This document shows, piece by piece, positions 1 through 64,000 of a stretch of 64,000 nt of DNA. The notes under the pieces were generated by a model. That model saw only the letters and a list, made by a program, of their open reading frames with translations, was not told the DNA's origin and searched no databases. How positions within the stretch are numbered: position 1 is the first letter of the stretch; the number at the start of each line of letters is the position of its first letter. The stretch is taken from IMG/VR virus record IMGVR_UViG_3300035181_001045, positions 170,660-234,659 of that record; one strand, 5' to 3'. The position numbers and the translations under genes are program-made. Source of the DNA: a virus.

Positions 1-2
1 AT

Positions 3-1886
3 CAAAAACAGAACGGTGGGGCGTTCATCACTCAGTTCCGGTGGAATGGTATCAATGCTCGGTGGGAGTTCCTCCGTGTCTTCACGGCTGGGACAGGGCA
101 GTGGTACTTCACGGGGGGTACGGCCGCCAATACATGGATCCATCTTCTCCTCGTGTACAACGAGTCCTCGTTGTCGAATGTCCCGACCCTGTATGTTGAT
201 GGCGTTGCACAAGTAACGACAAACGTAGCTTTTGGGACGACTCTCCCTGCAATCACGTCCACGGGCATTTATGTGCTCGGTAATCAACCGACGGGGTCGC
301 GAGCTTTCGATGGGCAGCTCGCCGAGTATGCCCATTGGAGCGGCACCTATACACAGGCGGTGATTTCGTATCTGTCGAAGAACACGTCCCCCTTCTTCGC
401 CCCTACAAAAGCAGTCAGTTACATCCCGATGATGCGGGACAACGTTGACTACTACAATGCAGCTCCGACGATCACTTCTGCGGTTGTCCAGCCCCACCCG
501 CCCATCGTCTACCCCTTCGTACCTTCCAAAATCTCCCCCATTCGGACGGTCTCTCTCTCTCAAACAGGGACGGGGGCAGGGAGCCTACAAGGGACTGTGA
601 TCCAGACAAAGCTGGTCTCAGGGTCCATTGTGGGGGCCGGGTCTGCACAGACTGTAGTCGGCTTGATTCATCGTCTCGCCTCAACTACGTTGGGTGCCGC
701 TATCCTTCAAGGGACAATGCTGCACACCATCTCGCTCGCGAGAACAATCTCGGGGGGTGCCTCTTTCTCTGGGGGTGTCCGAGATACGATGCCCCTCTCG
801 GGTAGCATCCTGGGGGCAGGGCTTCTTCAAGCGCCTCTTATCCGAGGTCTCTCTTTGGGAGGTTCCCCTCTTGGTGCCGGGGATGTGCAAGAGGCCCTCC
901 TGTTGACCCATTTGTTGCAGGGTCTCGCCTCTGGTCAGGGGTCGCCTCAAGGGGCTCTACGAGCGGCCGACTTTGCAGGGCTGGTCGCGGGCTCCAGTAG
1001 CTTGCAAGGAACCCTTCTCATTCTCGGCTCACTCGCTGGCGCAAGTGGGGGCTCAGGCCTGATTCAGGACACCCTCATTCGGACCCTGTCCTTCTCCGAG
1101 TCCGTGGGAGGCGTCGGGGCACCCCAGGAATCTATGCAGAGATTCTTGGGTGTCTCTGGGCATCCCTTCGGGGATGGGGTCTTCCATGGCGTTATCGTCA
1201 ACGTGCATTCCGTGTCCGGGACCTCCGATGGGGTGAGCGACTTCTCTGGTGCGTTGATTGACGTTGGCTTTATTGGGGTTGTGTTCGGAGTGGGGACGCT
1301 TCAGGGTTCTCTCAGCATCGTGATGAACCCGACGGCCCATGCTTTTGGGGGTGGCGATCTTCAAGGCAATGTCGCTCTCATTCGTTCGCTCATAGGGGAT
1401 GTTTTTGGGTATGGCGGGCTCCAGCTTTCCGAGCTGGAAGCCCTGGCAGGCATGGGGCTCTTGTCGGGCTACCTGGATCTCGTCCATGTCCCGAGGCCCG
1501 TTCGTTGCCACCAGAAGTACAGGGAGTTCCGACTTGGCCATGTCTTCGGCCGTGGCGACTTGAGCTTCTTGCTGCGCCTCGACGGAGCCCCCAGCTCGCT
1601 GTACCGAGTGACATACAGCTTGTTCCAGGTGCATCCCGGAGGCTCTCAACAGCTTGTGGGTTCCCCCGAACGCTACCCTGTCATGGCAACGGTCGGAGAG
1701 TACTACGCAACCTTCCGGTCTGATGATGTGGGCCAGCCTGGGGACTGGTTGATCCGATGGCGGTATCAACTAAGTCCTTCTACTCAACCTCTTGTTGAGG
1801 ACTACAGGTTCAGCATCCTCGATGCTGTTCTTGCGAAAGATCCAAACGATGGCACTCCCCGAAAAACACGACGCGGCTGGTTCTGA
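3..1886 (+). CDS. LamG-like virion protein, 5' truncated by the window edge
   Basis: The reading frame is open from the window edge, so the true start lies upstream. The first ~125 residues have the alternating hydrophobic strands and the W-x-H-L-L-L-V-Y and YVDG motifs of concanavalin/LamG folds, which bind carbohydrate or protein on virion surfaces. Next comes a ~300-residue Gly/Leu-rich stretch of imperfect repeats of about 27 residues (core G-x-G-x-LQG, then hydrophobic, then L-x-G). The last ~100 residues form an Ig-like domain (GRGDL, VGEYYA, GDWLIRW) that recurs at the N-terminus of the protein starting at 2300. A surface decoration or fibre-type protein is likely; binding function is inferred from the fold only. 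Confidence 0.6.
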   Translation, partial: QKQNGGAFITQFRWNGINARWEFLRVFTAGTGQWYFTGGTAANTWIHLLLVYNESSLSNVPTLYVDGVAQVTTNVAFGTTLPAITSTGIYVLGNQPTGSRAFDGQLAEYAHWSGTYTQAVISYLSKNTSPFFAPTKAVSYIPMMRDNVDYYNAAPTITSAVVQPHPPIVYPFVPSKISPIRTVSLSQTGTGAGSLQGTVIQTKLVSGSIVGAGSAQTVVGLIHRLASTTLGAAILQGTMLHTISLARTISGGASFSGGVRDTMPLSGSILGAGLLQAPLIRGLSLGGSPLGAGDVQEALLLTHLLQGLASGQGSPQGALRAADFAGLVAGSSSLQGTLLILGSLAGASGGSGLIQDTLIRTLSFSESVGGVGAPQESMQRFLGVSGHPFGDGVFHGVIVNVHSVSGTSDGVSDFSGALIDVGFIGVVFGVGTLQGSLSIVMNPTAHAFGGGDLQGNVALIRSLIGDVFGYGGLQLSELEALAGMGLLSGYLDLVHVPRPVRCHQKYREFRLGHVFGRGDLSFLLRLDGAPSSLYRVTYSLFQVHPGGSQQLVGSPERYPVMATVGEYYATFRSDDVGQPGDWLIRWRYQLSPSTQPLVEDYRFSILDAVLAKDPNDGTPRKTRRGWF

Positions 1887-2298
1887 CTTGACCTCTCGGG
1901 TGGCTCATCGCTACTCGGGGTCAAAGAAGGTCGCCCTCAACCAGGATTTCTGGTTGAACCCCGAGGATGTCGCCGAGGTCTGCCCGCCTTGTGGGCAGCG
2001 TATGGCTTCTCTGGGGATCCGCCGAATTCGCGCGTCGGTCATCTATGGGCAGGACATGCTCAAGCTCGCGGCCACAGCTCATCAAGCTGCGGAGTGGAAA
2101 GACCTTCCTGAAGGGTGGACTGATGACTCCCGGAAGAAGTTCTGGGAGAGCATTGGAGGGTCTGTTGCAAGGTGCGTCGCGAAGGTCCAAGGGCATGTGA
2201 CGGACCCCCAGGCGTTCGCAGAGGCCCTCAAGGATCGCATCGAAGGCAAGTCGGGGTGGTCTCAGCCAAGGGCGTCAGAGTCCACCTTGGAGGACTGA
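1849..2298 (+). CDS. small phage protein of unknown function
   Basis: 149 residues from an internal ATG whose sequence begins MALPEKHD. An ATG 57 bases upstream is possible but would overlap the preceding gene more. As chosen, the gene overlaps the end of the LamG gene by 38 bases. It is a soluble, mostly helical protein with one CPPC motif near residue 45 and several Trp/Lys-rich amphipathic segments. I do not recognise the family. Its position between two virion genes suggests head or neck assembly, but nothing in the sequence proves this. Confidence 0.55.
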   Translation: MALPEKHDAAGSDLTSRVAHRYSGSKKVALNQDFWLNPEDVAEVCPPCGQRMASLGIRRIRASVIYGQDMLKLAATAHQAAEWKDLPEGWTDDSRKKFWESIGGSVARCVAKVQGHVTDPQAFAEALKDRIEGKSGWSQPRASESTLED

Positions 2299-2299
2299 C

Positions 2300-3199
2300 A
2301 TGGGCACAGCATTCTTCCGAGGGCAACAGCTCGGGCGTAGCGACCTCAACATCTTCTTGGTCAACGCCTCGGGCACGCCCACCAACGCTGCCGAGATCAC
2401 GTACGCTCTCCTCGACTTCACGACGGGAGGGGAGGTCGTTGTGGGGCCTCCTCGAAGGAACCCTGCGAACCCCTCGGTTGGGGAGTACTACGCCAGCATC
2501 GTGATCCCCCTCGATGCCAACGTCGGCAACTACCGGATCCGTTGGACGATTCGGGAGCTGGTCGGGGCTCCCATTCAGCAGGTCGTCCAGGAGTTCGAGG
2601 TGGTGGACAAGACGACCGTGGGGGAGTGGGGCCCGGCGACGTACACCCTCATCGAGAGGGACCTCATGCGCCGGCTGCGCATGCTCCTTCGGGACAACAA
2701 CCCGGACCGGAACTACCACTTCAGGCCGCCTTCACGGGAGACCACCGTGAAGCAGTACAACAGGGTCTTCGGGTACATCTGGGAGGACGAAGAGCTGCAA
2801 GAGTTCATCGAGCGATCGATGGACATGGTCATCGCCTCACCTCCGAGGACACCGTTCGCGAACATCGACCAGATGTGCCGGGCTCGCCCCGAGTGGCGGA
2901 CGCTGCTCCTCACGGGAGGGATGATCCACGCCCTCCAGGCGGTCCGCATCAACTGGATTGCCGACGAGTTCGATTACTCGATTGGCGGTGTATCCCTGAA
3001 CCTCGACAAGGCCAGCAAGTATGAGGGGGCTCTCCAGTCCTCAACCGAGCAGTTCGACAAGCAGCTCGAAAAGGCCAAGGCCACGGTCAACTACGTTCGC
3101 GGTCTCCAGCAACCCAAGTTCGGGGTTGGTATCCGGTCGGCCTTCGGCCCCTATACCGGAGCTGGAGTCCTGACCCCCAGAAAGTTCACGGGATTCTGA
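2300..3199 (+). CDS. virion protein with N-terminal Ig-like domain
   Basis: 299 residues. Residues ~5-105 form an Ig-like domain (GRSDLNIFL, VGEYYAS, GNYRIRW) closely matching the C-terminus of the gene ending at 1886. The remaining ~190 residues are mainly helical, with YTLIERDLMRRLRMLLRDNNPDRNYHFRP near the junction, a pattern seen in adaptor or connector proteins that join an accessory domain to a helical assembly core. The start follows the upstream stop by one base. Role is inferred as head-neck structural protein; the exact position in the particle is unknown. Confidence 0.55.
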   Translation: MGTAFFRGQQLGRSDLNIFLVNASGTPTNAAEITYALLDFTTGGEVVVGPPRRNPANPSVGEYYASIVIPLDANVGNYRIRWTIRELVGAPIQQVVQEFEVVDKTTVGEWGPATYTLIERDLMRRLRMLLRDNNPDRNYHFRPPSRETTVKQYNRVFGYIWEDEELQEFIERSMDMVIASPPRTPFANIDQMCRARPEWRTLLLTGGMIHALQAVRINWIADEFDYSIGGVSLNLDKASKYEGALQSSTEQFDKQLEKAKATVNYVRGLQQPKFGVGIRSAFGPYTGAGVLTPRKFTGF

Positions 3200-3215
3200 T
3201 CCCAGGAGAAATCAC

Positions 3216-4124
3216 ATGGCATTCGATCTAAATCACATCTTCACGTACCACCGCCCCACCGAAGACCAGCTCCCGAAGTACGAGATGATCCGGGATGCCG
3301 CGAAGACGTTCGCCTCGGTCGTTCTCGCGTGTACTCCCGCGGGGGAGGACCAATCGGTGGCAATTCGGCACATCCGGGATGCGGTGATGACCGCAAACGC
3401 GGCCGTCGCTCTCAAGGGCCTTCTGACCAAGGGGGAGACGCTTCTGGAGGCTCTGGCCAGCAAGGTCTATGCACATATCGAGCGGAATGATGTCCGTGTT
3501 GTTCGGATCTACCTCAACATGGAAGAATACATGACTCTGCGGAGCGAATGCTCCGCGTCTTTTGACGCGCAACACAACGGAGAACTTCTTCGGGCTGGCA
3601 TCATGGGGAGCTTGTGGAACGCTCAGGTCTTCCTCTCCAAGGAAGTTCCTCCGGGCTTTGCCTGTGGGTTTGCAGACGACGTAGACTTCCCCACCCTTGT
3701 GATCACTCCGGAGCTGATCCGGACGAAGCTCGTGAACCTCTGCGACCATGGGGGGGTTGTTTCGGTGGGCCCCCATCCGGATGCTGTGGCCCGAAAAGCG
3801 GCTGTGCTGAAGGCCTACGCGGAGAGGGTCTTCGCCCCCCATGGGTCTGAGGACAAGAAGGTCGAGCACATCTACATGAACGCATACGAGTATGCGGACC
3901 TCCGCAAGTACGGACGCGATGTCCTGGACATCGAGAGCCAAGCCGTCATCCTCCGCAAGGGGATCATGGGGGTCTTCCACGGCGCTCAGATCCACGTCTC
4001 GCGGGAGGTTCCTCGCGGACAGGTGGCCGTCTTCGCGACGGGGGACGTGATCCCCAATCAGGTCTCGGAGATGAAGTTCTTCACGCTGATGTACCCCGAG
4101 GAGCAGGGGTCGGCGGCGGTGTAG
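3216..4124 (+). CDS. Acb2/Tad1-like helical hairpin fused to two capsid-like repeats
   Basis: 302 residues. Residues ~12-66 (TEDQLPKYEMIRDAAKTFA ... AVMTANAAVAL) match the pattern of the short helical hairpin family that includes the phage anti-CBASS protein Acb2: Y-x-x-I-R-x-A-A-K-x-F-A, a Pro-containing turn, then A-V-M-x-A-N-A-A-x-A. Acb2 proteins sequester cyclic oligonucleotide signals. The rest holds two copies of a ~75-residue module (YLNMEEY ... RAGIMGSLWNAQVFLSKEVP and YMNAYEY ... RKGIMGVFHGAQIHVSREVP) resembling the terminal part of HK97-type capsid proteins. RBS AGGAGA precedes the ATG. A virion-associated protein with an added hairpin is likely; nucleotide binding is untested. Confidence 0.55.
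   Translation: MAFDLNHIFTYHRPTEDQLPKYEMIRDAAKTFASVVLACTPAGEDQSVAIRHIRDAVMTANAAVALKGLLTKGETLLEALASKVYAHIERNDVRVVRIYLNMEEYMTLRSECSASFDAQHNGELLRAGIMGSLWNAQVFLSKEVPPGFACGFADDVDFPTLVITPELIRTKLVNLCDHGGVVSVGPHPDAVARKAAVLKAYAERVFAPHGSEDKKVEHIYMNAYEYADLRKYGRDVLDIESQAVILRKGIMGVFHGAQIHVSREVPRGQVAVFATGDVIPNQVSEMKFFTLMYPEEQGSAAV
4118..4123 (+). promoter_or_regulatory. GGTGTA promoter-like motif
   Basis: GGTGTA lies ten bases before the ATG at 4134. The TA also starts the TAG stop of the preceding gene, so this single copy could be coincidental; the same spacing recurs at six other genes. Confidence 0.35.
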
Positions 4125-4133
4125 GGACGGAGC

Positions 4134-4511
4134 ATGCCCGCCTTCGTTCACCCTTGTATTTGCGGTTTTCTAGGGCGGGGCCTGAATCCGATGAAGCGAC
4201 ATCGAGCCCGATGTCGCTTGTGGAAGGACCGGCCGGACCCGCGAGGGTTGTCGATCCAGCGTCGGAAGGCAGCGCTTCTTCAGAGCGACAATCACAGATG
4301 CACCGAGTGCAATCACCGGGTTGATTGCCACCTCTCGACATGCTCCCAGTCGTTGTCCGAGAAAGCACGCAAGGATGCGCTTCTCCGCAACGGGATCAAC
4401 CCGGCACAGTTCGAGGTGTTTCTTCGTCTCCTGGCGAAGAAGTACGTGGACGGGGATCAGTTCAGCGACAGGGGAGCGGCCGGCGGCTTGAGCACCGCGC
4501 TGTCGAAGTAG
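4134..4511 (+). CDS. small zinc-finger-like protein
   Basis: 125 residues. The N-terminus CICGFLGRG-x-MKRHRARC looks like a C-x-C ... H-x-x-x-C metal site. A second cluster, C-x-x-C-x4-DCHLSTC, lies near residues 54-68. Basic residues (RRK, KRHR) surround both, fitting nucleic-acid binding. No catalytic motif is visible. The 3' end overlaps a convergent minus-strand gene by 55 bases. Family not recognised. Confidence 0.5.
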   Translation: MPAFVHPCICGFLGRGLNPMKRHRARCRLWKDRPDPRGLSIQRRKAALLQSDNHRCTECNHRVDCHLSTCSQSLSEKARKDALLRNGINPAQFEVFLRLLAKKYVDGDQFSDRGAAGGLSTALSK

Positions 4512-4714
4512 CAGGTCTTGTCCTTCGCGTCCGTGGCCATGAAGATCATGCGGAGGCCGGAGGCTTCGGGGACGTTCACGACGTGCGGCGTCCACCCGGT
4601 CTGCTTGCAGATGTGGAAAAGGGCGTGAAGGGCCCCATCCGTTGCGAGGTTGATGGCCATCTCCACGTCCATCGGCATGGACAGGGGGACTTCGGTACTT
4701 TGGTTCATAGACAT
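4457..4714 (-). CDS. small minus-strand protein of unknown function
   Basis: 85 residues on the strand opposite to all its neighbours, filling what would otherwise be a 240-base gap. The sequence has natural composition with a compact alpha/beta pattern (MAINLATDGALHALFHICK, then VVNVPEASGLRMIFMATD). The start lies just downstream of CGTGTATG, slightly like the GGTGTA element found before other isolated genes. Function unknown. Confidence 0.5.
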   Translation of the reverse strand: MSMNQSTEVPLSMPMDVEMAINLATDGALHALFHICKQTGWTPHVVNVPEASGLRMIFMATDAKDKTCYFDSAVLKPPAAPLSLN

Positions 4715-4755
4715 ACACGTCGTACAAGCTTCGAGCCCCGACGATCAACAACGAG

Positions 4756-5046
4756 ATGAAAATGAGTAACGAATCCGAGAAGAAGCTCACCGTGAACGAC
4801 CCGGTCGATGCGACCACCATGAAGCACCTCGCGGAAGTGGACGAGACCCGGAAGATGCTCGCGGCCCAGCTCCTCGACTTGGAGGAAGAGAAGATCCGCC
4901 TTCTTGTGGCAGCGCGGCCTCTTCGAGATGAGCGGGACAAGGTCTTCCAGAAGATCCTCATGGATCGTGGGCTACCGCCGGACTTCCCTGTGGATATTGA
5001 CGAGACGGGGAAGCTATTCCCCTTGAAGCCGATCCCGAAAGGGTAA
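4756..5046 (+). CDS. small coiled-coil protein
   Basis: 96 residues; residues ~25-75 are a charged heptad-like helix (VDETRKMLAAQLLDLEEEK ... LRDERDKVFQKIL) ending in a Pro-rich tail. An ATG two codons later is an alternative start. The gene lies between two structural genes and may be a scaffold or chaperone-like factor, but this rests on the predicted coiled coil alone. Confidence 0.55.
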   Translation: MKMSNESEKKLTVNDPVDATTMKHLAEVDETRKMLAAQLLDLEEEKIRLLVAARPLRDERDKVFQKILMDRGLPPDFPVDIDETGKLFPLKPIPKG

Positions 5047-5076
5047 TCTTTTTGTCTCTGGGCCTCTGTAAGGCAC

Positions 5077-6417
5077 ATGCCGTACGCAACTCAACGAGAC
5101 CGACCGATCACCAACCTGGAGATTTCCAGGGCTCCGTGGCCGGCTCCGCCGTTGAATCTCTTCCTCACCAGTGGGTACGAAGCGTGGATCTTCGACCTGG
5201 TATGGGACGACCCTTCCCAGCTCAGCCGTAACGGAGACTTCATCCTTTTGGGGGTGAACGTCTACCGTAGCTTCGACAGTGAATTCGGGCCCTTTCAACG
5301 GCTGACGAATCTCCCTGTGGGGTCGACCTATTGGCGTGATCGCACAGATATCGAGCTGATTGTCGAGGAAGACGTCTCGGCGAATTTCGTCTTGAAGGGT
5401 CAGGCCAGCGTGAGCCACGACCTCCGCCGGTACGTCTTCAAGACGCTCCACTACCCCATCGTGAAGTCCGGCTCGCAGGGGACGAACGCGGACAGCCCCG
5501 AGGATGTCTACGTCTACGTGGATGGGGTTCAGGCGGTCGTGAAAGCCGTCCGAGGCTTCGTGGGTGAAGTCGAGATCGACGGCTCCGTACAGGCCGACGT
5601 GGCGACCCAGAAGGCTGTCCTTCCTGTGTACCCGAAGGAGGACAGCCAGGTCCTCTGTTCCTATCGGCGGGTGAGGTCCCTGCTTCGTACCGACCTCTCT
5701 CAGCGGGTGTTCTACCGAGTCACGACGGTGGGTATCTTGGCGAGCGATTCGACAGGGAAAGTCGTCGAGACACCCCTGGAGAACGCGATCTCGACGTCGA
5801 GCTTCGAGATCGAGAAGCTCGACTACATCTGGCGTGAAGCTGTCCACCGGAACCGTTGGATTCTGGAGCAGGGTGGGGAGCGGGTGAAGGTCTTCCTCCG
5901 AAAGAACGTGGGGCTCCCTTGCCCCTGCATCGAGGATGACTTCCACAACCAGCCCATCAACGACTGCATCATCTGCTTCGGGACGGGGATCGTCGATGGC
6001 TATGAGGGGCCCTACGACATCATCATCGCCCCCGACGATGCGGAACGGAAGATATCCCAGAAGGACATTGGTCGTACGATTGAGCACACCTACGAAGCCT
6101 GGACGGGGCCTTCACCCTTGCTCGCTCACCGTGACTTCTTGGTCAAGGTCAACGGAGAACGGTACAGCATCGGGGCCGTTCGAATGCCGACGAACCGAGG
6201 CATGATCCTCCAGCAACACTTCAACATCGGGCACTTCGACGAGAAGGACATCCGGTACAAGGTGCCCATGGACGGCCCCCGGAGATACCCCGCCGCTGGC
6301 TTCATTCCTTCGGGACCCGAGGACGAAGCGGAAGCTATCCCCACCGACCATCCTGATGTCCCGGCGGAGGTACAGCTTCGAGGTCGTTCTTTGGCGTGGG
6401 AGAACACGGAATACTGA
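5077..6417 (+). CDS. neck/connector-type virion protein with zinc-knuckle motif
   Basis: 446 residues. The first ~240 residues look like beta-sandwich domains of the fibronectin type III kind (YEAWIFDLVWDD, VNVYRSF, RVFYRVTTVG). Near residues 280-303 a Cys cluster, C-x-C-x10-12-C-x-x-C-x-GTG, resembles the zinc knuckle of DnaJ. The C-terminal part holds a small beta domain (VKVNGERYSIGAVR) typical of head-closure or stopper proteins, ending in a long acidic, Pro-rich tail. Its stop overlaps the next start (TGATG), so the two products are translationally coupled. Neck function is inferred from position and domains. Confidence 0.5.
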   Translation: MPYATQRDRPITNLEISRAPWPAPPLNLFLTSGYEAWIFDLVWDDPSQLSRNGDFILLGVNVYRSFDSEFGPFQRLTNLPVGSTYWRDRTDIELIVEEDVSANFVLKGQASVSHDLRRYVFKTLHYPIVKSGSQGTNADSPEDVYVYVDGVQAVVKAVRGFVGEVEIDGSVQADVATQKAVLPVYPKEDSQVLCSYRRVRSLLRTDLSQRVFYRVTTVGILASDSTGKVVETPLENAISTSSFEIEKLDYIWREAVHRNRWILEQGGERVKVFLRKNVGLPCPCIEDDFHNQPINDCIICFGTGIVDGYEGPYDIIIAPDDAERKISQKDIGRTIEHTYEAWTGPSPLLAHRDFLVKVNGERYSIGAVRMPTNRGMILQQHFNIGHFDEKDIRYKVPMDGPRRYPAAGFIPSGPEDEAEAIPTDHPDVPAEVQLRGRSLAWENTEY

Positions 6418-6920
6418 TGAGTACCGACTTCTTCCGTGTCTCGCGGGTCAATCTCAAGCCTATGCTGGGGGATCCTTTCAAGGGAATTGACCCCCATCGA
6501 GCTTTGAATCTGCTACAGAGGACGCTCCTGAAGCAGATTCGAGAGAAGCTGATGCAGACGGCTTTCTCCCTTCGGGCTCGGAAGTCTCTTTCAAAAGCAC
6601 TGTCTCTCAAGGTGGGGGATAGCAGCCTCACGGTGATCGCAAATCACCCGGCTTGGGGACCTCTCGTCAAGGGGCAGAAGAAGGGGCCGATGACTTGGCT
6701 ACAGAAGGCCAAGGGCCCTATCCCGATTGTCACGGAAACTGGGGAAGTCATTTTCCGGTCGGCCAACGCCAAAACGATGAAGAACGGGGCCTGGGTTCAT
6801 CCCGGAAGGGGCCCCACCAACTTCATCGAGAAGGCGAAGAAAGAGGCCCGAGAAGCTGTTCGTACAAGGCTTCTTCGGGATCTCACCAAACAAATTCAAG
6901 CAACATGGTCGAGGAAATAA
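6417..6920 (+). CDS. HK97 gp10-like head-tail joining protein
   Basis: 167 residues from the ATG overlapping the preceding TGA; an upstream in-frame ATG at 6396 is less likely. The layout fits the gp10/tail-completion family: a helical N-terminus (HRALNLLQRTLLKQIREKL), a beta core with NHPAWGPLVKGQKKGPMTWL, and the C-terminal motif WVHPGRGPTNFIEKAKKEAREAV, where the conserved R/G-P-x-x-F-I-x-x-A segment marks the family. Such proteins complete the head-tail interface. The stop overlaps the next ATG. Confidence 0.6.
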   Translation: MSTDFFRVSRVNLKPMLGDPFKGIDPHRALNLLQRTLLKQIREKLMQTAFSLRARKSLSKALSLKVGDSSLTVIANHPAWGPLVKGQKKGPMTWLQKAKGPIPIVTETGEVIFRSANAKTMKNGAWVHPGRGPTNFIEKAKKEAREAVRTRLLRDLTKQIQATWSRK

Positions 6921-7690
6921 TGTCAGGTAACGTCGTTGTTTTTGGGATCTCTCCGGACACGGTCATGCTGGAGGACATTCAGATGGATGTCCCCCATTCG
7001 ACTTCCGTCACGATCCCGGAGGATCTGGCCCTCAAGTCGAAGGACCTGTGGCGGGCGCTCTCGCAGCGGAAGATCTTCCGTCTGACGAGTGACCTCAACC
7101 CCCACAAGGTGTTCACGGCTTCCCCCGCGCCTCTCCTCGTGAGCCCTCCGCCTTCGGATGACCAGGAGCGAGTCACGTCTCTGGCTCATGGGTACAAGCA
7201 GCTTCAGGATGAAGTCGAGCGGCTCTTGCCGTTTGAATCCGCCAACGTCCAGCTCGCGCGTGAGCTGGACGAGTCCGAGCTGGGGAAGAAGTACGCTCTC
7301 GAAGACGGTGTGATCCTTCGAGAAGCAAAGGCCACGGTGGAAGCGGAGCTGTCGACCGTGACGGCTGCCAACGTCCAGCTCACGAACGACATCGCTCGTC
7401 TCCAGGGCCAGCTCGACCTCTATGAGGCACAGATCGGAGGACGCGAGAAGCTCGATGAGATCCTCAAGCTTCTCAAGGAGCGGCCTGTCGTGATCATGCA
7501 GAACACGGGTGGGCTCGGGATCCTGAAGGCTGTGACGGATGTTGTGGGTGGTGACGCCCCGGCATTCATCCCCTCGACGATCGCCTCGAAGGACATGGAT
7601 GCCCATGTCGAGGTTCAGTCGGAGACTTCGGAAGGGTCTTCGGTCTCGGGCGCCTCGGCCGCTCTCAAGAAGAAGCGTCAGGGGAACTGA
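6920..7690 (+). CDS. structural-operon protein with long coiled coil
   Basis: 256 residues starting at the ATG that overlaps the preceding TAA. The first ~75 residues form a small beta domain containing PHSTSVTIPEDLALKSKDLW. Residues ~95-185 are a predicted coiled coil rich in Leu, Glu and Lys, with the repeated phrase ANVQL at two places. The tail is Ser-rich and ends in KKKRQGN. No enzyme motif is seen; family not recognised. Confidence 0.55.
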   Translation: MSGNVVVFGISPDTVMLEDIQMDVPHSTSVTIPEDLALKSKDLWRALSQRKIFRLTSDLNPHKVFTASPAPLLVSPPPSDDQERVTSLAHGYKQLQDEVERLLPFESANVQLARELDESELGKKYALEDGVILREAKATVEAELSTVTAANVQLTNDIARLQGQLDLYEAQIGGREKLDEILKLLKERPVVIMQNTGGLGILKAVTDVVGGDAPAFIPSTIASKDMDAHVEVQSETSEGSSVSGASAALKKKRQGN

Positions 7691-7726
7691 TAACCTTCTT
7701 TCGAAGCATCACAGTGAGGAGTTAGC

Positions 7727-8950
7727 ATGCACCCCCGACAAGCCAGTATTTTGATCGAGGCCACCGAGTTGAGCGACAAGCTCGCGGCCAAAGCTGATCC
7801 CAAGCCCGGGGGTCCCGCTCTCCTCTGGAAGTACACGGATCCGGAGGGGCGTGTCTTCTACCTGGAGGAACGCCTCACCTCGATCAAGTCGCCCTACAAC
7901 GGCAAGACCTTCGTGGCCAAGCCGAAGCGATTCACGCCGGCTCAGGTCGGACAGGAGATGCGCGAGGAGGGGCAGGAAGCCAAGAAGGCCCCCAAGACCC
8001 CCAAGGGGCCGAAGACCGCCGCTGACTGGGCTGTGACGTCTGGGTTCGACTCGAACATGAGGCAGTTCGATCGGGATCTTCAGAAGATTTACAGCGACTT
8101 GACGGGGGTCGACGTCAGTCTTTCTGTCCTCGGTATGACCTTGGAAAAGGTTCAAGACAACGACGTGACCCCCAAGGAAGCTCTTCAAGACCTCAACGAC
8201 TTCGTATCGAAGATTCGAAGGGCCCGTTGGACCTGGAACGTCTCTATTCGAGATCAGTTCAAGAACTTGGAGCGAATCGTCAAGAGTGGCACCGCCGCTT
8301 CGAAGATGACCTTCACGGCTCTCGACTCGCGCAGTGAGTCGAAGTTCGATCGGTTGAGCGAGGACGGGACGAAGCTCGCTCTGGCCATCTCGCGGGACAT
8401 CGACACCTACCAGCACATCATGGAGCAGATCCAGCGGCTCCCTGGCATGCCTTCTCGTGCTGTCGCCACGGCCAAGGAAGCGGCTTCAGCGGCCGACAAG
8501 GACATCAATCGCTGGAAGGGCCTCATGTCCAGCTACTTCCCCATCATCGCAACGCACATGAAGAAGGAAGAGGGCAAGGAGCCGGACTGGTCCAAGATGA
8601 ACAACAACCATATCATGGTTGCGAAGAAGGACCCTTGGGCTGCCAAGACGGCTGAGGACTGGGTCTCGGATGGGAGCCCGGAAGAGAACTGGAGCGAGGG
8701 GATCCACACGGACAAGTGGGAATCCCTCCAGGCCAAGCACGAGAAGCTCACGGTCGAGATCTCGCAGGACATTCAGGAGTACACGAACCTGATGGAGGAC
8801 GTGCAGGACTACAAGAACGCTCCTCCGAAGGTGAAGGAGTTCGCTCGGAAGTGTGAGGACATGGGCCGGAAGGAAATGAAGACGTGGAAGGACACCTTCG
8901 ACGACTTCACGGTCTTGGAGCACCTCTTCGAAGAGTCCCACAAGGAGTAG
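7727..8950 (+). CDS. large helical phage protein of unknown function
   Basis: 407 residues with RBS GTGAGGAG before the ATG. The N-terminal ~70 residues contain a WKYTDPEGRVFYLEE beta segment, followed by a Lys/Pro-rich linker (KKAPKTPKGPKT). The rest is almost entirely amphipathic helix, with two similar four-helix-like blocks around DRDLQKIYSDLTGVDV and KLTVEISQDIQEYTNLM. It directly precedes the Dps-like gene and may share its transcript. Function unknown. Confidence 0.55.
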   Translation: MHPRQASILIEATELSDKLAAKADPKPGGPALLWKYTDPEGRVFYLEERLTSIKSPYNGKTFVAKPKRFTPAQVGQEMREEGQEAKKAPKTPKGPKTAADWAVTSGFDSNMRQFDRDLQKIYSDLTGVDVSLSVLGMTLEKVQDNDVTPKEALQDLNDFVSKIRRARWTWNVSIRDQFKNLERIVKSGTAASKMTFTALDSRSESKFDRLSEDGTKLALAISRDIDTYQHIMEQIQRLPGMPSRAVATAKEAASAADKDINRWKGLMSSYFPIIATHMKKEEGKEPDWSKMNNNHIMVAKKDPWAAKTAEDWVSDGSPEENWSEGIHTDKWESLQAKHEKLTVEISQDIQEYTNLMEDVQDYKNAPPKVKEFARKCEDMGRKEMKTWKDTFDDFTVLEHLFEESHKE

Positions 8951-8953
8951 ATC

Positions 8954-9670
8954 ATGCGCCAGGGAGACCCGGAGCTACCTGAGCGAGAAGAGAGCGAACA
9001 TGCCGAGGGGATCTTTGCAATGTGGCACGACCCCACGATGTACGATCCCTCCCAGCATGGGCCTCCCTATCTCCCTGAGTCGAAGTCTCGAATGCCTGTG
9101 ACTGCGGGACAGAAGGAAGCGGATGCTCCACTCATCATTCTGTCCCAGATCCTCCAGAGCATCGCAGCCGATTACGGGGGTGCGCCTCTTTCCGAGCTGG
9201 CGGCGATTCTCGCGTTCCTTCGAGCAGAGGCCATGGTTCACCAGTCTCACCACTGGCAGACCCGAGGGACGACGTTCTATGGGGATCATCTCCTCTACGA
9301 CCGGCTCTACGACGACGTCCAGAAGCTCATCGATCGTGTGGCCGAGCGTGCCGTTGGGGCAGGGCATCACATCCTTGCTCACCCTCTGATGCACTCCTAC
9401 CATGCGGCGGTCCTGGTTCGAGTCATGTACGAGGGGGCCCCTCTTGACCCTTCCCCGAGCGACTATGCTCTCCTCAGCTTGAGGATGGTGCATCGGTTTC
9501 TCGCTTTTGAGAAGATGGTCTACGCCATCCTCGATGAACGTGGCCAGCTCTCCCACGGGACCGACAATCTCCTCCAAGAGATTGCAGACAAGCACGAGGA
9601 GCACATCTACGTTCTGAAACAACGGACCCGAACAGCGTCGTACGACCGTCGGGATATGGCAGTCAAATGA
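8954..9670 (+). CDS. Dps-like ferritin with intact ferroxidase ligands
   Basis: 238 residues. After a ~55-residue Pro-rich extension comes a Dps/ferritin four-helix domain. The Dps ferroxidase pattern is complete with canonical spacing: H100-W101, H112 (12 later), D127 (15 later) and E131 (4 later), in HHWQTRGTTFYGDHLLYD and LIDRVAERAV. Dps proteins oxidise Fe(II) with peroxide, store iron and can coat DNA as dodecamers. The C-terminal helix has TDNLLQEIADKHEEHIYVLK. Location within a virion operon, next to an actin-like gene it overlaps by four bases, is unusual. Iron oxidation and assembly are inferred from family knowledge. Confidence 0.8.
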   Translation: MRQGDPELPEREESEHAEGIFAMWHDPTMYDPSQHGPPYLPESKSRMPVTAGQKEADAPLIILSQILQSIAADYGGAPLSELAAILAFLRAEAMVHQSHHWQTRGTTFYGDHLLYDRLYDDVQKLIDRVAERAVGAGHHILAHPLMHSYHAAVLVRVMYEGAPLDPSPSDYALLSLRMVHRFLAFEKMVYAILDERGQLSHGTDNLLQEIADKHEEHIYVLKQRTRTASYDRRDMAVK

Positions 9671-10704
9671 GAAAGAAGGATCAGATGGGACAGGATCGCA
9701 CGGGATACAAGCCGGGGGTCGGCCTCGACATCGGCACGATGAACATCGTCAGCGCCCGGATGGCTGGCAACGACATCAAGACCAAGCGGATGCGTGACGC
9801 CTTCATTGACCTCGACTTGGAGGCCAAGAAGCAGCTCCGGCTCTCGAAGGTCAACTACGTCGAGAAGGACGGCAACCTGCTCGTTCTCGGGGACTCGGCC
9901 ATGGTCATGGCGAACCTCTTCAAGAGGGAAGTTCGCCGACCTCTCAGCCGCGGGGTGATCTCCTCGGGGGAGCTGGACGCACAGCAGATCCTCAGCCTGC
10001 TCATCTACCATGTCTTGGAAGACCCCACGATTCCTGACGAGCACTGCTTCTACTCGGTGCCGGCGTCTCCGATCGATGACCAGGAGCAGGACGTCGTCTA
10101 CCACACGGAGATCTTCCGGAAGATCGTCGCGGAGCACGGCTATACGCCGCACCCCATGAACGAGGCCATGGCCATCATCTACAGCCAGTGCGCTGCGGAG
10201 GGCTTCTCGGGGCTCTCTGTCTCGTTCGGCTCGGGTATGTGCAACATTGCCCTCGCCTACCAGACGGTGATGGGGATGGACTTCGCGCTCGCTCGGGGTG
10301 GGGACTGGATCGACAGTCATGCGGCAAAGGCCACGGGCTCGACGGCGTCTCGCATGTGCTCGATCAAGGAGCGTGGGATCGACATCTCGAAGCCGAAGGG
10401 CCGTGAGGAAGAGGCTCTCGCCCTCTACATCCGGACCCTCATTCGCTACTGCCTGGAGAACATCGCAGTGCAGTTCCGCCGTGTCCAGAACACGCTCAGC
10501 CTTCAAGAGCCGATTCCCTTCGTGGTCTCGGGAGGCACGAGCCGGGCAGGGGGCTTCCTCGACATCTTCCGCGAGGAGTTCGAGAACGTCAAGAAGAAGG
10601 GCTTCCCGATCCAGATCAGCGAGATCCGGTCCGCCGTCGACCCGATGACGGCCGTCGCAGAGGGTCTCCTGGTTCTGGCGATGGAAGAGCACAACGACCA
10701 GTAG
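9667..10704 (+). CDS. actin-like ATPase (ParM/MreB/FtsA superfamily)
   Basis: 345 residues. Three nucleotide-binding signatures of the actin/Hsp70 fold are present in order: phosphate-1 LDIGTMNIV (20-28), phosphate-2 SVSFGSGMCNIAL (184-196), and the adenosine motif VVSGGTSRAGG (286-296). GGDWID at 211-216 corresponds to the GGxxxD segment of MreB and DnaK relatives. The length suits a filament-forming actin rather than a chaperone. Known phage actins position or segregate DNA or replication complexes in the cell. It overlaps the Dps-like gene (ATGA), so co-expression is likely. Filament formation is not shown by sequence. Confidence 0.78.
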   Translation: MRKKDQMGQDRTGYKPGVGLDIGTMNIVSARMAGNDIKTKRMRDAFIDLDLEAKKQLRLSKVNYVEKDGNLLVLGDSAMVMANLFKREVRRPLSRGVISSGELDAQQILSLLIYHVLEDPTIPDEHCFYSVPASPIDDQEQDVVYHTEIFRKIVAEHGYTPHPMNEAMAIIYSQCAAEGFSGLSVSFGSGMCNIALAYQTVMGMDFALARGGDWIDSHAAKATGSTASRMCSIKERGIDISKPKGREEEALALYIRTLIRYCLENIAVQFRRVQNTLSLQEPIPFVVSGGTSRAGGFLDIFREEFENVKKKGFPIQISEIRSAVDPMTAVAEGLLVLAMEEHNDQ

Positions 10705-10713
10705 GAGCGTCCG

Positions 10714-11079
10714 ATGACTGTCCCCCCCAATCACCCGTCGTGGAACAAGGCTGCGAGTGTCACGACCCTTTTCGAGTACTTCCAGAAGGCTCTGAAGCAC
10801 TACGCGCGTGATGCCACGGCGGACATTGCGGATGCTCTTGATGCGAGGGCGCCTTCGATGGTCATCGAGGACCCGTCTCGTATGAAGTGCATCACGACGA
10901 TCGAAACCAATCAGGAAGATGTCCTGCATCTCTATTGGGAGTACGCCTACGACACGGTCATCTGCACCATCGTCGGGGGATTGGACAAGTCAAAGAAGGT
11001 GACGCACACCTTCAAGGCCGAAGATGGGGACATTGACCGGGTCATGGCCCAGTTGGTGTCCCGCGAATTCGGGATCTGA
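10714..11079 (+). CDS. small phage protein, unknown function
   Basis: 121 residues, alpha plus beta, with a helical N-terminus (LFEYFQKALKHYARDATADIADALD) and a beta C-terminus ending in MAQLVSREFGI. Its stop overlaps the next ATG, so it is coupled to the neck-type gene at 11079. It may be a neck or tail-completion accessory; no family recognised. Confidence 0.5.
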   Translation: MTVPPNHPSWNKAASVTTLFEYFQKALKHYARDATADIADALDARAPSMVIEDPSRMKCITTIETNQEDVLHLYWEYAYDTVICTIVGGLDKSKKVTHTFKAEDGDIDRVMAQLVSREFGI

Positions 11080-12248
11080 TGTACTACTACCTGGTCTCTT
11101 CGCTCAAGCGTCGGGTCATCGAGGAGTTGAAGGACTCCTTCAAGGACCATCCGATCTACGACAAGATCGTGCCGTCCATTCAGAACAAGTACGGCTTCAC
11201 GGAGAGACCCCAATACGGGATCGTCGTCAAGGGGTCGAGTGCCAACAAGGTACAGCTCTCTGGCGACAACTACATGGGGGTCATCGAGGGCCACGCGATG
11301 TTGGCGTACGCCGGGAACAAGCCGGCGTATCCTCTTGAATGGATCCGAGAGGACCAGAACGCGGTGCGGGCGAGTGGCGATCATTTCCCCACGCAGCCAG
11401 GCATCTACTACATGGAGATCCTGGAGGTCCCCACCAACGCGACCACACCAGGCCTGTTCATCATCGACCCCTTGGTGACGGTGTCGGATGAGCCCGTGCT
11501 CATGTTCCGCTCTGGCATCGAGCATGAGGCACAGCTCCAGGGGGTCCCCGTTCGAGGGACGCTGAGGCTGTGGGAGAACGGCCGAGTCCTCTTCGAGGAG
11601 GGCACGGACTACACGATCAACTGGGCGACGGGAGCCCTCAACATCTTGTCTCGCTCGGGCCCCGGGTCCACCCTTGTGGCGGACTACAGGGTTGCAGCTC
11701 CTTCCTCAGAGCCCACCCAGTTCTTCTGGAATGTCTCGGATTCGAAGTCCATCCCTGGGGTCGTGCTCGCGTTCGGTAAACGAGCAAAGGTGGGAGACAA
11801 GGTTGCGATCGTCATCTACAAGGATCGCGTGGACACGGCGAACGCCTACGGAGGCAAGTTCGAGGTGACCTTCGAGCTGGACGTCATCTCTCGGGACCCG
11901 AACCAGATGGAGGAGATGGCGGACCTCGTCATCATGTACCTCTGGGGGCACAAGAAGCCTGCTCTGGAGTTCGAGGGCATCGAGATCATCGACATCTCGA
12001 TGGGCGGAGAGACCGAGGAGATATACGATGAAACGACGGAGGAGCCCTACTTCAACGCCTCCATCTCGATCCAGCTTCGAGCTGATTGGGAGATCCATCT
12101 TCCTCTGCCGTTGACCATCAGCAAGGCCACGGCTGAGAACCCCACGACCAAGGAATCGGATATCGTGGGAGGCCTCAACAACTCCCTGTTCTTTGCGACG
12201 GCTCCTGTTCTACCGGGCCGCAACAGCAACTACGAAAAGATCGGATAA
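11079..12248 (+). CDS. virion neck/tail-terminator-type protein
   Basis: 389 residues, predominantly beta with short helices. The central ~100 residues (EPVLMFRSGIEHEAQL ... YTINWATGALNILS) look like an inserted beta domain of the kind that reappears in other structural proteins here. The C-terminal ~150 residues (VAIVIYKDRVDTANAYGGKFEVTFELDVIS) resemble tail-terminator proteins, which cap the tube and join it to the neck. It lies shortly upstream of the sheath gene, as terminators often do. Assignment is by position and fold impression. Confidence 0.4.
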   Translation: MYYYLVSSLKRRVIEELKDSFKDHPIYDKIVPSIQNKYGFTERPQYGIVVKGSSANKVQLSGDNYMGVIEGHAMLAYAGNKPAYPLEWIREDQNAVRASGDHFPTQPGIYYMEILEVPTNATTPGLFIIDPLVTVSDEPVLMFRSGIEHEAQLQGVPVRGTLRLWENGRVLFEEGTDYTINWATGALNILSRSGPGSTLVADYRVAAPSSEPTQFFWNVSDSKSIPGVVLAFGKRAKVGDKVAIVIYKDRVDTANAYGGKFEVTFELDVISRDPNQMEEMADLVIMYLWGHKKPALEFEGIEIIDISMGGETEEIYDETTEEPYFNASISIQLRADWEIHLPLPLTISKATAENPTTKESDIVGGLNNSLFFATAPVLPGRNSNYEKIG

Positions 12249-12252
12249 ATCA

Positions 12253-12702
12253 GTGCCTACCTACATTTTCCTGTGCGAGAAGCAGCAATGTGAGGTGCGT
12301 TTCGAGAGGAACCTCCCCATGTCCAACCCCACCTCACACCCGTGTCCGAATTGCAAGGAACCCGCGCCCCGATATCTTCGGGCGGAGGGATTCTCGTTCG
12401 GCTTCACGGGGCCTTCTGTGGGAGCAACGGCCAACACGGGGGTCCACAAGGAGGACTACCCCACGGCGGATCATGCTGTGGGGAAAGACGCCGAGTCCCG
12501 TTGGGGGGTGGTCCAAGCTCGGGAGAAGGTGAAGGAAGGGGCTCGGAAGCAGGGCGGCTCCCCTGCTCTGATTCGACACACGGCGAGTGGGCACATCGAC
12601 TACGAGCCCATGAGCGATGGGGGTCGAGTGGCTCGACGGAACTTGGCGAAGAAGGCCATCGATACGTTTCGGGCTGCCGCTGAATCGAAGCGTTCGCGCT
12701 AG
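12253..12702 (+). CDS. FmdB-type zinc-ribbon protein
   Basis: 149 residues from a GTG start (VPTYIFLCE), chosen because the family begins with M-P-T-Y-x-F-x-C-x-x-C. The zinc ribbon is C-E-K-Q-Q-C near residue 10 and C-P-N-C near residue 33. FmdB-like proteins are putative regulators of unknown biochemical role. The C-terminal ~100 residues are basic and disordered-looking (RRNLAKKAIDTFRAAAESKRSR). It is the last gene before the sheath promoter/terminator region. Confidence 0.6.
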   Translation: MPTYIFLCEKQQCEVRFERNLPMSNPTSHPCPNCKEPAPRYLRAEGFSFGFTGPSVGATANTGVHKEDYPTADHAVGKDAESRWGVVQAREKVKEGARKQGGSPALIRHTASGHIDYEPMSDGGRVARRNLAKKAIDTFRAAAESKRSR

Positions 12703-12718
12703 TCCTCTTATCTCGGCG

Positions 12719-12752
12719 CGAAAGGTGACGCTCGCCAGGGTGTCGCCTTTCG
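12719..12752 (+). terminator. strong hairpin between FmdB-like and sheath genes
   Basis: CGAAAGGTGAC pairs with GTCGCCTTTCG over 11 bp with one G-U, loop of 12 bases. A second small hairpin, GCCC/GGGC at 12758-12770, follows. There is no clear T-run, so it may be a factor-dependent terminator or an RNA-processing site. The AT-richer stretch 12771-12850 that follows could hold the sheath promoter; I cannot identify one with confidence. Confidence 0.5.
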
Positions 12753-12864
12753 TCGGAGCCCTCCTCGGGCAGATTAAAATCCGAATCAGATCAGAATTTG
12801 GTGGTTCGTTCCACCCATCCCCGAAGATGTAAATCGGATTCTACGTCCCTTTGAGGAGACTCTA

Positions 12865-15800
12865 ATGGCCACTGGAAACGGACCGTTCCAAACGTTCACC
12901 CCCACGCCGGAAATGAACCCCGGTGTCTACACCCAGACGTTCGCAGACGCGAACGTGACCAACATCCTGGGTGGGTTGCGGATCCCCGCGATCATCGGGG
13001 TGGGTCAAGAAGAACTGGTGCAAGACGACCTGGAACTGGTCCGAGGGAGCAGCGCTTCCATCGATCAGCAGATCGTCAATGAGGACCCGAGCCTGGCATG
13101 GGTCGCCGATGCGACGAACCCCCAGAACCTCATCCTCGGGGCGCAGGATGGGACCCGGACTCAGTTCCGCGTCCGCAACTTCCCCATCGTCGATGGCAGC
13201 GGCCTTGGTCGGGTCTCGAACGCCACCAAGGACATCTCCTCGATCACGGTCAACGGGCTGCCTGTTGCTCTCGGGGCAGTCCAGGGTGCCAAGGGCCTCA
13301 TCACGCTTCAGATTCCGCCTCAGCCGACGGACGTCGTTCGAGTGACCTACTTCTTCCACCGGGGAGACACGGCATTCACGGACGACGTCTCGGATCAGGT
13401 GACGAACCTGGACGCCATTCTGACGTCCCCTGGGTTCGAGCCCTTCCTCGTCACGACCGGCTCCAATGACAGCTTCGTCGTCAAGGTCGGCGGCACGTCG
13501 TACACGGTTACGCTCACCGCGGGCTCCCTCACGGCGTCCAACGTCAAGAGCCAGATCGATGCAGCGATCATCCCCAACCTTCAGACAGCGGTGTCGACGG
13601 ACAACCAGGGGCTCAAGCACGTCGCGCTCACCTCTCCTGTCTCGCTGGAGATCGGGTCTGGTTCGGCCAACGGTCCCCTCGGCTTCCTGGCGAACACGAA
13701 GACGTCGAGGAACCTGAGCTTCCGTGTCTTCCAGCGTCCCATCGTCGATGGGACGAGCGGTGGAATCACCACGACGGACCCCTCCAAGGTGGTCGTCAAG
13801 GTCAACGGTGCTCAGGTCATCCCGACGTCTGTCGATGGGACCAACGGTGTTGTGACCCTTGCCACGCCTCCCGCTCGCGGAGCTGTGGTCACGGTTCAAT
13901 ACTGGGCCAACACCTGGCAGGACACGTTCGACTACCTCCCCAACACGTTCGTCACCACGGTTGCCCGCTGCGGTATCTCGAACGGTCGTTCGGACTTCAT
14001 TCAGGGGCAGGACTTCGTTGTCTCGAATCCTTCGGCGGATGTCTCGATCATACACTGGGGAACGAGCTTCGTGGTCGCTTCCACGAAGACGTCCCCCGGG
14101 TCCACGCCGTTCAACGAGTCTCAGATCGTCGGGTCGCTCGTCGATGAGAAGCTCTACCTCGCGACTTGCGCGAGGGTGACTGACACGTCCGTTCTCCCGG
14201 CGAAGGTCTCGACGACGGACTTCCGTCTCCCTGAGATCCCCACCACGGGGAACGGTCGGTCGACGCCTCTCGGCAACTCGCTCTACGCCTCGATCACCAA
14301 CAACCGCCAGGACCTCATCACGAACCGCCCGGATCTGATCCAGGTCTTCGTGGGCCGGACTCTCCGGGATGCCTTGGGTCGAGCAGCCGTGAAGGTTCTC
14401 ACGGTGGACGGTGCCTCGCGTCTGCTTCGTCTTCGGGATGCTGTCCCCCCGGACTGGAACGCCTACGCGACGTTCAACTACAACCGGATCGTGGACGACA
14501 CCTACATCCTCACTTGCACGGTTCCTGGAGCCGTTGGGATGGGGCAGTACGAGGTCTTCTCGGTTCAGCAGAACACGAACCTCTTTCAGGTCCGCTTCGG
14601 CTCGAAGTCGTCTCTCAGCGAGACGGTTCAGTGGCCCCGTGGGGTCGAGACGGTTCCGGATGCCTTCCACTCGGGAACGGGTACTCCCGTTGTCGAGACG
14701 GTCACCGTGACCTTCGGATCCGCTGCGGCAACGAACGCGGCCTTCACGAACAACCTCGCGGAGCCCTACTCGTTCTACGCTCCTTCCTCGGCCACCTGGT
14801 CGATGGGGATCAACGGGAACACCCAGGCGACGAACCTTGCGTCGGCAGCTCCGGCCTTCCTGGTCTCGGGCCATGTCGTGCCGGTTCAGTCGGGCGGCAA
14901 CTCGGGCAAGATCCTCATCCCGGCTTCCCCGGCCAACGTCCTCAACCTCTCGATCAACGCGGGGGTTCTGGCGGCGAGCGGACTCATCACGACGGTGGCG
15001 GGCTCCCTCCTCGTCGATGGGGAGACGTTCACTCTTGACGATGGGGTGAACCCTCCGTCGATCTTCGAGTTCGATTCTGGGGGTGGCGTTGCCTCTGGGA
15101 ATGTTGCGGTCGCCTTCACCTCGCTCGATTCGGTGGGCACGGTTCGCGACGCGATGATCTCTGCGATCAACGGTGTCGGAGCTGGGCTTGCCATCACGGC
15201 CTCCATCGGAGGTTCGACCAAGGTCGCTCTCGTCAACGGGGCAACTGGAACGGTGGGCAATGCTGCCATCACCGAGACGGTGGCCAACGCTGGCTTCGTT
15301 GTGGTGGGGATGACGGGCGGCAACGGCCTCATCAACGTCCCCCTCACGGTCGGTTACCGGACTCCGACGCAGCTCGTCGCGGACATCAACGCTGTCATCG
15401 ATGCGACCGCTCCGTTCTCGGGAACGGCTCCCAACACGCTCGCGAGCTTCCACCAGATCGGTGGCTCGACGGGTGACGTCTTCTTCGTGGTCAAGAGCGA
15501 CACGACCCCCGGGGCTCTTCCTGGCGGGTTCGATGACATCTCGACGGTCATGGTTTCCCAGGGGACGGCAGAGACGCTCCTCGGCTTCACGACCTTCCAG
15601 TCTTCGCATGGGACGACGGGGGCCATCAACAAGCCCGCAACGCTCCTCGGGTCTCTGGTCGGTCCGTTCAACATCACCGCTGGCGTGAACGACACCTTCA
15701 AGTTCCGCGTCAACGGGGCGCAGTACTTGGTGACGCTCCCCGCGGGTGCCACGGTTGCGACCTCTGCGGTGGTCTCGGCCATCAACGCTGTGGCCACGGG

Positions 15801-17523
15801 ACGTGCTTCGGCGGGTACGGGGATCAACCTCGACAAGCTCCGCCTCACCTCCTCGACGAACGACCCGCAGTCGTCGGTTCTCATCCTCGATGGGACGGCC
15901 AATGTGGTTCTCGGGTTCGCACAGAACGCGCAGGGCTCACAGACCCTCGTGTCGGCTCAGGAGGTTGTGGACGCGCTCCTCGCCACCGCGGGCTTCCTCA
16001 CCGATGGGGTTGCGTACGTCGATACCATCAACGGCTCGAACTACATCACCTTCGAGTCCCTGACGGTCGGAGCGGCTTCGAGCAGCATCGTCTTCAACAC
16101 GGTGGCCAACTCCGCGTTCAACGCGACGACGGGCATCGGGCTCACGGCTGGGGTGGACGGGGACAACGGCGAAGACGCGCAGGACAACTTCGTGGTCTCC
16201 TCGAACAACGCCTCTGGTTCGGCTGGTACGGGCATCCCCGGCCAGACGTACACGGACGCGCAGACGGGGCTTCGCTTCACGGTCCTTCCCGCAACGACGG
16301 GTGGGTACGATGCGGCGGGGACTTTCACGCTCCTCGTCACCCCGACGTTCGCGGTCGACCCCTCACGCCCCTTCCTGGCAATCGCTGGGTTGGAGCTGGG
16401 GGTCGCCAACACGGTCGGCGTCGCGGTGAACGACACGGCCACCGTCCAGACGTTCAACCCGGGTGGGGTCGAGCCGAAGGTGGGTGACTTCTACTACATC
16501 ACCTACAATTTCCTCAAGCAGGACTTCTCGACCCGCATCTTCCGCACGATCAAGACGATCGAGCAGAACTTCGGGTTGGTCAGTGCGGAGAACCGGGTGA
16601 GCCTCGCGGCTTATCTTGCGATCACCAACGGGGCTCTCCTCGTCGGGATCAAGCAGGTCATGAAGGCGGCGAACACCGCTCAGGCAACGGACGTCTCCTT
16701 CCTCGACGCGATCGATGAGCTGAAGACGCCTCTGCCCGGCAACGTCAAGCCCGACATCCTCGTGCCTCTGGCGACCTCGACGGCGGTCTACTCGCGGCTC
16801 ACCCAGCACGTCGAGACACAGTCTCACATCCGCAACCAGGCGGAGCGGATGGGCTTCTGCGGCTTTGCTTCGGGGACGAGCCCGACCAACGCGCAGACCA
16901 TCGCTCGGAGCCTGAACTCGAACCGGATGGCCATGTTCTACCCGGACTCGGCTGTCATCACGCTCTCGGATGCTCTGGGGCAGACGTTCGACTCCCTCGT
17001 GGATGGGACGTTCTTTGCAGCGGCCGTCGCTGGAGCTGTCGTGTCTCCCTCGGTCGATGTGGCGACGCCCTGGACTCGGCGTCGCATCGTCAACTTCACG
17101 CGCATCCCGCGCATCATGGATCCCGTCGAGGCCAACCAGACGGCCGCCGCGGGGATCACGCTCTTGGAGGACCTCCAGCCGCTTGTTCGCATCCGGCAGG
17201 GGCTCACCACCAACATGTCGTCTCCGCTGACGCGCCTCCCGACGGTCACTCAGATCGCCGACTATGTGCAACAGCAGAGCCGCATCGTCCTCGATTCCTT
17301 CGTCGGTTCCAAGTTCCTCGCGAGCCGGACCAACGAGGTCAACGTCTCGATGACGGGCCTCTTCAAGCAGCTCGTCCAGGCGGAGATCGTGGGCGCCTTC
17401 TCGGGCATCGCATCGGCCATCGATCCGAACGACCCGACCATCCTTCGGTTCCAGGCGTTCTACCAGCCGGTCTTCCCGCTGCTCTTCTTGGTCCTCTCAT
17501 TTAACCTTCGCGCACGCATTTAG
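12865..17523 (+). CDS. tail sheath protein, unusually large
   Basis: 1552 residues. Sheath subunits surround the tail tube and contract during injection. The N-terminal NPGVYTQ start and the C-terminal ~300 residues (VETQSHIRNQAERMGFCGF, RRIVNFTRIPRIMDPVEANQ, AEIVGAFSGIASAIDPNDP) match the conserved sheath assembly domain. Typical sheaths have 400-700 residues; the excess is beta-rich insertion between about residues 200 and 1190. At least three inserts share a module (F-x-V-x-V-G-G ... V-T-L ... G-x-L-G-F) also found in the wedge protein at 58746. A hairpin region precedes the gene and two hairpins follow it, so it probably has its own highly expressed transcript. ATG follows GAGGAG. Confidence 0.85.
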   Translation: MATGNGPFQTFTPTPEMNPGVYTQTFADANVTNILGGLRIPAIIGVGQEELVQDDLELVRGSSASIDQQIVNEDPSLAWVADATNPQNLILGAQDGTRTQFRVRNFPIVDGSGLGRVSNATKDISSITVNGLPVALGAVQGAKGLITLQIPPQPTDVVRVTYFFHRGDTAFTDDVSDQVTNLDAILTSPGFEPFLVTTGSNDSFVVKVGGTSYTVTLTAGSLTASNVKSQIDAAIIPNLQTAVSTDNQGLKHVALTSPVSLEIGSGSANGPLGFLANTKTSRNLSFRVFQRPIVDGTSGGITTTDPSKVVVKVNGAQVIPTSVDGTNGVVTLATPPARGAVVTVQYWANTWQDTFDYLPNTFVTTVARCGISNGRSDFIQGQDFVVSNPSADVSIIHWGTSFVVASTKTSPGSTPFNESQIVGSLVDEKLYLATCARVTDTSVLPAKVSTTDFRLPEIPTTGNGRSTPLGNSLYASITNNRQDLITNRPDLIQVFVGRTLRDALGRAAVKVLTVDGASRLLRLRDAVPPDWNAYATFNYNRIVDDTYILTCTVPGAVGMGQYEVFSVQQNTNLFQVRFGSKSSLSETVQWPRGVETVPDAFHSGTGTPVVETVTVTFGSAAATNAAFTNNLAEPYSFYAPSSATWSMGINGNTQATNLASAAPAFLVSGHVVPVQSGGNSGKILIPASPANVLNLSINAGVLAASGLITTVAGSLLVDGETFTLDDGVNPPSIFEFDSGGGVASGNVAVAFTSLDSVGTVRDAMISAINGVGAGLAITASIGGSTKVALVNGATGTVGNAAITETVANAGFVVVGMTGGNGLINVPLTVGYRTPTQLVADINAVIDATAPFSGTAPNTLASFHQIGGSTGDVFFVVKSDTTPGALPGGFDDISTVMVSQGTAETLLGFTTFQSSHGTTGAINKPATLLGSLVGPFNITAGVNDTFKFRVNGAQYLVTLPAGATVATSAVVSAINAVATGRASAGTGINLDKLRLTSSTNDPQSSVLILDGTANVVLGFAQNAQGSQTLVSAQEVVDALLATAGFLTDGVAYVDTINGSNYITFESLTVGAASSSIVFNTVANSAFNATTGIGLTAGVDGDNGEDAQDNFVVSSNNASGSAGTGIPGQTYTDAQTGLRFTVLPATTGGYDAAGTFTLLVTPTFAVDPSRPFLAIAGLELGVANTVGVAVNDTATVQTFNPGGVEPKVGDFYYITYNFLKQDFSTRIFRTIKTIEQNFGLVSAENRVSLAAYLAITNGALLVGIKQVMKAANTAQATDVSFLDAIDELKTPLPGNVKPDILVPLATSTAVYSRLTQHVETQSHIRNQAERMGFCGFASGTSPTNAQTIARSLNSNRMAMFYPDSAVITLSDALGQTFDSLVDGTFFAAAVAGAVVSPSVDVATPWTRRRIVNFTRIPRIMDPVEANQTAAAGITLLEDLQPLVRIRQGLTTNMSSPLTRLPTVTQIADYVQQQSRIVLDSFVGSKFLASRTNEVNVSMTGLFKQLVQAEIVGAFSGIASAIDPNDPTILRFQAFYQPVFPLLFLVLSFNLRARI

Positions 17524-17536
17524 TGAATGATTACGG

Positions 17537-17588
17537 GCACTTAGGTAGCTAGGTGCAGTGGGTTAGGCGGTTAATAGTAAGAATCGCC
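17537..17588 (+). terminator. tandem hairpins after the sheath gene
   Basis: Two stem-loops follow the sheath stop: GCACTTA/TAGGTGC (17537-17543 with 17550-17556, one G-U) and GGCGGTT/AATCGCC (17566-17572 with 17582-17588, one G-U). No strong T-run follows. They probably insulate sheath transcription from the accessory island. The remaining bases to 17633 contain TTGACAGC but no convincing paired -10 element. Confidence 0.45.
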
Positions 17589-17633
17589 TGATAGACTTGA
17601 CAGCATGGGTTCGGTTGGGACACAATCGGACTC

Positions 17634-18881
17634 ATGCTTGTTGAGAATCGTGATTTCGTTCAGTGCCGTGAGTGCGGGTTTCAGGCATCGACGCTGGCCA
17701 CCCATCTGAAGAAGCATGGGCTGACGGCGGATGCCTACCGAGCCAAACACCCCCAAGCCCTCATTCGAGCTGAAGCCCTGACCGAGAAGCGTCAGGCTGC
17801 GGCGGCTCAATCTCATGCGACCAAGCCGCGGGCGGGTCTGAAGAAGACCATCCTTTGCTCTTCCTGCGATGCTCCGCGGGAGGTGGGGTACACCTTCGCC
17901 GCTTCGGTGCATGACACGCGATGTCCTGAGTGCCGAGGTCGGGACGTGGAAGAGTTCTGGGCTTTGAAAGAGGAGGGGCTTGACTACGTCATCTGCCAGA
18001 TTTGTGGGTATCGGGCTGAGAGCCTGGTGAGCCATCTTCAGAACGCGCATCCAGACATGGCGTACGAGGGGGAGGTCATGTCTCAACGGTGCGGCACCCG
18101 AGACAAGTCCTACCTCAAGGGGCAAGCTCTCTCGCAGGATACCCGAGCGAAGATGTCCGCCAATGCCGGCCGGTGGAATGCAGGTCTGACGAAGGAGACC
18201 GATCCCCGAGTAGCGCGTATGGGCGCTCGGCCTGATGACTTCGTTTCCCATTTTAAGGGGCTCACCAAAGAGACCTCAGATGTGGTTCGTCAACGAGGTG
18301 CCGCTCTTTCTGAAACTCGAAAGGTGCAACACTGGACGAACGGAACTGAGGTCTCCTTGACCAGGGAGCAGCTCCTTCCTTTCCGGCTCAAGAACGGGAA
18401 GGTCTCGGTGGGGAAGGCCATCGCGGCTCTTGGGCACGCCTTCGTGACGATTCGGAGGGAGTGCGAGAAGCACGGGATGCCCATCTCTCACACGGCCATA
18501 CAGCAGGCAATCTGCCTGGAGATGGTCTCACGGATCCTGGGTGGGGCGTCCTACGAAGTCGAGTGGTCCGACCCTCGCTTTACCAACCCGAAGACGGGGC
18601 GTCGGTTCCGCTTCGACGGCTACTTCCCCAGCCATCAGCTCCTCGTCGAGTTCCATGGTGTTCAGCACTGGCTGTTCCCGAGCACTTACGTCACGGAACG
18701 AGAGGAGTTCGACGCCCTTCAGGCGCGAGACAAGGCTAAGGTTGAGCTGGCGAAAGCGTCGGGGATGCAGCTCTTCTCTGTCCGAGAGGACGAACCGTAC
18801 GCCGACGAATCTTTTTTGAGAAATCGTATCTCTTCAGAAGTGCTGAGTTTTCAGAAATCTGATCTTCTGAAAACTCAGTAA
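17634..18881 (+). CDS. zinc-finger homing-type endonuclease with Vsr-like nuclease core
   Basis: 415 residues. Two ROS/MucR-like zinc fingers are visible: C11-C14-H24-H28 (CRECGFQASTLATHLKKHG) and C121-C124-H134-H139 (CQICGYRAESLVSHLQNAHP). A Cys pair at 75-78 with another at 97-100 may form a zinc ribbon between them. The C-terminal region has R-F-D-G-Y-F ... LLVEFHGVQHW near residues 325-347, the D-x(n)-E-F-x-G-x-x-H core of the Vsr/EDxHD nuclease group, followed by a helix and FSVREDE. Such free-standing nucleases home next to conserved genes, here right after the sheath. Cleavage site unknown. Confidence 0.7.
   Translation: MLVENRDFVQCRECGFQASTLATHLKKHGLTADAYRAKHPQALIRAEALTEKRQAAAAQSHATKPRAGLKKTILCSSCDAPREVGYTFAASVHDTRCPECRGRDVEEFWALKEEGLDYVICQICGYRAESLVSHLQNAHPDMAYEGEVMSQRCGTRDKSYLKGQALSQDTRAKMSANAGRWNAGLTKETDPRVARMGARPDDFVSHFKGLTKETSDVVRQRGAALSETRKVQHWTNGTEVSLTREQLLPFRLKNGKVSVGKAIAALGHAFVTIRRECEKHGMPISHTAIQQAICLEMVSRILGGASYEVEWSDPRFTNPKTGRRFRFDGYFPSHQLLVEFHGVQHWLFPSTYVTEREEFDALQARDKAKVELAKASGMQLFSVREDEPYADESFLRNRISSEVLSFQKSDLLKTQ
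18843..18878 (+). terminator. perfect 14-bp hairpin at the endonuclease stop
   Basis: CTGAGTTTTCAGAA and TTCTGAAAACTCAG pair perfectly around an 8-base loop and abut the TAA stop at 18879. The stem is part of the coding sequence for the last residues. It probably acts as terminator or transcript-end stabiliser for the nuclease gene; an AT-rich stretch follows. Confidence 0.6.
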
Positions 18882-18890
18882 TCTATTTGT

Positions 18891-18913
18891 GAGGTATCTT
18901 TGTAGGATACCTC
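18891..18913 (+). terminator. 8-bp hairpin with T-run
   Basis: GAGGTATC pairs perfectly with GATACCTC around a 7-base loop (TTTGTAG); TTTT follows ten bases downstream. Together with the larger hairpin just upstream this gives two stem-loops in 70 bases before the YjzC-like gene. Confidence 0.5.
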
Positions 18914-18990
18914 CGTCGATTTTCCCTCCGTTGGGATCCTGCGTATGGTAGTAGAGACTCTGTGGGCGCGTGCTCACAAAGGAGTCAATC

Positions 18991-19182
18991 ATGTTGAAGT
19001 CTGGGAATGAAGCCCCCTATTCAGGGGTCTATAAGATCGTTGGGCCCAAGGGGGAGAATACGGGAAGGGTTGTGGAGGTTGAAAAGGGGGATACTCTACC
19101 TCCTACTCCTGAGCCTGGCGAACACTTCATCCCGCCCCGGGTCGTCAATGTGGTTGGATCCCCCAGGATTCGTACACGGTGA
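18991..19182 (+). CDS. YjzC-like small protein
   Basis: 63 residues; AAAGGAG stands seven bases before this ATG, so an upstream in-frame ATG at 18970 is rejected. The sequence follows the YjzC family pattern: K-S-G-N-x-A-P-Y-S-G-x-Y-K-I-V-G-P-K-G, then V-E-K-G-D-T-L-P-P-T-P-E-P-G. The family is short, soluble and of unknown function, known mainly from Bacillus and its relatives. It starts a small cluster with a YodC-like gene. Confidence 0.65.
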   Translation: MLKSGNEAPYSGVYKIVGPKGENTGRVVEVEKGDTLPPTPEPGEHFIPPRVVNVVGSPRIRTR

Positions 19183-19195
19183 AAGGAGCAGTGTG

Positions 19196-19393
19196 ATGCA
19201 AGATCAAATTGCTGCTGGAGACGTGGTGGAATTGGAGTCTGGGGGTCACCACATGACAGTGGAGTCGATCAACGTTGAGGATCACGATGTGCCTCACGCA
19301 TACTGCGCATGGCAAACGCATCCTCTGGCCAATTTCAAACACGACCATTTCGCGGTCATGGCATTGAAGCTGGTCAAGAAGAAGGGTATGTAA
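19196..19393 (+). CDS. YodC-like (DUF2158) small protein
   Basis: 65 residues. The N-terminus IAAGDVVELESGGHHMTVESI fits the DUF2158/YodC pattern (G-D-V-V-x-L-x-S-G-G-x-x-M-T-V), an SH3-like small beta barrel. A Cys and W then occur in YCAWQTHP as in the family's C-x-W. Function unknown. Two longer in-frame starts upstream would run through the YjzC-like gene and are rejected. Confidence 0.65.
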   Translation: MQDQIAAGDVVELESGGHHMTVESINVEDHDVPHAYCAWQTHPLANFKHDHFAVMALKLVKKKGM

Positions 19394-19415
19394 GCCGAGG
19401 TACTCCCTCCCCCTC

Positions 19416-19421
19416 GGTGTA
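19416..19421 (+). promoter_or_regulatory. GGTGTA promoter-like motif (GGTGTAGTTTCTAT)
   Basis: Lies 31 bases before the ATG at 19453. The extended string TGTAGTTTCTAT recurs before the helicase gene (24492-24503), suggesting a shared promoter rather than chance. Confidence 0.45.
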
Positions 19422-19452
19422 GTTTCTATTCCTGCCCGTATCTGAGGCAAGA

Positions 19453-20085
19453 ATGTATAAGATCGCTTCCCCCCGACAGTTCATCGCCGCAGTGCAAGGT
19501 CTCCTCGACTATGCACACTCCGCGGGCCCTTCTCGCGAAGTCATGGCAGCTCGACTCGCAGCCCTCGCAAACCGCGTGGCTGGTCGAGTGCTCGTCGCGA
19601 GCCACACCCCTCTCTACGGGCACGACAGCGAAGCGACCGCCTACGTGGTGGACGACTACCCGTACGGGTTCAAGCTTCGGACCAAAATCCGATACTGGAT
19701 CGAGATGAAGCCGGGCAAGGGGTTTCGATTCGTGAGCCAGACGATGAACCCCAAGACGCAGCGCTGGAATGCCCCAAAGGCTTCAACGTACTCGGCGATT
19801 GCCGAAGCCCTGTTCCTGGACGAGAAGCAACACGTCCACTCGGACGCTCTCACCGAATACTCGGGGGCGAACGAAGCTCTCGACTTCGTCAAGAAATACC
19901 CCCAAGCAGACCTGTCGATCCTCAAGAGGTGGACGAAGGCCAAGCTTCATCACCTCGAAGAGATGATCTCGGGGAAGCGTTTCATGACGATGAATGGGGA
20001 GAAGGTCGTCAACACTGAGGAAGACGTCGGTCGGATGACGGATGACCTCAAGCAGTGGGGTGAGGTCGCGACCCATCTGCACTGA
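19453..20085 (+). CDS. phage protein, unknown function
   Basis: 210 residues, alpha plus beta. It has an amphipathic N-terminus (FIAAVQGLLDYAHSAG), a beta section with YVVDDYPYGFKLRTKIRYWIE and RFVSQTMNPKTQRWN, and a helical C-terminus (LSILKRWTKAKLHHLEEMI). The central part looks like a small beta sheet that might bind a ligand or nucleic acid. Family not recognised. It is the last + gene before three minus-strand genes. Confidence 0.55.
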   Translation: MYKIASPRQFIAAVQGLLDYAHSAGPSREVMAARLAALANRVAGRVLVASHTPLYGHDSEATAYVVDDYPYGFKLRTKIRYWIEMKPGKGFRFVSQTMNPKTQRWNAPKASTYSAIAEALFLDEKQHVHSDALTEYSGANEALDFVKKYPQADLSILKRWTKAKLHHLEEMISGKRFMTMNGEKVVNTEEDVGRMTDDLKQWGEVATHLH

Positions 20086-20091
20086 GCGATC

Positions 20092-20385
20092 TCACATGGC
20101 GTAGAATTCGAGACGACCGTCTCGTTCTTGAGCCATCCTCCAAGCCTGTCCCAATCTCCGACGCTCGCCCTTCACCCACTCCTTCGCATCCCAACTGGGG
20201 TCGCGTCTCTTCATCTGAGCCGCCTGGTCGGCCACCCACGCGAGGTAGTCCTTGGCGATGTCCTGCCACGGGCGTCCAGGGTAGCCGAGAAGCTCATACG
20301 TGACGGTGCTGGGGGTATGCACAAGGCCGACTTCCCACACAGTGAGGGAGCCGACCTTGACGAAGCAGTGGAGGATCATCGACAT
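20092..20385 (-). CDS. small minus-strand protein
   Basis: 97 residues beginning MSMILHCFVKVGSL; longer upstream starts would run antisense through the next gene and are rejected. Two short beta strands are followed by a helical, W-rich and basic C-terminus (DYLAWVADQAAQMKRRDPSWDAKEWVKGERRRL). It follows the 48-residue gene by two bases on the same strand, so they form an operon. Function unknown. Confidence 0.5.
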   Translation of the reverse strand: MSMILHCFVKVGSLTVWEVGLVHTPSTVTYELLGYPGRPWQDIAKDYLAWVADQAAQMKRRDPSWDAKEWVKGERRRLGQAWRMAQERDGRLEFYAM

Positions 20386-20387
20386 GG

Positions 20388-20534
20388 TCAGAGCTTCTTC
20401 TTCAGGAATTGCTTCAAGAACTCCAGGCCCTCGGGGGTGAGCGGAGGGAGCGGCTTCAACCCCATCGAGGCTGCTATTTGTTCGGACAGTCTCAGGCGTC
20501 GGTGGTGGTCGAACCTGAGCCCGTTGTTGATCAT
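20388..20534 (-). CDS. 48-residue minus-strand protein
   Basis: Begins MINNGLRFDHHRRLRLSEQI and ends LEFLKQFLKKKL, with CGGGAG upstream of the ATG. It looks like two short amphipathic helices joined by a Pro-rich turn (LKPLPPLTPEG). First gene of a two-gene minus operon. No function can be assigned. Confidence 0.45.
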   Translation of the reverse strand: MINNGLRFDHHRRLRLSEQIAASMGLKPLPPLTPEGLEFLKQFLKKKL

Positions 20535-20580
20535 GGCGTGCTCCCGGGCGCAAAGGGCCCGGAATCCAGGAACAGGACGA

Positions 20581-20619
20581 GGGGATCGGCGGCGTCTGTG
20601 TCGACGTCCACCGATCCCC
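20581..20619. terminator. 9-bp hairpin in minus-strand intergenic gap
   Basis: GGGGATCGG pairs perfectly with CCGATCCCC around a 21-base loop. It lies between the minus genes starting at 20884 and 20534 and could end transcription of the former. No good T-run on either strand. The rest of 20535-20641 shows nothing else. Confidence 0.45.
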
Positions 20620-20641
20620 TTTCGAGGAGAGACAGGAATGC

Positions 20642-20884
20642 TCATCGGCGATGCCTCGAAGCATCGGCCATGGGGCAGTTGAAGCCGCACTTGTCGATCA
20701 TGCGCAGGTCGCAGGCGATGGCCTTGCCGATCTGGTCCTTGGTCTCGACGTGCTGGATCTTGAAGACGGGGGTGCCGTCCAGGTGGACAACCGCGACGTT
20801 GAAGCCCCCGCCAGCCGCAGGACGGCTGACGCAAGCGAAGCCTCCATCGGCGCGAGCGACTTCTTTGGCGTTGGGTTTGATCAT
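20642..20884 (-). CDS. small minus-strand protein with own promoter motif
   Basis: 80 residues (MIKPNAKEVARADGGFACVS ...), with a beta-rich core VAVVHLDGTPVFKIQHVET and a Cys-containing C-terminus (C-D-L-R-M-I-D-K-C-G-F-N-C). Cys placement could allow metal binding. A GGTGTA motif lies 22 bases upstream. Function unknown. Confidence 0.55.
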   Translation of the reverse strand: MIKPNAKEVARADGGFACVSRPAAGGGFNVAVVHLDGTPVFKIQHVETKDQIGKAIACDLRMIDKCGFNCPMADASRHRR

Positions 20885-20906
20885 GGGGTGTGCCTCGTGA
20901 AAAGCC

Positions 20907-20912
20907 TACACC
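20907..20912 (-). promoter_or_regulatory. GGTGTA promoter-like motif
   Basis: On the minus strand, 22 bases before the ATG at 20884. The region 20913-20966 between this and the divergent + strand copy holds no gene, which fits a divergent promoter pair. Confidence 0.45.
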
Positions 20913-20966
20913 CAAGAGGGGGCCCCGATCAACCTCTCCATAAAATCGATGCTACGTCGGGGACGT

Positions 20967-20972
20967 GGTGTA
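20967..20972 (+). promoter_or_regulatory. GGTGTA promoter-like motif
   Basis: Placed 51 bases before the ATG at 21024, divergent from the minus copy at 20907-20912. It would drive the DUF7873-like gene. Confidence 0.45.
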
Positions 20973-21023
20973 GAGGGCTCGGGTCATCAGCATCAGCAAA
21001 TCGAATCAGAAGAGGTTTTCATC

Positions 21024-21758
21024 ATGGGCAAGCTTTGCCAGATCATCGCGGTCGAAAAGGGTCTCAAGTCGAAGGCGTACGACGAGCTGAAGACCTACCA
21101 CAAGGAGCTGAAGAAGCCGGCGCAGCTCGAAGGGTTCTCGCGGACCTACGCGCCCTTCTCAGACACGCAGGAAGAGCGGCTCCCGCCGGAGCTGAAGCAC
21201 GTCCAGCTCAAGGCCGCGGATGCCATCGAGCACACGGTGAAGGTCCTCACGGAGGCCTTCGACATCACGGCCACGAAGGAGTGGGGGAACACCATCGCGC
21301 GAGCGAACATCGTCGTGGATGGGAAGGTCATCCTCGCGGATGTCCCCGTCGGCGTGCTGCTCTTCCTGGAGCACCAGCTCGACGACCTCACCACGTTCAT
21401 CGGCTCGCTCCCGACGCTCGACCCGGCCGAGTCGTGGACCTACGACGAGAACCAGGCCTGCTTCGCCACGGCTCCGGCCATCACGCAGCGGACGCGGAAG
21501 ACGCCCACCGTCATCACGAAGGCGGAGCCCACCCAGTACCATCCGGCGCAGACCGAGATTTTCCACGAGGACAAGGCGGTCGGACAGTACACGGTCGTCA
21601 AGCGCTCGGGGGCCCTCACGGCGACTCGGGTCAACGTGCTGAAGGACCGCGTCTCGAAGCTCCGGATCGCCGTGAAGTTCGCGCGTGAGGAGGCCAACAC
21701 CATCGAGGTCGAGAACCGCCACATCGGGGCGACGATTCTCCACAATCTCTTCGCCTAG
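21024..21758 (+). CDS. DUF7873-like conserved protein
   Basis: 244 residues, starting MGKLCQIIAVEKGLKS; an earlier in-frame start at 20949 would include the promoter-like region. The layout matches a protein family shared by many phages and bacteria that I recall as DUF7873: I-A-V-E-K-G-x-K-S N-terminus, FSRTYAPFSD, LPPELKHVQLKA, VPVGVLLFLEHQLDDL, LPTLDPAESW, and the C-terminal VKFAREEANTIEVE. Function is unknown. Codon bias is strongly GC-rich compared with neighbours. It is followed directly by the permuted tRNA locus. Confidence 0.6.
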   Translation: MGKLCQIIAVEKGLKSKAYDELKTYHKELKKPAQLEGFSRTYAPFSDTQEERLPPELKHVQLKAADAIEHTVKVLTEAFDITATKEWGNTIARANIVVDGKVILADVPVGVLLFLEHQLDDLTTFIGSLPTLDPAESWTYDENQACFATAPAITQRTRKTPTVITKAEPTQYHPAQTEIFHEDKAVGQYTVVKRSGALTATRVNVLKDRVSKLRIAVKFAREEANTIEVENRHIGATILHNLFA

Positions 21759-21769
21759 CGTCGAGATAT

Positions 21770-21775
21770 GGTGTA
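21770..21775 (+). promoter_or_regulatory. GGTGTA promoter-like motif before the tRNA locus
   Basis: GGTGTA follows the DUF7873-like stop by 12 bases and precedes the first tRNA piece. With the hairpin at 22183-22214 it would delimit a transcript of about 440 bases holding both permuted tRNAs. Confidence 0.45.
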
Positions 21776-21811
21776 CTAAAGATTTGAGTGCAGTCTCAGA
21801 GTAAGAGTCAG

Positions 21812-21964
21812 CTTCAGTAACCCTCTCTCCCCAAAAGGGCAGGTTCGATTCCTGCTCCCCCTATTCAGCCAGTCAGTGTGTGGGCTCCTTCACTGGGGTT
21901 TAGCAAAGCGCATTGGGTGGTTGAGTAGGGGGATAGCCCAGACGGCAGAGGCAAAGGCGAGGGG
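21812..21964 (+). tRNA. candidate circularly permuted tRNA, Leu-like
   Basis: The 3' half comes first: T stem GCAGG/CCTGC around TTCGATT (21839-21855), acceptor strand TCCCCCT (21856-21862), discriminator A (21863). The 5' half follows 63 bases later: acceptor AGGGGGA (21927-21933), TA, and a D arm GCC...GGC with GGCAGAGGCA resembling Leu tRNAs. The 7-bp acceptor pairs perfectly and extends four more pairs into the linker (GAGT/ATTC). GAGGG (21959-21963) pairs with CCCTC (21821-21825) as anticodon stem. TCTCCCCAAAAGG would be a 13-base class II variable arm. TTCAG at 21813-21817 suggests anticodon CAG. Six extra bases between D arm and anticodon stem are unexplained. No CCA is encoded. Confidence 0.55.
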
Positions 21965-22002
21965 AAACGATTCTTCTTCTCACTCCAGACTCAGCAGAAC
22001 CG

Positions 22003-22009
22003 ATACGAC
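22003..22009 (+). other. outer pairing strand of second permuted tRNA (leader)
   Basis: ATACGAC can pair with GTCGTGT at 22161-22167 (7 bp, one T-G). Inside it, GGGTCAG (22020-22026) pairs with CTGATCC (22143-22149). Both helices are nested around the anticodon stem, so leader and trailer could bring the two ends of the permuted transcript together. Confidence 0.4.
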
Positions 22010-22027
22010 ATCAATCTAAGGGTCAGG

Positions 22028-22132
22028 TCAATACGCCAAAACGCGGGTTCAAATCCCGCCCTCCCTGCAAGGCGCTCGTACATGGGTCGAGCTTCTCGCA
22101 GGGAGGTGGTCTAGCGGTAGGACGTGGTGTCT
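22028..22132 (+). tRNA. candidate circularly permuted tRNA, isotype unresolved
   Basis: The 3' half comes first: anticodon 3' strand ACGCCA (22033-22038), T stem GCGGG/CCCGC around TTCAAAT (22043-22059), acceptor CCTCCCT (22060-22066), discriminator G. After a 32-base linker the 5' half follows: acceptor AGGGAGG (22100-22106), TG, D arm GTCTAGCGGTAGGAC (22109-22123), anticodon 5' strand TGGTGT (22125-22130). Acceptor pairing is perfect and only in permuted order; the anticodon stem forms six pairs with one G-U. Joining ...CT (to 22132) to TCAAT (from 22028) gives a canonical seven-base loop with U33 and A37 and anticodon UCA, but other junctions give AAG, AAA or ACA. No CCA is encoded. Confidence 0.6.
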
Positions 22133-22182
22133 AAGCTTGAATCTGATCCAACGCTGTGACGTCGTGTAAAAAGCGGCACTAG

Positions 22183-22214
22183 AGGACCCCCCGGAAGGCT
22201 ATCTTGGGGGTCTT
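22183..22214 (+). terminator. terminator-like hairpin after the tRNA locus
   Basis: GACCCCC (22185-22191) pairs perfectly with GGGGGTC (22206-22212), extended by G-U and A-T pairs; the loop is 14 bases. The tail is only weakly T-rich. It closes the presumed tRNA transcript. The bases between 22133 and 22183 hold the trailer pairing strands. Confidence 0.6.
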
Positions 22215-22244
22215 CGCCTATTTGGGGTGCGGGATTTTGGGGTC

Positions 22245-22250
22245 GGTGTA
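22245..22250 (+). promoter_or_regulatory. GGTGTA motif, ten bases before start
   Basis: GGTGTA then ten bases (AGATCCCTCA) then ATG at 22261. It follows a terminator hairpin and is not part of a stop codon, which makes it one of the cleaner copies. Confidence 0.55.
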
Positions 22251-22260
22251 AGATCCCTCA

Positions 22261-22758
22261 ATGGCGAACTACGGCTACATCGACCTCCCTGGCGAGCTGA
22301 CTGAAGAGGCCTTCGAGGCAACCCTCACGGCTGCGGTTGCTCGGACGTTGAATACAGACTGGAAAATCGTCCTCACGTCCTTCGAGGATGGGGGTCCCGT
22401 CTGGATGGTCTTCCTCCCGGGCACAGCGGTCTCCACGGAAGAGACTCGCAAGCTTCCCTTCTTCTGCCAGGATGAGGCTGTGGGGTTCGTGGTGGCACTC
22501 CAGCCGAGCCGGGTGGCTTTCCGCCATGGGCCGATCGGTCCCTTTGCCCGCTGGGCTCAAGGTCGCATCGAGGAAGAGCTGGCGGACTTCTTCAACGTCG
22601 GCGTCGAGTACGATGCAACGGGTCGAGTGGCTCCGCCGGGGACTCGGGACTATCGGACGGGGACGACCTACAGGGAGTATCTCTTCCGACACTCGGGGCC
22701 TCTGGATTCCTGGTTGGAAAAGGAATACCAGAAGTGGGTCATCGAGGGCTACGAGTGA
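22261..22758 (+). CDS. phage protein, unknown function
   Basis: 165 residues, mixed alpha/beta: FEATLTAAVARTLNTDWKIVL, VWMVFLPGT, VGFVVALQPSRVAFRHG, then a helical C-terminus ending LEKEYQKWVIEGYE. It has no Shine-Dalgarno-like sequence; the GGTGTA motif stands at the fixed ten-base distance instead. Family not recognised. Confidence 0.55.
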   Translation: MANYGYIDLPGELTEEAFEATLTAAVARTLNTDWKIVLTSFEDGGPVWMVFLPGTAVSTEETRKLPFFCQDEAVGFVVALQPSRVAFRHGPIGPFARWAQGRIEEELADFFNVGVEYDATGRVAPPGTRDYRTGTTYREYLFRHSGPLDSWLEKEYQKWVIEGYE

Positions 22759-22762
22759 TCTT

Positions 22763-22768
22763 GGTGTA
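22763..22768 (+). promoter_or_regulatory. GGTGTA motif, ten bases before start
   Basis: GGTGTA, ten bases, then ATG at 22779. The preceding stop codon is TGA at 22756-22758, so the motif is not a by-product of a stop. Confidence 0.55.
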
Positions 22769-22778
22769 AGGGAAGACC

Positions 22779-23132
22779 ATGACTGATCTCGCAACCTCGA
22801 CGCACCAATTTGCCATCATGGGCAAGGCGGGCGACACCAAGCATTCGTGGGACCCGACCAACCCGGAAGAGGTCGAGACCGCTCGGGCGCTCTTCGTCGA
22901 CCTGACAAGCAAGGGCTACCTCGCCTTCCGTCTCGTGAGCTTCACGAAGGACGAGAAGAAGATGGTCCGCAAGGGGGAAGAGCTGGAGAACTTCGACGCG
23001 GACGCGGGTCGGATGCGGTTCGTCAAGCCCAAGAACGCCGAAGAGGTTCCGGCGACCGAGGGCGAGCAGATCAAGGAGTTCGATGCCACGGCTCCCCAGG
23101 TTCTCCTTGTTCCGCCGATGACGGGGGGTTAA
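22779..23132 (+). CDS. small phage protein, unknown function
   Basis: 117 residues with pattern HQFAIMGKAGDTKHSWDP, EVETARALFVDLTSKGYLAFRL, and an acidic C-terminus rich in Pro (LLVPPMTGG). It resembles small single-domain alpha/beta proteins common in phage early operons, but I cannot name the family. Preceded by its own GGTGTA element. Confidence 0.55.
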   Translation: MTDLATSTHQFAIMGKAGDTKHSWDPTNPEEVETARALFVDLTSKGYLAFRLVSFTKDEKKMVRKGEELENFDADAGRMRFVKPKNAEEVPATEGEQIKEFDATAPQVLLVPPMTGG

Positions 23133-23158
23133 TAAGGAATCGATACGCCTGCCTGGGT

Positions 23159-23647
23159 ATGGCGAAACGAGCTGACAATCAGGCATACTACCAGGCACAC
23201 AAAGACCAGCTTCTCAAAGCTGGCAAGGATTGGCGAGAAGCAAACTCGGACTATGCCCAGAATTACATGAAAGGTAGGCGTGAAGGGACGATCGGACCCT
23301 TCAGCCCCTCGGATGGTTCTGATTGGCAGGCTCGAAATAGAGAGGCACATCTCCAACAAAAACGAGAGAACACGAACCGTAGACGTCGTGAGGTTTTTCT
23401 GGAGGCTCTCCACGTCTACGGAGGCGAAAATCCGGCTTGCTATTGCTGTGGGGAGAACGTGACAATGCTCTTGGGTCTGGATCACCTTCATGGGAAGGGT
23501 AACGAACATCGTCGGGAGATTGGGGGCCACGTTCACCACTGGGCCAAGAGCCAAGGATGGCCTGCCATTTTCCGGGTGGCTTGTCATTCTTGTAACCTGG
23601 GGTCCCATTTGAATGGGGGCGTGTGCCCTCACGCGACCGGGGGGTGA
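23159..23647 (+). CDS. HNH-type homing endonuclease
   Basis: 162 residues from the ATG at 23159. N-terminal basic helices (YYQAHKDQLLKAGKDWREAN, RRRREVF) probably bind DNA. The nuclease core holds C-Y-C-C-G-E-N then L-G-L-D-H-L-H-G-K-G-N, a second histidine cluster (GGHVHHWAKSQGWP) and C-H-S-C-N: a zinc-stabilised HNH/beta-beta-alpha-metal site as in endonuclease VII relatives. It lies between unrelated genes of the accessory island, as a mobile free-standing nuclease would. Confidence 0.65.
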   Translation: MAKRADNQAYYQAHKDQLLKAGKDWREANSDYAQNYMKGRREGTIGPFSPSDGSDWQARNREAHLQQKRENTNRRRREVFLEALHVYGGENPACYCCGENVTMLLGLDHLHGKGNEHRREIGGHVHHWAKSQGWPAIFRVACHSCNLGSHLNGGVCPHATGG

Positions 23648-23648
23648 G

Positions 23649-24491
23649 ATGATCACCTCCCTCTTGATACATCACTTGGGGGATGGTGAGATTCCGATCT
23701 ACGACACAGAGATTGGAGGGCGATACCACACCCTCAACTTCAACGAAGCGGATCCTCCCACATCTTGGTGGGAGCCTCGAAGAGCCCACACAGCTCGCGT
23801 CATCATTCCCCTCGGCGTAGACCTCACCGTGCGATATCTCGCCGGACTTCTGCCTGACTGGCTTCTCACCCTTGATGCTTTGGGGGTGGATGGGAGCCTT
23901 ATTTTCTCAATCCGAACTATCTGCGACTTGCCCCCTCTCGGGTTGTGGACTTGTTGCGGTTTGGGTTTTTTGCCTGGGAATAGCTGCCGAAACGCCTATG
24001 CCCTTGATGGCGCGAGGGCTGAGGACCTGATCCTCCAAGTGTGCAGGGAACCTCGGGGGGAGAACTTTGAGGGCTTGCACCCTGTGATTCGAGCCATGTT
24101 CGCGGCGAGGATCGCCAACCGCGAAGCTCTGGAGCTGGAGAGACAACAGGAGACCGAAGCTCTCGCCAAATCTCGGGTTCTCCTGGAGCAGTTCCTCACA
24201 GATGACCAGCAAGAGGAGTTGATGACGACGGGAGCATTCCACGTTCGTGGGGAAGACCGTAGAATCTATCGGGTTCGGAAGGGGTACGCCCACAACGTGG
24301 ACCTCATTGAGAATGGGGAGCCCACGCGGAGGTATTGCATTATCTCGAAGGAGTCGATGCCTATCTACGACCAGATGCTCGGACAGAAGCTTCTCCTGGA
24401 AAAGAACGTGGGTGAGTTCTTGAGGCTCGCCAACTTCACAGATCGCGCTCCCACCCAGGGCGCATGGTTGGTACATCAAGCTGATCCTTGA
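23649..24491 (+). CDS. phage protein, unknown function
   Basis: 280 residues from MITSLLIHHLGDGE. It has a beta-rich N-terminal third and a Cys-containing middle (TICDLPPLGLWTCCGLGFLPGNSC). The C-terminal ~110 residues have the pattern AKSRVLLEQFLTDDQQEELMTTGAFHVRGEDRRIYRVRKGYAHNV ... YCI ... PIYDQMLGQKLLLE, a domain I recognise from many phage proteins without known function, where a short beta element is followed by a helix after the Y-C-I motif. RBS-like GGGGTGAG precedes the ATG. Confidence 0.55.
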   Translation: MITSLLIHHLGDGEIPIYDTEIGGRYHTLNFNEADPPTSWWEPRRAHTARVIIPLGVDLTVRYLAGLLPDWLLTLDALGVDGSLIFSIRTICDLPPLGLWTCCGLGFLPGNSCRNAYALDGARAEDLILQVCREPRGENFEGLHPVIRAMFAARIANREALELERQQETEALAKSRVLLEQFLTDDQQEELMTTGAFHVRGEDRRIYRVRKGYAHNVDLIENGEPTRRYCIISKESMPIYDQMLGQKLLLEKNVGEFLRLANFTDRAPTQGAWLVHQADP

Positions 24492-24503
24492 TGTAGTTTC
24501 TAT
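24490..24503 (+). promoter_or_regulatory. GATGTAGTTTCTAT promoter-like motif
   Basis: Shares TGTAGTTTCTAT with the copy at 19418-19429. It lies 16 bases before the helicase ATG at 24520, overlapping the preceding stop. Confidence 0.45.
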
Positions 24504-24519
24504 CCCCTGAGCAGGATGT

Positions 24520-27500
24520 ATGCACGACACCCAGATGATCTACGACCGTCGTCAGGCCGCTGATGAAGAGGTTGTCGAGGTCGACAAGACGTTCGGCGAA
24601 CTCCAGATCGCCGAATACGTGGTCTTCCTTCTCGCCCTCGATACCTACATGCGGTACATGGAGGAGGTTGGGCTCCCCCATGACGAGATGACGGCCAACG
24701 GGCTGAAGCTGCTCCGAATGGCGGACATGCTCCACGGCGAGGTCATCGCTGGCTTCATGAAAGCCAACCTCCCGTCGGACACCCACAAGAAGATGCTGGA
24801 GAAGGCTCTTCGGCTGAGGCCGACCCCGGACGGGGCCGCTCGCCGGGCTCTCCAGATTCGTACCCTGCTCTCTCGGGGTGGTGCCTCGACAATGCGGGCG
24901 GTGTTCTCCACGAACAAGGCCCTCCAAGAGGTTCGAGCGGCTATCGCGGCCTCGATGGTGGACGATGCAGATGCCGCCCTCGACAAGTTCGCGGTCATCC
25001 CCGTCAAGAACATCCGGATCCGGAACTGGATCGACGAGGCTGCCAAATTGGCAGGGTCGGGGGTTCCTCCGACACCTGTGACAGCGGTTAGCCAAACTGG
25101 CGGGCGGGTCGACGCGTCCAAGGAGCTGGCCGTCGAGCGTATGAAGGCGGAAGCTGCCGACCCTGCGTCCGAGGAGACGAAGGGCACCACAGACCGCCAG
25201 GACAAGATCATCTCGCGGGTTCAGGAGGAAGCTCAGGCGACGGCCTTGAAGTCTCTGGACGCCAAAAACGAGCCTGATGCTCCCGTCACGAAATCTCAGG
25301 TTGTTGGCATCGCGGCTGCAACTGTAGCAGCGGCCATGGCAGACCCCGAAGACCTGAAGAATGTCCCGGAGCCCCTCCGTTCCCTCGACCCGGAGCAACG
25401 GGGAGCAGCTCTCACGGACGGCAAGGTTCTCATTGCCGCGGGAGCTGGGGCTGGGAAGTCGACGACTCTGGTCGCTCGAATTCAGTACCTCATCAAGGAT
25501 CGCGGGGTCAAGCCCGGCCGCATCCTGGCGTGCTCGTTCAACCGGAAGGCGGCGAACGAGCTGCGGGACAAGATCGCCAAGAAGTGCGGCGAGAACGAGA
25601 TGAAGCAGATGTCCGTGGGGACGATGCACTCGCTCTTCATGCGATTCATCGTGGGCGATCGAGGGTCCAACATCCCGGCCTTCGGTACTCCAGAGGAGCA
25701 GAAGCTCTTCTCTGAGGAGCGGCTCATCGCCAACCCGGAGCCGGGGCAGAAGTTCAAGCGTGGCCCGAAGCCCATCAACCACACGCTGGCCATCAAGGGT
25801 GTCTGGACGGAATGTGGGCCTGTGGCTCTGGCGTCCTACTACAAGGTCCAACCGAAGGCGTTGGAAGACATTCCCAGCGCCAAGAAGGCTGGCTTGCTCA
25901 TCAACGTCTGGAAGGGCAACGACGTCTCTCCGGAGCAAGCGCTCGCCAATGCCACCTCGAAAGAGGAGATCAAGGCGGCGATCTGGTATCACATCGGCTC
26001 GGGTCTCAAGGGGGACATCCCGGGCTGGCGTCCGCCGTGCTCGCAGAGCAAGACCGCCGACAAGTGGATGGACACATTCCGTCCGGGCAAGGAGCGACTC
26101 GGGGATCTCGACGACATGGTCAAGGTCTACCGGGACATCCTCGTTCGTGACCCCAAGGCTCGCACCTTGGTTCAGAACATGTTCGACCACATCCTCGTGG
26201 ACGAGTGCCAGGACCTCAACACGGTTCAGCACCAAGTCTTCGACCTGATGTCTCAGCACATCACGGATGGCAAGGACGGCAAGTCCCTCTGGATGGTCGG
26301 TGACGACAAGCAGGCCATCTACCAGTTCCGCGGGGCTCGCCCGGATCTCTTCACCGCCCTCAACGGCAAGGAGGGCTGGAAGACTCGGATGATCAAGACG
26401 AACTACCGTTGCGCTCCGGAGATCGTCGAGTGCGCCAACAAGCTCGTCGCCCACAACACGAACCAGATCCCGATGGAGGCTCGCGCGAACCCGAAGAAGG
26501 CTCGCAAGGAAGCTTCGATCGAGGTCACGGTGCCGGGGGACAACGCCTCTGGGGCCATCTATACCCTTCAGCGGATCACGAAGGAGCTTCGTGCGAATCC
26601 GACGAGCGAGGAGAAGGACTACGCTGTTCTCGCTCGTACAAACAACGAGCTGAACGACTACGAGACGGCCTGTATCATCGAGGGCATCCCGTACACCCGT
26701 GTGGGTGGGTCGAGCTTCCTGGAAGCCCCTGAGTCCAAGGCTGTGCTTGGCTACCTCGACCTCGCGGGCGGGACCAACTTCGAGAAGATGCAGCTCTCGT
26801 TGGCGTCGAGCCTGACGAAGCCGGATCGTGGTCTCTACCTCTCGACTGACAAGGTGGCCGAGATCGTCAAGGAGGCTCTCCAGGACATCGCTCGTGGGGA
26901 CGGGATGGACGTGAAGTCGCTCAACCCCTTCGAGGTGATCACCAAGAGGGTTTACGCTCGCCAGCTCGCCGAAGCCCTCAAGCAGCCGTACAAGAACAAG
27001 CTGATGGCCACGGGGGATTGGCTCTGGCGGAAGTCTGTCGACGAGATGACGGAGACCCTCCTCGAAATGGGGGCTCAGGTCGCGAAGCTCAAGAAGACCA
27101 TCAACGACACGTCGATGCCCGTCGAGGATGTTTTCAAGATCATCCTCGACGACGTCAAGGCGACGACGGGCTACCGCAACAACCGGACGGGGGAGGACAC
27201 CCGAAAGACCGTCACTCTTCGAGAGCATATCTCGAATGACATGTCCCTCTACTCGGATGGGAGCGAAGACGCCGAGGAAGAGGAAGAGCCGGACTCGGTC
27301 AAGCCTGTCGTCGATGACGAAGGCAACCTCATGCTCCCCAAGACGGAGGGAGAGCCTGGGGATCCTTCGGCACCTCCCGCTCCGGAGAACCCTGCCAAGG
27401 GGCTTGGAGCTGTGCAGTTCCTCTACCAGATCGCACAGCCGAACGCGCAGGACCACGACTTGGGTCACGACCCGACGACGGCTCTGGGCTTCATCAAGAA

Positions 27501-28032
27501 GCTGGAGCGCTACTCGGATGCCTCGAAGACACTTCGAGTCGACCTCAAGAAGTGGGCTCTGGATCAGAAGAAGCTCCCGCCGGAGCAGCGGGAAGAGCGT
27601 CCGCGGTGCATGGTCCTTTCCACGGTCCACAGCGTGAAGGGGGCCGAGTGGCCGAACGTCTTCGTGTGCATGCCGGCGGGTATCTTCCCGGTCGAGAAGA
27701 AGCCCAAGAAGGATGAGCCCCCGCCGGATCCGGAAGAGGAGCTGAGGAAGCTCGAAGCGGAGCGGAATCTCGCCTACGTCGCTCTCACCCGGGCCGCGAA
27801 GAACCTCACCGTGGTTTGTGCCAAAGCACCTTCACGGTTCGTCTTCGAGGCAGGCCTCAAGCCGGGGGAGAACGTCGAGAAGGACGTTCCTCTGCCCGCG
27901 GAAGTGGGTACTCCGAAGACGGCTGAGGATGAGGGGGACTTCGGGGATCATGGGCCCCCGCCCTTCGAGGACATGGCTTCTTACTTCATGACAGCCGGCG
28001 GGGTTGACACCTCGTACGATCGGAGGGCGTGA
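24520..28032 (+). CDS. UvrD/PcrA-type superfamily 1 helicase with ~290-residue N-terminal extension
   Basis: 1170 residues. The helicase core begins near residue 285 with the Q-motif region (LRSLDPEQRGA) and Walker A AGAGAGKST (307-315). It continues with motif Ia ACSFNRKAANELRDKI, Walker B ILVDECQDLN (~557-566), motif III VGDDKQAIYQFRGARP (~593), motif IV/V region TVHSVKGAEWPNVFV (~1038) and motif VI YVALTRAAKNL (~1085). All ATPase motifs look intact; such 3'-5' helicases unwind DNA in replication or repair. Residues 1-285 are helical with no motif I recognise. An acidic, Pro-rich linker lies near 920-960. Its stop overlaps the next ATG. Confidence 0.85.
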   Translation: MHDTQMIYDRRQAADEEVVEVDKTFGELQIAEYVVFLLALDTYMRYMEEVGLPHDEMTANGLKLLRMADMLHGEVIAGFMKANLPSDTHKKMLEKALRLRPTPDGAARRALQIRTLLSRGGASTMRAVFSTNKALQEVRAAIAASMVDDADAALDKFAVIPVKNIRIRNWIDEAAKLAGSGVPPTPVTAVSQTGGRVDASKELAVERMKAEAADPASEETKGTTDRQDKIISRVQEEAQATALKSLDAKNEPDAPVTKSQVVGIAAATVAAAMADPEDLKNVPEPLRSLDPEQRGAALTDGKVLIAAGAGAGKSTTLVARIQYLIKDRGVKPGRILACSFNRKAANELRDKIAKKCGENEMKQMSVGTMHSLFMRFIVGDRGSNIPAFGTPEEQKLFSEERLIANPEPGQKFKRGPKPINHTLAIKGVWTECGPVALASYYKVQPKALEDIPSAKKAGLLINVWKGNDVSPEQALANATSKEEIKAAIWYHIGSGLKGDIPGWRPPCSQSKTADKWMDTFRPGKERLGDLDDMVKVYRDILVRDPKARTLVQNMFDHILVDECQDLNTVQHQVFDLMSQHITDGKDGKSLWMVGDDKQAIYQFRGARPDLFTALNGKEGWKTRMIKTNYRCAPEIVECANKLVAHNTNQIPMEARANPKKARKEASIEVTVPGDNASGAIYTLQRITKELRANPTSEEKDYAVLARTNNELNDYETACIIEGIPYTRVGGSSFLEAPESKAVLGYLDLAGGTNFEKMQLSLASSLTKPDRGLYLSTDKVAEIVKEALQDIARGDGMDVKSLNPFEVITKRVYARQLAEALKQPYKNKLMATGDWLWRKSVDEMTETLLEMGAQVAKLKKTINDTSMPVEDVFKIILDDVKATTGYRNNRTGEDTRKTVTLREHISNDMSLYSDGSEDAEEEEEPDSVKPVVDDEGNLMLPKTEGEPGDPSAPPAPENPAKGLGAVQFLYQIAQPNAQDHDLGHDPTTALGFIKKLERYSDASKTLRVDLKKWALDQKKLPPEQREERPRCMVLSTVHSVKGAEWPNVFVCMPAGIFPVEKKPKKDEPPPDPEEELRKLEAERNLAYVALTRAAKNLTVVCAKAPSRFVFEAGLKPGENVEKDVPLPAEVGTPKTAEDEGDFGDHGPPPFEDMASYFMTAGGVDTSYDRRA

Positions 28033-28403
28033 TGGCCGCTCAATTCACGCAGATCACGTTGCCCGAGATGGAGACGTACCTCAAGCGAGCCTTCCGGGCG
28101 CTCAGGCCTCAGCATGGGGCCAGCCGGGGGGAGGTCGTCATCAACCTCTTCCTGAACGAGGCGAAGACCATCGGGATCCGGATCTGGACTTCGATCCATC
28201 CCAACTCGGGGATGGGAGCCGGCCAAGGGGAGGATGCGATCCGCGTCCAGTTCTACAACTTCGGCAAGGACCGGCCGATGGTGCCCGACAAGGCGCCTAT
28301 CGTGAAGCGGACCCAGAACTGGCGGGACAACCTGAAGGATCGCATCGAGGATTACATGGAGCTGTACGAGTCGAAGGACGAGTACTGGGAAAGCCGCGTC
28401 TGA
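28032..28403 (+). CDS. small conserved phage protein
   Basis: 123 residues from the ATG overlapping the helicase TGA. Pattern: VVINLFLNEAKTIGIRIWTSIHPNSGMGAGQGEDAIRVQFY, then VKRTQNWRDNLKDRIEDYMELYE. The I-x-V-W-T-S-I and G-x-D-A-I-R-V strings are familiar from small phage proteins found near replication genes, of unknown function. Translational coupling to the helicase suggests a related role, but this is inference. Confidence 0.6.
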   Translation: MAAQFTQITLPEMETYLKRAFRALRPQHGASRGEVVINLFLNEAKTIGIRIWTSIHPNSGMGAGQGEDAIRVQFYNFGKDRPMVPDKAPIVKRTQNWRDNLKDRIEDYMELYESKDEYWESRV

Positions 28404-28439
28404 GGTTGATCGGATGGGGGTCCTAGCTGTAGGACTCCC

Positions 28440-28817
28440 ATGAGCATCGATCCCCGTTTCCTCGTCCTGGACCTCTCCCCCGCGGCCTTCGCTTACTACA
28501 AGGGTGGCCGCACGGCACTCGCGGAGGTACTCCCCACCCTATACGACGAGGATATCGCTGCCTACGTGGACGCTGAGATCCTCACGATTTGGGAGGATCA
28601 CGAGGCGTACGAGTGCTCGGATTCCTTCCGGTTTGCCGATGTGTCCAACCCGGCGGATCGTCTTGCCTTCGAGCTTTCGCACTCGTGTTGCGGGCAGGCA
28701 GACTTCGAGTTCCGGCCCCCTTCAGGGGCGACGTTCCTGTACGGGTTCAACTACGGACACTGCGGAGTACGTAGAGATTATGCGAATCGTATACACGGTC
28801 ATGAGCGTCGAGCGTAA
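28440..28817 (+). CDS. small phage protein, unknown function
   Basis: 125 residues with helical N-terminus and a Cys-rich C-terminal half (HSCCGQADFEFRPPSGATFLYGFNYGHCGV). GCTGTAGGACTCCC precedes the ATG; a near-identical string (CCTGTAGGACAACC) precedes the gene at 29873, suggesting a promoter variant of the GGTGTA element. The last 38 bases overlap the next gene in another frame. Confidence 0.5.
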   Translation: MSIDPRFLVLDLSPAAFAYYKGGRTALAEVLPTLYDEDIAAYVDAEILTIWEDHEAYECSDSFRFADVSNPADRLAFELSHSCCGQADFEFRPPSGATFLYGFNYGHCGVRRDYANRIHGHERRA

Positions 28818-28962
28818 CCAAGAAGTCCACGGTGTGAGGCCTTTTGCGTCGCGTGAACTGGCCGCGAACTGGATCGTAAAGCGGTTCGAGATGATCGCTT
28901 TGGATGCTCTTATGGGAGATCCCCCCTCCTACTGGATCCGAGAGACCTTCGTCCTGAAGTGA
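28780..28962 (+). CDS. 60-residue phage protein
   Basis: Begins MRIVYTVMSVERNQEVHGV and continues with a helix (RELAANWIVKRFEMIALDAL) and IRETFVLK. A beta-alpha-beta arrangement is likely. It starts inside the preceding gene, 38 bases before that stop, so translation is probably coupled. Function unknown. Confidence 0.5.
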   Translation: MRIVYTVMSVERNQEVHGVRPFASRELAANWIVKRFEMIALDALMGDPPSYWIRETFVLK

Positions 28963-28964
28963 TT

Positions 28965-28970
28965 GGTGTA
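28965..28970 (+). promoter_or_regulatory. GGTGTA motif, twelve bases before start
   Basis: GGTGTA, twelve bases, then ATG at 28983. Not part of a stop codon (the preceding stop is TGA at 28960-28962). Confidence 0.5.
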
Positions 28971-28982
28971 GGCATCTAGGTG

Positions 28983-29837
28983 ATGCCTACACCAATCACT
29001 TTCAACGCCCGCGTAGATCCGACGCTCCCCGTCATCGTTCCTGATGCTGTCGCGTTCGAGACAGGGGCAAGTCGTGAGCAAGCGGGCGACCCGGGCCTTT
29101 TCGTCTACGAGCACCATGGGGCAGGGTTCGGACAAGCGGACCCTGGCGCCCTGACGAGCTTCTTCGAGGATCTCATCCTTGGGAGGCCTTTCCCGCTTTT
29201 GTTCGCTACGCACCGAATCCGCGACCTCGACACCATCTTCGCGATGGCTCTCTTCTTTGATCGGACCCTGGCGATTCACCCGGCGATGCCTGGGGTGGTG
29301 GCGTCGGTGGACCTCATACATCGGCGGGGCTTTTCGATGTTGGGGCACATCGAACCCGAGCGTGGGCGCTTCTTCCGGCTTCTCCGGTCGTTCTTCCCCG
29401 AAGAGGGTCTCTCGAAGCGCGAGCTGGGGGAGCGGCTCACCACCGCCGTGGGGTGGATTCGGGACCATCTTGACGGCGGGGGCCCTGTGGTCGGGTCGTG
29501 GCCCAAGGTGAAGGTTCTCGACGTCGGGTCCAACGGGTTCGTGCTCGCGGAGACCCATGACCAGCTCCTTGGGGGTTGGGTCGAGCTGTTCCGGATGGGG
29601 CACTTGAGGGGGCTTCTCGTCAGCGAGGAGACCGACAGCCGGCGCAAGGTCTTGGTGTCTCGCAAGAGCGCCTACCTGGAGTTCAACCTCTTCACGGCCG
29701 CCAGCGTCTTCAACGACATGGAAAGAGCCATGGGGGAGCTTCCGGAGTGGCACACGGATGGGCTATGGCTCTGGGGGCCAGAACAGGGTACGCTGATCCT
29801 CGTCACGCACATGATCGAGCTTCTCCGGCGCGTCTGA
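28983..29837 (+). CDS. phage protein with possible hydrolase-like motifs
   Basis: 284 residues. EHHG (43-46) and ATHRIRDLDTIFAMALFFDRTLA (75-97, with D81 and D83) recall the spaced His/Asp motifs of DHH-type phosphoesterases, followed by a helical middle (RLLRSFFPEEGLSKRELGERL) and a beta C-terminus with FVLAETHDQLLGGW and LVSRKSAYLEFNLF. The match is weak: the DHH triad itself is not present. Function should be taken as unknown. Confidence 0.5.
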   Translation: MPTPITFNARVDPTLPVIVPDAVAFETGASREQAGDPGLFVYEHHGAGFGQADPGALTSFFEDLILGRPFPLLFATHRIRDLDTIFAMALFFDRTLAIHPAMPGVVASVDLIHRRGFSMLGHIEPERGRFFRLLRSFFPEEGLSKRELGERLTTAVGWIRDHLDGGGPVVGSWPKVKVLDVGSNGFVLAETHDQLLGGWVELFRMGHLRGLLVSEETDSRRKVLVSRKSAYLEFNLFTAASVFNDMERAMGELPEWHTDGLWLWGPEQGTLILVTHMIELLRRV

Positions 29838-29872
29838 GTTGATCGGGCTCGCCAGGACCCTGTAGGACAACC

Positions 29873-30115
29873 ATGCCGATCTACGATATTTTGGGGACCG
29901 ACGAAACCTGCGACCGCATGTACGCACCCTTACACAAGGACCCGGACGCCACCTCGGACCGATTCTACGACAAGCCTTCGATCGAGGAGACGATCTACGA
30001 TGACCGTGATCGTCAGCTTCAGATCGTCGAGCTGGAGATCGAACCTGTCACCAGGAAAGATGGTGCGGTGATCCGAAAGTCCATCCTGGACCAGCTTGGC
30101 GAATTCCCCTACTGA
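29873..30115 (+). CDS. small acidic phage protein
   Basis: 80 residues, strongly acidic and Asp/Tyr-rich (YDDRDRQLQIVELEIEPVTRKD). CCTGTAGGACAACC precedes the ATG. No motif recognised. It begins a run of very short genes. Confidence 0.5.
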   Translation: MPIYDILGTDETCDRMYAPLHKDPDATSDRFYDKPSIEETIYDDRDRQLQIVELEIEPVTRKDGAVIRKSILDQLGEFPY

Positions 30116-30128
30116 CTGAAGGAGCGTC

Positions 30129-30290
30129 ATGAAAACGCCCGGTCAGATTGCCCGTGAGAACCTCAAGGTTTGGCAGAGGGAGGCTCCCATGTATGATGAA
30201 CCTCCTGTCTTCGTCGACTTGGAGTACCCCAAGGTCCCAGTACATCCGCGAGAGCGTTACATGCGCCCCGAAACGCAGCTTCCCTTCTGA
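30129..30290 (+). CDS. 53-residue phage protein
   Basis: Begins MKTPGQIARENLKVWQREAP and ends RPETQLPF. A good Shine-Dalgarno (AAGGAG) stands six bases before the ATG and the gene lies 13 bases after the previous stop. Pro-rich, probably extended. Function unknown. Confidence 0.5.
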   Translation: MKTPGQIARENLKVWQREAPMYDEPPVFVDLEYPKVPVHPRERYMRPETQLPF

Positions 30291-30295
30291 GCCCT

Positions 30296-30619
30296 ATGAC
30301 CTGGAGACTTTGGCTTGACGACCAGCTCGCGGATCCCGACCCGGATCTTCGGGCTCGGTGGACTCCCGAGGGGTTCCTTGGCGCGACATCATCTGATGAG
30401 GCTCGTCTCTTGGTCGAAGCGCATGGGCCTCCCATGTTCATGGATCTCGACCACGATCTTGGGGGTGATGATACCGCGATGCGGTTCTTGAACTGGCTCT
30501 TTTACGAGTTCGGCTGCGTCAATCCGCCGGAGTTCGAGATCCATTCTGAGAACTGCATTGGGCGGGAAAACATCAAGGCCTTCATGTCTTCTTGGGGTCG
30601 GTCCCTCCTTTTGGTGTAG
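30296..30619 (+). CDS. cyclic-phosphate processing receiver-like domain protein
   Basis: 107 residues matching the cREC/REC-like single-domain family: N-terminal W-R-L-W-L-D-D-Q-L, S-D-E-A-R-L-L-V-E, F-M-D-L-D-H-D-L-G-G-D-D-T-A, and E-I-H-S-E-N-C-I-G-R-E-N-I. These receiver-fold proteins have been linked by genome context to RNA repair and cyclic-phosphate end processing; D-H-D-L-G and H-S-x-N are the signature residues. The RNA-end link is family-level prediction, and is notable beside a permuted tRNA locus that would need end joining. Confidence 0.65.
   Translation: MTWRLWLDDQLADPDPDLRARWTPEGFLGATSSDEARLLVEAHGPPMFMDLDHDLGGDDTAMRFLNWLFYEFGCVNPPEFEIHSENCIGRENIKAFMSSWGRSLLLV
30613..30618 (+). 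promoter_or_regulatory. GGTGTA motif, ten bases before start
   Basis: GGTGTA, ten bases, then ATG at 30629. TA overlaps the TAG stop of the preceding gene. Confidence 0.4.
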
Positions 30620-30628
30620 AGGAGGGAC

Positions 30629-30916
30629 ATGGATCCCTACCGTGAACCGTCCCCGACGAAGCCTTCAATCTCCTCCGGCGAGTTCTGGACCCACAGGAAG
30701 TACAACATCCTGATCTGGGTGTTGCTTTTGGTGTCCATTTTCTACTTCGGGTTGAAGCACTACTGGAACGTTCGGCGAGGCGTTTGCCTGGACCAGGGTC
30801 AGGTGAAGTGGTCGGATACCGGGTCGATAGCATGCGCGCACCCGAACCAAGTTTTGTCCTTCGAGCAGCAAAACACGAATCCAGCCGCTTGGCTGGTCAT
30901 GTGCAAATGCAGGTAG
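30629..30916 (+). CDS. small single-pass membrane protein
   Basis: 95 residues. Residues ~27-44 (ILIWVLLLVSIFYFGLK) form one transmembrane helix after a short charged N-terminus. The C-terminal half carries four Cys (C-L-D-Q-G, A-C-A-H, M-C-K-C) and may be periplasmic. Function unknown; lysis or envelope modification are open possibilities without direct evidence. Confidence 0.55.
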   Translation: MDPYREPSPTKPSISSGEFWTHRKYNILIWVLLLVSIFYFGLKHYWNVRRGVCLDQGQVKWSDTGSIACAHPNQVLSFEQQNTNPAAWLVMCKCR

Positions 30917-30950
30917 GGTCATGAGATTCCTTTCGTACCCTGGCTAGTAT

Positions 30951-31811
30951 GTGCCGGTACGACGACAGCTCACGACGGTGACGATTGGGACTGACGGTCC
31001 CACGAACTACGTCCAAATCCCCGATGGGTCCCGATACAACCTCGGGACCCTTTCTGTTTTGAAATTCGTTGCAGCTCTTGTCTCGGGCCGTGGGCTCGCA
31101 AGGCAGGCGCTCGATCGGTTCAACGCAGAAGGGCAGGCGATGATCCCCATCGACCTGGCCGCCATGGAGGCGCTCTTTGTACCTCGACGAGCGAGGTGGG
31201 CCGCTAGTCCTCTTATTCCGGCACACGATCATCATCCCATGCCGGGAAAGGACGCGAGCAGCCCCATGGCGGACGAAACTCTCAACCCCAATACCCTTCC
31301 GCAACACTTGGATCAGATCGAGCACCAAGTGGCTGCGATCACCCATCTTGCTGCGGCCGGCAAGGTCCCCTCGGAGGCTCTCAAAGGCCTTCGGGCGATG
31401 GTTGCGGCCATCAGCCTTCCCAACTTCGGCGACCAGTCGAGCAACTCGGCCTTCAACTCCATGGGGGCTCCCAAGGTCGACACGGTCAATCCGGAAGCTC
31501 CTCAGAAGCTTCCGACGGACATCACGCACCCCAAGGTCGCCTCTCACGAAACCCTCGTGGAGAACTCCAAGCTGGCGGGAGAGATCCTTCAGACGGTCAT
31601 GGTGACGGAGGACCGCATCGATCGTCTGGTGGCGGCTGGACGCAAGTTCAATGCGGCCAAGGCCAAGGGCGATCTCCTCACGGTCACCTCGAAGATCGGC
31701 TCTCTTCTTCAGGAGGTGGATCTGGCCCACACCTGGGTGAAGAAGGATCTGTACGCGCTCTCGAAGCAGGCGTCGAAGATTCACGACCTCTTCGCAACGG
31801 CCAAGATCTGA
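30951..31811 (+). CDS. phage protein, unknown function, GTG start
   Basis: 286 residues, beginning GTG at CTAGTATGTGCCG. The first ~70 residues (TVTIGTDGPTNYVQIPDGSRYNLGTLSVLKFVAALVSG) form a compact alpha/beta domain. A Pro/Ser linker precedes a C-terminal helical region (ETLVENSKLAGEILQTVM, TVTSKIGSLLQEVDLAHTWVKKDLYALSKQ). It could be two genes fused. Unknown family. Confidence 0.5.
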   Translation: MPVRRQLTTVTIGTDGPTNYVQIPDGSRYNLGTLSVLKFVAALVSGRGLARQALDRFNAEGQAMIPIDLAAMEALFVPRRARWAASPLIPAHDHHPMPGKDASSPMADETLNPNTLPQHLDQIEHQVAAITHLAAAGKVPSEALKGLRAMVAAISLPNFGDQSSNSAFNSMGAPKVDTVNPEAPQKLPTDITHPKVASHETLVENSKLAGEILQTVMVTEDRIDRLVAAGRKFNAAKAKGDLLTVTSKIGSLLQEVDLAHTWVKKDLYALSKQASKIHDLFATAKI

Positions 31812-31822
31812 GGGAATGAGTC

Positions 31823-31915
31823 ATGAGTAACTCCTACGATCGGCGGACGGCGGCTCGACGTACAACTGACCCGAAAGAGCAGTTGGATCGTTTGAACAAG
31901 ATTTGGGGGGGATGA
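31823..31915 (+). CDS. 30-residue peptide gene
   Basis: Begins MSNSYDRRTAARRTTDPKEQ and ends LNKIWGG. GGGAATGAG precedes the ATG and the stop overlaps the next start (ATGATG). The Y-D-R-R-x-A motif recurs in this phage near termini (STSYDRRA ends the helicase). Coding status is probable but short. Confidence 0.4.
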   Translation: MSNSYDRRTAARRTTDPKEQLDRLNKIWGG

Positions 31916-32058
31916 TGTTGGACCCTGACCGACCTCTCCAAGAGCTGATGGGGGACATGAAGTCGTCGCGTCCTGAGATCGTGTCCCTTCTCCGTGAGGC
32001 GATGGATCATCTCCAGAAGGCTCGTACGTCGATCAGTGAAGCACGGATGAAGATGTAA
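31915..32058 (+). CDS. 47-residue helical protein
   Basis: Begins MLDPDRPLQELMGDM and ends SISEARMKM; an ATG three bases earlier is an alternative. Entirely amphipathic helix (EIVSLLREAMDHLQKARTSI). Its TAA is directly followed by the ATG of the HNH gene. Function unknown. Confidence 0.45.
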   Translation: MLDPDRPLQELMGDMKSSRPEIVSLLREAMDHLQKARTSISEARMKM

Positions 32059-32730
32059 ATGGTGCTCGAAGCAGTTCGTACATGCATCGGTTGTGGGGGT
32101 GATCTGCCAAGCGGATCGTCTCCCAAGCGTTTGCGTTGCGAATCCTGCAAAAAGGCTGTGATCGTTCAGCGTACAACAGCTTGGCGTGGTCGTAACCCTG
32201 AAAAGCTCGCTCTACAACGAGAACGGGAGCTTCCCCAAGCTAGGGTTCGTGCGCTAGCCCAGTACAAGCGAGAACCAGAGAAGATTCTCGCTTACAGCAA
32301 GAAATGGAAACAGGCACATCCTGAAAAGATGCGTTTTTACCATGCACGTTGGTTGGAGCAGCCCGAGAACCAAGCCAAAGCCAAAGGCTGGATCAAGTCT
32401 TGGATGAAGGCGCACCCTGAAAAGGTGCGCGCATATTACCAGCGTTGGTACGTTGAAAATCAGGATCTCCTTCGGACTTCAAGTCTTCGGCGAAGAAGCA
32501 TCTATGCAAGCTCTCCCTTTCAATATGAGGAGTGGCTTGAGATTCTATATGTATTCGATCAGAAGTGCGGTTACTGCCTTGTCGAGTGTGATTCTCTGAC
32601 GATGGACCACATGATCCCCATTTCTCGCGGGGGTCCTCACACGGCAGAGAACATCATTCCTTCATGTAGGTCGTGTAATTCCCGGAAAAGGGACCGAACG
32701 ATTTTCTACATGCTCAACACCCAAAGGTGA
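32059..32730 (+). CDS. HNH homing endonuclease next to tail tube gene
   Basis: 223 residues. N-terminal zinc ribbon C-I-G-C ... C-E-S-C (residues 9-30) is followed by basic helical repeats (NPEKLALQRERE, HPEKMRFYHARWLE, HPEKVRAYYQRWYVE). The C-terminal core C-G-Y-C ... L-T-M-D-H-M-I-P-I-S-R-G-G ... N-I-I-P-S-C-R-S-C-N-S-R-K matches the classic HNH domain with two Cys pairs and the D-H-x-x-P motif. AT content is higher than in neighbours, fitting recent acquisition. It sits immediately upstream of the conserved tail tube gene. Confidence 0.8.
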   Translation: MVLEAVRTCIGCGGDLPSGSSPKRLRCESCKKAVIVQRTTAWRGRNPEKLALQRERELPQARVRALAQYKREPEKILAYSKKWKQAHPEKMRFYHARWLEQPENQAKAKGWIKSWMKAHPEKVRAYYQRWYVENQDLLRTSSLRRRSIYASSPFQYEEWLEILYVFDQKCGYCLVECDSLTMDHMIPISRGGPHTAENIIPSCRSCNSRKRDRTIFYMLNTQR

Positions 32731-32733
32731 GTC

Positions 32734-33444
32734 ATGCCCAACCCTTCCACAAATTATATTTACCGCACGGGTACGGCTCCGAATACAAGAGCAGTATCTA
32801 GCCAAAAAAACAAAGTTTTTGGATACTCCGTTGGAGCGTCTCAGGGATTCACCCAGATCGGAGCCGTCTCGGAGTTCGGCTTTGATGAGTCGCGGACCAT
32901 CGAGCCTGTGCGCGGAGTCGGCTTTGGCGACATGGTCGCTGAGCTGGTCCCTTCCGTGACGGAGCCGATGACCCTCACCATCAATCGTACGCTCCTGTAC
33001 ATTCAGAACGTCTTCCAGGCGGTCGGGTACAAGGGCGGGATCGATGGTATGGTTCGGAGCCTACGGCACCACCGCTGGCCGTTCGACATCAAGCAAGAGA
33101 TCGTCTTCAGCGAGATCGCGAACCTCGACGGCGTGAACACGCCTCAGCCGGCGGACGTGAACGTGGGTCCGGCTGTATCGGGGATCGTCCCGGGGGCCAT
33201 TCAGGCGCTCTTCACGTACTACGAGGGATGCTGGTTCAACAGCTACAGCGCTTCGTTCACCTCGGACGCGGCCCTCGTGGCTGAGAACTCCTCGGTGACG
33301 GTGACGGACATCCTCGACGGGATCAGCCAGTACGGCGAGTTCATCGATACGGGTCTGGCCCCCATCTCCGAGAACGGTGCGGCCGGCAAGGGCTACTCGC
33401 TCCGCTTCGCGGGTGGGAGCCAGGCTCCCCAGGTCACCCTGTAG
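32734..33444 (+). CDS. tail tube protein
   Basis: 236 residues, beta-rich, with FGYSVGASQGFTQIGAVSEFGFDESRTIEPVRGVGFGDMVAELVPSVTEPMTLTINR in its first half, a pattern typical of myovirus tube subunits (T4 gp19-like fold). The second half has an inserted loop and ends with a beta strand. The tube is the inner channel under the sheath. Order tube - chaperones - tape measure that follows supports the call. Its 3' end overlaps a convergent minus gene by 11 bases. Confidence 0.7.
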   Translation: MPNPSTNYIYRTGTAPNTRAVSSQKNKVFGYSVGASQGFTQIGAVSEFGFDESRTIEPVRGVGFGDMVAELVPSVTEPMTLTINRTLLYIQNVFQAVGYKGGIDGMVRSLRHHRWPFDIKQEIVFSEIANLDGVNTPQPADVNVGPAVSGIVPGAIQALFTYYEGCWFNSYSASFTSDAALVAENSSVTVTDILDGISQYGEFIDTGLAPISENGAAGKGYSLRFAGGSQAPQVTL

Positions 33445-33670
33445 CGGTCTTCTGAAGGTCCGGCATGAGGTGCTTTTCGAAGTCCTCATGCCGGACTTCC
33501 ACCTTCACGACAGGGCCGTCCGGGATTTGCAGACTGAGAAATGCCCGTTCCGAGTTCTTGACGGGTTCGAGGTTACTGACCCTTCCATCCATTTCGTAGG
33601 TGGGCCGGATTTCCCGGATTTCCCGGGTTTCGTTGTAGTCGATCACTTGAAGCATCAGGGGTTCAGACAT
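33434..33670 (-). CDS. isolated minus-strand protein between tube and chaperone genes
   Basis: 78 residues starting MSEPLMLQVIDYNETREI; a start five codons upstream is less likely because the GGTGTA motif would then lie inside the gene. Beta-rich (AFLSLQIPDGPVVKVEVRHEDFEKHLM). It is the only minus gene in the tail core and has its own promoter-like element at the fixed distance. Function unknown. Confidence 0.6.
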   Translation of the reverse strand: MSEPLMLQVIDYNETREIREIRPTYEMDGRVSNLEPVKNSERAFLSLQIPDGPVVKVEVRHEDFEKHLMPDLQKTATG

Positions 33671-33680
33671 GCCCCGAATA

Positions 33681-33686
33681 TACACC
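33681..33686 (-). promoter_or_regulatory. GGTGTA motif on minus strand, ten bases before start
   Basis: Read on the minus strand: GGTGTA, TATTCGGGGC, ATG at 33670. TATATT within it resembles a -10 box. Confidence 0.55.
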
Positions 33687-33696
33687 GGATGGGATT

Positions 33697-34695
33697 ATGG
33701 GAAGCAGCATTTCCGCCAAGAAGCTCACGTCGGCCCTAGAGAAGGCCAAGAACATCAGCATCGTCGAGGAGGAAGTGACCATTGGAGGTTCCCTTCTCGT
33801 GGTCCGGAGCCTTCGTCACAGCGAGTACGAGGACATCAACAAGTCCCTCGCGGGGATCACGGACGAGGTCGAGTACCTCAATACCTGGCAACGTGGTCAG
33901 GTGTCCCGGGCCATCGTCGAGGTCAACGGGGTTGACCTCCGGGGCGTCCAATTCATCGAGGATGAAGAGACGGATGCCAAGGGCAATGTTCAGACGGTCA
34001 AGCTGGAGCTGCACAGCTACCTCCTGAAGAACCTCATCTCGACGTGGGGGAAGGAAGCGGTCTATACCGTCTGGCGCAAGGTGGGGGATGCCATCTCGCG
34101 GGCGGAGACCGAGACCAATTCCTCTGTCAAGTTCCTCATCCCCGAAGAGACTCCCGAAGAGCGCTTCCGGCGGGTTCTTGGGGATCTGAAGGAGATTGAG
34201 GACGAGGTCCCCAACGCTCTCGTCGATTCGATTCTCGCCGATGCGGGTCTCATGCGGAAGTCGACCGCCGAAGAGATCAAGCTCGCCATGGAGCGGGAAG
34301 GCGAGATCGCGTTCGCCGAGATCGAGCGACGGAAGAAGCTCGCCGAAGCCGCTGAGGTTGCAGCTCGCCCGGAGCCTGCTCCGCCCGTTGTCCCGGTTGG
34401 GCGAGTGCCTCTCAACCAGGTGGCTGTGGTTGTGCCTCCTCCGCCTGTGGCCCAGCGGACAGAGACGGTGCCCGCTTCTCGGGTCCCCACCAAGGCGGAG
34501 AAGTACGCTGCCATGGAGGCCGACGCGGACCAGATCGGGGCTCTGGGGCAGGGGCCTCTTGGCGTCGAGATGCCTACCGAGGTCGCGATTCTGGAGGGCC
34601 GGCAACAGGGGATCGACCCGGGCAAGGCTGGCGAGATCCTGGAGCGTCCCCCGACCGTGGGGTTGAATCCGAAGTTTCGTCCTCAGCCGAGGTAG
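33697..34695 (+). CDS. tail assembly chaperone candidate
   Basis: 332 residues. The N-terminal ~170 residues (VEEEVTIGGSLLVVRSLRHSEYEDINKSL, LLKNLISTWGKEAVYTVWRKV) have the helical look of tail assembly chaperones that hold the tape measure during tail growth. The C-terminal third is Pro/Val-rich, low-complexity linker (EPAPPVVPVGRVPLNQVAVVVPPPP). Place between tube and tape measure is the typical chaperone slot. Confidence 0.55.
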   Translation: MGSSISAKKLTSALEKAKNISIVEEEVTIGGSLLVVRSLRHSEYEDINKSLAGITDEVEYLNTWQRGQVSRAIVEVNGVDLRGVQFIEDEETDAKGNVQTVKLELHSYLLKNLISTWGKEAVYTVWRKVGDAISRAETETNSSVKFLIPEETPEERFRRVLGDLKEIEDEVPNALVDSILADAGLMRKSTAEEIKLAMEREGEIAFAEIERRKKLAEAAEVAARPEPAPPVVPVGRVPLNQVAVVVPPPPVAQRTETVPASRVPTKAEKYAAMEADADQIGALGQGPLGVEMPTEVAILEGRQQGIDPGKAGEILERPPTVGLNPKFRPQPR

Positions 34696-34698
34696 CTC

Positions 34699-35943
34699 AT
34701 GGCGGGCCGTGACTACGGGCAAGAACAGGAACGCCTCCAGAAGCAACAAGAGGGGTCCCGCGAGGACATCCCGATCCCCAAAGACCCCGAAGTCAATCCG
34801 GAGGTCTATCGGGACGTCGAGCCGTTGATCTTCCGCGGGTTCTTGACCGTCAGTGCGGAGATCAACGAGACCCACATCGTCTTCAAGAGTCTGAACCATC
34901 ATGAGTTCGGGCTCGTGCGGATGATGGGCAATATCCGTGAAGGGGTGTCCCCGCCTCAGAAATTCTGGGATCTCTTCTTGGCGTACGGCGTCTTCATGGT
35001 CGACGGGCAGAACGTCTTGCCGGAGAGGGAGCGCTGGATCCCCGACATCGCCAAGCTGTTCGGAGCTTTGCCCCTCAAGACCAAGAACAACATCATCCGA
35101 CACCTCTCCGAGCTGAATCGGCGAAGTGCAAACGCGGTGATCCTCACAGAGGCCTATGCCTCGGAGAACTACTCCAGGTTCCGATGGGCGCAGCTTCGTT
35201 CTATCGACCCTACGTTCCCCGCTTCAACGGGAGTGCCGGGGACCGAACGTATTGGGTTGAATTGGGCTCAGCTCTTGTGGCGAGCCCTCAACTACTACGA
35301 GGACATGCACACGCAGATCGAGCGTGACTGGGAGAACGCCAAGTTCATCGGCTCCTGTTCAGCCGGCAAGGGGATCCAGAAAGTCTACGCTCAGGATGAG
35401 CGTAGACGGAAGACCGAGCGGGAGACATCTGCGACTCGGAAGGATCGCTTGCTCAAGCACGTCATCCTTGGGGAGCCCCTGGACGAGAAGGGGTCTGGGG
35501 CCAAGGGTGTGATGAATGTGGCCCGCAGTGTCGAGGAGCTGGCAGCTCAGCTCAAGAACGACCTTGGGGGCGAGAAGGACTGGCACGATCAGGTTGTGGC
35601 CGCCTTCGAGGAACGTACACGCGCAGAGGCGAAGAAGCGGAAGGACGACATCGAGGCTCTGGTGGCCACGAATGAGGCCGAGTTCAGCGGTCGTGGCGTC
35701 CAGGGAAGCACGGACTTCGCAGGCCTCTCCCCGGAGGATGTCCGTCAGCGGATTCTACGGAATCGCCAGATCGAAGCTCAGAGCGCTGCATCGAGGATCC
35801 TTCATCCGGAATTGCATGATGAGAAGTATGCCGCTCACGCTCAGAAGTGGGGCATGCTTGGGGAGGAGACGTCCGATCAGGACACCTCAACTGCCCTACC
35901 TCTACCGAAGATGCGTGACGGGAAGCCGTTCAGGAGTGGCTGA
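34699..35943 (+). CDS. second tail assembly chaperone candidate
   Basis: 414 residues. After a Glu/Gln-rich start it has VEPLIFRGFLTVSAEINETHIVFKSLNHHEFGLVRMM, parallel to the opening of the preceding gene, then helices. In many phages the two chaperones arise by -1 frameshift; here the second has its own start three bases after the first stop, and I see no clear slippery heptamer. Its stop overlaps the tape measure ATG. Confidence 0.5.
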   Translation: MAGRDYGQEQERLQKQQEGSREDIPIPKDPEVNPEVYRDVEPLIFRGFLTVSAEINETHIVFKSLNHHEFGLVRMMGNIREGVSPPQKFWDLFLAYGVFMVDGQNVLPERERWIPDIAKLFGALPLKTKNNIIRHLSELNRRSANAVILTEAYASENYSRFRWAQLRSIDPTFPASTGVPGTERIGLNWAQLLWRALNYYEDMHTQIERDWENAKFIGSCSAGKGIQKVYAQDERRRKTERETSATRKDRLLKHVILGEPLDEKGSGAKGVMNVARSVEELAAQLKNDLGGEKDWHDQVVAAFEERTRAEAKKRKDDIEALVATNEAEFSGRGVQGSTDFAGLSPEDVRQRILRNRQIEAQSAASRILHPELHDEKYAAHAQKWGMLGEETSDQDTSTALPLPKMRDGKPFRSG

Positions 35944-38900
35944 TGGCAACGAGCTTGGAAGTTCTTGGGCTTCGAGTAGACCTCGATACCAAAGACGCAA
36001 AACGCGACATGGACCGCCTGGAGAAGGCGATCTCGGCGCGAACTACCGACCTCGACAAGGGCGCGAAGAAGCTCAACAAGGGCATCGAGAAGTTCGCACA
36101 CCAGTACGTCACCGTTCGACGTACTGCCATCCCGATGCTCAAGGACGTCACGAAGTCCTACAACAAGCTGGAGCGTTCGATCGCGGACATCAACCACGAG
36201 CTTGAACGGAGCCGGGGTAAATTGGCATCCGCTTCTGGGGATAGCCGCAAGAACGTCGAGAAGGAGATCAAGGACTGGGAGAAGCTGCGGGATGCTCGGG
36301 AGAAGGCTCTCGACACCATGACTCGGGTCAAGGAGGACCTGGAGACGCGCATCGTTTTTGACAAGGATGAATTCGTCGGTGCGATGAAGGAAGCTGGTCA
36401 AGAGCTGTACGAACCCATCGATCGCCTTATCTCGAAGGACCTTCCCGGAGCTTTCGAGTCTGGCGGGAAGCTCTTGGGGAAGGGCGTCGAGGGCGTCTTC
36501 AAGGGCGGGTCTTGGCTTGCCAAGGTCGGCGGCAAGTTTGGCGAGCGAGCTGGCGCATCCATGATGTCCAAGGGCAAGATGTCCATGGCCCGTGGCGGCA
36601 TCATGGGCAAGCTCGGGGGCGCGGCTCAGGTGGCTGGCGGCGGGGCCATGCAGGGGGTCGGGAAGCTGGCCGGTGGGCTCGCACCCATCCTCGACATCGT
36701 CTCGAAGCTCGGGCCCCTTCTCGGCGTCGTGAGCACCGTCATGGTGGGTCTCGTCAAGCTCTTCGTGGACGCAGAGGCAGCGGCGAAAGACTTCAACAAG
36801 GAAATCCTAGCCACGTCGGGATCCGCTTCTTTCCTCTACTCGAACTTCAACAACGTCAATGCCGGAGCAGGAGAACTCGGGGACACCCTCAAGAAGATCC
36901 GTGACCAGGCGACGAGTCTCGACAACATGTCGTGGGGTATCAACAAGGATACCCACAAGGCTGTCCTCAGCTCCCTCACAGCCGAGGGTGTCTCTTTGCG
37001 CCGCCTCAACGATGACTTCGAGGCGACGTCGAAGTCATCGAAAGAAGCAGCCGGCTACGCGAAGAGCTTTGGCTCGACTGTCCAGATGGCAGTGGCTTAC
37101 TCACGGAATCTTGGCGTGAGCCTCTCTGACATCGGCAATCTCCAAGCGGAGATGATGACGGACATGGGGATGGGGCTCAAGAGCGTCGAGCTGAACTTCA
37201 CGCAGATGAGCAGGGCAGCGGAGGACGGAGGGATCGCGAGCAACAAGTTCTTCGGGATCATCCGAGGAGTCTCCGCGGACCTGGCTCTCTACAACACTCG
37301 GATGGAAGACGCCGTCAAGATCCTCGGCCTCTTGGGCAAGGTGATGAGCCCAAGGAACGCCCAGAAGTTCATGCAGACGGCGACGCAGGCCCTCAAGGGG
37401 ATGGGTCGCGTCGAGCGTCTCAAGACGAACCTCCTCGGAGGCGGCAAGATGGGCGGCATGGTCGAGAAGGACCTTGACCGTAAGTCCAAGGACGTCAGTG
37501 GGAAGATCGCGGAAGCCGGCGGGAAGGCTGGGTATTCTCGCGAAGACCTCATGTCGAAGCCCATCAAGGAACTCATGCAGGGGGTCTCCAAGGAAGCTCA
37601 GGGGACGCTTCATGAGGCCATCTCCGAGATGCGGATGGACGCCAAAGCCAACAAGAAGGGGGTCTTCGGATCCTCTGTGGCGGGACGCAACCTCGGCCCT
37701 GGCGCAGCCCTTCAGTCGATGAAGTCTGCGCTCAACATCGGAGGGTCGGGGAAGCTCCGGGACCGGCGTGGGGATCTCGGGACCGAGATGCTTGCGGATG
37801 CGAACGGGATCAGTGAGGACCAGCTCGCCCAGATGGCCAAGTTCGAGGAGGCCATCGACGAGCAGCGGGACGAGCTGAAGGCGGACCTCAAGGCTGGCGG
37901 GGACAAGCAAGCCGCTGCAATGAAGCGCCTCGACAAGGCCGGAGTGGCAGCGGCCGATATCGACACGGCGGGCTATGACGACATCTTGGCGACCCTGGAT
38001 CAGTCGGAGCAGGACGCCCTCAAGGATGGCGCGAAGCAGATCGATTACGCCAAGGAGACCGGCAAGTTCCAGACGAGCTTGATGGACAAGATCGGCAACG
38101 TCGCCGAGTTCATCATGAATCAAATCTACACGGTGTTGACCGGAATTTGGGACGCCTTGGTCGACTCCAAAATCTTCGGCAACGACGAGAAGAGGAAGCA
38201 GCGGGACCTCTCGAAAACCGTCCGCGAGGGCAAGGATTCCGATACCCAAAAGGCGTTGGGAGCTTCTGGTGGGGATGAGTTCAAGTTCCGTGGCGAGCTG
38301 ATGCAGTCGCAGGGGATGAAGCAGATTGTGGACGCGATGACCAAGGGAGGTCAAAGCGGGCAGGCTGCCCAGCGGAAGATGCAGGAAAACGCAAGCCCTC
38401 AAGAGATGCGTCGGGCTGTCATTGATGCTTTGGGGGAAGGCGGACTCTACGGAGGACAGGACAAGCTCGATGCAGCCAACAAGGAGGCAGACCGTCTGAA
38501 GTTGGACCCCGGCACTCGTCAAGAGTTCATGAACCAGAAGAAGGGCAAGGCAGGTATCGTGGGGTTCGACGGGTCGATCGATACGTCCAAATTCAGCAAG
38601 GATGACATGGACAAGATCATGGCCAAGCTCGGCTGGGAGATGGACCCCACCAAGTTGGCCAAGATATTCCCCGACCTCAAGGCCATGACGGGTGGTTCTA
38701 CGTCTCCTTCGAGTAGCCCTGACAGTCCGGCCCCGCAAGAGGCACCCCCTCAAGCTATGCCCCCTGGGGTGTCAGGTCCTCCGCTTCCTCCGGGAGCGGC
38801 TGGAGGAGCTGCTCCTGGGGCTCCCCCGCTGCCGAAGGATGCCCCCACGGCTGGCCAGCAAGACCATGTGATCAAGGGTCTCGATGGGGCTCAGGACACG

Positions 38901-39380
38901 CTGCGCAAGCAGGGCATTGTCATCGACAAGGCCTTCTTGAAGAACAAGATGGGACAGCAGATGGAGGACTCGTTCCTCGAAGCGCTCCGTCAGGGGCTCT
39001 ACGAGTACTACCTCTACAAGGATCTGAAGCAGGAATCCGTGAGCAAGGCTGTCCAGGGGGGCATCTCCGGACGGGGCCTTGGGGCTGCACTCGCCGACAA
39101 GCTCGGACAGGGCATCACAGCGGACACCGCCATCACCCAGCTCTCGGCGAACGCCACAGGAGGCGTTGTCTCAGCCGTGGCCAACGGCATGGCTCAACTT
39201 CGCCCCGCTCCGGGGGAAGGCCTGGCTTCGATTGGGGTTGGGGAGAAGATCGTCCCCGCGGGTGGGGGTTCGGGGACGCAGAAGATCGTCCTGGAGCTGC
39301 GCGGCGATCTCAAACGGTTGGTTCGAGCAGAGGCCTCGAACACCTTCTACGAGAACGAAGGCGCGAAGAAGAACCGCTGA
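35943..39380 (+). CDS. tape measure protein
   Basis: 1145 residues, by length and composition a tape measure: long Lys/Glu/Ala helices with heptads at the N-terminus (residues 15-140) and a hydrophobic Gly-rich segment (LGGAAQVAGGGAMQGVGKLAGG ... ILDIVSKLGPLLGVVSTVMVGLVKLF, ~220-275) that can insert into membrane. A Pro-rich stretch (~920-970) precedes a C-terminal globular region. It sets tail length and helps DNA passage. At ~1.5 A per residue the tail would be roughly 170 nm (general rule, not measured). No peptidase domain seen. Confidence 0.8.
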   Translation: MATSLEVLGLRVDLDTKDAKRDMDRLEKAISARTTDLDKGAKKLNKGIEKFAHQYVTVRRTAIPMLKDVTKSYNKLERSIADINHELERSRGKLASASGDSRKNVEKEIKDWEKLRDAREKALDTMTRVKEDLETRIVFDKDEFVGAMKEAGQELYEPIDRLISKDLPGAFESGGKLLGKGVEGVFKGGSWLAKVGGKFGERAGASMMSKGKMSMARGGIMGKLGGAAQVAGGGAMQGVGKLAGGLAPILDIVSKLGPLLGVVSTVMVGLVKLFVDAEAAAKDFNKEILATSGSASFLYSNFNNVNAGAGELGDTLKKIRDQATSLDNMSWGINKDTHKAVLSSLTAEGVSLRRLNDDFEATSKSSKEAAGYAKSFGSTVQMAVAYSRNLGVSLSDIGNLQAEMMTDMGMGLKSVELNFTQMSRAAEDGGIASNKFFGIIRGVSADLALYNTRMEDAVKILGLLGKVMSPRNAQKFMQTATQALKGMGRVERLKTNLLGGGKMGGMVEKDLDRKSKDVSGKIAEAGGKAGYSREDLMSKPIKELMQGVSKEAQGTLHEAISEMRMDAKANKKGVFGSSVAGRNLGPGAALQSMKSALNIGGSGKLRDRRGDLGTEMLADANGISEDQLAQMAKFEEAIDEQRDELKADLKAGGDKQAAAMKRLDKAGVAAADIDTAGYDDILATLDQSEQDALKDGAKQIDYAKETGKFQTSLMDKIGNVAEFIMNQIYTVLTGIWDALVDSKIFGNDEKRKQRDLSKTVREGKDSDTQKALGASGGDEFKFRGELMQSQGMKQIVDAMTKGGQSGQAAQRKMQENASPQEMRRAVIDALGEGGLYGGQDKLDAANKEADRLKLDPGTRQEFMNQKKGKAGIVGFDGSIDTSKFSKDDMDKIMAKLGWEMDPTKLAKIFPDLKAMTGGSTSPSSSPDSPAPQEAPPQAMPPGVSGPPLPPGAAGGAAPGAPPLPKDAPTAGQQDHVIKGLDGAQDTLRKQGIVIDKAFLKNKMGQQMEDSFLEALRQGLYEYYLYKDLKQESVSKAVQGGISGRGLGAALADKLGQGITADTAITQLSANATGGVVSAVANGMAQLRPAPGEGLASIGVGEKIVPAGGGSGTQKIVLELRGDLKRLVRAEASNTFYENEGAKKNR

Positions 39381-39620
39381 TCAGGGATCTCGATCAATGA
39401 TCGGGAAGTCAGGCAGATCCTCGACGAGGAAAGTCCTTCGAGCCCCCGCATAAGGACCTATGGGACCACGCCGTCCATAGGTCGGGGCCTCTCGGCTCCG
39501 TATCAGAGGCAAGGGCAGCGCGAAGTTTGCGATTGCACGCCTGATTATCTCGTGGGGGGTCTCTTTGGGCCGCGGGGGGAAGACCCAAAGAGACCAGTAG
39601 GAATACAGGTCGTCATCCAT
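39381..39620 (-). CDS. small minus-strand protein after tape measure
   Basis: 79 residues (MDDDLYSYWSLWVFPPRPKE ...), acidic and Pro-rich with EIIRRAIANFALPLPLI in the middle and acidic C-terminus FLVEDLPDFPIIDRDP. Its stop abuts the tape measure stop. Forms a minus operon with the zinc-ribbon gene six bases upstream. Function unknown. Confidence 0.5.
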   Translation of the reverse strand: MDDDLYSYWSLWVFPPRPKETPHEIIRRAIANFALPLPLIRSREAPTYGRRGPIGPYAGARRTFLVEDLPDFPIIDRDP

Positions 39621-39626
39621 GGGTCC

Positions 39627-39824
39627 TCAGATGATTCGCCCGGAGTCGCGGAGCTTCTTGTAATGCGGGCTCGTGACTCGGCCAACCCAGAGATGTCCGC
39701 ACGCGGGTTCTTCACACTTCAGATCCGCGTTGCAATTCATGTCGCTGGTTTCGGGGTTCAAAACCTTCACGGTTGACACCCGACGAGATTTACATTCCGG
39801 GCACAGTGTAAGGCGTTCGCTCAT
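39627..39824 (-). CDS. zinc-ribbon protein on the minus strand
   Basis: 65 residues starting MSERLTLCPECKSRRVST. Zinc ligands C-x-x-C (C-P-E-C) and C-x4-C (C-E-E-P-A-C-G-H) in an arrangement resembling transcription factor S-II or RNA polymerase ribbon domains, ending KLRDSGRII. A GGTGTA motif lies ten bases before the ATG. It may bind nucleic acid or a polymerase; this is inference from the ribbon. Confidence 0.6.
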   Translation of the reverse strand: MSERLTLCPECKSRRVSTVKVLNPETSDMNCNADLKCEEPACGHLWVGRVTSPHYKKLRDSGRII

Positions 39825-39834
39825 GGGGCACCTA

Positions 39835-39840
39835 TACACC
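39835..39840 (-). promoter_or_regulatory. GGTGTA motif on minus strand, ten bases before start
   Basis: Read on the minus strand: GGTGTA, TAGGTGCCCC, ATG at 39824. It is the sole obvious signal for this two-gene minus operon. Confidence 0.55.
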
Positions 39841-39852
39841 AGCTAGGGGTAG

Positions 39853-40500
39853 ATGCCTCGGATCCCGTCCGCCAACATCACTGACCTCCCGATTCTCGAC
39901 GCTCCGAGCGAGAACGTTGGCTACAGCCATCCAGCGGAGAAGCGCAAGGGGTCGATCCCCATGGCCTTCCAGGTGACGAGCCCGTTCAACCGTCACCTGG
40001 CGCTGCTCCCCCATGCGCTGGTTCTCCACGTCAACCCCGCGAACATGGCCTTCACCCACAACAAGAAGGTCGAGAAGATCCAGACGCGAGGGGGGTACAT
40101 CGAGCAACACTGGGGAGACGAGCTGGAGGAAATCTCCTGTGACGGCTCGACGGGCGCCTTCATGAATCTCTACACGGGGCTCTCCAGCGTCGTCCGGCAA
40201 CAGACCATTGCCTGGGATCGCTACCGGGATCTCTACGACCTCTACCACAACAACGGGTCGGTCTATGACCCGGCGGGCAACATCGTTCTCCAGGGCAACA
40301 TCATGCTCCTCTTCGATAGAGGCGTCTATATTGGCACCTTCCGATCCTTCGACGTCGAGGAGACCGATGCAGCGCCATTCTCCTTCGCCTTGAACTGGAC
40401 TTTCAAGGTGGAAGAGACCTTGCTCCAGATTCCTACAGGCCAAGCACCTCGAATGGGAGGACCCTTCTTCCAGAGTCAAAACTCTGCTCGGGGGCAATGA
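39853..40500 (+). CDS. baseplate protein, paralogue of the C-terminal domain at 41102-42769
   Basis: 215 residues. ALVLHVNPANMAFTHNKKVEKIQTRGGYIEQHWGDELEEISCDGSTGAF and LFDRGVYIGTFRSFDVEETDAAPFSFALNWTFKVEE parallel MLVNPASFKVSSEKVVS ... VEHWGEQQDKVEGSGKLAGF and FYDNIIYIGSFDSFNVTESDLSPFTLEYSFSFSV in the later gene. The domain type is common in myovirus baseplate/tube-adaptor proteins. It probably bridges tube and hub. Confidence 0.55.
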   Translation: MPRIPSANITDLPILDAPSENVGYSHPAEKRKGSIPMAFQVTSPFNRHLALLPHALVLHVNPANMAFTHNKKVEKIQTRGGYIEQHWGDELEEISCDGSTGAFMNLYTGLSSVVRQQTIAWDRYRDLYDLYHNNGSVYDPAGNIVLQGNIMLLFDRGVYIGTFRSFDVEETDAAPFSFALNWTFKVEETLLQIPTGQAPRMGGPFFQSQNSARGQ

Positions 40501-41099
40501 CCATGGCAATCACGGATCGCGTCGCGAAGAGATTCTGGTCCTCGGAGGACCCCTTTGCCATTTTGGGGGACCGAGAGAAAGACTCTCTACGTAATTTCAG
40601 TGTGGGTCTTGCCAGTTGTATGGGGAATAGCCGTCCAACTGCTTTGGACTGGGTTTACAAGGCTTGGAAGGCGGACGTCAAGTTCCGCAAATGGTTGAAA
40701 ACATTCGTCAATCCTTCCTCTGTGTCCTTGTTTTATGGGCGTAGGTTGACACATCAAGACCCACTTCCTGAAGTGGGTTCTGTCTTGAGTCGGCCGAACA
40801 AGGTACTTCAATGGAGCACTGTCGAAAGAACAGCTCGATGGTTTTCTGGGATCGGATTTGCAACAGAGTCTCGGCAGGATTGGAATGGGGGTGCCTTGTG
40901 CTCTGCGCACGCGTCTAGTGATGAAATCATCGTTGATATAGATGCCTTCAGCATCTTGTGTGGGAGACACAAGCAGGCATTCGCTGAAATTGCTGTTCGC
41001 TCTGATTCAATTGAGATGTTTAGTGGCGAAGTCTATGAGGGAGAGGTTTTGACTCTTCCTTCTGTTGCGTGTCGTGTACTCGAAGCAGTACGGTTCTGA
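40497..41099 (+). CDS. possible inserted gene of unknown function
   Basis: 200 residues; ATG overlaps the preceding stop (ATGA), with a second ATG two codons on. It is more AT-rich than both neighbours and separates two genes that share a domain, so it may be a late insertion. Residues around FRKWLKTFVNPSSVSLFYGRRL and DEIIVDIDAFSILCGRHKQAF suggest a soluble alpha/beta protein. No motif recognised. Confidence 0.5.
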   Translation: MTMAITDRVAKRFWSSEDPFAILGDREKDSLRNFSVGLASCMGNSRPTALDWVYKAWKADVKFRKWLKTFVNPSSVSLFYGRRLTHQDPLPEVGSVLSRPNKVLQWSTVERTARWFSGIGFATESRQDWNGGALCSAHASSDEIIVDIDAFSILCGRHKQAFAEIAVRSDSIEMFSGEVYEGEVLTLPSVACRVLEAVRF

Positions 41100-41101
41100 C
41101 C

Positions 41102-42769
41102 ATGGCAAACGAGAACAGTATCGCGAAGCAGATTGAGCAGACGGCGGACTATCACCCGCCGAACATCTACAACCTGCTCTCGTTCTTCTCCTCGCTCAGC
41201 ACCACGTCTGACTACCTGTCCGCGGAGTACATCCCTCTTTCGCAGATCCCTTTTTCTGCGAAGAATGTGAAGCCCTTCATCATCGGGGTTCTCCCTCCTT
41301 CGGCGAACGTGACGGGGCGCAACCTGGATCGGTCGGCCTCTCTTTCGTCGATTCTCGGGACGCCCGCAGCGGGGACAAGCTCTGGCACCTCGGGGGGCTC
41401 CAACGCTGGCTTCAACCAGGATGCCCGGGACAAGGCTCTGGCACTTGCCCAGAGTTATGTGGGTCTCAGCACGAATGCCTCGACAAATGAACGCTACCTG
41501 AATCTCCTCGCGGACCCGGCGATCGATCCTCTTTCAACGGCAGTCGCTCTTTCGGAACAGGCCTCGTGTGCGATCACCGTACGAGGCTGGCTACGCGAAC
41601 TGGGGCTCAATGAGCCGGAGCTGACGAACCCCTACAAGTGGAGCATGGCGAACGCTGATGTCCTGGCGATTGCCGCCCGAAAGGGGGCTCGCCTCGACAA
41701 GTTCGGCAAGTTCTCAGTGACCCCCAAACCCGGGGATATCTTCTACATCACGGGTGGGCAGCAACACATGGCGATCATCGAGACCATCACCTCGGGGTCT
41801 GCCGAAGCTGGGTACTTCACAGAACGGGATATCAGCGGCGGGCAGAATGTTGCTGGGTACAGGGGCATCTCCAGATCCGATCGGGTGTGGACTCGACAGG
41901 AAGATGGCTCGTGGGAGGTGCATCGAGCGGGAGGCAAGGACCTAGTCGGGGGCGACGGCCTCCATCTGTACGCCTTGGTAGACCTCGACAAGATGCTCTC
42001 AGGGGTGGACATTGATGCAAACACCCACCCCGTCAACGCGGACTCCACTGCGGGGTGGCAGGGGTCGGGTAGTGCCTCCGCACAGGTGGCGTCCAAGGAG
42101 AACTCGAAGACTGCGAACACGTCTCTCGATACGTCGGGCTTGGGGCAGAAGTTCCAAGACGTGCAGAGAGCCGCTGCCAAAGCAGTCAAGCTGGCCATCG
42201 ACCAGATGGCCAACACGCCTCCCCTACGGATGTTGGTCAACCCTGCGTCCTTCAAGGTCTCCTCGGAGAAGGTCGTCTCCGATGGGAACTGGGGTCGGAA
42301 CGGACCCATCGTCGAGCATTGGGGGGAGCAGCAAGACAAGGTCGAAGGCTCCGGGAAGCTCGCGGGGTTCTACGCGATCGATGCGAACGGGGGATCCCTT
42401 GGGAGCGTGGGCAACAGCCCCGGGCTCACTCGCATGGCTCGGAACTTCTCCCTCTCCTACCAGAACTTCCTATCGCTCTGGCTCTTGTACCGCAACAACG
42501 GGGGCGTGTGGCTCCCGGATGCCACGTCCACCCAGACGCAGAAGACTACCAATCTCGCCCTTGTGGGGTCGATCTACATCTTCTACGACAACATCATCTA
42601 CATCGGGTCCTTCGACTCCTTCAACGTCACCGAATCCGACCTGAGCCCGTTCACGCTGGAGTACAGCTTCTCGTTCAGTGTGCGGGCCACCTATCTCCTC
42701 GATCAAACCGATCCCCACTTCACGTACGGTGCCCCGAAGTCATTTCCCTTGGGGACACCTTCGGTGTAG
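41102..42769 (+). CDS. baseplate protein with cysteine-peptidase (CHAP/NlpC-like) domain
   Basis: 555 residues. Residues ~105-310 look like a cell-wall amidase/endopeptidase: catalytic-type C156 in ASCAITVRGWLRELG, the pre-strand PKPGDIFYI (209-216) and H222 in GGQQHMAIIE. The C-terminal ~170 residues share the baseplate domain of the gene at 39853. Such tail peptidases open the peptidoglycan during injection. The N-terminal ~100 residues contain a Ser/Gly-rich linker. The Cys-His pair and GD motif are seen; the third catalytic residue is not assigned. Confidence 0.6.
   Translation: MANENSIAKQIEQTADYHPPNIYNLLSFFSSLSTTSDYLSAEYIPLSQIPFSAKNVKPFIIGVLPPSANVTGRNLDRSASLSSILGTPAAGTSSGTSGGSNAGFNQDARDKALALAQSYVGLSTNASTNERYLNLLADPAIDPLSTAVALSEQASCAITVRGWLRELGLNEPELTNPYKWSMANADVLAIAARKGARLDKFGKFSVTPKPGDIFYITGGQQHMAIIETITSGSAEAGYFTERDISGGQNVAGYRGISRSDRVWTRQEDGSWEVHRAGGKDLVGGDGLHLYALVDLDKMLSGVDIDANTHPVNADSTAGWQGSGSASAQVASKENSKTANTSLDTSGLGQKFQDVQRAAAKAVKLAIDQMANTPPLRMLVNPASFKVSSEKVVSDGNWGRNGPIVEHWGEQQDKVEGSGKLAGFYAIDANGGSLGSVGNSPGLTRMARNFSLSYQNFLSLWLLYRNNGGVWLPDATSTQTQKTTNLALVGSIYIFYDNIIYIGSFDSFNVTESDLSPFTLEYSFSFSVRATYLLDQTDPHFTYGAPKSFPLGTPSV
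42763..42768 (+). promoter_or_regulatory. GGTGTA motif, ten bases before start
   Basis: GGTGTA, ten bases, then ATG at 42779. TA overlaps the TAG stop of the preceding gene. Confidence 0.4.
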
Positions 42770-42778
42770 GAAGAATAA

Positions 42779-45700
42779 ATGCCGCGAGGTCCTTTTCAGG
42801 GTACGTACCAGGGGGGAGTTCGACCCACTGTTGTGATGGGGCCCGATGCGGTCGTCTACATCAACGGGGAGACGGATATCGTCGGCTGCCCGAGTTGTCG
42901 GAAGCGCTTCGACTGGAACAAGTACATCACGTCGATTCAGACCGACTTGAGTGTTGACGGCGCTCCGGGGTCGGCGACGATCTCCCTCTCGATTCCTCGG
43001 CACTCGGTCGACGACTTCTACTTTGACGGCAACCCCATCATCACGGAAATGATGGAGGTCGAGATTTACAAGAAGGGGTTCTATCTCGTTGAGGGCGTCC
43101 CTCAGTACTACCCGACCTTCTGGGGGATCATCACGGAGGTCTCCGATTCGTACGCCGGTGGCGAGCACACCGTGAGTCTGCACTGCTCCGACATCCTCAA
43201 GTGGTGGGAGCTGTGCAAGATGAACATCAACCCGGCGTTCACGGCCGCTGCCGGGCAGTCGGGCCGGTCTCTTTTCGGCAACGTCTTCTTCGGGATGAAT
43301 CCCTACGACGTCATCTGGACGTTGGCGCAGTCCTCCTTTGGGGACGTCGTCATTGGGACAGGGTCTCTGATCAGCCTCTACAAGGAGCAGGGGGGTCAGA
43401 AGCAAGTCTTCGATTCAGCCCTCTCGGACATCATGCTCTACTGGGAAGAACGCTTCTCCCGGATCCGCTCGAAGCTGGTTCTCTACGGAGTCAACGGAGT
43501 CGCTGTTCGAGGGGACTCCCTCTATGAGGCATACCGGGCTGGCAAGAAGGGGACGGTGGGCAAGCCCTTCGCTTCCCAGGCTGTCCGGACAGCCAACGGT
43601 GGGGCTGACGGCGGGCAGATGGTCTTCGACCCGACGGACCCCAGCGTCGTGGCCTTTCGGACGCAGTTCCAGAACGCGGGTCAGGTCAACTTCTGGCAGT
43701 CCGAGTATCAGACGAAGCTGGAGCTGGCGACCGCGGCGAAAGAAGCGATTGGCTTCGAGTTCTACATGGACTCGGATGGATCCATCGTGTTCAAACCCCC
43801 CTTCTACAACCTTGATGTCTTGAGCAACAAGCCTCTATCCTGGATCCAGGACATTGACATCATCGATTGGGACCTATCTGACTCTGAAGCTGAGGTGATC
43901 ACCCAGGTTCAGATGCAGGGTGCTTTTGGGGGTTCTGTCGATTACGGGATGCCTCAAGAGGTGACTCCTTTCACCTCTGTCACAGACTACCATCTTCTCC
44001 GGAAGTACGGTTGGCGTACGCACACGTACAACTCTGAGTTTTTGGGGGATCCTCAGCTCATGTTCTACCATGGGCTCGATATCCTTGACCGCCTTAATTC
44101 AAAGAGGCATCGAGCATCCGTGACTATCCCTATGCGCCCTGAGCTGCGTTTGGGGTTCCCTATCTATCTCGCCCCCAAAGACCAGGTGTGGTATATCACG
44201 GGCATCTCCCACAATATCCAATTTGGGGGTCGGGCCACAACTACGCTCACGTTGACGGCGAAACGGCAGAAGTTCTTCGCTCCGAAGGGCATCGGCTCGA
44301 TTGAGATGACGGGTTGGAAGGACTCCAGTGGGGGGCAGAGTACCCCTGCTGTGGGGAAGACGACCCTGCCCTACACCTCGAAGCAGCTCTCGAAGGGAGG
44401 GGCCTTCAACCTCAAGATCGGGGAAGCAGCTCAGCTTCCTCCCAATGTCGCCTCAGCACAGGGGGTCACGAAGGACAATCCCTACGCTCCTCTCATTCTA
44501 CGTCACCCGAAGACGGGGCGATTCGTCGGCTACCCCAACGTGGTCATGGCTTACACGCGCCCGTTCTCTCCGTCGCCTGACGACTTGACGAAGAACAAGG
44601 GGCAGAAGAAGGCTGGGTACAACCCCTACACGGACAAGAGCGTCAAGCCGAAGATCGAGCAGACGGCGAAAGCTCTCTCGGACTACCTCGACAAGGCCTT
44701 GGTGAATGGCGACGAGGACCGGCTTCGAGAGAAGCACCTGACGAACCGATACCAGTACGGGCTCAACTCGGCCGGTGTCTACGTCTACGCCCACGACAAG
44801 AGCAAGGTGATCGGGGAGATTGTCCTTCTTCCTACGAAGAACTTGACGGTCTCCCCCGAGTCCAAGACGAAGACCTTCCCGGGCTCGACGGCGATGATTC
44901 GTCCTGTGTCGGATGAGCGCGGCTTCGAGGTCATTGGGCACTTCCGGTATGGGCGTGGGGTGTCTCTTCGAGATGGGAGCTTGGTCGCGTCTGGGGGTGT
45001 GAACGAGAAGGCCAACGTGGATCTTCAGCTCGCCCTCTCGGGGGACCTATTCGCGTCCTTGAATGCCCAATCCCAGGGGCTCACTTCGGTCGTTTCGGTC
45101 TACGCCAGTCCGGCTGATGCGGTCGCAAGACTTCAGCCGGAGGACCTTCAGACCGCCGGCATCATGAACCCGGACACCAAGCAGGCGGAGTTCACGAACA
45201 CGGGGACCAACTTTGTGGACTCCGCTCCCTTGGGGTCTCCCGAGCAGGTTGGTGTGCCGGCCAGCGTCGAGGCAGGACAGCTCTCCCGAGCGCTCACCTT
45301 GGCGGAGCTGACGCTCTCAAAGGATGTGACGCTCCCGGACGAAAAGTGCGCTTGCACTCTCGGGCGCTCCGATCTCGCATTCATCAACGTGGGCTACCAG
45401 GTCAAGATCCTGAATGGGACGGCACCTGACAACAACAGCCTTCTCCAGCCGGGGACGGATGGGGTGTCTCTCTTCGGGAACCAGGGTCTCACGAATCTCG
45501 GAGACCCTGTGTCTGACAACTTGGCCGTCCCGAGTCCTGCTGAAGTGGCAACGAAGGTCGACACGTTCCTGTACACTCTCTACCAGGCTCTCGATGCGCC
45601 TCATCAAGAGTACGAGAAGGCCATCCGGGGAGACATTCTCACCGAACAGCAAGACTCCGGCTCAGGACCTTTCGGGCCCAACACCATCTCGGACTTCAAC

Positions 45701-46015
45701 CCGCCCTTCTCCAGTCCGAATCGTGCGGAGCTGGGAGACCCGGAAGCTATCGCCAACCAGGTCAACTCCTCTTCGGCAAGCCTTGCCACGAACTGGCAGA
45801 ACTTCGGGGACAAGCTTCGAGCGGGGGCTGAGAAGGCGCAGCTTCAGGGCGATATTCAGAAGCTCAAGGGCGAGATCGCCGATCTGAAGGCAGAGCTTTT
45901 GGCTCTGCCCCCGAGTGCTCAGGTCTTGATCCAACAAGTTCAGAACCAGATCGGGAAGCTCCAGCAAGAAATCATGCAGGCTCAGCTCAAGATCGCTTCT
46001 CTCGCTTCGGTGTGA
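42779..46015 (+). CDS. baseplate hub protein
   Basis: 1078 residues. The N-terminal ~500 residues fit hub proteins of the gp27/gpD type: SIQTDLSVDGAPGSATISLSIPRH, MMEVEIYKKGFYLVEG, GIITEVSDSYAGGEHTVSLHCSDILKWWE, and later YDVIWTLAQSSFGDV and FYMDSDGSIVFKPPFYNLDV. A C-P-S-C pair near residue 40 may bind metal. The second half contains additional beta domains and a C-terminal coiled coil (LQGDIQKLKGEIADLKAELLAL). The hub joins tube to spike; the next gene is the spike candidate. Confidence 0.7.
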   Translation: MPRGPFQGTYQGGVRPTVVMGPDAVVYINGETDIVGCPSCRKRFDWNKYITSIQTDLSVDGAPGSATISLSIPRHSVDDFYFDGNPIITEMMEVEIYKKGFYLVEGVPQYYPTFWGIITEVSDSYAGGEHTVSLHCSDILKWWELCKMNINPAFTAAAGQSGRSLFGNVFFGMNPYDVIWTLAQSSFGDVVIGTGSLISLYKEQGGQKQVFDSALSDIMLYWEERFSRIRSKLVLYGVNGVAVRGDSLYEAYRAGKKGTVGKPFASQAVRTANGGADGGQMVFDPTDPSVVAFRTQFQNAGQVNFWQSEYQTKLELATAAKEAIGFEFYMDSDGSIVFKPPFYNLDVLSNKPLSWIQDIDIIDWDLSDSEAEVITQVQMQGAFGGSVDYGMPQEVTPFTSVTDYHLLRKYGWRTHTYNSEFLGDPQLMFYHGLDILDRLNSKRHRASVTIPMRPELRLGFPIYLAPKDQVWYITGISHNIQFGGRATTTLTLTAKRQKFFAPKGIGSIEMTGWKDSSGGQSTPAVGKTTLPYTSKQLSKGGAFNLKIGEAAQLPPNVASAQGVTKDNPYAPLILRHPKTGRFVGYPNVVMAYTRPFSPSPDDLTKNKGQKKAGYNPYTDKSVKPKIEQTAKALSDYLDKALVNGDEDRLREKHLTNRYQYGLNSAGVYVYAHDKSKVIGEIVLLPTKNLTVSPESKTKTFPGSTAMIRPVSDERGFEVIGHFRYGRGVSLRDGSLVASGGVNEKANVDLQLALSGDLFASLNAQSQGLTSVVSVYASPADAVARLQPEDLQTAGIMNPDTKQAEFTNTGTNFVDSAPLGSPEQVGVPASVEAGQLSRALTLAELTLSKDVTLPDEKCACTLGRSDLAFINVGYQVKILNGTAPDNNSLLQPGTDGVSLFGNQGLTNLGDPVSDNLAVPSPAEVATKVDTFLYTLYQALDAPHQEYEKAIRGDILTEQQDSGSGPFGPNTISDFNPPFSSPNRAELGDPEAIANQVNSSSASLATNWQNFGDKLRAGAEKAQLQGDIQKLKGEIADLKAELLALPPSAQVLIQQVQNQIGKLQQEIMQAQLKIASLASV

Positions 46016-46018
46016 TCC

Positions 46019-48202
46019 ATGGGAAACGGCGACTACAACCCCAAGCGGCCTATCGGCTCGACCCCTGGTATGGGGTTCGCGGACAAGGCGAACCCTCTCG
46101 GCCTCAAGGTGGGCATCATCACTCGTGTCGACGAGTTGAACATGAAGGCCGACGTGAAGATCCTCACGGGGGGAGGAGACCGCTTCGAGGTGGACCTTAC
46201 CCAGGCCATGGCGGGCCCGCGGAGCTTCTGGGGAGGCATACCCGAGCTGAACTCCCTGGTGGTCATTGGCTACCGTCAGAAGCACAAGCAGCTCACCGAA
46301 GCGATGATCCTCGGCTACATCCCGGTGGGGAATCGTAGCGGGATGAGGTTCGACCCGTTCGCCCCCGAAGACCCCAGCAACATCGCTCCGGAGTATGCGG
46401 CTCTCTACAAGAAAGTCATCGGGAACACCATCCGGCACAAGCGGCTGAAGATGAGCCCCGGCGATGTGGGAGGCATGAGTTCTGAGGGCGCGGAGCTGGT
46501 TCTCTCTCGGGACATCCGGATGTCCAACCGGGCGGGGGACCTCTTTGAGCTGCGGGATGCAGAGCGTTCTATCGTGGCTCAGTCGATCCACAGGGTTGAG
46601 AGCGAAGCGGGGGTCAAGAGGCTCTCGGGTCCCATTCGAAGGGGCGCCTTCTTCTTGCCTCCGGACATCTTCCAATCGGGGGGCAACATCCTCAAGAGCG
46701 AGACGGATCGCTACTTTGGGCGGGATGAGCTGCAAGCTGCGGGGCCCGGGACGGCTGGCTTCCCGACGAAGTACTCCAACGCCAGCGGGCAGGTCCTCGA
46801 CGTCTTCAACAACACGGCCGAGTTCCCTCCGGTCATGTACACGAACGGCCGCCAGGTCCACTACGCGGCCACCGTCCCTGCGACGAGCGTCGAGGACCCT
46901 GAAGAAGGTGCTCCCGAAGCCTTCACGGAGTACCGCGTCGAGATGGCTCACACGTCGGACCTCACCCAAGACGTTCTCGGGGAGATCGACGGGTTCGCGA
47001 TGAATCCTCGTCGGATCTACATCGAGCAGGTCTTGGGGACGACGGTGGGCAACGACCCCTCCGACGGGATGGGGATGCGTCAGTACGCGAGGATCCTTCG
47101 TCCCAAGCTCTTCGATGACTTCGGGCAGACCGGGCCCGGGACGTTTGCCATGGAGGCTATCCCGCGTTCTCCTTTGGAGCCGGATGTCGAGTCGCTGACG
47201 ACCGCGGGAGCCTACCTATTCAAGATCCAACCGCCGATCTCGGATACCGAGAACGACCCCTTTGCCCTTGCGATCCAGAAGCAGGGGAAGGTGCTGCTCA
47301 ACATCCCAGGGAGCCGCGTCGACCGCTACCCCCGAGAGAAGAACATCTCGGCGGAGGTCAACATGGGTGGGGCCCTCAAGATGTTCTTGGGCTCCTCGGC
47401 TCCCGACAACGTCTCGTTCTACCTCTCCGCTCAAGGGGGCATCAAGGCAGACCTTGGGCACAACAGCGACTCGGGGAACGCGATCGACGTCACCTACCAC
47501 TGTGGCGTGAACCAGACGTTCTTGGGGTCTCAGAACGAGGACAACCTCGCCACCCAGCAAGACATTCAAGGCAACGCCTCGATCGTCTGCTCGGGGGACT
47601 ACATCCTGAGCACGAAGGGGTCGATCAACGCGACCTCGAACGGGGCTTGGGCTATTCAGGCCGACCAGGTCAACATCAACGGCATCAACGGGGCAACCTT
47701 GAACTGCGGGGGCTACAACGTCCTCGTCTCGGGGAAGACGCAGTACAACTACGCCCTCGCGGTGCTGGAGACCGTTGTCCTTGGGGGGTATGTCAAGACC
47801 ATCTTGGCGGGAGCCATGATTCAGAACGTGGCTGCGGGTGCCGTCACCTACAACACCCTGGCTGGGGCTACCCTCTTCAACAACCCCGCGGGAGCTTTCA
47901 GCATCACCGTGGGAACGGGTGCTGTGGCCATCACCACGGCGAGCGGGGCGGTCACCTTGTCGACGGGAGCTGGGGCCATCGCCCTCACCGCGGGAGCTGG
48001 AGCCATCGCTATCACTGCCGGGCTGGCCATCAACCTGACTGCCACCATCATCTCTCTGATCGCGCCTCAGATTCTCCTTGGGGGTCCGCCCGCGGTCTTG
48101 GGGGTCTCCCGAGGGCTTCCGATGATGCCGCCTGGGGTTCCGTCCCTCGACTGGATTACAGGAATCCCTCTTCAGGGTAGCGCCATGGTCAGGTCTATCT
48201 GA
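46019..48202 (+). CDS. baseplate central spike (gp5/gpV-like)
   Basis: 727 residues. The N-terminal OB-like domain (LKVGIITRVDELNMKADVKILTGG ... FWGGIPELNSLVVIGYRQKHKQL) matches membrane-piercing spike proteins. The last ~150 residues form Gly/Ala/Ile repeats (AGAVTYNTLAGATL, GTGAVAITTASGAVTLSTGAGAIALTAGAGAIAI), expected for a triple-stranded beta helix. No lysozyme motif is seen between. The trimeric spike punctures the outer membrane on contraction. Confidence 0.7.
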   Translation: MGNGDYNPKRPIGSTPGMGFADKANPLGLKVGIITRVDELNMKADVKILTGGGDRFEVDLTQAMAGPRSFWGGIPELNSLVVIGYRQKHKQLTEAMILGYIPVGNRSGMRFDPFAPEDPSNIAPEYAALYKKVIGNTIRHKRLKMSPGDVGGMSSEGAELVLSRDIRMSNRAGDLFELRDAERSIVAQSIHRVESEAGVKRLSGPIRRGAFFLPPDIFQSGGNILKSETDRYFGRDELQAAGPGTAGFPTKYSNASGQVLDVFNNTAEFPPVMYTNGRQVHYAATVPATSVEDPEEGAPEAFTEYRVEMAHTSDLTQDVLGEIDGFAMNPRRIYIEQVLGTTVGNDPSDGMGMRQYARILRPKLFDDFGQTGPGTFAMEAIPRSPLEPDVESLTTAGAYLFKIQPPISDTENDPFALAIQKQGKVLLNIPGSRVDRYPREKNISAEVNMGGALKMFLGSSAPDNVSFYLSAQGGIKADLGHNSDSGNAIDVTYHCGVNQTFLGSQNEDNLATQQDIQGNASIVCSGDYILSTKGSINATSNGAWAIQADQVNINGINGATLNCGGYNVLVSGKTQYNYALAVLETVVLGGYVKTILAGAMIQNVAAGAVTYNTLAGATLFNNPAGAFSITVGTGAVAITTASGAVTLSTGAGAIALTAGAGAIAITAGLAINLTATIISLIAPQILLGGPPAVLGVSRGLPMMPPGVPSLDWITGIPLQGSAMVRSI

Positions 48203-48771
48203 TGCCTCTGCCGATGCCTGTGGTGGTTGGCTTGGTGACGGCAAATCTCATCTCGGGGGGGATCGCTGGGCCGGCGATCCCCTTGTTGGCCAACGGGGTC
48301 GGCACGGGACTCATCAACTGGTTGCCCACCGTGGTGGTCATCACCACGGATTCAGGGTCGGCGGGGGTAGGTTCCGGGTTCATGCCCTTCATCGTTCCTT
48401 TGGGGCCGATGATGGCCGGGATGTTGGCCAGCTTCGCCGTGAACCAGATGCTCGGACCGATGGCCCCCCTTGAAGCCATGGCTCTGGCCAAGGGTGTGTC
48501 GGGGGCTCTTTCGCTCGGGATTCTGAAGACGACCCATTCTGGTGTAGGGTCCGGGACGGGTGTGGTTCGCCTCATTGCGCCTCCGGCGTTCCCTTTTCTG
48601 GTTTCAGCCTTCAAATCTTCAGGTATGAAGGGGGACACGGCGGTGAAGAAGGCAAAGGCCATCTCCGACGCGATCCTGATTTCATTCAATGTCTTCTCTG
48701 TTGCAATCCCGATTGTAGGTCCCTCAGCTCCGACGGCGGGGTCTGGTTCTGGGATTGGCAAGATCATCTAG
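48202..48771 (+). CDS. hydrophobic Gly-rich baseplate protein
   Basis: 189 residues, ATG overlapping the spike stop. Mostly small and hydrophobic residues (LVTANLISGGIAGPAIPLLANGVGTGLINWL, GPMMAGMLASFAVNQMLGPMAPLEAMALAKGV). Possibly a spike-tip or hub-internal protein, judging by position directly after the spike. It has no PAAR signature that I can identify. Function unknown. Confidence 0.45.
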   Translation: MPLPMPVVVGLVTANLISGGIAGPAIPLLANGVGTGLINWLPTVVVITTDSGSAGVGSGFMPFIVPLGPMMAGMLASFAVNQMLGPMAPLEAMALAKGVSGALSLGILKTTHSGVGSGTGVVRLIAPPAFPFLVSAFKSSGMKGDTAVKKAKAISDAILISFNVFSVAIPIVGPSAPTAGSGSGIGKII

Positions 48772-48777
48772 GTACAA

Positions 48778-51700
48778 ATGGGCTTTTCATTCAAAGGATA
48801 CGTTCTCGAACCCCCGCGTGTTGGACAGGCGAACTCGTCTTTCACGTCGTCTCCGAACAACTTCGTTTCGGATGATGTGGCGTTCGCTACGATCTACCCT
48901 TTGGGGTCGGAGCCTTCTCCCCGAGCGGAGTACCTGGTTCTCGTGCTTGGGGATGGTCCTCTTGCAGACGGCACCTTCGGGTGGACCAAGAACGAGGTCC
49001 TCCGTCGATTCGATTACGATGGTCGAGATCAGGCTTTCAAACCCCTACCGGGGGGTGCTTTGATCGATGTTGGTCTTGTTGATTCGACGATCAACACCCT
49101 CGCTACCCGGCTCAAAGTCCCCCCGCCGATTGTGGTTGCTTCCCCCGCGGCTGCCGCACCCTACCGACTATCGGTGGGGACGGGTTCGGGGACTCAGCTC
49201 GCAACCTCGTTGGTGTCGGCGTTCGGGTCTCCTTCTGTGGGGACCGTCGAGATCCTCAAGACGACGGGGCAGCTCAACTGGAATCCCGCCGATCTTGTGA
49301 CCTACGTTGGGCAGCATGTTCGCTTCCAGCGCCAGGGGTTCTACGGGTTTGCTGAATCGAGTGGGCTTCTCGGGCTGTCCTCCGATGTCCTGTTGCTGAA
49401 CCCTCTCCCGGCAACGGGACAAGTGCCCCTCATTCGAGTAGGGTTCAGCCTGCATCTCATTGCCGACGAAGTCCCGAACGAGGGGTCCTTTTCGAGCAAC
49501 CCTCCGGCGGGGCATGTCGAGTGGGCTCTGACGACGGGCCGCCTCAAGTTCCACTCGACTCTACCGCTCAACTCGATTTACTACGACGGGGTGCTGATGA
49601 AGACGGGGCTACAGTTGCCCCGTCAGACCATCGGGACCGTCACGGTCCCGTCCCCCATCGTTGGGCTCCCCGTTGATGGGGGTGACATCATCTTCCGCGT
49701 TCCTGGCGTCGTCCAGTTTCCGCAACAGGAGCGCGTCTCTCAGTTCAACCCAAATGGGAAGTTTGGTGTTGTCCAGGTTCAACCCGTCGGCAACATGGGT
49801 CTTGTCGAGTTCTCTTTCATCGACAAGATTCTGTACGCAGGGCAGTCCGTCGAGGTGATCTTCGGGGACCTCCTCATCGAGCGCGGAGTCTCGATGCGCT
49901 TCTTCCGGACGCCTGTGAATCTCAACGGTGCCGACCCGACGATCAAGGACATCACCAACGTCTACACGACGGCGAATGCCACACTGGCCGATCCTATCAT
50001 TGGATCCCCCCAGGTATTCCTCCCGGCGATCCCCATTGATGACCCTGCCTACCCCATCACTGTGCATGTGGAGCAGGGAACGGGTCTCTTTCCCCCGGGG
50101 GTACTTCCGCGCCTCGATGTTCTCCCTCTCCCCACAGGCCCGGGGCCGACATACGGGTACATCCTCGATCTCCCGAAGCGGATCTTCCAGTACGCGCAGC
50201 GGAAGAACAACGTTCTCATCCCCATTCCTCAGCTTGCTGGGGCTATTGCTCTTCCTGACCCCCTCGTCTTGACGACGAACTTCCAGGTCTCCCTGGAGAC
50301 GGGTGTGGGGACGGGCATCTATACCCCTTTGAATCTCGGCCTTGATGCCATCCTCGAAGCAACCAGCGGGGTCGTCAACTTCACCACCACACAGGGGACA
50401 AGCATCACGTCGGGCTCAACAGCGTCGTTCACGGGAACCACGTTCACGGACTCTGCGGGAGACTTCTCTGCTGTCCATGTGGGAGACACCCTCTCGATTC
50501 TCTCGGGTGCCAACACCGTCTACACGGTCGCCGCTTTGATCTCGGGGACCTCCTTCACGACGGACCTTCCTGGTACTGGTTCGGGTCTGAGCTACGAGAT
50601 CCACAGGAGCCAGGAGATTCTCGCCGATCGGTTCTTCAAAGAGGCGGTGCTCATCGACCCCAACACCAAGGTCGAGCGGGTGCGGTCTCTCGGGCCGATC
50701 CAGAACCTCCTCTCCTTCAACCTCCCTGGGGTGTCGCCGGCCAGTTTCCATGACCTCGGGACTCTTGAGGATCTGACCGAAGACTTCCTTGTCTTCGGGA
50801 TCCAGCCCGGGGATACCATCACTTTGGGCTCTGGTCCTGACATGGGGAGCAGACGCATCATTCGAGCTGTTTCCCAGTTCCAGCTCACGGTTGAGGTGGA
50901 CTTCATCTCGGTCACGGCAGCTTCCTACGGTATTGGGCGACGGCTGCACATTCCGCTCGCGGCTGTTCAGAACGCTCGTTTCCGATTCGGCGCCAACACG
51001 TTCTCGACCTCGGTTGTCTTGGTGCCGAAGGACAGCAACTTCACGAGCCCGTCGTTGATCCCTCAAGGACAGGTGGAAGTCTCCCAGGAGACAGGCAACC
51101 TGAACTTCAGCGATGTGGACATCACCGCCGGTCAAGATGTCTACTGGGTCAATCTCTTGACCCAAGGGCGAGACTACAAGATCCAATCGGGCTTCGGGCT
51201 CGTCGAGTTCACGGATCGCTTCCTGGCTCTCGAAGAGGCCCTCATCACGTACGTGCCACTCACTGGAGATGGCCCTGCCCCTTCTTCGATCATGGAGAGG
51301 GCGACGTTCCTCGTTCGGAAGGAGATCGCACAGGACCACCCTACCCCGGTGTCGACCGTCTTCTTCAACCCTCTCGGGCGCTCTGTTGCCTCGAATCCTG
51401 TGCCTGGCGTCTATCGAGGTGGTCGCCCTCAGAAGATCGGGACACAGGTCCTTGTCGATGAAGCGGCTTCTTCGGTCACCTTCTTGGCAGATGACCAGGT
51501 GACCGAAGCTCTTCCGCATGGCTCTGTGTTGGAGCCCGACGAGCGGGTCTACGTCGACTATTACGTCTACGAGGCCATTGGAGGCGAGAAGTCTGTCACG
51601 GTCCTCCAGCCGCCGATGTTCGTGGTTCAGGTGTCGTTGGAAGATGGGGCCACCTCCTTCGATGTCATCGGCGATCAGACGACGGTCTTCCCTGCGGGCT

Positions 51701-54700
51701 ATCTCCTTCGTGTCGAGACCGAGCGGGTCTTCCTCCTTGAGAGTTCCACCTACGATGCTCCGACCAACCTCACGACGGTCACCCTGTCGACGGGCTCGGA
51801 CTTCCAAGAGACGTTGACGGGGCCCAAGCTCTACGTCTCCTCTGGCCCTATCCGTGTCCAACCCGCGGTCCTCTTCAGCTCGTATTTCGTTACGGAGCTG
51901 ACTCCCTACGAGCCGATCGCGCGGGGGATGAACAAGGTCTACATCCCTGGGGATCGTGCAGGATCCTATCGAACGGGATCGGTCCTGTTCTTCACGGATG
52001 GCCTGAACAGCTTCCTCGACTTCTACCAGGTGACGGGGGCACTTCTGAACGAGTTCGGGAAGACGGAGATTACGCTCTCCTCGAACGTCCTCCGCCAGTA
52101 CACGCCGGGGATTCATGCCCTCAAGGTCTCTGCAAGGCCCATCCTGGAGGCTTCTGCAAAGAAGGCCCTGACGGGTCGGTCCCCTGTGTTGACGCAGCCC
52201 TACTCGGTCTACCGTCGCATTGAAGGGCAAGTGGGGCACCTTCTCACGCAATTGGTGGACTACACCCTCAACGAATCGGGGCAGATCACCTTCTCCCCTC
52301 CGTTGCAGCCTCGGGAAGAGATCACCCTGCTCTACACGGGATACCGTCTCGTGCCGGCTGGGCTCCGGCTCCAGGCATCCTACACGACCGTCATCGCTCC
52401 GGATGACGTGGTGAATGGGCTCGTGAACCAGAGCCTCCAGATGGATTACTCGATCTACTCGGCGGACTCATTCTACTACCGGGTTGAGACGAGGACGAAC
52501 TTCCGAATCGAAGTGGCGAAATCGATCTCAGATGATGCGAAGGCCGCCTCTCCTTCCGGAGGTCCCAACCTCTCGAACACGGCCGCGTCGAAGCTCTACG
52601 ACCAAGGGCGAGAGTCTGTCTTCTTCTCCGAGGGGCACATCGCCAACGAAGACCTCGTCGCTCAGGTCATGCTCAAGCACTACAACGACGCGACCAACTA
52701 CCTGGAGGACGTCCTTCGGGATCTTGATGGTCGGGTCATTGGCTGCGCTGACGGGCGCTTCATCTTCGACGGCAAGCTTGACAACCCTTTGGTGCCATTG
52801 CCGCCGTTGGCTCAAGTTCCCCCGGGCCCGTTGCCTCAGCCTCCCAAGACTCTCTCGGCCTCGACGAACCAGATTGACGACCAGGTTCTTCTCACGCCGT
52901 TTCCCCTCGACCTGTCTGGGGGGCTCATCCCGTTCACCTTCACCGGGACGTGGGTGCCCGTCTTCAACCCCGGGCCCCTCAGTCGCTTCTACCCCACCGT
53001 GAAGTACACCTTCGGGATCACGATCTCGGGGAAGGACACGAACGCTCAGGTCCAAGATGAGATCCTGGATTTGGGGGCCAGAAACCTGACGGGGATCCAA
53101 CAGATTCGGCGAAGGAGCCCGAGAGCCCGGATCCTCAAGCCGGCTCAAGCTGGCTCCTCGACGTTCTACACGACAGACCCGAACGCGACCGACACGTTGT
53201 TGAGGCCCGCGTTCGTTGTCGGCCAAGCTGTTGATATCATTGCAGAAGATGGGACTCCTCTGCACGTCAACATTCCGCCGAACGGCCTGATCCCTCCGCT
53301 CATCGTGATCACGAGCATTGGGTCGAGCCCCGATTCGATCACCGTTGGTTTCCCGACCACGGTTGACATCCCGGCGGGAGCAACGATCACGGCACCCCTC
53401 CTGGAGCCTGGCTATCCGAATCCTCCCTATACGCCTGTGGGGAAGATTTACACGATTGGGATTGAGTTCCTCGTCAACTTCGAGAAGGGGACGTTGCTCT
53501 ATCCCTTCGACATGTCTCTTTTCGGGTTCTCCTCGACTCCCCCCAACGCCAATGAGAGGATCCAGGCGGCGATCACCCTGAGCAACTCGTTGACGGAGCC
53601 TCTGCGCTTCCCGGCTCTGGACGGTATTGCTCTGGACGATGACGGCGACGAGTCGATCCCGCTCGTGAGTCCTTCGTTCGAGAGCGAGCTGGGGTTGATC
53701 GGCTTCGAGCAAGACTATGTGGGGACGGGGAGTCCCTCTGCGGGTGGGATCCTTCAGAACCCCCTCACCACGCCGCCCTATGTGGGGACGGGGAGCTTGA
53801 ACGTCGCCAAGACCATCATCACGGCGGCCGTCAACTTCCCGAGCCCTGTCCCCCAGGTGTATGACCTCGTGCGTATCACGGGTGGGCTCAATGGCGCGAC
53901 CAGCTACCGACGAATCACAGCCGTCACAGCCAACACGGTGACGGTGGACACGGCGTTCACCACCCAGGATGCCGGCTTCCCGTTCACCATCACGGTGAGC
54001 AATCGGACCACCACAGGGGGTATTCTGGTGAGCAGCGTGGGAAATGTCATGACGGATCCGTCCGCAGACTTCACCACAGGTGGCGTTCGAGCGGGGTATA
54101 CTGTCGTGATCGCGTCAGGAGTTTCTGTCGGGGATCGAAGGCAGATCGTCACCTTCACAGCAAATGACTTGACTGTGGACCACCCCTTCACAACGGATGG
54201 GATCATCCTCCAGTATCGTATCGACGATGCCCTCAACACCTTCAGTGACCTCGCGCATCTCACGTCGTCCTTGACGGCAGCAAAGGCCCTCATTCTCACC
54301 AATGTGGCGCCGGCTCTCCCTGCAATCACCCCCGTCAATTCGGAGAAGGTCGCGATCGAGGCCTTCTTCGAATACGTGTTGACCGACCTCCTTTCCCCTG
54401 CAACCCAGGTTGGGACGGCCGCGGGCACGGTGTTGACGGGGACCACGGACTTCGTTGCAGCCGGGGTTCAAGCTGGAGACCTCGTCTACATCCCGACGGA
54501 TGGCAATGGGAACGACGGGTTCTACAAGGTCGTGAATCCCCCTCCGACGACCACCACCCTCAACGTCGATGTGGCGTTTGCTGTCAATGCCGCGGTCACT
54601 TTCCGCGTCACGAGGCCTTTTGGGGTGACGATCAAGAAGAGCTTCTCGGATCTCTTCACCATCCTCAAGAACTCGGTGGCCTATGCAGCGGGGTTCGACA

Positions 54701-55053
54701 CTTTCAACGCGCTCGTGCAGGCAACGGTTTCTGTCGTTGTCCCTGGTCCTGTCGTCGACCACAACATGTACGCCAACAGCATCCTACCTTCCGACGTGCT
54801 CGCTCGGGGAGCTGTGGTCGACGCTCGACTCACGGGGCTGACGGACCCCTCGGGCCCCATCAACACGATCCAGAACATCCTCAAGAGCATCGAGAAGCTC
54901 TACGACAAGAGGTACGCCTGGCTCGATGCTCGTCTCAACCTCACGAAGGGCTACCTCCCGAAGAAGGCCCGAGCCGTGTCCGATCGCCAAAAGACGCAAC
55001 TAGAGCTTGTGAAACAGCTCTACAAGATCCTGGCAACGCAAGGAGGCGGCTGA
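48778..55053 (+). CDS. giant repetitive baseplate/tail protein
   Basis: 2091 residues, largest product here. Almost all beta, built from many ~80-100-residue domains. One family recurs at least four times (near residues 540-620, 1655-1730, 1735-1800 and 1880-1940): F-x-D/T-S/T-A/P-G-x-F/V-x-A-G-V-x-A/V-G-D, then a turn and Y-x-V. Examples are SAVHVGDTLSIL, TGGVRAGYTVVI and AAGVQAGDLVYI. Only the C-terminal ~150 residues are helical. It may form a baseplate arm or radial fibre. The stop overlaps the next start (TGATG). Confidence 0.6.
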   Translation: MGFSFKGYVLEPPRVGQANSSFTSSPNNFVSDDVAFATIYPLGSEPSPRAEYLVLVLGDGPLADGTFGWTKNEVLRRFDYDGRDQAFKPLPGGALIDVGLVDSTINTLATRLKVPPPIVVASPAAAAPYRLSVGTGSGTQLATSLVSAFGSPSVGTVEILKTTGQLNWNPADLVTYVGQHVRFQRQGFYGFAESSGLLGLSSDVLLLNPLPATGQVPLIRVGFSLHLIADEVPNEGSFSSNPPAGHVEWALTTGRLKFHSTLPLNSIYYDGVLMKTGLQLPRQTIGTVTVPSPIVGLPVDGGDIIFRVPGVVQFPQQERVSQFNPNGKFGVVQVQPVGNMGLVEFSFIDKILYAGQSVEVIFGDLLIERGVSMRFFRTPVNLNGADPTIKDITNVYTTANATLADPIIGSPQVFLPAIPIDDPAYPITVHVEQGTGLFPPGVLPRLDVLPLPTGPGPTYGYILDLPKRIFQYAQRKNNVLIPIPQLAGAIALPDPLVLTTNFQVSLETGVGTGIYTPLNLGLDAILEATSGVVNFTTTQGTSITSGSTASFTGTTFTDSAGDFSAVHVGDTLSILSGANTVYTVAALISGTSFTTDLPGTGSGLSYEIHRSQEILADRFFKEAVLIDPNTKVERVRSLGPIQNLLSFNLPGVSPASFHDLGTLEDLTEDFLVFGIQPGDTITLGSGPDMGSRRIIRAVSQFQLTVEVDFISVTAASYGIGRRLHIPLAAVQNARFRFGANTFSTSVVLVPKDSNFTSPSLIPQGQVEVSQETGNLNFSDVDITAGQDVYWVNLLTQGRDYKIQSGFGLVEFTDRFLALEEALITYVPLTGDGPAPSSIMERATFLVRKEIAQDHPTPVSTVFFNPLGRSVASNPVPGVYRGGRPQKIGTQVLVDEAASSVTFLADDQVTEALPHGSVLEPDERVYVDYYVYEAIGGEKSVTVLQPPMFVVQVSLEDGATSFDVIGDQTTVFPAGYLLRVETERVFLLESSTYDAPTNLTTVTLSTGSDFQETLTGPKLYVSSGPIRVQPAVLFSSYFVTELTPYEPIARGMNKVYIPGDRAGSYRTGSVLFFTDGLNSFLDFYQVTGALLNEFGKTEITLSSNVLRQYTPGIHALKVSARPILEASAKKALTGRSPVLTQPYSVYRRIEGQVGHLLTQLVDYTLNESGQITFSPPLQPREEITLLYTGYRLVPAGLRLQASYTTVIAPDDVVNGLVNQSLQMDYSIYSADSFYYRVETRTNFRIEVAKSISDDAKAASPSGGPNLSNTAASKLYDQGRESVFFSEGHIANEDLVAQVMLKHYNDATNYLEDVLRDLDGRVIGCADGRFIFDGKLDNPLVPLPPLAQVPPGPLPQPPKTLSASTNQIDDQVLLTPFPLDLSGGLIPFTFTGTWVPVFNPGPLSRFYPTVKYTFGITISGKDTNAQVQDEILDLGARNLTGIQQIRRRSPRARILKPAQAGSSTFYTTDPNATDTLLRPAFVVGQAVDIIAEDGTPLHVNIPPNGLIPPLIVITSIGSSPDSITVGFPTTVDIPAGATITAPLLEPGYPNPPYTPVGKIYTIGIEFLVNFEKGTLLYPFDMSLFGFSSTPPNANERIQAAITLSNSLTEPLRFPALDGIALDDDGDESIPLVSPSFESELGLIGFEQDYVGTGSPSAGGILQNPLTTPPYVGTGSLNVAKTIITAAVNFPSPVPQVYDLVRITGGLNGATSYRRITAVTANTVTVDTAFTTQDAGFPFTITVSNRTTTGGILVSSVGNVMTDPSADFTTGGVRAGYTVVIASGVSVGDRRQIVTFTANDLTVDHPFTTDGIILQYRIDDALNTFSDLAHLTSSLTAAKALILTNVAPALPAITPVNSEKVAIEAFFEYVLTDLLSPATQVGTAAGTVLTGTTDFVAAGVQAGDLVYIPTDGNGNDGFYKVVNPPPTTTTLNVDVAFAVNAAVTFRVTRPFGVTIKKSFSDLFTILKNSVAYAAGFDTFNALVQATVSVVVPGPVVDHNMYANSILPSDVLARGAVVDARLTGLTDPSGPINTIQNILKSIEKLYDKRYAWLDARLNLTKGYLPKKARAVSDRQKTQLELVKQLYKILATQGGG

Positions 55054-55229
55054 TGTCTGACGAAAAAGCACCGGAAGAAACTCCCGCCCCGGCTCCCGGC
55101 TGGGAGCACCGTCAGGAGCTTGGGATCCAGAAGCACATGCGAGAGGTCATCAAGTTGACCATCGAGGCTTCCGAGAAGGAGCTGTCTGCTCTGCAACGTA
55201 AGGTTCGACGCCTGACGTACGGGAGCTGA
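55053..55229 (+). CDS. 58-residue coiled-coil protein
   Basis: Starts at the ATG overlapping the preceding TGA; AGGAGG stands just upstream. Pro/Glu-rich start (MSDEKAPEETPAPAPG) and a helical remainder (ELGIQKHMREVIKLTIEASE ... LQRKVRRL). Ends one base before the next ATG. Possibly an assembly factor; unknown. Confidence 0.5.
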   Translation: MSDEKAPEETPAPAPGWEHRQELGIQKHMREVIKLTIEASEKELSALQRKVRRLTYGS

Positions 55230-55230
55230 T

Positions 55231-57402
55231 ATGGCTGCTCAGGCCAACTGGAAGTCGTACAAGCTACAGGTGCCCGGCGAGCCCCTACTGAAGAAAATCA
55301 GTACGGCGCTGGAGACGCTCGTCACCCTCTTGGACGTCCTCAAGGCCATTCTGGAGACAGTCAAGGTCTTCCTGATCGACTTCGGGAACCCCATCAAGGC
55401 CATTGTTCAAGCCCTGATCGACCTCGTCACGAAGCTCTTCAAGACGCTGCAACGGTCGGGCTTCTACCTCTACCTGGACATCCCGGACCCCTCGAAGGAC
55501 CCGAGCTTCAAGAGGCAGGTCGGAGGCTACCGCGGGTTCGCCCAGCGCTTCAAGTCTTCCCTCGTCGACAGCAAGGACCCCAACCGCCCTCAGCCCATCT
55601 CGGGCTTCTTGACGGGAGGCTACGTCGTCCTCCTCGTTGACGTGGACGGGCCGGTTCAGTTGTTGACGCGGATCCAGGTTCTTCTTCGTCTCTTCGGACA
55701 GGAGTTCCTGAACCCCCATTACGCAGCTCCGTCGAACGTGAGGGTCCTCCCTGTGGGCGCGAAGGGAGACCCCATTCTGGCGACCTCCAAAATCTTCACG
55801 ACGCCCCCGACGGCCCTTGCCATCGAGTGGTCTCTTCCTTCCACAACCCCGGGTCATGACCCGGGGTTCTCGGGGGTCACATCCCAGATCAGCACGGAGT
55901 TCTACCCTCCGAAGTGGCTCATCGAAAAGAGCACGACCCCTCCGGTTCAAGAAGTCCCGGATGACCAGCTCGGCGACAACTCCCTTGCGGGCTACGTCAC
56001 GACGCAAATCGAGTCCAACTATATCGACCCCCGAAACAACAATCTGCCGGTCAAGCGGAAGATCAAGCTCAAGGACGAATACGGGGACCCCTTCGTCAAG
56101 ATGCAGGAATACATCGTTGTTGACGCTTCGGTCAACTCCCTGTCTTTCTTCCTCGGGCAACTAGGCACCTTCCGGTATATCGACAAGAACGTTGAGCCCG
56201 ATAAGGCCTATTTCTACAGGGTTCGAGCCTTTTCAGGTGAACTGGCTATCACCGGCAAGACTATCACCTTCGAGAAGCCCTCTCAGAACTTGAACGATGG
56301 GGGAAAGTACTTCCTACGTTGGCCGGGCAAGAGCACTACAAATCCCCCCATCGTCGGACGGGGGTCATCTATCCTTCGGGGTAGGATTCCAAAGCTCCCT
56401 CCCAACTTCGATGTCATTGGGATTTTGAAGGCCGTCTATCTCACGGCCTTCTCCCTCGACTTCCATTTGCCGGCGAACCCTGGAGACAAATTCAACTCGC
56501 AGGGGCTCCCCCTCGATGACTCGACGTTGGCGAGTCATATCGGTATGGGGTCCCTCACGAGTCAGGCGGGATCTCTTGCAGCATTCTCCTCTGTCCCGAT
56601 TCTGAACCTGCTCAGCCAAGCAACGTCTCTGACGACCAGCTCGAACCCTGTGACGGGGAATCCTCTGTCGATGCCCTGGCAGCGGAAGGCGGTTCGTTTT
56701 CAGTCTTCGCGGCTGACGATCGCGATCACGTCGGCGATGCTCGATGCTGGGGGTTCCTTCGTCGAGGGCTTCCGAGGCCTCATGCAGGGTCCGCTCCCCA
56801 AGGGGACGATCAGCATTTCATGGCCGACCCCCACGGACACCCTGGAGAAGCTCGTTCTGGCGTTCACGAGGGTCGACCAAGGGCATGTGAGCGATGGTAC
56901 GGCAAAAGCCTGGAAGCTGGCTTTTGCGAACCCTCAGGTGCGCCTCAACGTCCTGGCAGTGGTCAACTATCTGAGGACCTTCACGTTGGGGGGTTCGCGT
57001 CCCGACTGGATCCAGGTCTCTCTTCTACGAGACATCATCCCGTGGGCGGGGCAGTTCCTCTACGACATCATCGCCAAGATTCAGGCTCTTGTGGACGCCT
57101 TCCGAGGGGTGGTCGACGAGATCAAGGCCTTCATCGACCTGCTCATTCGCAAGATCGACACCCTGGAGAAATTCATCAAGTTCCTCCTGTCGATTCTTGA
57201 CTTTATCGAGAGCCTCCAGATTGACTTCGCCGTCCTCTTCATCCCGTCGGTCTCGGGTGATGTTGGGGATTGGATCGCGGCGTTTGATGGGGCTCAGAAC
57301 CAGCCGACGAGCGGACCTCAAGGGTACGCGGCGGGGATCGCTCTGGCCTATCTCGCTCCGGATGTTGCGGATCTCGTCTTAGCTCTCCAGCTCATCTTCT
57401 AA
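55231..57402 (+). CDS. large baseplate-region virion protein
   Basis: 723 residues. Amphipathic N-terminus (ISTALETLVTLLDVLKAILETVKVFLIDFG) and C-terminus (YDIIAKIQALVDAFRGVVDEIKAFIDLLIRKIDTLEKFIKFLLSIL) flank a beta middle containing fibronectin-like features (TFRYIDKNVEPDKAYFYRVRAFSG). The helical ends may oligomerise. Placement between the giant protein and the wedge genes indicates baseplate. Family not recognised. Confidence 0.55.
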   Translation: MAAQANWKSYKLQVPGEPLLKKISTALETLVTLLDVLKAILETVKVFLIDFGNPIKAIVQALIDLVTKLFKTLQRSGFYLYLDIPDPSKDPSFKRQVGGYRGFAQRFKSSLVDSKDPNRPQPISGFLTGGYVVLLVDVDGPVQLLTRIQVLLRLFGQEFLNPHYAAPSNVRVLPVGAKGDPILATSKIFTTPPTALAIEWSLPSTTPGHDPGFSGVTSQISTEFYPPKWLIEKSTTPPVQEVPDDQLGDNSLAGYVTTQIESNYIDPRNNNLPVKRKIKLKDEYGDPFVKMQEYIVVDASVNSLSFFLGQLGTFRYIDKNVEPDKAYFYRVRAFSGELAITGKTITFEKPSQNLNDGGKYFLRWPGKSTTNPPIVGRGSSILRGRIPKLPPNFDVIGILKAVYLTAFSLDFHLPANPGDKFNSQGLPLDDSTLASHIGMGSLTSQAGSLAAFSSVPILNLLSQATSLTTSSNPVTGNPLSMPWQRKAVRFQSSRLTIAITSAMLDAGGSFVEGFRGLMQGPLPKGTISISWPTPTDTLEKLVLAFTRVDQGHVSDGTAKAWKLAFANPQVRLNVLAVVNYLRTFTLGGSRPDWIQVSLLRDIIPWAGQFLYDIIAKIQALVDAFRGVVDEIKAFIDLLIRKIDTLEKFIKFLLSILDFIESLQIDFAVLFIPSVSGDVGDWIAAFDGAQNQPTSGPQGYAAGIALAYLAPDVADLVLALQLIF

Positions 57403-57429
57403 AGTTCTCCCCCTTGTAGGAGAAGAACT
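57403..57429 (+). terminator. short hairpin before endonuclease gene
   Basis: AGTTC/GAACT with TCC/GGA inside and a three-base bulge, around a short loop containing TTGTA. It spans the whole gap and includes the GGAG of the next gene's ribosome-binding site, so it could limit translation of the nuclease. Confidence 0.35.
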
Positions 57430-58034
57430 TTGGCCAAGGTACTCACACCCGAACAGGAGGGGACGCTTGTGTTGGCGTACCTCGGCGGTTCCTCATTGGG
57501 GGGTCTAGCAATCCTCAATGGGTGTTCTGTGGGGGCGGTCCGAAACACGTTGCTCCGACGTGGCACTCCTTTGCAGCCTTCTGGCCCGCGAACAAAGCTT
57601 CTACCTGAGACGCGAATCTGTACGACTTGTCAGAATCCTTTCCCAAGGTCTTCTTTCAAGAAGAAAAGCTCGGAGTGTCCAGGATGTCTATCTGAGAAGC
57701 AGAAGGACCGATACCAAAACGACCCTGCTTTTCGACAAGCTCATCTTGAGGATGAGAGGCGACGACGCAGCGGGTGGACGACGGGCACTTCGAGGCCATG
57801 TGGCAGATACAGGCTGGGAAGTGTGCAATATGCCACATTGAAATGGCCAAGAAGGGCCGCGGCAGCACTTCAGTACATGCCGACCACGACCATCTCACGG
57901 GCAAGGTTCGAGCCCTGCTGTGCTCAAATTGCAACAGGGGTCTCGGCAACTTCAAGGATTCCCCTGAGTTCTCTTGTCGGCAGTGGCCTATTTGGGGGTT
58001 CATAAATGAGCTTCGATTTCAAAGGCACTTTTAA
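57430..58034 (+). pseudogene. endonuclease VII-like homing nuclease with -1 frameshift
   Basis: TTG start with GGAGAAG upstream. The first ~115 residues carry a helix-turn-helix-like start (YLGGSSLGGLAILNGCSVGAVRNTL) and a zinc pair (C-T-T-C ... C-P-G-C). The nuclease core (C-A-I-C, H-A-D-H-D-H-L-T-G-K-V-R-A-L-L-C-S-N-C-N-R-G-L-G-N-F) is in a different frame, entered near 57774. Restoring one G in the GGG run at 57769-57773 would rejoin them into one ~200-residue endonuclease VII-type protein. It may be a real inactivating deletion, a sequencing error, or separate translation from GTG at 57774. Its end overlaps the next gene by 29 bases. Confidence 0.65.
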
Positions 58035-58749
58035 TAGGAGCCAGTTCCAACGCTTCGTGGCGTTTGCTCGAAGCCAGCTCACGGTTGTTGACGCCCGAAT
58101 CACCCATCTCTCGGCGGAGCAGGGGCGTGTGGGGTCGCTTCTGTTCTCCTACGATGCTGGAGGTGTCCCTGTGGGGTTCGTCGCCGAGCCCGCAGACTCC
58201 TACATCGGGAAGCTTGTGGGGGTCTACGAAGTATTTGGCGGGGACGTGCTCTTCGACCTTCATGTGCGGTCGATGAACCAGCCGGTCTTCCTGATGAAGA
58301 CCGACGAGACGACGCCGGCCCAGCTCATGAGCAATGGGGAGGTCGTGGGGGCTCCCGGACTCGCCGATGGGGAATCCGCAGAGCTGATGTCTCAAGCCCG
58401 TGAGTGGGTTCGTCCGGTCCTCGATTATCGCCTGGATCATCTGGAGAGGAAGATTCGCCGGGCCATCGACTACTCCGATTCCCTTCAGGGAGAGATCGAC
58501 CTTCTGTCCCTCATCAAGGCGGACAAGGACATCGAGGACTCCTTCGAGTATGTGGCCGACAGGGTCGAGCAGCTCTTCGGGGACCCGTCGTTCCGTGCCA
58601 TCTGGGATGACCAGGGCAAGGACAAGTTCGGCAAGCTCGTCTACGCCCCCTTCTTGCCCTTCTCCAGCGGGACGGCACGGGAGGCCAACAACGTCTACGG
58701 CCGCGACGAGCGCGGGGCTACAACGCCTGGGGAGAAGCAAGGGTCATGA
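58006..58749 (+). CDS. baseplate protein, unknown
   Basis: 247 residues beginning MSFDFKGTFNRSQFQRF. N-terminal helix, beta middle (GVPVGFVAEPADSYIGKLVGVYEV), helical C-terminal half (REWVRPVLDYRLDHLERKIRRAID ... FEYVADRVEQLF). The end overlaps the next ATG (ATGA). Located before the gp25-like wedge gene; probably a wedge or hub accessory. Confidence 0.5.
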   Translation: MSFDFKGTFNRSQFQRFVAFARSQLTVVDARITHLSAEQGRVGSLLFSYDAGGVPVGFVAEPADSYIGKLVGVYEVFGGDVLFDLHVRSMNQPVFLMKTDETTPAQLMSNGEVVGAPGLADGESAELMSQAREWVRPVLDYRLDHLERKIRRAIDYSDSLQGEIDLLSLIKADKDIEDSFEYVADRVEQLFGDPSFRAIWDDQGKDKFGKLVYAPFLPFSSGTAREANNVYGRDERGATTPGEKQGS

Positions 58750-59879
58750 GCTACGACCGGCAAATTGACCAGGTCTGCCCCCATCTGGTTGCAGAGGAAG
58801 CTCTCTACATCGGAGCGGATCGCCGGGCTATTCGGCCGATGCGTCCGATTGCTTCGGCGGACTCTGTCTTGCTGCGGTTCAACGGAGAGGCTCTGATCCC
58901 CTCATCTGGGTTGCAGCTCCCGGGTGCCGCCACAGGAAGCAAAGAGGGGCCGTTTACCCTCCTCGCAGGGGTGAACGACAAACTCGCGGTTCGAGTCGAT
59001 CAGGGGCCGTTGCAGACGGTCGTTCTGCCTCCGGCTTCCGCTCTTGCCCCGGATCGCCTTGCCTATCAGCTCAACCGCCAGCTCACGGGGGTCACCTTCA
59101 GAGGGGTGGGAAAGCGTCTCCAGTTCAGGACCGCTTCAGAAGGCCGTGGAGCCAGCGTCCTCTTCGATGCGACCAGCACGATGACGACGCTCCTTGGGGT
59201 CCCGACTCCCCGAGAGTTCCGAGGGCAGACAAGCATTCCTGGGTGGACCCTCGTTCGGGATCTCAAGTCTCTCGCGGATCGGCCTACCCGGCTCATCATC
59301 TTCGACGAGCCCCTTCGGAGCTTCGGAGACTTCGTCGAGATCAGCTACACGACCGTCAAGCAGGACTGCCGGCGTTGTGGGGGTATCGGCGTCGAGAATG
59401 ACTGGCGATACGGGCAGACAGGTGAGGTTGCTCAGGTTCGAGATGAGGCTCTTCTCATTCAGGAGCTACAGAAGAATTTCCTCACCATCCGGGGAAGCAA
59501 CAGCTTCCACCCATTTTACGGCTCGACACTCATCGAGGCCATCGGCAAGAAGATCGTCTCGGGAGGTCTTATGCAGAGTCTCCTTGAGACGGACATCTAC
59601 CAGACCTTCAAGGCGTGGAACGACATCAAGCGAGGACAGGAGGAGAAGGTCGGGCAGTACGTGTCGGACTCCGAGTTCCCCTACCGTATGTTGGGGGTCA
59701 ACATCGTCCCGAGCAAACAGGATGTGACCGTGGTCTTCCTTCGGGTCACGGTTCAGAATCGTTCACAAAAGCCCATTGTGCTGGAGCGGGGCCTTCGTTT
59801 GCCACAAGCATTCGATATCAAGTCCTTTCAACAGGGCAACATTCGACAGTCTCTCCTCAACCCCGTTTTCGCTGGGTAA
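58746..59879 (+). CDS. gp25-like baseplate wedge protein
   Basis: 377 residues. The C-terminal ~150 residues (LIQELQKNFLTIRGSNSFHPFYGSTLIEAIGKKI ... ILSRV-like VNIVPSKQDVTVVFLRVTV) match the gp25/lysozyme-like wedge core that starts sheath assembly. C-R-R-C near residue 215 could bind metal. Residues ~75-165 (NDKLAVRVDQGPLQTVVLP ... LQFRTASEGRGASVLF ... TTLLGVPTPRE) repeat the beta module inserted in the sheath, which may be how wedge and sheath interact or how both present a common surface domain. Confidence 0.6.
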   Translation: MSYDRQIDQVCPHLVAEEALYIGADRRAIRPMRPIASADSVLLRFNGEALIPSSGLQLPGAATGSKEGPFTLLAGVNDKLAVRVDQGPLQTVVLPPASALAPDRLAYQLNRQLTGVTFRGVGKRLQFRTASEGRGASVLFDATSTMTTLLGVPTPREFRGQTSIPGWTLVRDLKSLADRPTRLIIFDEPLRSFGDFVEISYTTVKQDCRRCGGIGVENDWRYGQTGEVAQVRDEALLIQELQKNFLTIRGSNSFHPFYGSTLIEAIGKKIVSGGLMQSLLETDIYQTFKAWNDIKRGQEEKVGQYVSDSEFPYRMLGVNIVPSKQDVTVVFLRVTVQNRSQKPIVLERGLRLPQAFDIKSFQQGNIRQSLLNPVFAG

Positions 59880-59882
59880 TCG

Positions 59883-62800
59883 ATGGCCACAGCACCCCTA
59901 TTCGAAAGTCGCGACAGCCTCGGGTTCACTCAGAACCTCGTTTTCACGACAAACCAAGGATCGGTTGTCCTCTCGGGGACGATCGACGTCAACACGTCTG
60001 CGGTTCAGGTATCGATCAACGGGGGGCCCTTCGTTTCAGACCCGACGCTCGTCAAGATCGATCTCGGGACCTTCACCATCCCGAACCTGACGACCTATCC
60101 CTCGGGGCTCCTTCTGGAGTTCGGGGACAACGTCATTCAGGTTCGGGCGATTGACATTGTCGGCGGAGTGAGCGGTGCCTCAACGGCCACCATCTCGCGC
60201 GTCCAGGCGATCGATCTTGTGTGGACTCGGATTCCGTCGGGCATCCGGCTTCGGCGGATGCGAAATGCCGTGACCATCCTCGCTGCGACTCCTGACGCCG
60301 ACATCATCGAGCAGTCCGAGGATACGGGTCTTCCGATCGTCTACCCGGTCAAGTTCCTCGGGTTCCACGTCTACGCCTCGACAAGTCCCGCGGGTGTCTC
60401 GGGGCTCTTCCGGATCAACGAGAAGATCATTCAGCCGGTGGTGACTGCCGTTGAAGAAGACATCCTGATCCAGGATGACATCATCGCTTCGTGGCCGGAC
60501 TCAGCCCGGAAGTTCGTTCGTATTCGAGTCACGGAAGAAGACGAGTTCGGCAACGAGTTGAATGTTCGGCTAGATGATCGCCGAGACGTCAACACTGTTT
60601 TTCATCGGGTTCGGCTTCGAGGCTCTCTGGAGCAGTATCGCTTGAACCAGTTCGTGTCGTTCCGGCACAACCGAGCTGGCGGGACTGGGCTCATCAACTC
60701 GGAGCAGTTCGCGGGCATCTCGAACAATGACCCGCTCTACTACGTGGTGTCGGCGATCTACTACAACAACTTGACCGGCGAGGAAGTGGAAACCCCGACG
60801 AGCCAAGAGGTTGTGGGGTCTCCTCTCATCATCGACACGGCGATCAAAGACTTGCCTGGTCGTGTCGAGCAACAGATCCTTGTCGACTACGTTCGAGCCG
60901 TCCAACGGGTCAACTCGGAGATCGCTCTCATCCCGGGCTCGACAACGCGAGATGTCTCGATCGACCCGTTCACCTCGGAAGCGGAGCGCATCTGGTTCCT
61001 TCTGGACTTCGTCCACAGGAGCCAGAGCTTCCTGACGCTTCTTCAGATCGACGACGCCAACGGAGATGGGATCTCGGATGACGTCGCCTCCTCCGCCTAC
61101 AAGACAGCATTGAAGGACGCTCTCGGGTTCACGACGGATGCCGCAGTTCAGCATCTCCTCGACACCCAGTTCGACAAGCTGGCGAGGAACCATGGGAAGA
61201 CTCGGCTCCCGGGTCGGCCCGCTGTTGGGCAGGCGGTCATCTACACGCCGACGAGGCCCCTCAAGAACATCCCTGTCCCCGCTGGCACCTTCGTCTCGAC
61301 GGACACGGACAGCAACACCAACACGCCTTCCGTGCGCTTCCGTGTGGGTGGCACCTTCGTTCTCCCGGCGGCCAATGCGGACGCCTACTTCAACTTCGAC
61401 ACCAAGCAATATGAGCTGACGGTCGACATCATCGCGGAGACGATCGGCACGGATGGGAACCGTTCGGCGACGGCCATCAAGAACATCCAGGGGGTCCCTG
61501 GGGTTCGAGTGACGAACCGTGCGGCCACAACCTTCGGCACCAACCAGGAGTCGAACGCTGGGCTCGCAGAGCGCACCATGTTGGGGCCCTCCTCGGTCGA
61601 CACGGGGACCGAGGGTGGGTACGCAGCCACGGCGGCGGAAGAGGTCGGCATCGTCAAGTCCAAGATCGTGAAGTCGGGGGATGCCCTGATGATGCGCGAC
61701 TACGATCCGGTTCGACACAAGCACATCGGAGGCAAGGTCGACATCTGGGTGCAAGGCATTCGCGAGCGCGAAGTGACGGAGAAGTTCGCCTTCACCTTCG
61801 AGATTGCCAGGGATGTCCTCGTTCAGATCATCGACCTCTCGACGCTCACCTTCCGGGTGCTCGACTCCCGAGTGACGCTCTCTACCCCCATCGTCGAGAT
61901 CCTCAACAACTCCATTCAGGGGTTGGGGGTTCACAACGTCTCGGCGGGTCAGGACTACGACCTCACTGGGGTCGTGATTCTCGACTACCAGACGTTCAGG
62001 ATCGACAGCACCCTTGCGCAACCTGTCACTCATCTCGATGACTCGATTGTCGCGGACTACCGTTTCCGAGTCGTCAACCAGTTCCGGTTCACCCTACAGC
62101 CGGTGCGTCGAGTCGTGTCGGTGGTCGGGGAGGTTGCAGGGCCTCTCGACCCCTCCGTGAACTACCTCCTCTACAAGAACGACGATCCTCTTTTGACGGG
62201 CGAGAGCACAATCGCGAAGGACTACCTCTCGATCCTCCAAGCGAATGGCAAGCCCTCGGGGAACACCATTCAGATCAACAATGAGACCCACGTCCTCATT
62301 GGTTTCGTCCAGGAGCCTCTGGACACCATCGGAGTCAACACCAAGACCATCCGTGTCTTCAACCAGGCTCGGACGGTGGAATACGATGGTCCGGGGACGC
62401 TTCTCCCTGACTTCGAGATCATCGTGGGAACCCCCACGTCCCCCGCGAAGATCGTTCGGACGGCCTCTTCGCTGATCAAGAATGGGCAGTCCGTGAGCGT
62501 CGACTACACACACGACGAGAACTTCACGGTCACCTATGTGATCAACGACCTGCTTCAGGACTTGCAGCATGTGGTGAACAACCGCCGGCACACGACGGCA
62601 GATGTTCTCGTGAAGCAGGCGGTTCTGAACCAGATCGACATCGAGACCACGGTTCAGCTCAAGCGAGGGGCGACCAAGGACACGACGGATCCGGCCATTC
62701 ACACCTCTGTGAGCCTGGAGCTGAACCAGAAGCTCATTGGGCAGGGCTCCGCCCAAAGCGACATCATCAACGCGGTCGACTCGACGCAAGGGGTCGACTA

Positions 62801-63353
62801 CCAGATCGTGCCGCTCGCCAAGATGGCCTACGCAGATGGGTCCCGGAAGCTCCGGGAGACCATTCTCTCGGACTTCGTCCCTCTCCCTATTCTCGATATC
62901 GTGGGCAACATCGTCTACATGCTGCTCAACCCCCTCCAATCCCCCACGACGGATGGCGGCGGGCTCGACACGGAACACCGAGGGGTCTTCCAGGACGATG
63001 AGAGCATGTCGCTCTCATCGTCCCTTCTCATGGTTGGTGGTGCCTCCAACCAGGCGTTCATCATCGGCGCGACGGGGGCTGACATCACGGGCTACTCGGA
63101 CGACGCCACCCTGACGGCAGCCGGCTTCCTCACGGTAGATGCCCGGACGACCGAACGGCTACGGAGGACAGCAAATCATGTTGTTGTCTCCCTCCTTGGG
63201 GCGAGTCTTCCCACGGACGACCCTGGGAAGCACACCTACTCCGCGAGCTACGTCATCCGAGGCGACAAGAACGCACACGACATCTTCACGACTCAGGTCG
63301 AGTACATCGATCTGGGGGCCTTCACCATCACCTACCGGGAAGCCACCACATGA
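59883..63353 (+). CDS. baseplate J-like wedge protein (gp6 class)
   Basis: 1156 residues. The centre has the baseplate J signature: a GTFVSTDTDSNTNTPSVRFRV segment, Y-E-L-T-V-D-I-I-A-E-T-I-G-T-D-G-N-R, V-T-N-R-A-A-T-T-F-G-T-N-Q-E-S-N-A-G-L-A-E-R. It is flanked by beta domains; the first 100 residues are an Ig-like domain (LVFTTNQGSVVLSGTIDVNTSAVQVSINGG). gp6-class proteins form the ring around the hub. The size is about twice usual. Its stop overlaps the next ATG (ATGA). Confidence 0.7.
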   Translation: MATAPLFESRDSLGFTQNLVFTTNQGSVVLSGTIDVNTSAVQVSINGGPFVSDPTLVKIDLGTFTIPNLTTYPSGLLLEFGDNVIQVRAIDIVGGVSGASTATISRVQAIDLVWTRIPSGIRLRRMRNAVTILAATPDADIIEQSEDTGLPIVYPVKFLGFHVYASTSPAGVSGLFRINEKIIQPVVTAVEEDILIQDDIIASWPDSARKFVRIRVTEEDEFGNELNVRLDDRRDVNTVFHRVRLRGSLEQYRLNQFVSFRHNRAGGTGLINSEQFAGISNNDPLYYVVSAIYYNNLTGEEVETPTSQEVVGSPLIIDTAIKDLPGRVEQQILVDYVRAVQRVNSEIALIPGSTTRDVSIDPFTSEAERIWFLLDFVHRSQSFLTLLQIDDANGDGISDDVASSAYKTALKDALGFTTDAAVQHLLDTQFDKLARNHGKTRLPGRPAVGQAVIYTPTRPLKNIPVPAGTFVSTDTDSNTNTPSVRFRVGGTFVLPAANADAYFNFDTKQYELTVDIIAETIGTDGNRSATAIKNIQGVPGVRVTNRAATTFGTNQESNAGLAERTMLGPSSVDTGTEGGYAATAAEEVGIVKSKIVKSGDALMMRDYDPVRHKHIGGKVDIWVQGIREREVTEKFAFTFEIARDVLVQIIDLSTLTFRVLDSRVTLSTPIVEILNNSIQGLGVHNVSAGQDYDLTGVVILDYQTFRIDSTLAQPVTHLDDSIVADYRFRVVNQFRFTLQPVRRVVSVVGEVAGPLDPSVNYLLYKNDDPLLTGESTIAKDYLSILQANGKPSGNTIQINNETHVLIGFVQEPLDTIGVNTKTIRVFNQARTVEYDGPGTLLPDFEIIVGTPTSPAKIVRTASSLIKNGQSVSVDYTHDENFTVTYVINDLLQDLQHVVNNRRHTTADVLVKQAVLNQIDIETTVQLKRGATKDTTDPAIHTSVSLELNQKLIGQGSAQSDIINAVDSTQGVDYQIVPLAKMAYADGSRKLRETILSDFVPLPILDIVGNIVYMLLNPLQSPTTDGGGLDTEHRGVFQDDESMSLSSSLLMVGGASNQAFIIGATGADITGYSDDATLTAAGFLTVDARTTERLRRTANHVVVSLLGASLPTDDPGKHTYSASYVIRGDKNAHDIFTTQVEYIDLGAFTITYREATT

Positions 63354-63631
63354 GCATTCAAAAAGATCCTTCCGAAGCAAAGAAGCTTCTGGCCGCAGCC
63401 ATGGTTCAACCCCCCAAAGGAGTTGGGAGTGGGGACTACCCGGCAGAACAACTCCGGAGGATGATCCAAGACCCCGAAATGAGGAAGCTCATCGCATCGC
63501 ACATGGTCTCCCCCGTTCGATGTGGGGGTTGTGACTATGACCCCGATGGCTCGCGCTGGTACTATGTCGGGGGGAAACGGATTCGAGAGGCCGACTTCAA
63601 GGCTCTTCAAAACAGGAGTTCGCGATCATGA
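63350..63631 (+). CDS. small phage protein with zinc-like Cys pair
   Basis: 93 residues. Helical N-terminal half (EAKKLLAAAMVQPPKG, AEQLRRMIQDPEMRKLIASHM) and C-terminal SPVRCGGCDYDPDGSRWYYVGGKRI with a C-x-x-C pair. ATG overlaps the preceding TGA; the stop overlaps the next ATG. Function unknown. Confidence 0.5.
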   Translation: MSIQKDPSEAKKLLAAAMVQPPKGVGSGDYPAEQLRRMIQDPEMRKLIASHMVSPVRCGGCDYDPDGSRWYYVGGKRIREADFKALQNRSSRS

Positions 63632-63777
63632 TCCGCCGCCTTGCAATCAGCTACGTCCACAACTGCATCGCCCACAAGTGGCTGTTCTACGCAGACATTC
63701 TGGACGAGCTGGGCTTCAAGAAGCTCAGCAAGAAGATCGACGCCATTCACGACTGGACTGCCAAGCCCTACAAGTGA
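63628..63777 (+). CDS. 49-residue basic protein
   Basis: Begins MIRRLAISYVHNCIAHKWLF and ends DWTAKPYK. Start overlaps the preceding stop (ATGA). Resembles short phage proteins that begin with a basic, hydrophobic helix (VHNCIAHKW is a phrase I recognise from small phage proteins of unknown role). Confidence 0.5.
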   Translation: MIRRLAISYVHNCIAHKWLFYADILDELGFKKLSKKIDAIHDWTAKPYK

Positions 63778-63780
63778 CCC

Positions 63781-64000
63781 ATGCCGCGTTTTACTCCTGA
63801 CCCCAATCGGCTCAACACGACCGTCTCCCAGACGGGTCGGGAGTTCAACCTACGTCTACAGCAACGAGGGCAGGCCATCTTCACGACCCTGCTCAACCTG
63901 CTCCCGAGCACGTACATCTCGGCGATTCAGGGGCCCAACTACACGCTGGAGCTGAAGGCTGTGGCCGTCGAGCTGGCGCGGATCGAGCTGGCCCTGGAGG
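63781..64000 (+). CDS. baseplate protein, 3' truncated by window edge
   Basis: Begins MPRFTPDPNRLNTTVSQTGR at the ATG three bases after the preceding stop; the frame stays open to the window end. The 73 visible residues are helical after an extended start (FTTLLNLLPSTYISAIQGPN, ELARIELALE). Position after the J-like gene suggests the next wedge component (tail protein I/gp7 class), unproven on this fragment. Confidence 0.45.
   Translation, partial: MPRFTPDPNRLNTTVSQTGREFNLRLQQRGQAIFTTLLNLLPSTYISAIQGPNYTLELKAVAVELARIELALE

Follow-up and report, generated by a model that had tools for sequence, protein, structure and literature searches.

Why a phage genome carries tRNA-shaped sequences with their halves in the wrong order is the question raised by this locus. 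Within the 64,000 nucleotides analyzed here (the window, positions 170660 to 234659 of a 234,659-base virus record), inspection of the sequence finds two units on the + strand, directly 3' of a gene encoding a DUF7873 protein. In each, a T arm and a 3' acceptor strand lie ahead of the matching 5' acceptor strand and D arm (21839-21952 and 22043-22123), as the initial annotation had recognized. Permuted tRNA genes of algae and archaea also have their halves in swapped order with a linker between, and the units were at first taken for two such genes in a phage, matured through a circular intermediate. Here, we find that the locus most likely encodes one structured noncoding RNA with two tRNA-shaped heads rather than two scrambled tRNA genes.

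Results

Two units cap two arms of one predicted fold

How the units relate to each other is suggested by the fold. The unconstrained fold of 21770-22215 had an energy of -187.7 kcal/mol (z = -5.89 against 100 dinucleotide shuffles) and consisted of two arms, each capped by one unit. The parts are as follows.

21024-21758, + strand: DUF7873 gene, likely protein partner (PF25283, E 1.8e-90; alignment of 41 relatives; co-occurrence with the RNA)
21770-22215, + strand: proposed noncoding RNA, approximate ends (fold z -5.89; conserved in relatives)
21783-21831, + strand: arm I, upstream strand (pairs with 21959-21998 in the fold; weak comparative support)
21839-21855, + strand: T arm of tRNA-like domain 1 (sequence; RNAalifold)
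21856-21862, + strand: 3' acceptor strand of domain 1, TCCCCCT (7/7 pairs with 21927-21933)
21863-21926, + strand: linker that closes acceptor 1 and folds as a long hairpin (fold)
21927-21933, + strand: 5' acceptor strand of domain 1, AGGGGGA (sequence)
21934-21952, + strand: D arm of domain 1, of tRNA-Leu type in relatives (D-arm parse; isotype comparison)
21953-21998, + strand: arm I, downstream strand (fold)
22003-22038, + strand: arm II, upstream strand (22003-22009 and 22020-22028), and stem strand 22033-22038 (fold; covariation in relatives)
22043-22059, + strand: T arm of tRNA-like domain 2 (sequence; RNAalifold)
22060-22066, + strand: 3' acceptor strand of domain 2, CCTCCCT (7/7 pairs with 22100-22106)
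22067-22099, + strand: linker closing acceptor 2 (fold)
22100-22106, + strand: 5' acceptor strand of domain 2, AGGGAGG (sequence)
22107-22123, + strand: D arm of domain 2 (D-arm parse; fold)
22125-22167, + strand: arm II, downstream strand (fold, RNAalifold, and strand energies; match to covariance model R1 at 21997-22163, 60.8 bits)
22182-22215, + strand: 3' hairpin, terminator-like, loop region AAGGCTATC (fold; relatives)

The open frame of the DUF7873 gene begins at 20949, and the start of its homologues corresponds to the ATG at 21024. Arm II pairs 22003-22009 with 22161-22167, 22020-22028 with 22141-22149, and 22033-22038 with 22125-22130. Both acceptors were perfect over 7 bp (AGGGGGA/TCCCCCT and AGGGAGG/CCTCCCT), as had been reported, and the earlier coordinates are correct as well. 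The linkers between the acceptor strands measure 64 nt in unit 1 and 33 nt in unit 2, and the earlier lengths of 63 and 32 bases are correct with the discriminator left out. Two anticodon stems had also been proposed. That of unit 2 (ACGCCA/TGGTGT, 22033-22038 with 22125-22130) stands, but that of unit 1 (GAGGG/CCCTC) does not: its letters exist inside a longer imperfect helix, in which GAG and GGG (21959-21964) face CCC and CTC (21821-21827), and as a standard anticodon stem unit 1 of the window forms 3 of 5 pairs.

ARAGORN called no tRNA within the 64-kb window, and it found an ordinary tRNA array and a separate tmRNA in the remainder of the record. A permuted group I intron was discarded as a candidate, as no Rfam intron model matched 21740-22270 up to E 10. 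The upstream strand might also have encoded a short conserved peptide, but this idea was dropped, as similar downstream strands carry stops in some relatives. The loop of the 3' hairpin (22182-22215) reads GGATAY or GGCTAY in many relatives, and the hairpin may be more than a terminator, possibly a site for binding.

The units are conserved in phages and on bacterial chromosomes

How widely the units occur was followed through the neighboring protein. A search with DUF7873 gave 48 IMG/VR loci, and a relative is encoded in 73 cultured-phage records, 8 of which were examined. Among those 8, both units are present in GodonK, Mimi, NiceHouse, Pam2, and FBKp24; Guey18 has unit 2 together with another T-D match, a weak one; and a single unit is present in each of the Vibrio and Rhizobium phages. 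Bacterial genomes encode at least 566 relatives. The 80 bacterial loci used come mainly from Actinomycetota, together with Herpetosiphon, Ktedonobacter, and others, and 74 of them have one or more strict permuted units 3' of the gene. The strict scan of these 80 loci gave a single stray match on the other strand (L142), and no match in five rounds of 80 mononucleotide-shuffled loci scanned on one strand.

Both units were found together in 85 of 126 DUF7873 loci by a scanner that admitted linkers below 100 and spacings of 95 to 210; in the other 41 it found no unit pair. The 126 loci comprised 39 of the 48 from IMG/VR, 7 from cultured phages, and the 80 from bacteria. Nine IMG/VR loci (L025, L026, L029, L034, L036, L040, L041, L046, and L058) were excluded as duplicate, as truncated, or because the RNA was not beside the gene. 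Acceptor pairing in relatives, on which the initial annotation had staked its reading, was 7/7 in 84 of the 85 loci for unit 1 and in 84 of the 85 for unit 2, with 40 and 45 distinct 5' acceptor strands, respectively. From this comparison of sequences, we conclude that the two units form more than a chance pattern and are conserved across diverse phages and bacterial chromosomes. The RNA also sits on bacterial chromosomes and hence is not specific to phages.

Several other features were noticed at the related loci. In two of them (L045 and L046), a frame that by eye resembles an HNH endonuclease lies between the DUF7873 gene and the RNA, the R1 match of L045 being at 7262-7409. The record of Klebsiella phage FBKp24 annotates a suppressor tRNA (Sup-TTA) over the second T arm of the RNA (L068, 3518-3597), and this call may have mistaken the tRNA-like domain for a tRNA. 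In the tRNA array upstream of its DUF7873 gene, GodonK has a tmRNA match (RF00023, 90.3 bits; L031, 3414-3942), near which the features listed for this stretch include just one short hypothetical gene.

Each half pairs within its own unit and forms a tRNA-like core

Which halves belong together was assessed after the 85 unit pairs were thinned by similarity to 60, or to 56 after four D-arm parse failures. At least 6.5 of 7 acceptor pairs formed within the unit in 60/60 sequences for unit 1 and 58/60 for unit 2. Across units, the same level was reached in 3/60 for the second D half with the first T half and in 2/60 for the first D half with the second T half; the latter pairing, which would restore the normal order, is thereby ruled out. 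For the stem below the core, at least 4.5 of 5 pairs formed within the unit in 29/56 (unit 1) and 41/56 (unit 2), compared with 2/56 and 3/56 across units and 6 and 9% with the halves of other sequences.

The core resembles that of tRNA. U8 was present in all 56 sequences in both units. In unit 2, bases 15 and 48 were A-U in 35 sequences, G-C in 14, and any other combination in none, with 7 of the 56 unparsed; the covariation gives a Fisher p of 1.5e-12, a statistic that ignores descent. On these sequence data, the 15-48 pairs of unit 2 are a tertiary signature of tRNA. In unit 1, the pair was A-U in 51/56, the remainder being G/G (2), A/C (2), and C/C (1). The window itself is an outlier: its unit 1 is one of the two G/G cases (G15/G48) with a poor 5-bp stem, neither unit is followed by CCA, and its R1 score is 60.8 bits. 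Thus, both the tRNA-like fold and the within-unit pairing of the halves, as first proposed, are supported by the relatives.

The anticodon position is not kept, and the flanks pair into arms

How the units end where an anticodon loop should begin sets them apart from tRNA. U33, counted from the 5' half, was found in only 4 of 37 parsed stems of unit 1 and 16 of 54 of unit 2, and reading the loop from the 3' half did not reveal a conserved U at the place of position 33 either. Among tRNAs called by ARAGORN in the scanned loci, T precedes the anticodon in 367 of 378. A sixth stem pair formed in 25/37 (unit 1) and 35/54 (unit 2), and a sixth and seventh together in 8/37 and 11/54. These pairs rarely occur together, and therefore internal loops, rather than an unbroken helix, follow the stem.

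The flanking sequences pair beyond the stem. RNAalifold was run on 25 natural, unjoined sequences (alignment A2) from 28 loci with short linkers; another alignment (A3) held 33 of 35 loci. On A2 it predicted 49 pairs, 36 of them with changes on both sides, and recovered the T arm and acceptor hairpin of each unit along with the two main helices of arm II. MAFFT misaligns the stems below the cores, and these were not recovered from A2, nor were the proposed helices of arm I, for which an invariant 3-bp GAG/CTC was offered instead. Strands of arm II paired at -31.4 kcal/mol with their own partner versus -19.7 with another's. For arm I the difference was small (-23.0 versus -19.4 kcal/mol), and the own partner beat all 25 others in 5 of 56 sequences. 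By comparison of sequences, the flanks of each unit appear to pair into arms, well supported for arm II and weakly for arm I. Because U33 is not kept and the flanks are paired, we read the units as probable tRNA-like domains capping two arms.

Head 1 has a D arm of tRNA-Leu type, and the acceptor ends carry possible processing signals

The two heads differ in their letters. For the D arm of unit 1, tRNA-Leu was the nearest isotype in 51.5 of 56 sequences (ties shared; background share, 0.13), and that of unit 2 had no single nearest isotype among the 56. A D-arm pattern was counted in 46/56 for unit 1 and 0/56 for unit 2, the assignment itself being based on the nearest isotype. Base 73 is A in 77 of 85 units 1, and T or G in 82 of 85 units 2. 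Base 74 is C in 74/85 and 81/85, respectively. ACCA follows unit 1 in 38/85, and base 75 of unit 2 is T in 62/85. Position +1 is G in 50/60 (unit 1) and 52/60 (unit 2), a pattern that fits the substrate preferences of RNase P. The end letters and the G at +1 would suit RNase P and CCA maturation.

The RNA co-occurs with DUF7873

Whether the protein and the RNA belong together was judged with R1, a covariance model of arm II. Of 96 sources, 85 reached 50 bits or more with R1; among these are L013, whose sequence duplicates that of the window, and two members of the model. Scores fell below 50 bits in L025, L026, L037, L038, L066, L067, L068, L081, L092, L096, and L120; of these, L026, L092, and L120 have the RNA elsewhere in their respective genomes, and R1 matches L037, L038, and L066-L068 more weakly, at 22 to 40 bits. 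A full-length match was found in all 12 phage records, lying about 8.5 kb from the DUF7873 gene in one of them (G004). Each of eight bacterial genomes had a single DUF7873 gene and a single full-length match, scoring above 90 bits, and one (G012) had two further matches elsewhere at about 40 bits. In H. aurantiacus, 1.8 Mb separates the RNA from the gene.

Among 151 Chloroflexota genomes, DUF7873 was found in 11 and the RNA in 10, all within those 11 (Fisher p 9e-15, which overstates independence because the positives are partly close relatives). The RNA search here ran under stricter filters, with 20 candidates scored in each genome, such that absences, including that of an R1 match in the DUF7873-encoding genome G031, are less certain than presences. 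In 7 of the 10 RNA-bearing genomes, the RNA lies on another contig than the gene or at a distance of over 100 kb from it. Both parts are retained though unlinked, which argues for a joint function, and DUF7873 and the RNA are likely partners.

The predicted structure of DUF7873 (pLDDT 89) had no Foldseek match at E <= 0.001, and its best VIA-align row, to an unknown Corynebacterium protein (Z 9.6; rmsd 7.4 over 147 residues), is of little meaning. A PDB sequence search gave nothing under E 0.09, and NCBIfam and PHROGs gave nothing. The neighbors of the bacterial genes (10 proteins, 7 loci) had no family in common.

The RNA compared with known RNAs

No Rfam 15 model matched the RNA at the gathering threshold in the window, in 8 related loci, or in 19 related loci. 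Up to E 10, 21740-22270 had four weak matches, including the tRNA model at 16.7 bits. No account of the RNA or of DUF7873 was found among openly licensed PMC papers, and an account elsewhere is possible.

The closest known RNA is the YrlA Y RNA (RF02553), in which a single tRNA-like domain sits on a stem in permuted order; its consensus runs T arm, closed acceptor, and then D arm. The YrlA structure 6CU1 is described, in the part of the source consulted, as circularly permuted relative to tRNA (PMC13355120). According to the part consulted of PMC8394870, DusA and TruB modify the tRNA-like domain of YrlA, PNPase binds to that domain, and Rsr sits on the basal stem. Splicing is not described in the consulted parts of either account (PMC13355120, PMC8394870). 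A permuted tRNA-like domain with a closed acceptor is present twice in the RNA studied here, and the RNA thus resembles a Y RNA in its heads. It differs, however, in having two domains rather than one, about 450 nt rather than 90 to 150, other arms, and DUF7873 rather than Ro60/TROVE as the co-occurring protein. RF02553 did not match 21740-22270 up to E 10, nor the 8 and 19 related loci at gathering. Ro60/TROVE was absent from the phage's own record (possibly a fragment) and from the longer record of a close relative (G001). As there is no RF02553 match, no TROVE in its own record, and two heads in place of one, the RNA is not a member of YrlA. Ro60 was also dismissed as a general partner, being encoded in only 2 of 11 related phage records (G005 and G010) and not adjoining the two-headed RNA.

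Those two records have YrlA-like RNAs of their own near the TROVE gene, with further ones in G005 at a distance of 12 to 25 kb; they score up to 61.7 bits, under the RF02553 gathering score of 69. G005, a 392-kb record encoding a TROVE protein, holds several such RNAs (L164, L166, and L167). In G010, six Y-RNA-like copies distinguished by eye (GAACTC...GGTTATCG) precede the Ro60/TROVE gene (L163, G010:C1:87700-90600), and only some contain a tRNA-like unit.

tmRNA is a long RNA with a tRNA-like head, and its permuted two-piece genes have a loop between the acceptor strands. The present RNA shares a tRNA-like head on a long RNA with it but is two-headed, and the phage encodes a separate tmRNA. 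No tmRNA model matched the window at gathering or 21740-22270 up to E 10. Like permuted tRNA genes, mentioned for algae and archaea in the part of PMC10085705 consulted, the units have the 3' half before the 5' half, acceptors that pair, and a linker between. Unlike them, they have no conserved U33 or anticodon loop, and their flanks form arms.

Three other apparent RNA genes were noticed. L010 encodes a phage tmRNA (15821-16172) with the tag ANDNALVPMQMAA. L012 has a lone 73-position tRNA with anticodon TCA on the other strand (448-520), far from the tRNA array and labeled tRNA-SeC by ARAGORN, which is perhaps a UGA-reading tRNA. At 7905-8000 of L010 (C1:92504-92599 of the phage's own record), a T arm, 3' acceptor, and GCCA are followed by a 5' acceptor and D arm. 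By eye, 6 of 7 acceptor pairs form, an apparently complete anticodon arm (GAA, with C at position 33) follows the D arm, and no clear T arm lies behind it; R1 scores 36 bits, and ARAGORN makes no call. This may be a permuted tRNA-Phe broken at the variable loop.

Discussion

How the two units should be read depends on what happens at the anticodon end. As tRNA genes, they would be circularized at the anticodon loop by a nuclease and a ligase, and RNase P and RNase Z would remove the linkers. The permuted order, the tRNA core, and the within-unit pairing of acceptors and stems are what such genes would show, ACCA follows unit 1 in 38/85, and 5 of 12 phage records have an RNA_ligase (PF09414) above the cutoff, G001 and G002, the two nearest relatives of this phage, among them. 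U33 is rarely kept in either unit, however, with no rescue by reading from the 3' half, the flanks pair into conserved arms, and bacterial chromosomes carry the RNA as well. Moreover, the YrlA Y RNA has the same order, and GodonK has neither an RNA_ligase nor an RtcB match. RtcB, found in 0 of 12 records, was rejected as the splicing enzyme. The enzymes point in no clear direction, as the present phage's own record is below the RNA_ligase cutoff, but the matches in G001 and G002 mean that the phage may encode a ligase. We conclude that circularized tRNAs are not the best reading of the two units, and genuine permuted tRNA genes are highly improbable. A phage decoy that titrates host nucleases or defense factors acting on tRNA might account for the several phage loci that sit within tRNA arrays, but the RNA is widespread on bacterial chromosomes with the same protein, and a decoy seems least probable of all.

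Head 1 raises the question of charging. RNase P and 3' trimming could open the acceptors to leave a split, tmRNA-like RNA of three helix-held pieces, of which head 1 would receive CCA and be charged, probably with leucine. A73 (77/85), C74 in both units, the Leu-type D arm, and G at +1 all point that way. The window has no CCA, however, unit 2 mostly has T75, and the loop letters may be conserved for other reasons, and we consider such a split RNA unlikely. More doubtful still is a version in which the RNA and protein form a bacterial machine, also found in phages, whose head 1, with a tRNA-Leu identity (A73 and the Leu-type D arm), is opened by RNase P and charged with leucine while attached.

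Within the reach of sequence comparison, the within-unit pairing, the tRNA-like core, arm II, and the co-occurrence with DUF7873 are established features of one conserved RNA. We give a probability of roughly three in four to a two-headed tRNA-like RNA of about 450 nt that forms an RNP with DUF7873, whose heads recruit tRNA-binding factors, and of which phages carry the bacterial system's copy. The RNA would fold into two arms, each tipped by a T arm, a loop-closed acceptor stem, and a D arm. The order would be permuted because each domain is entered at the site of the anticodon stem and its acceptor end is closed. DUF7873 would bind the RNA, and the heads might dock PNPase, for example, as in Y RNA particles. 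Alternatively, the heads may dock the translation machinery or an enzyme that modifies or processes tRNA. An RNP with such heads would thus act like a two-headed Y RNA. The phage copies, in several cases inside tRNA arrays, may serve the same process during infection.

The locus adds a structured RNA without an Rfam match, and the uncharacterized DUF7873 family gains a likely RNA partner. The pair is present on Actinomycetota and Chloroflexota chromosomes and in cultured phages, and it can therefore be tested in laboratory strains. The RNA is an addition to the known RNAs that mimic tRNA in permuted form. Ultimately, when tRNA genes in bacteria or phages seem to be permuted, the first check should be whether they are tRNA-like domains.
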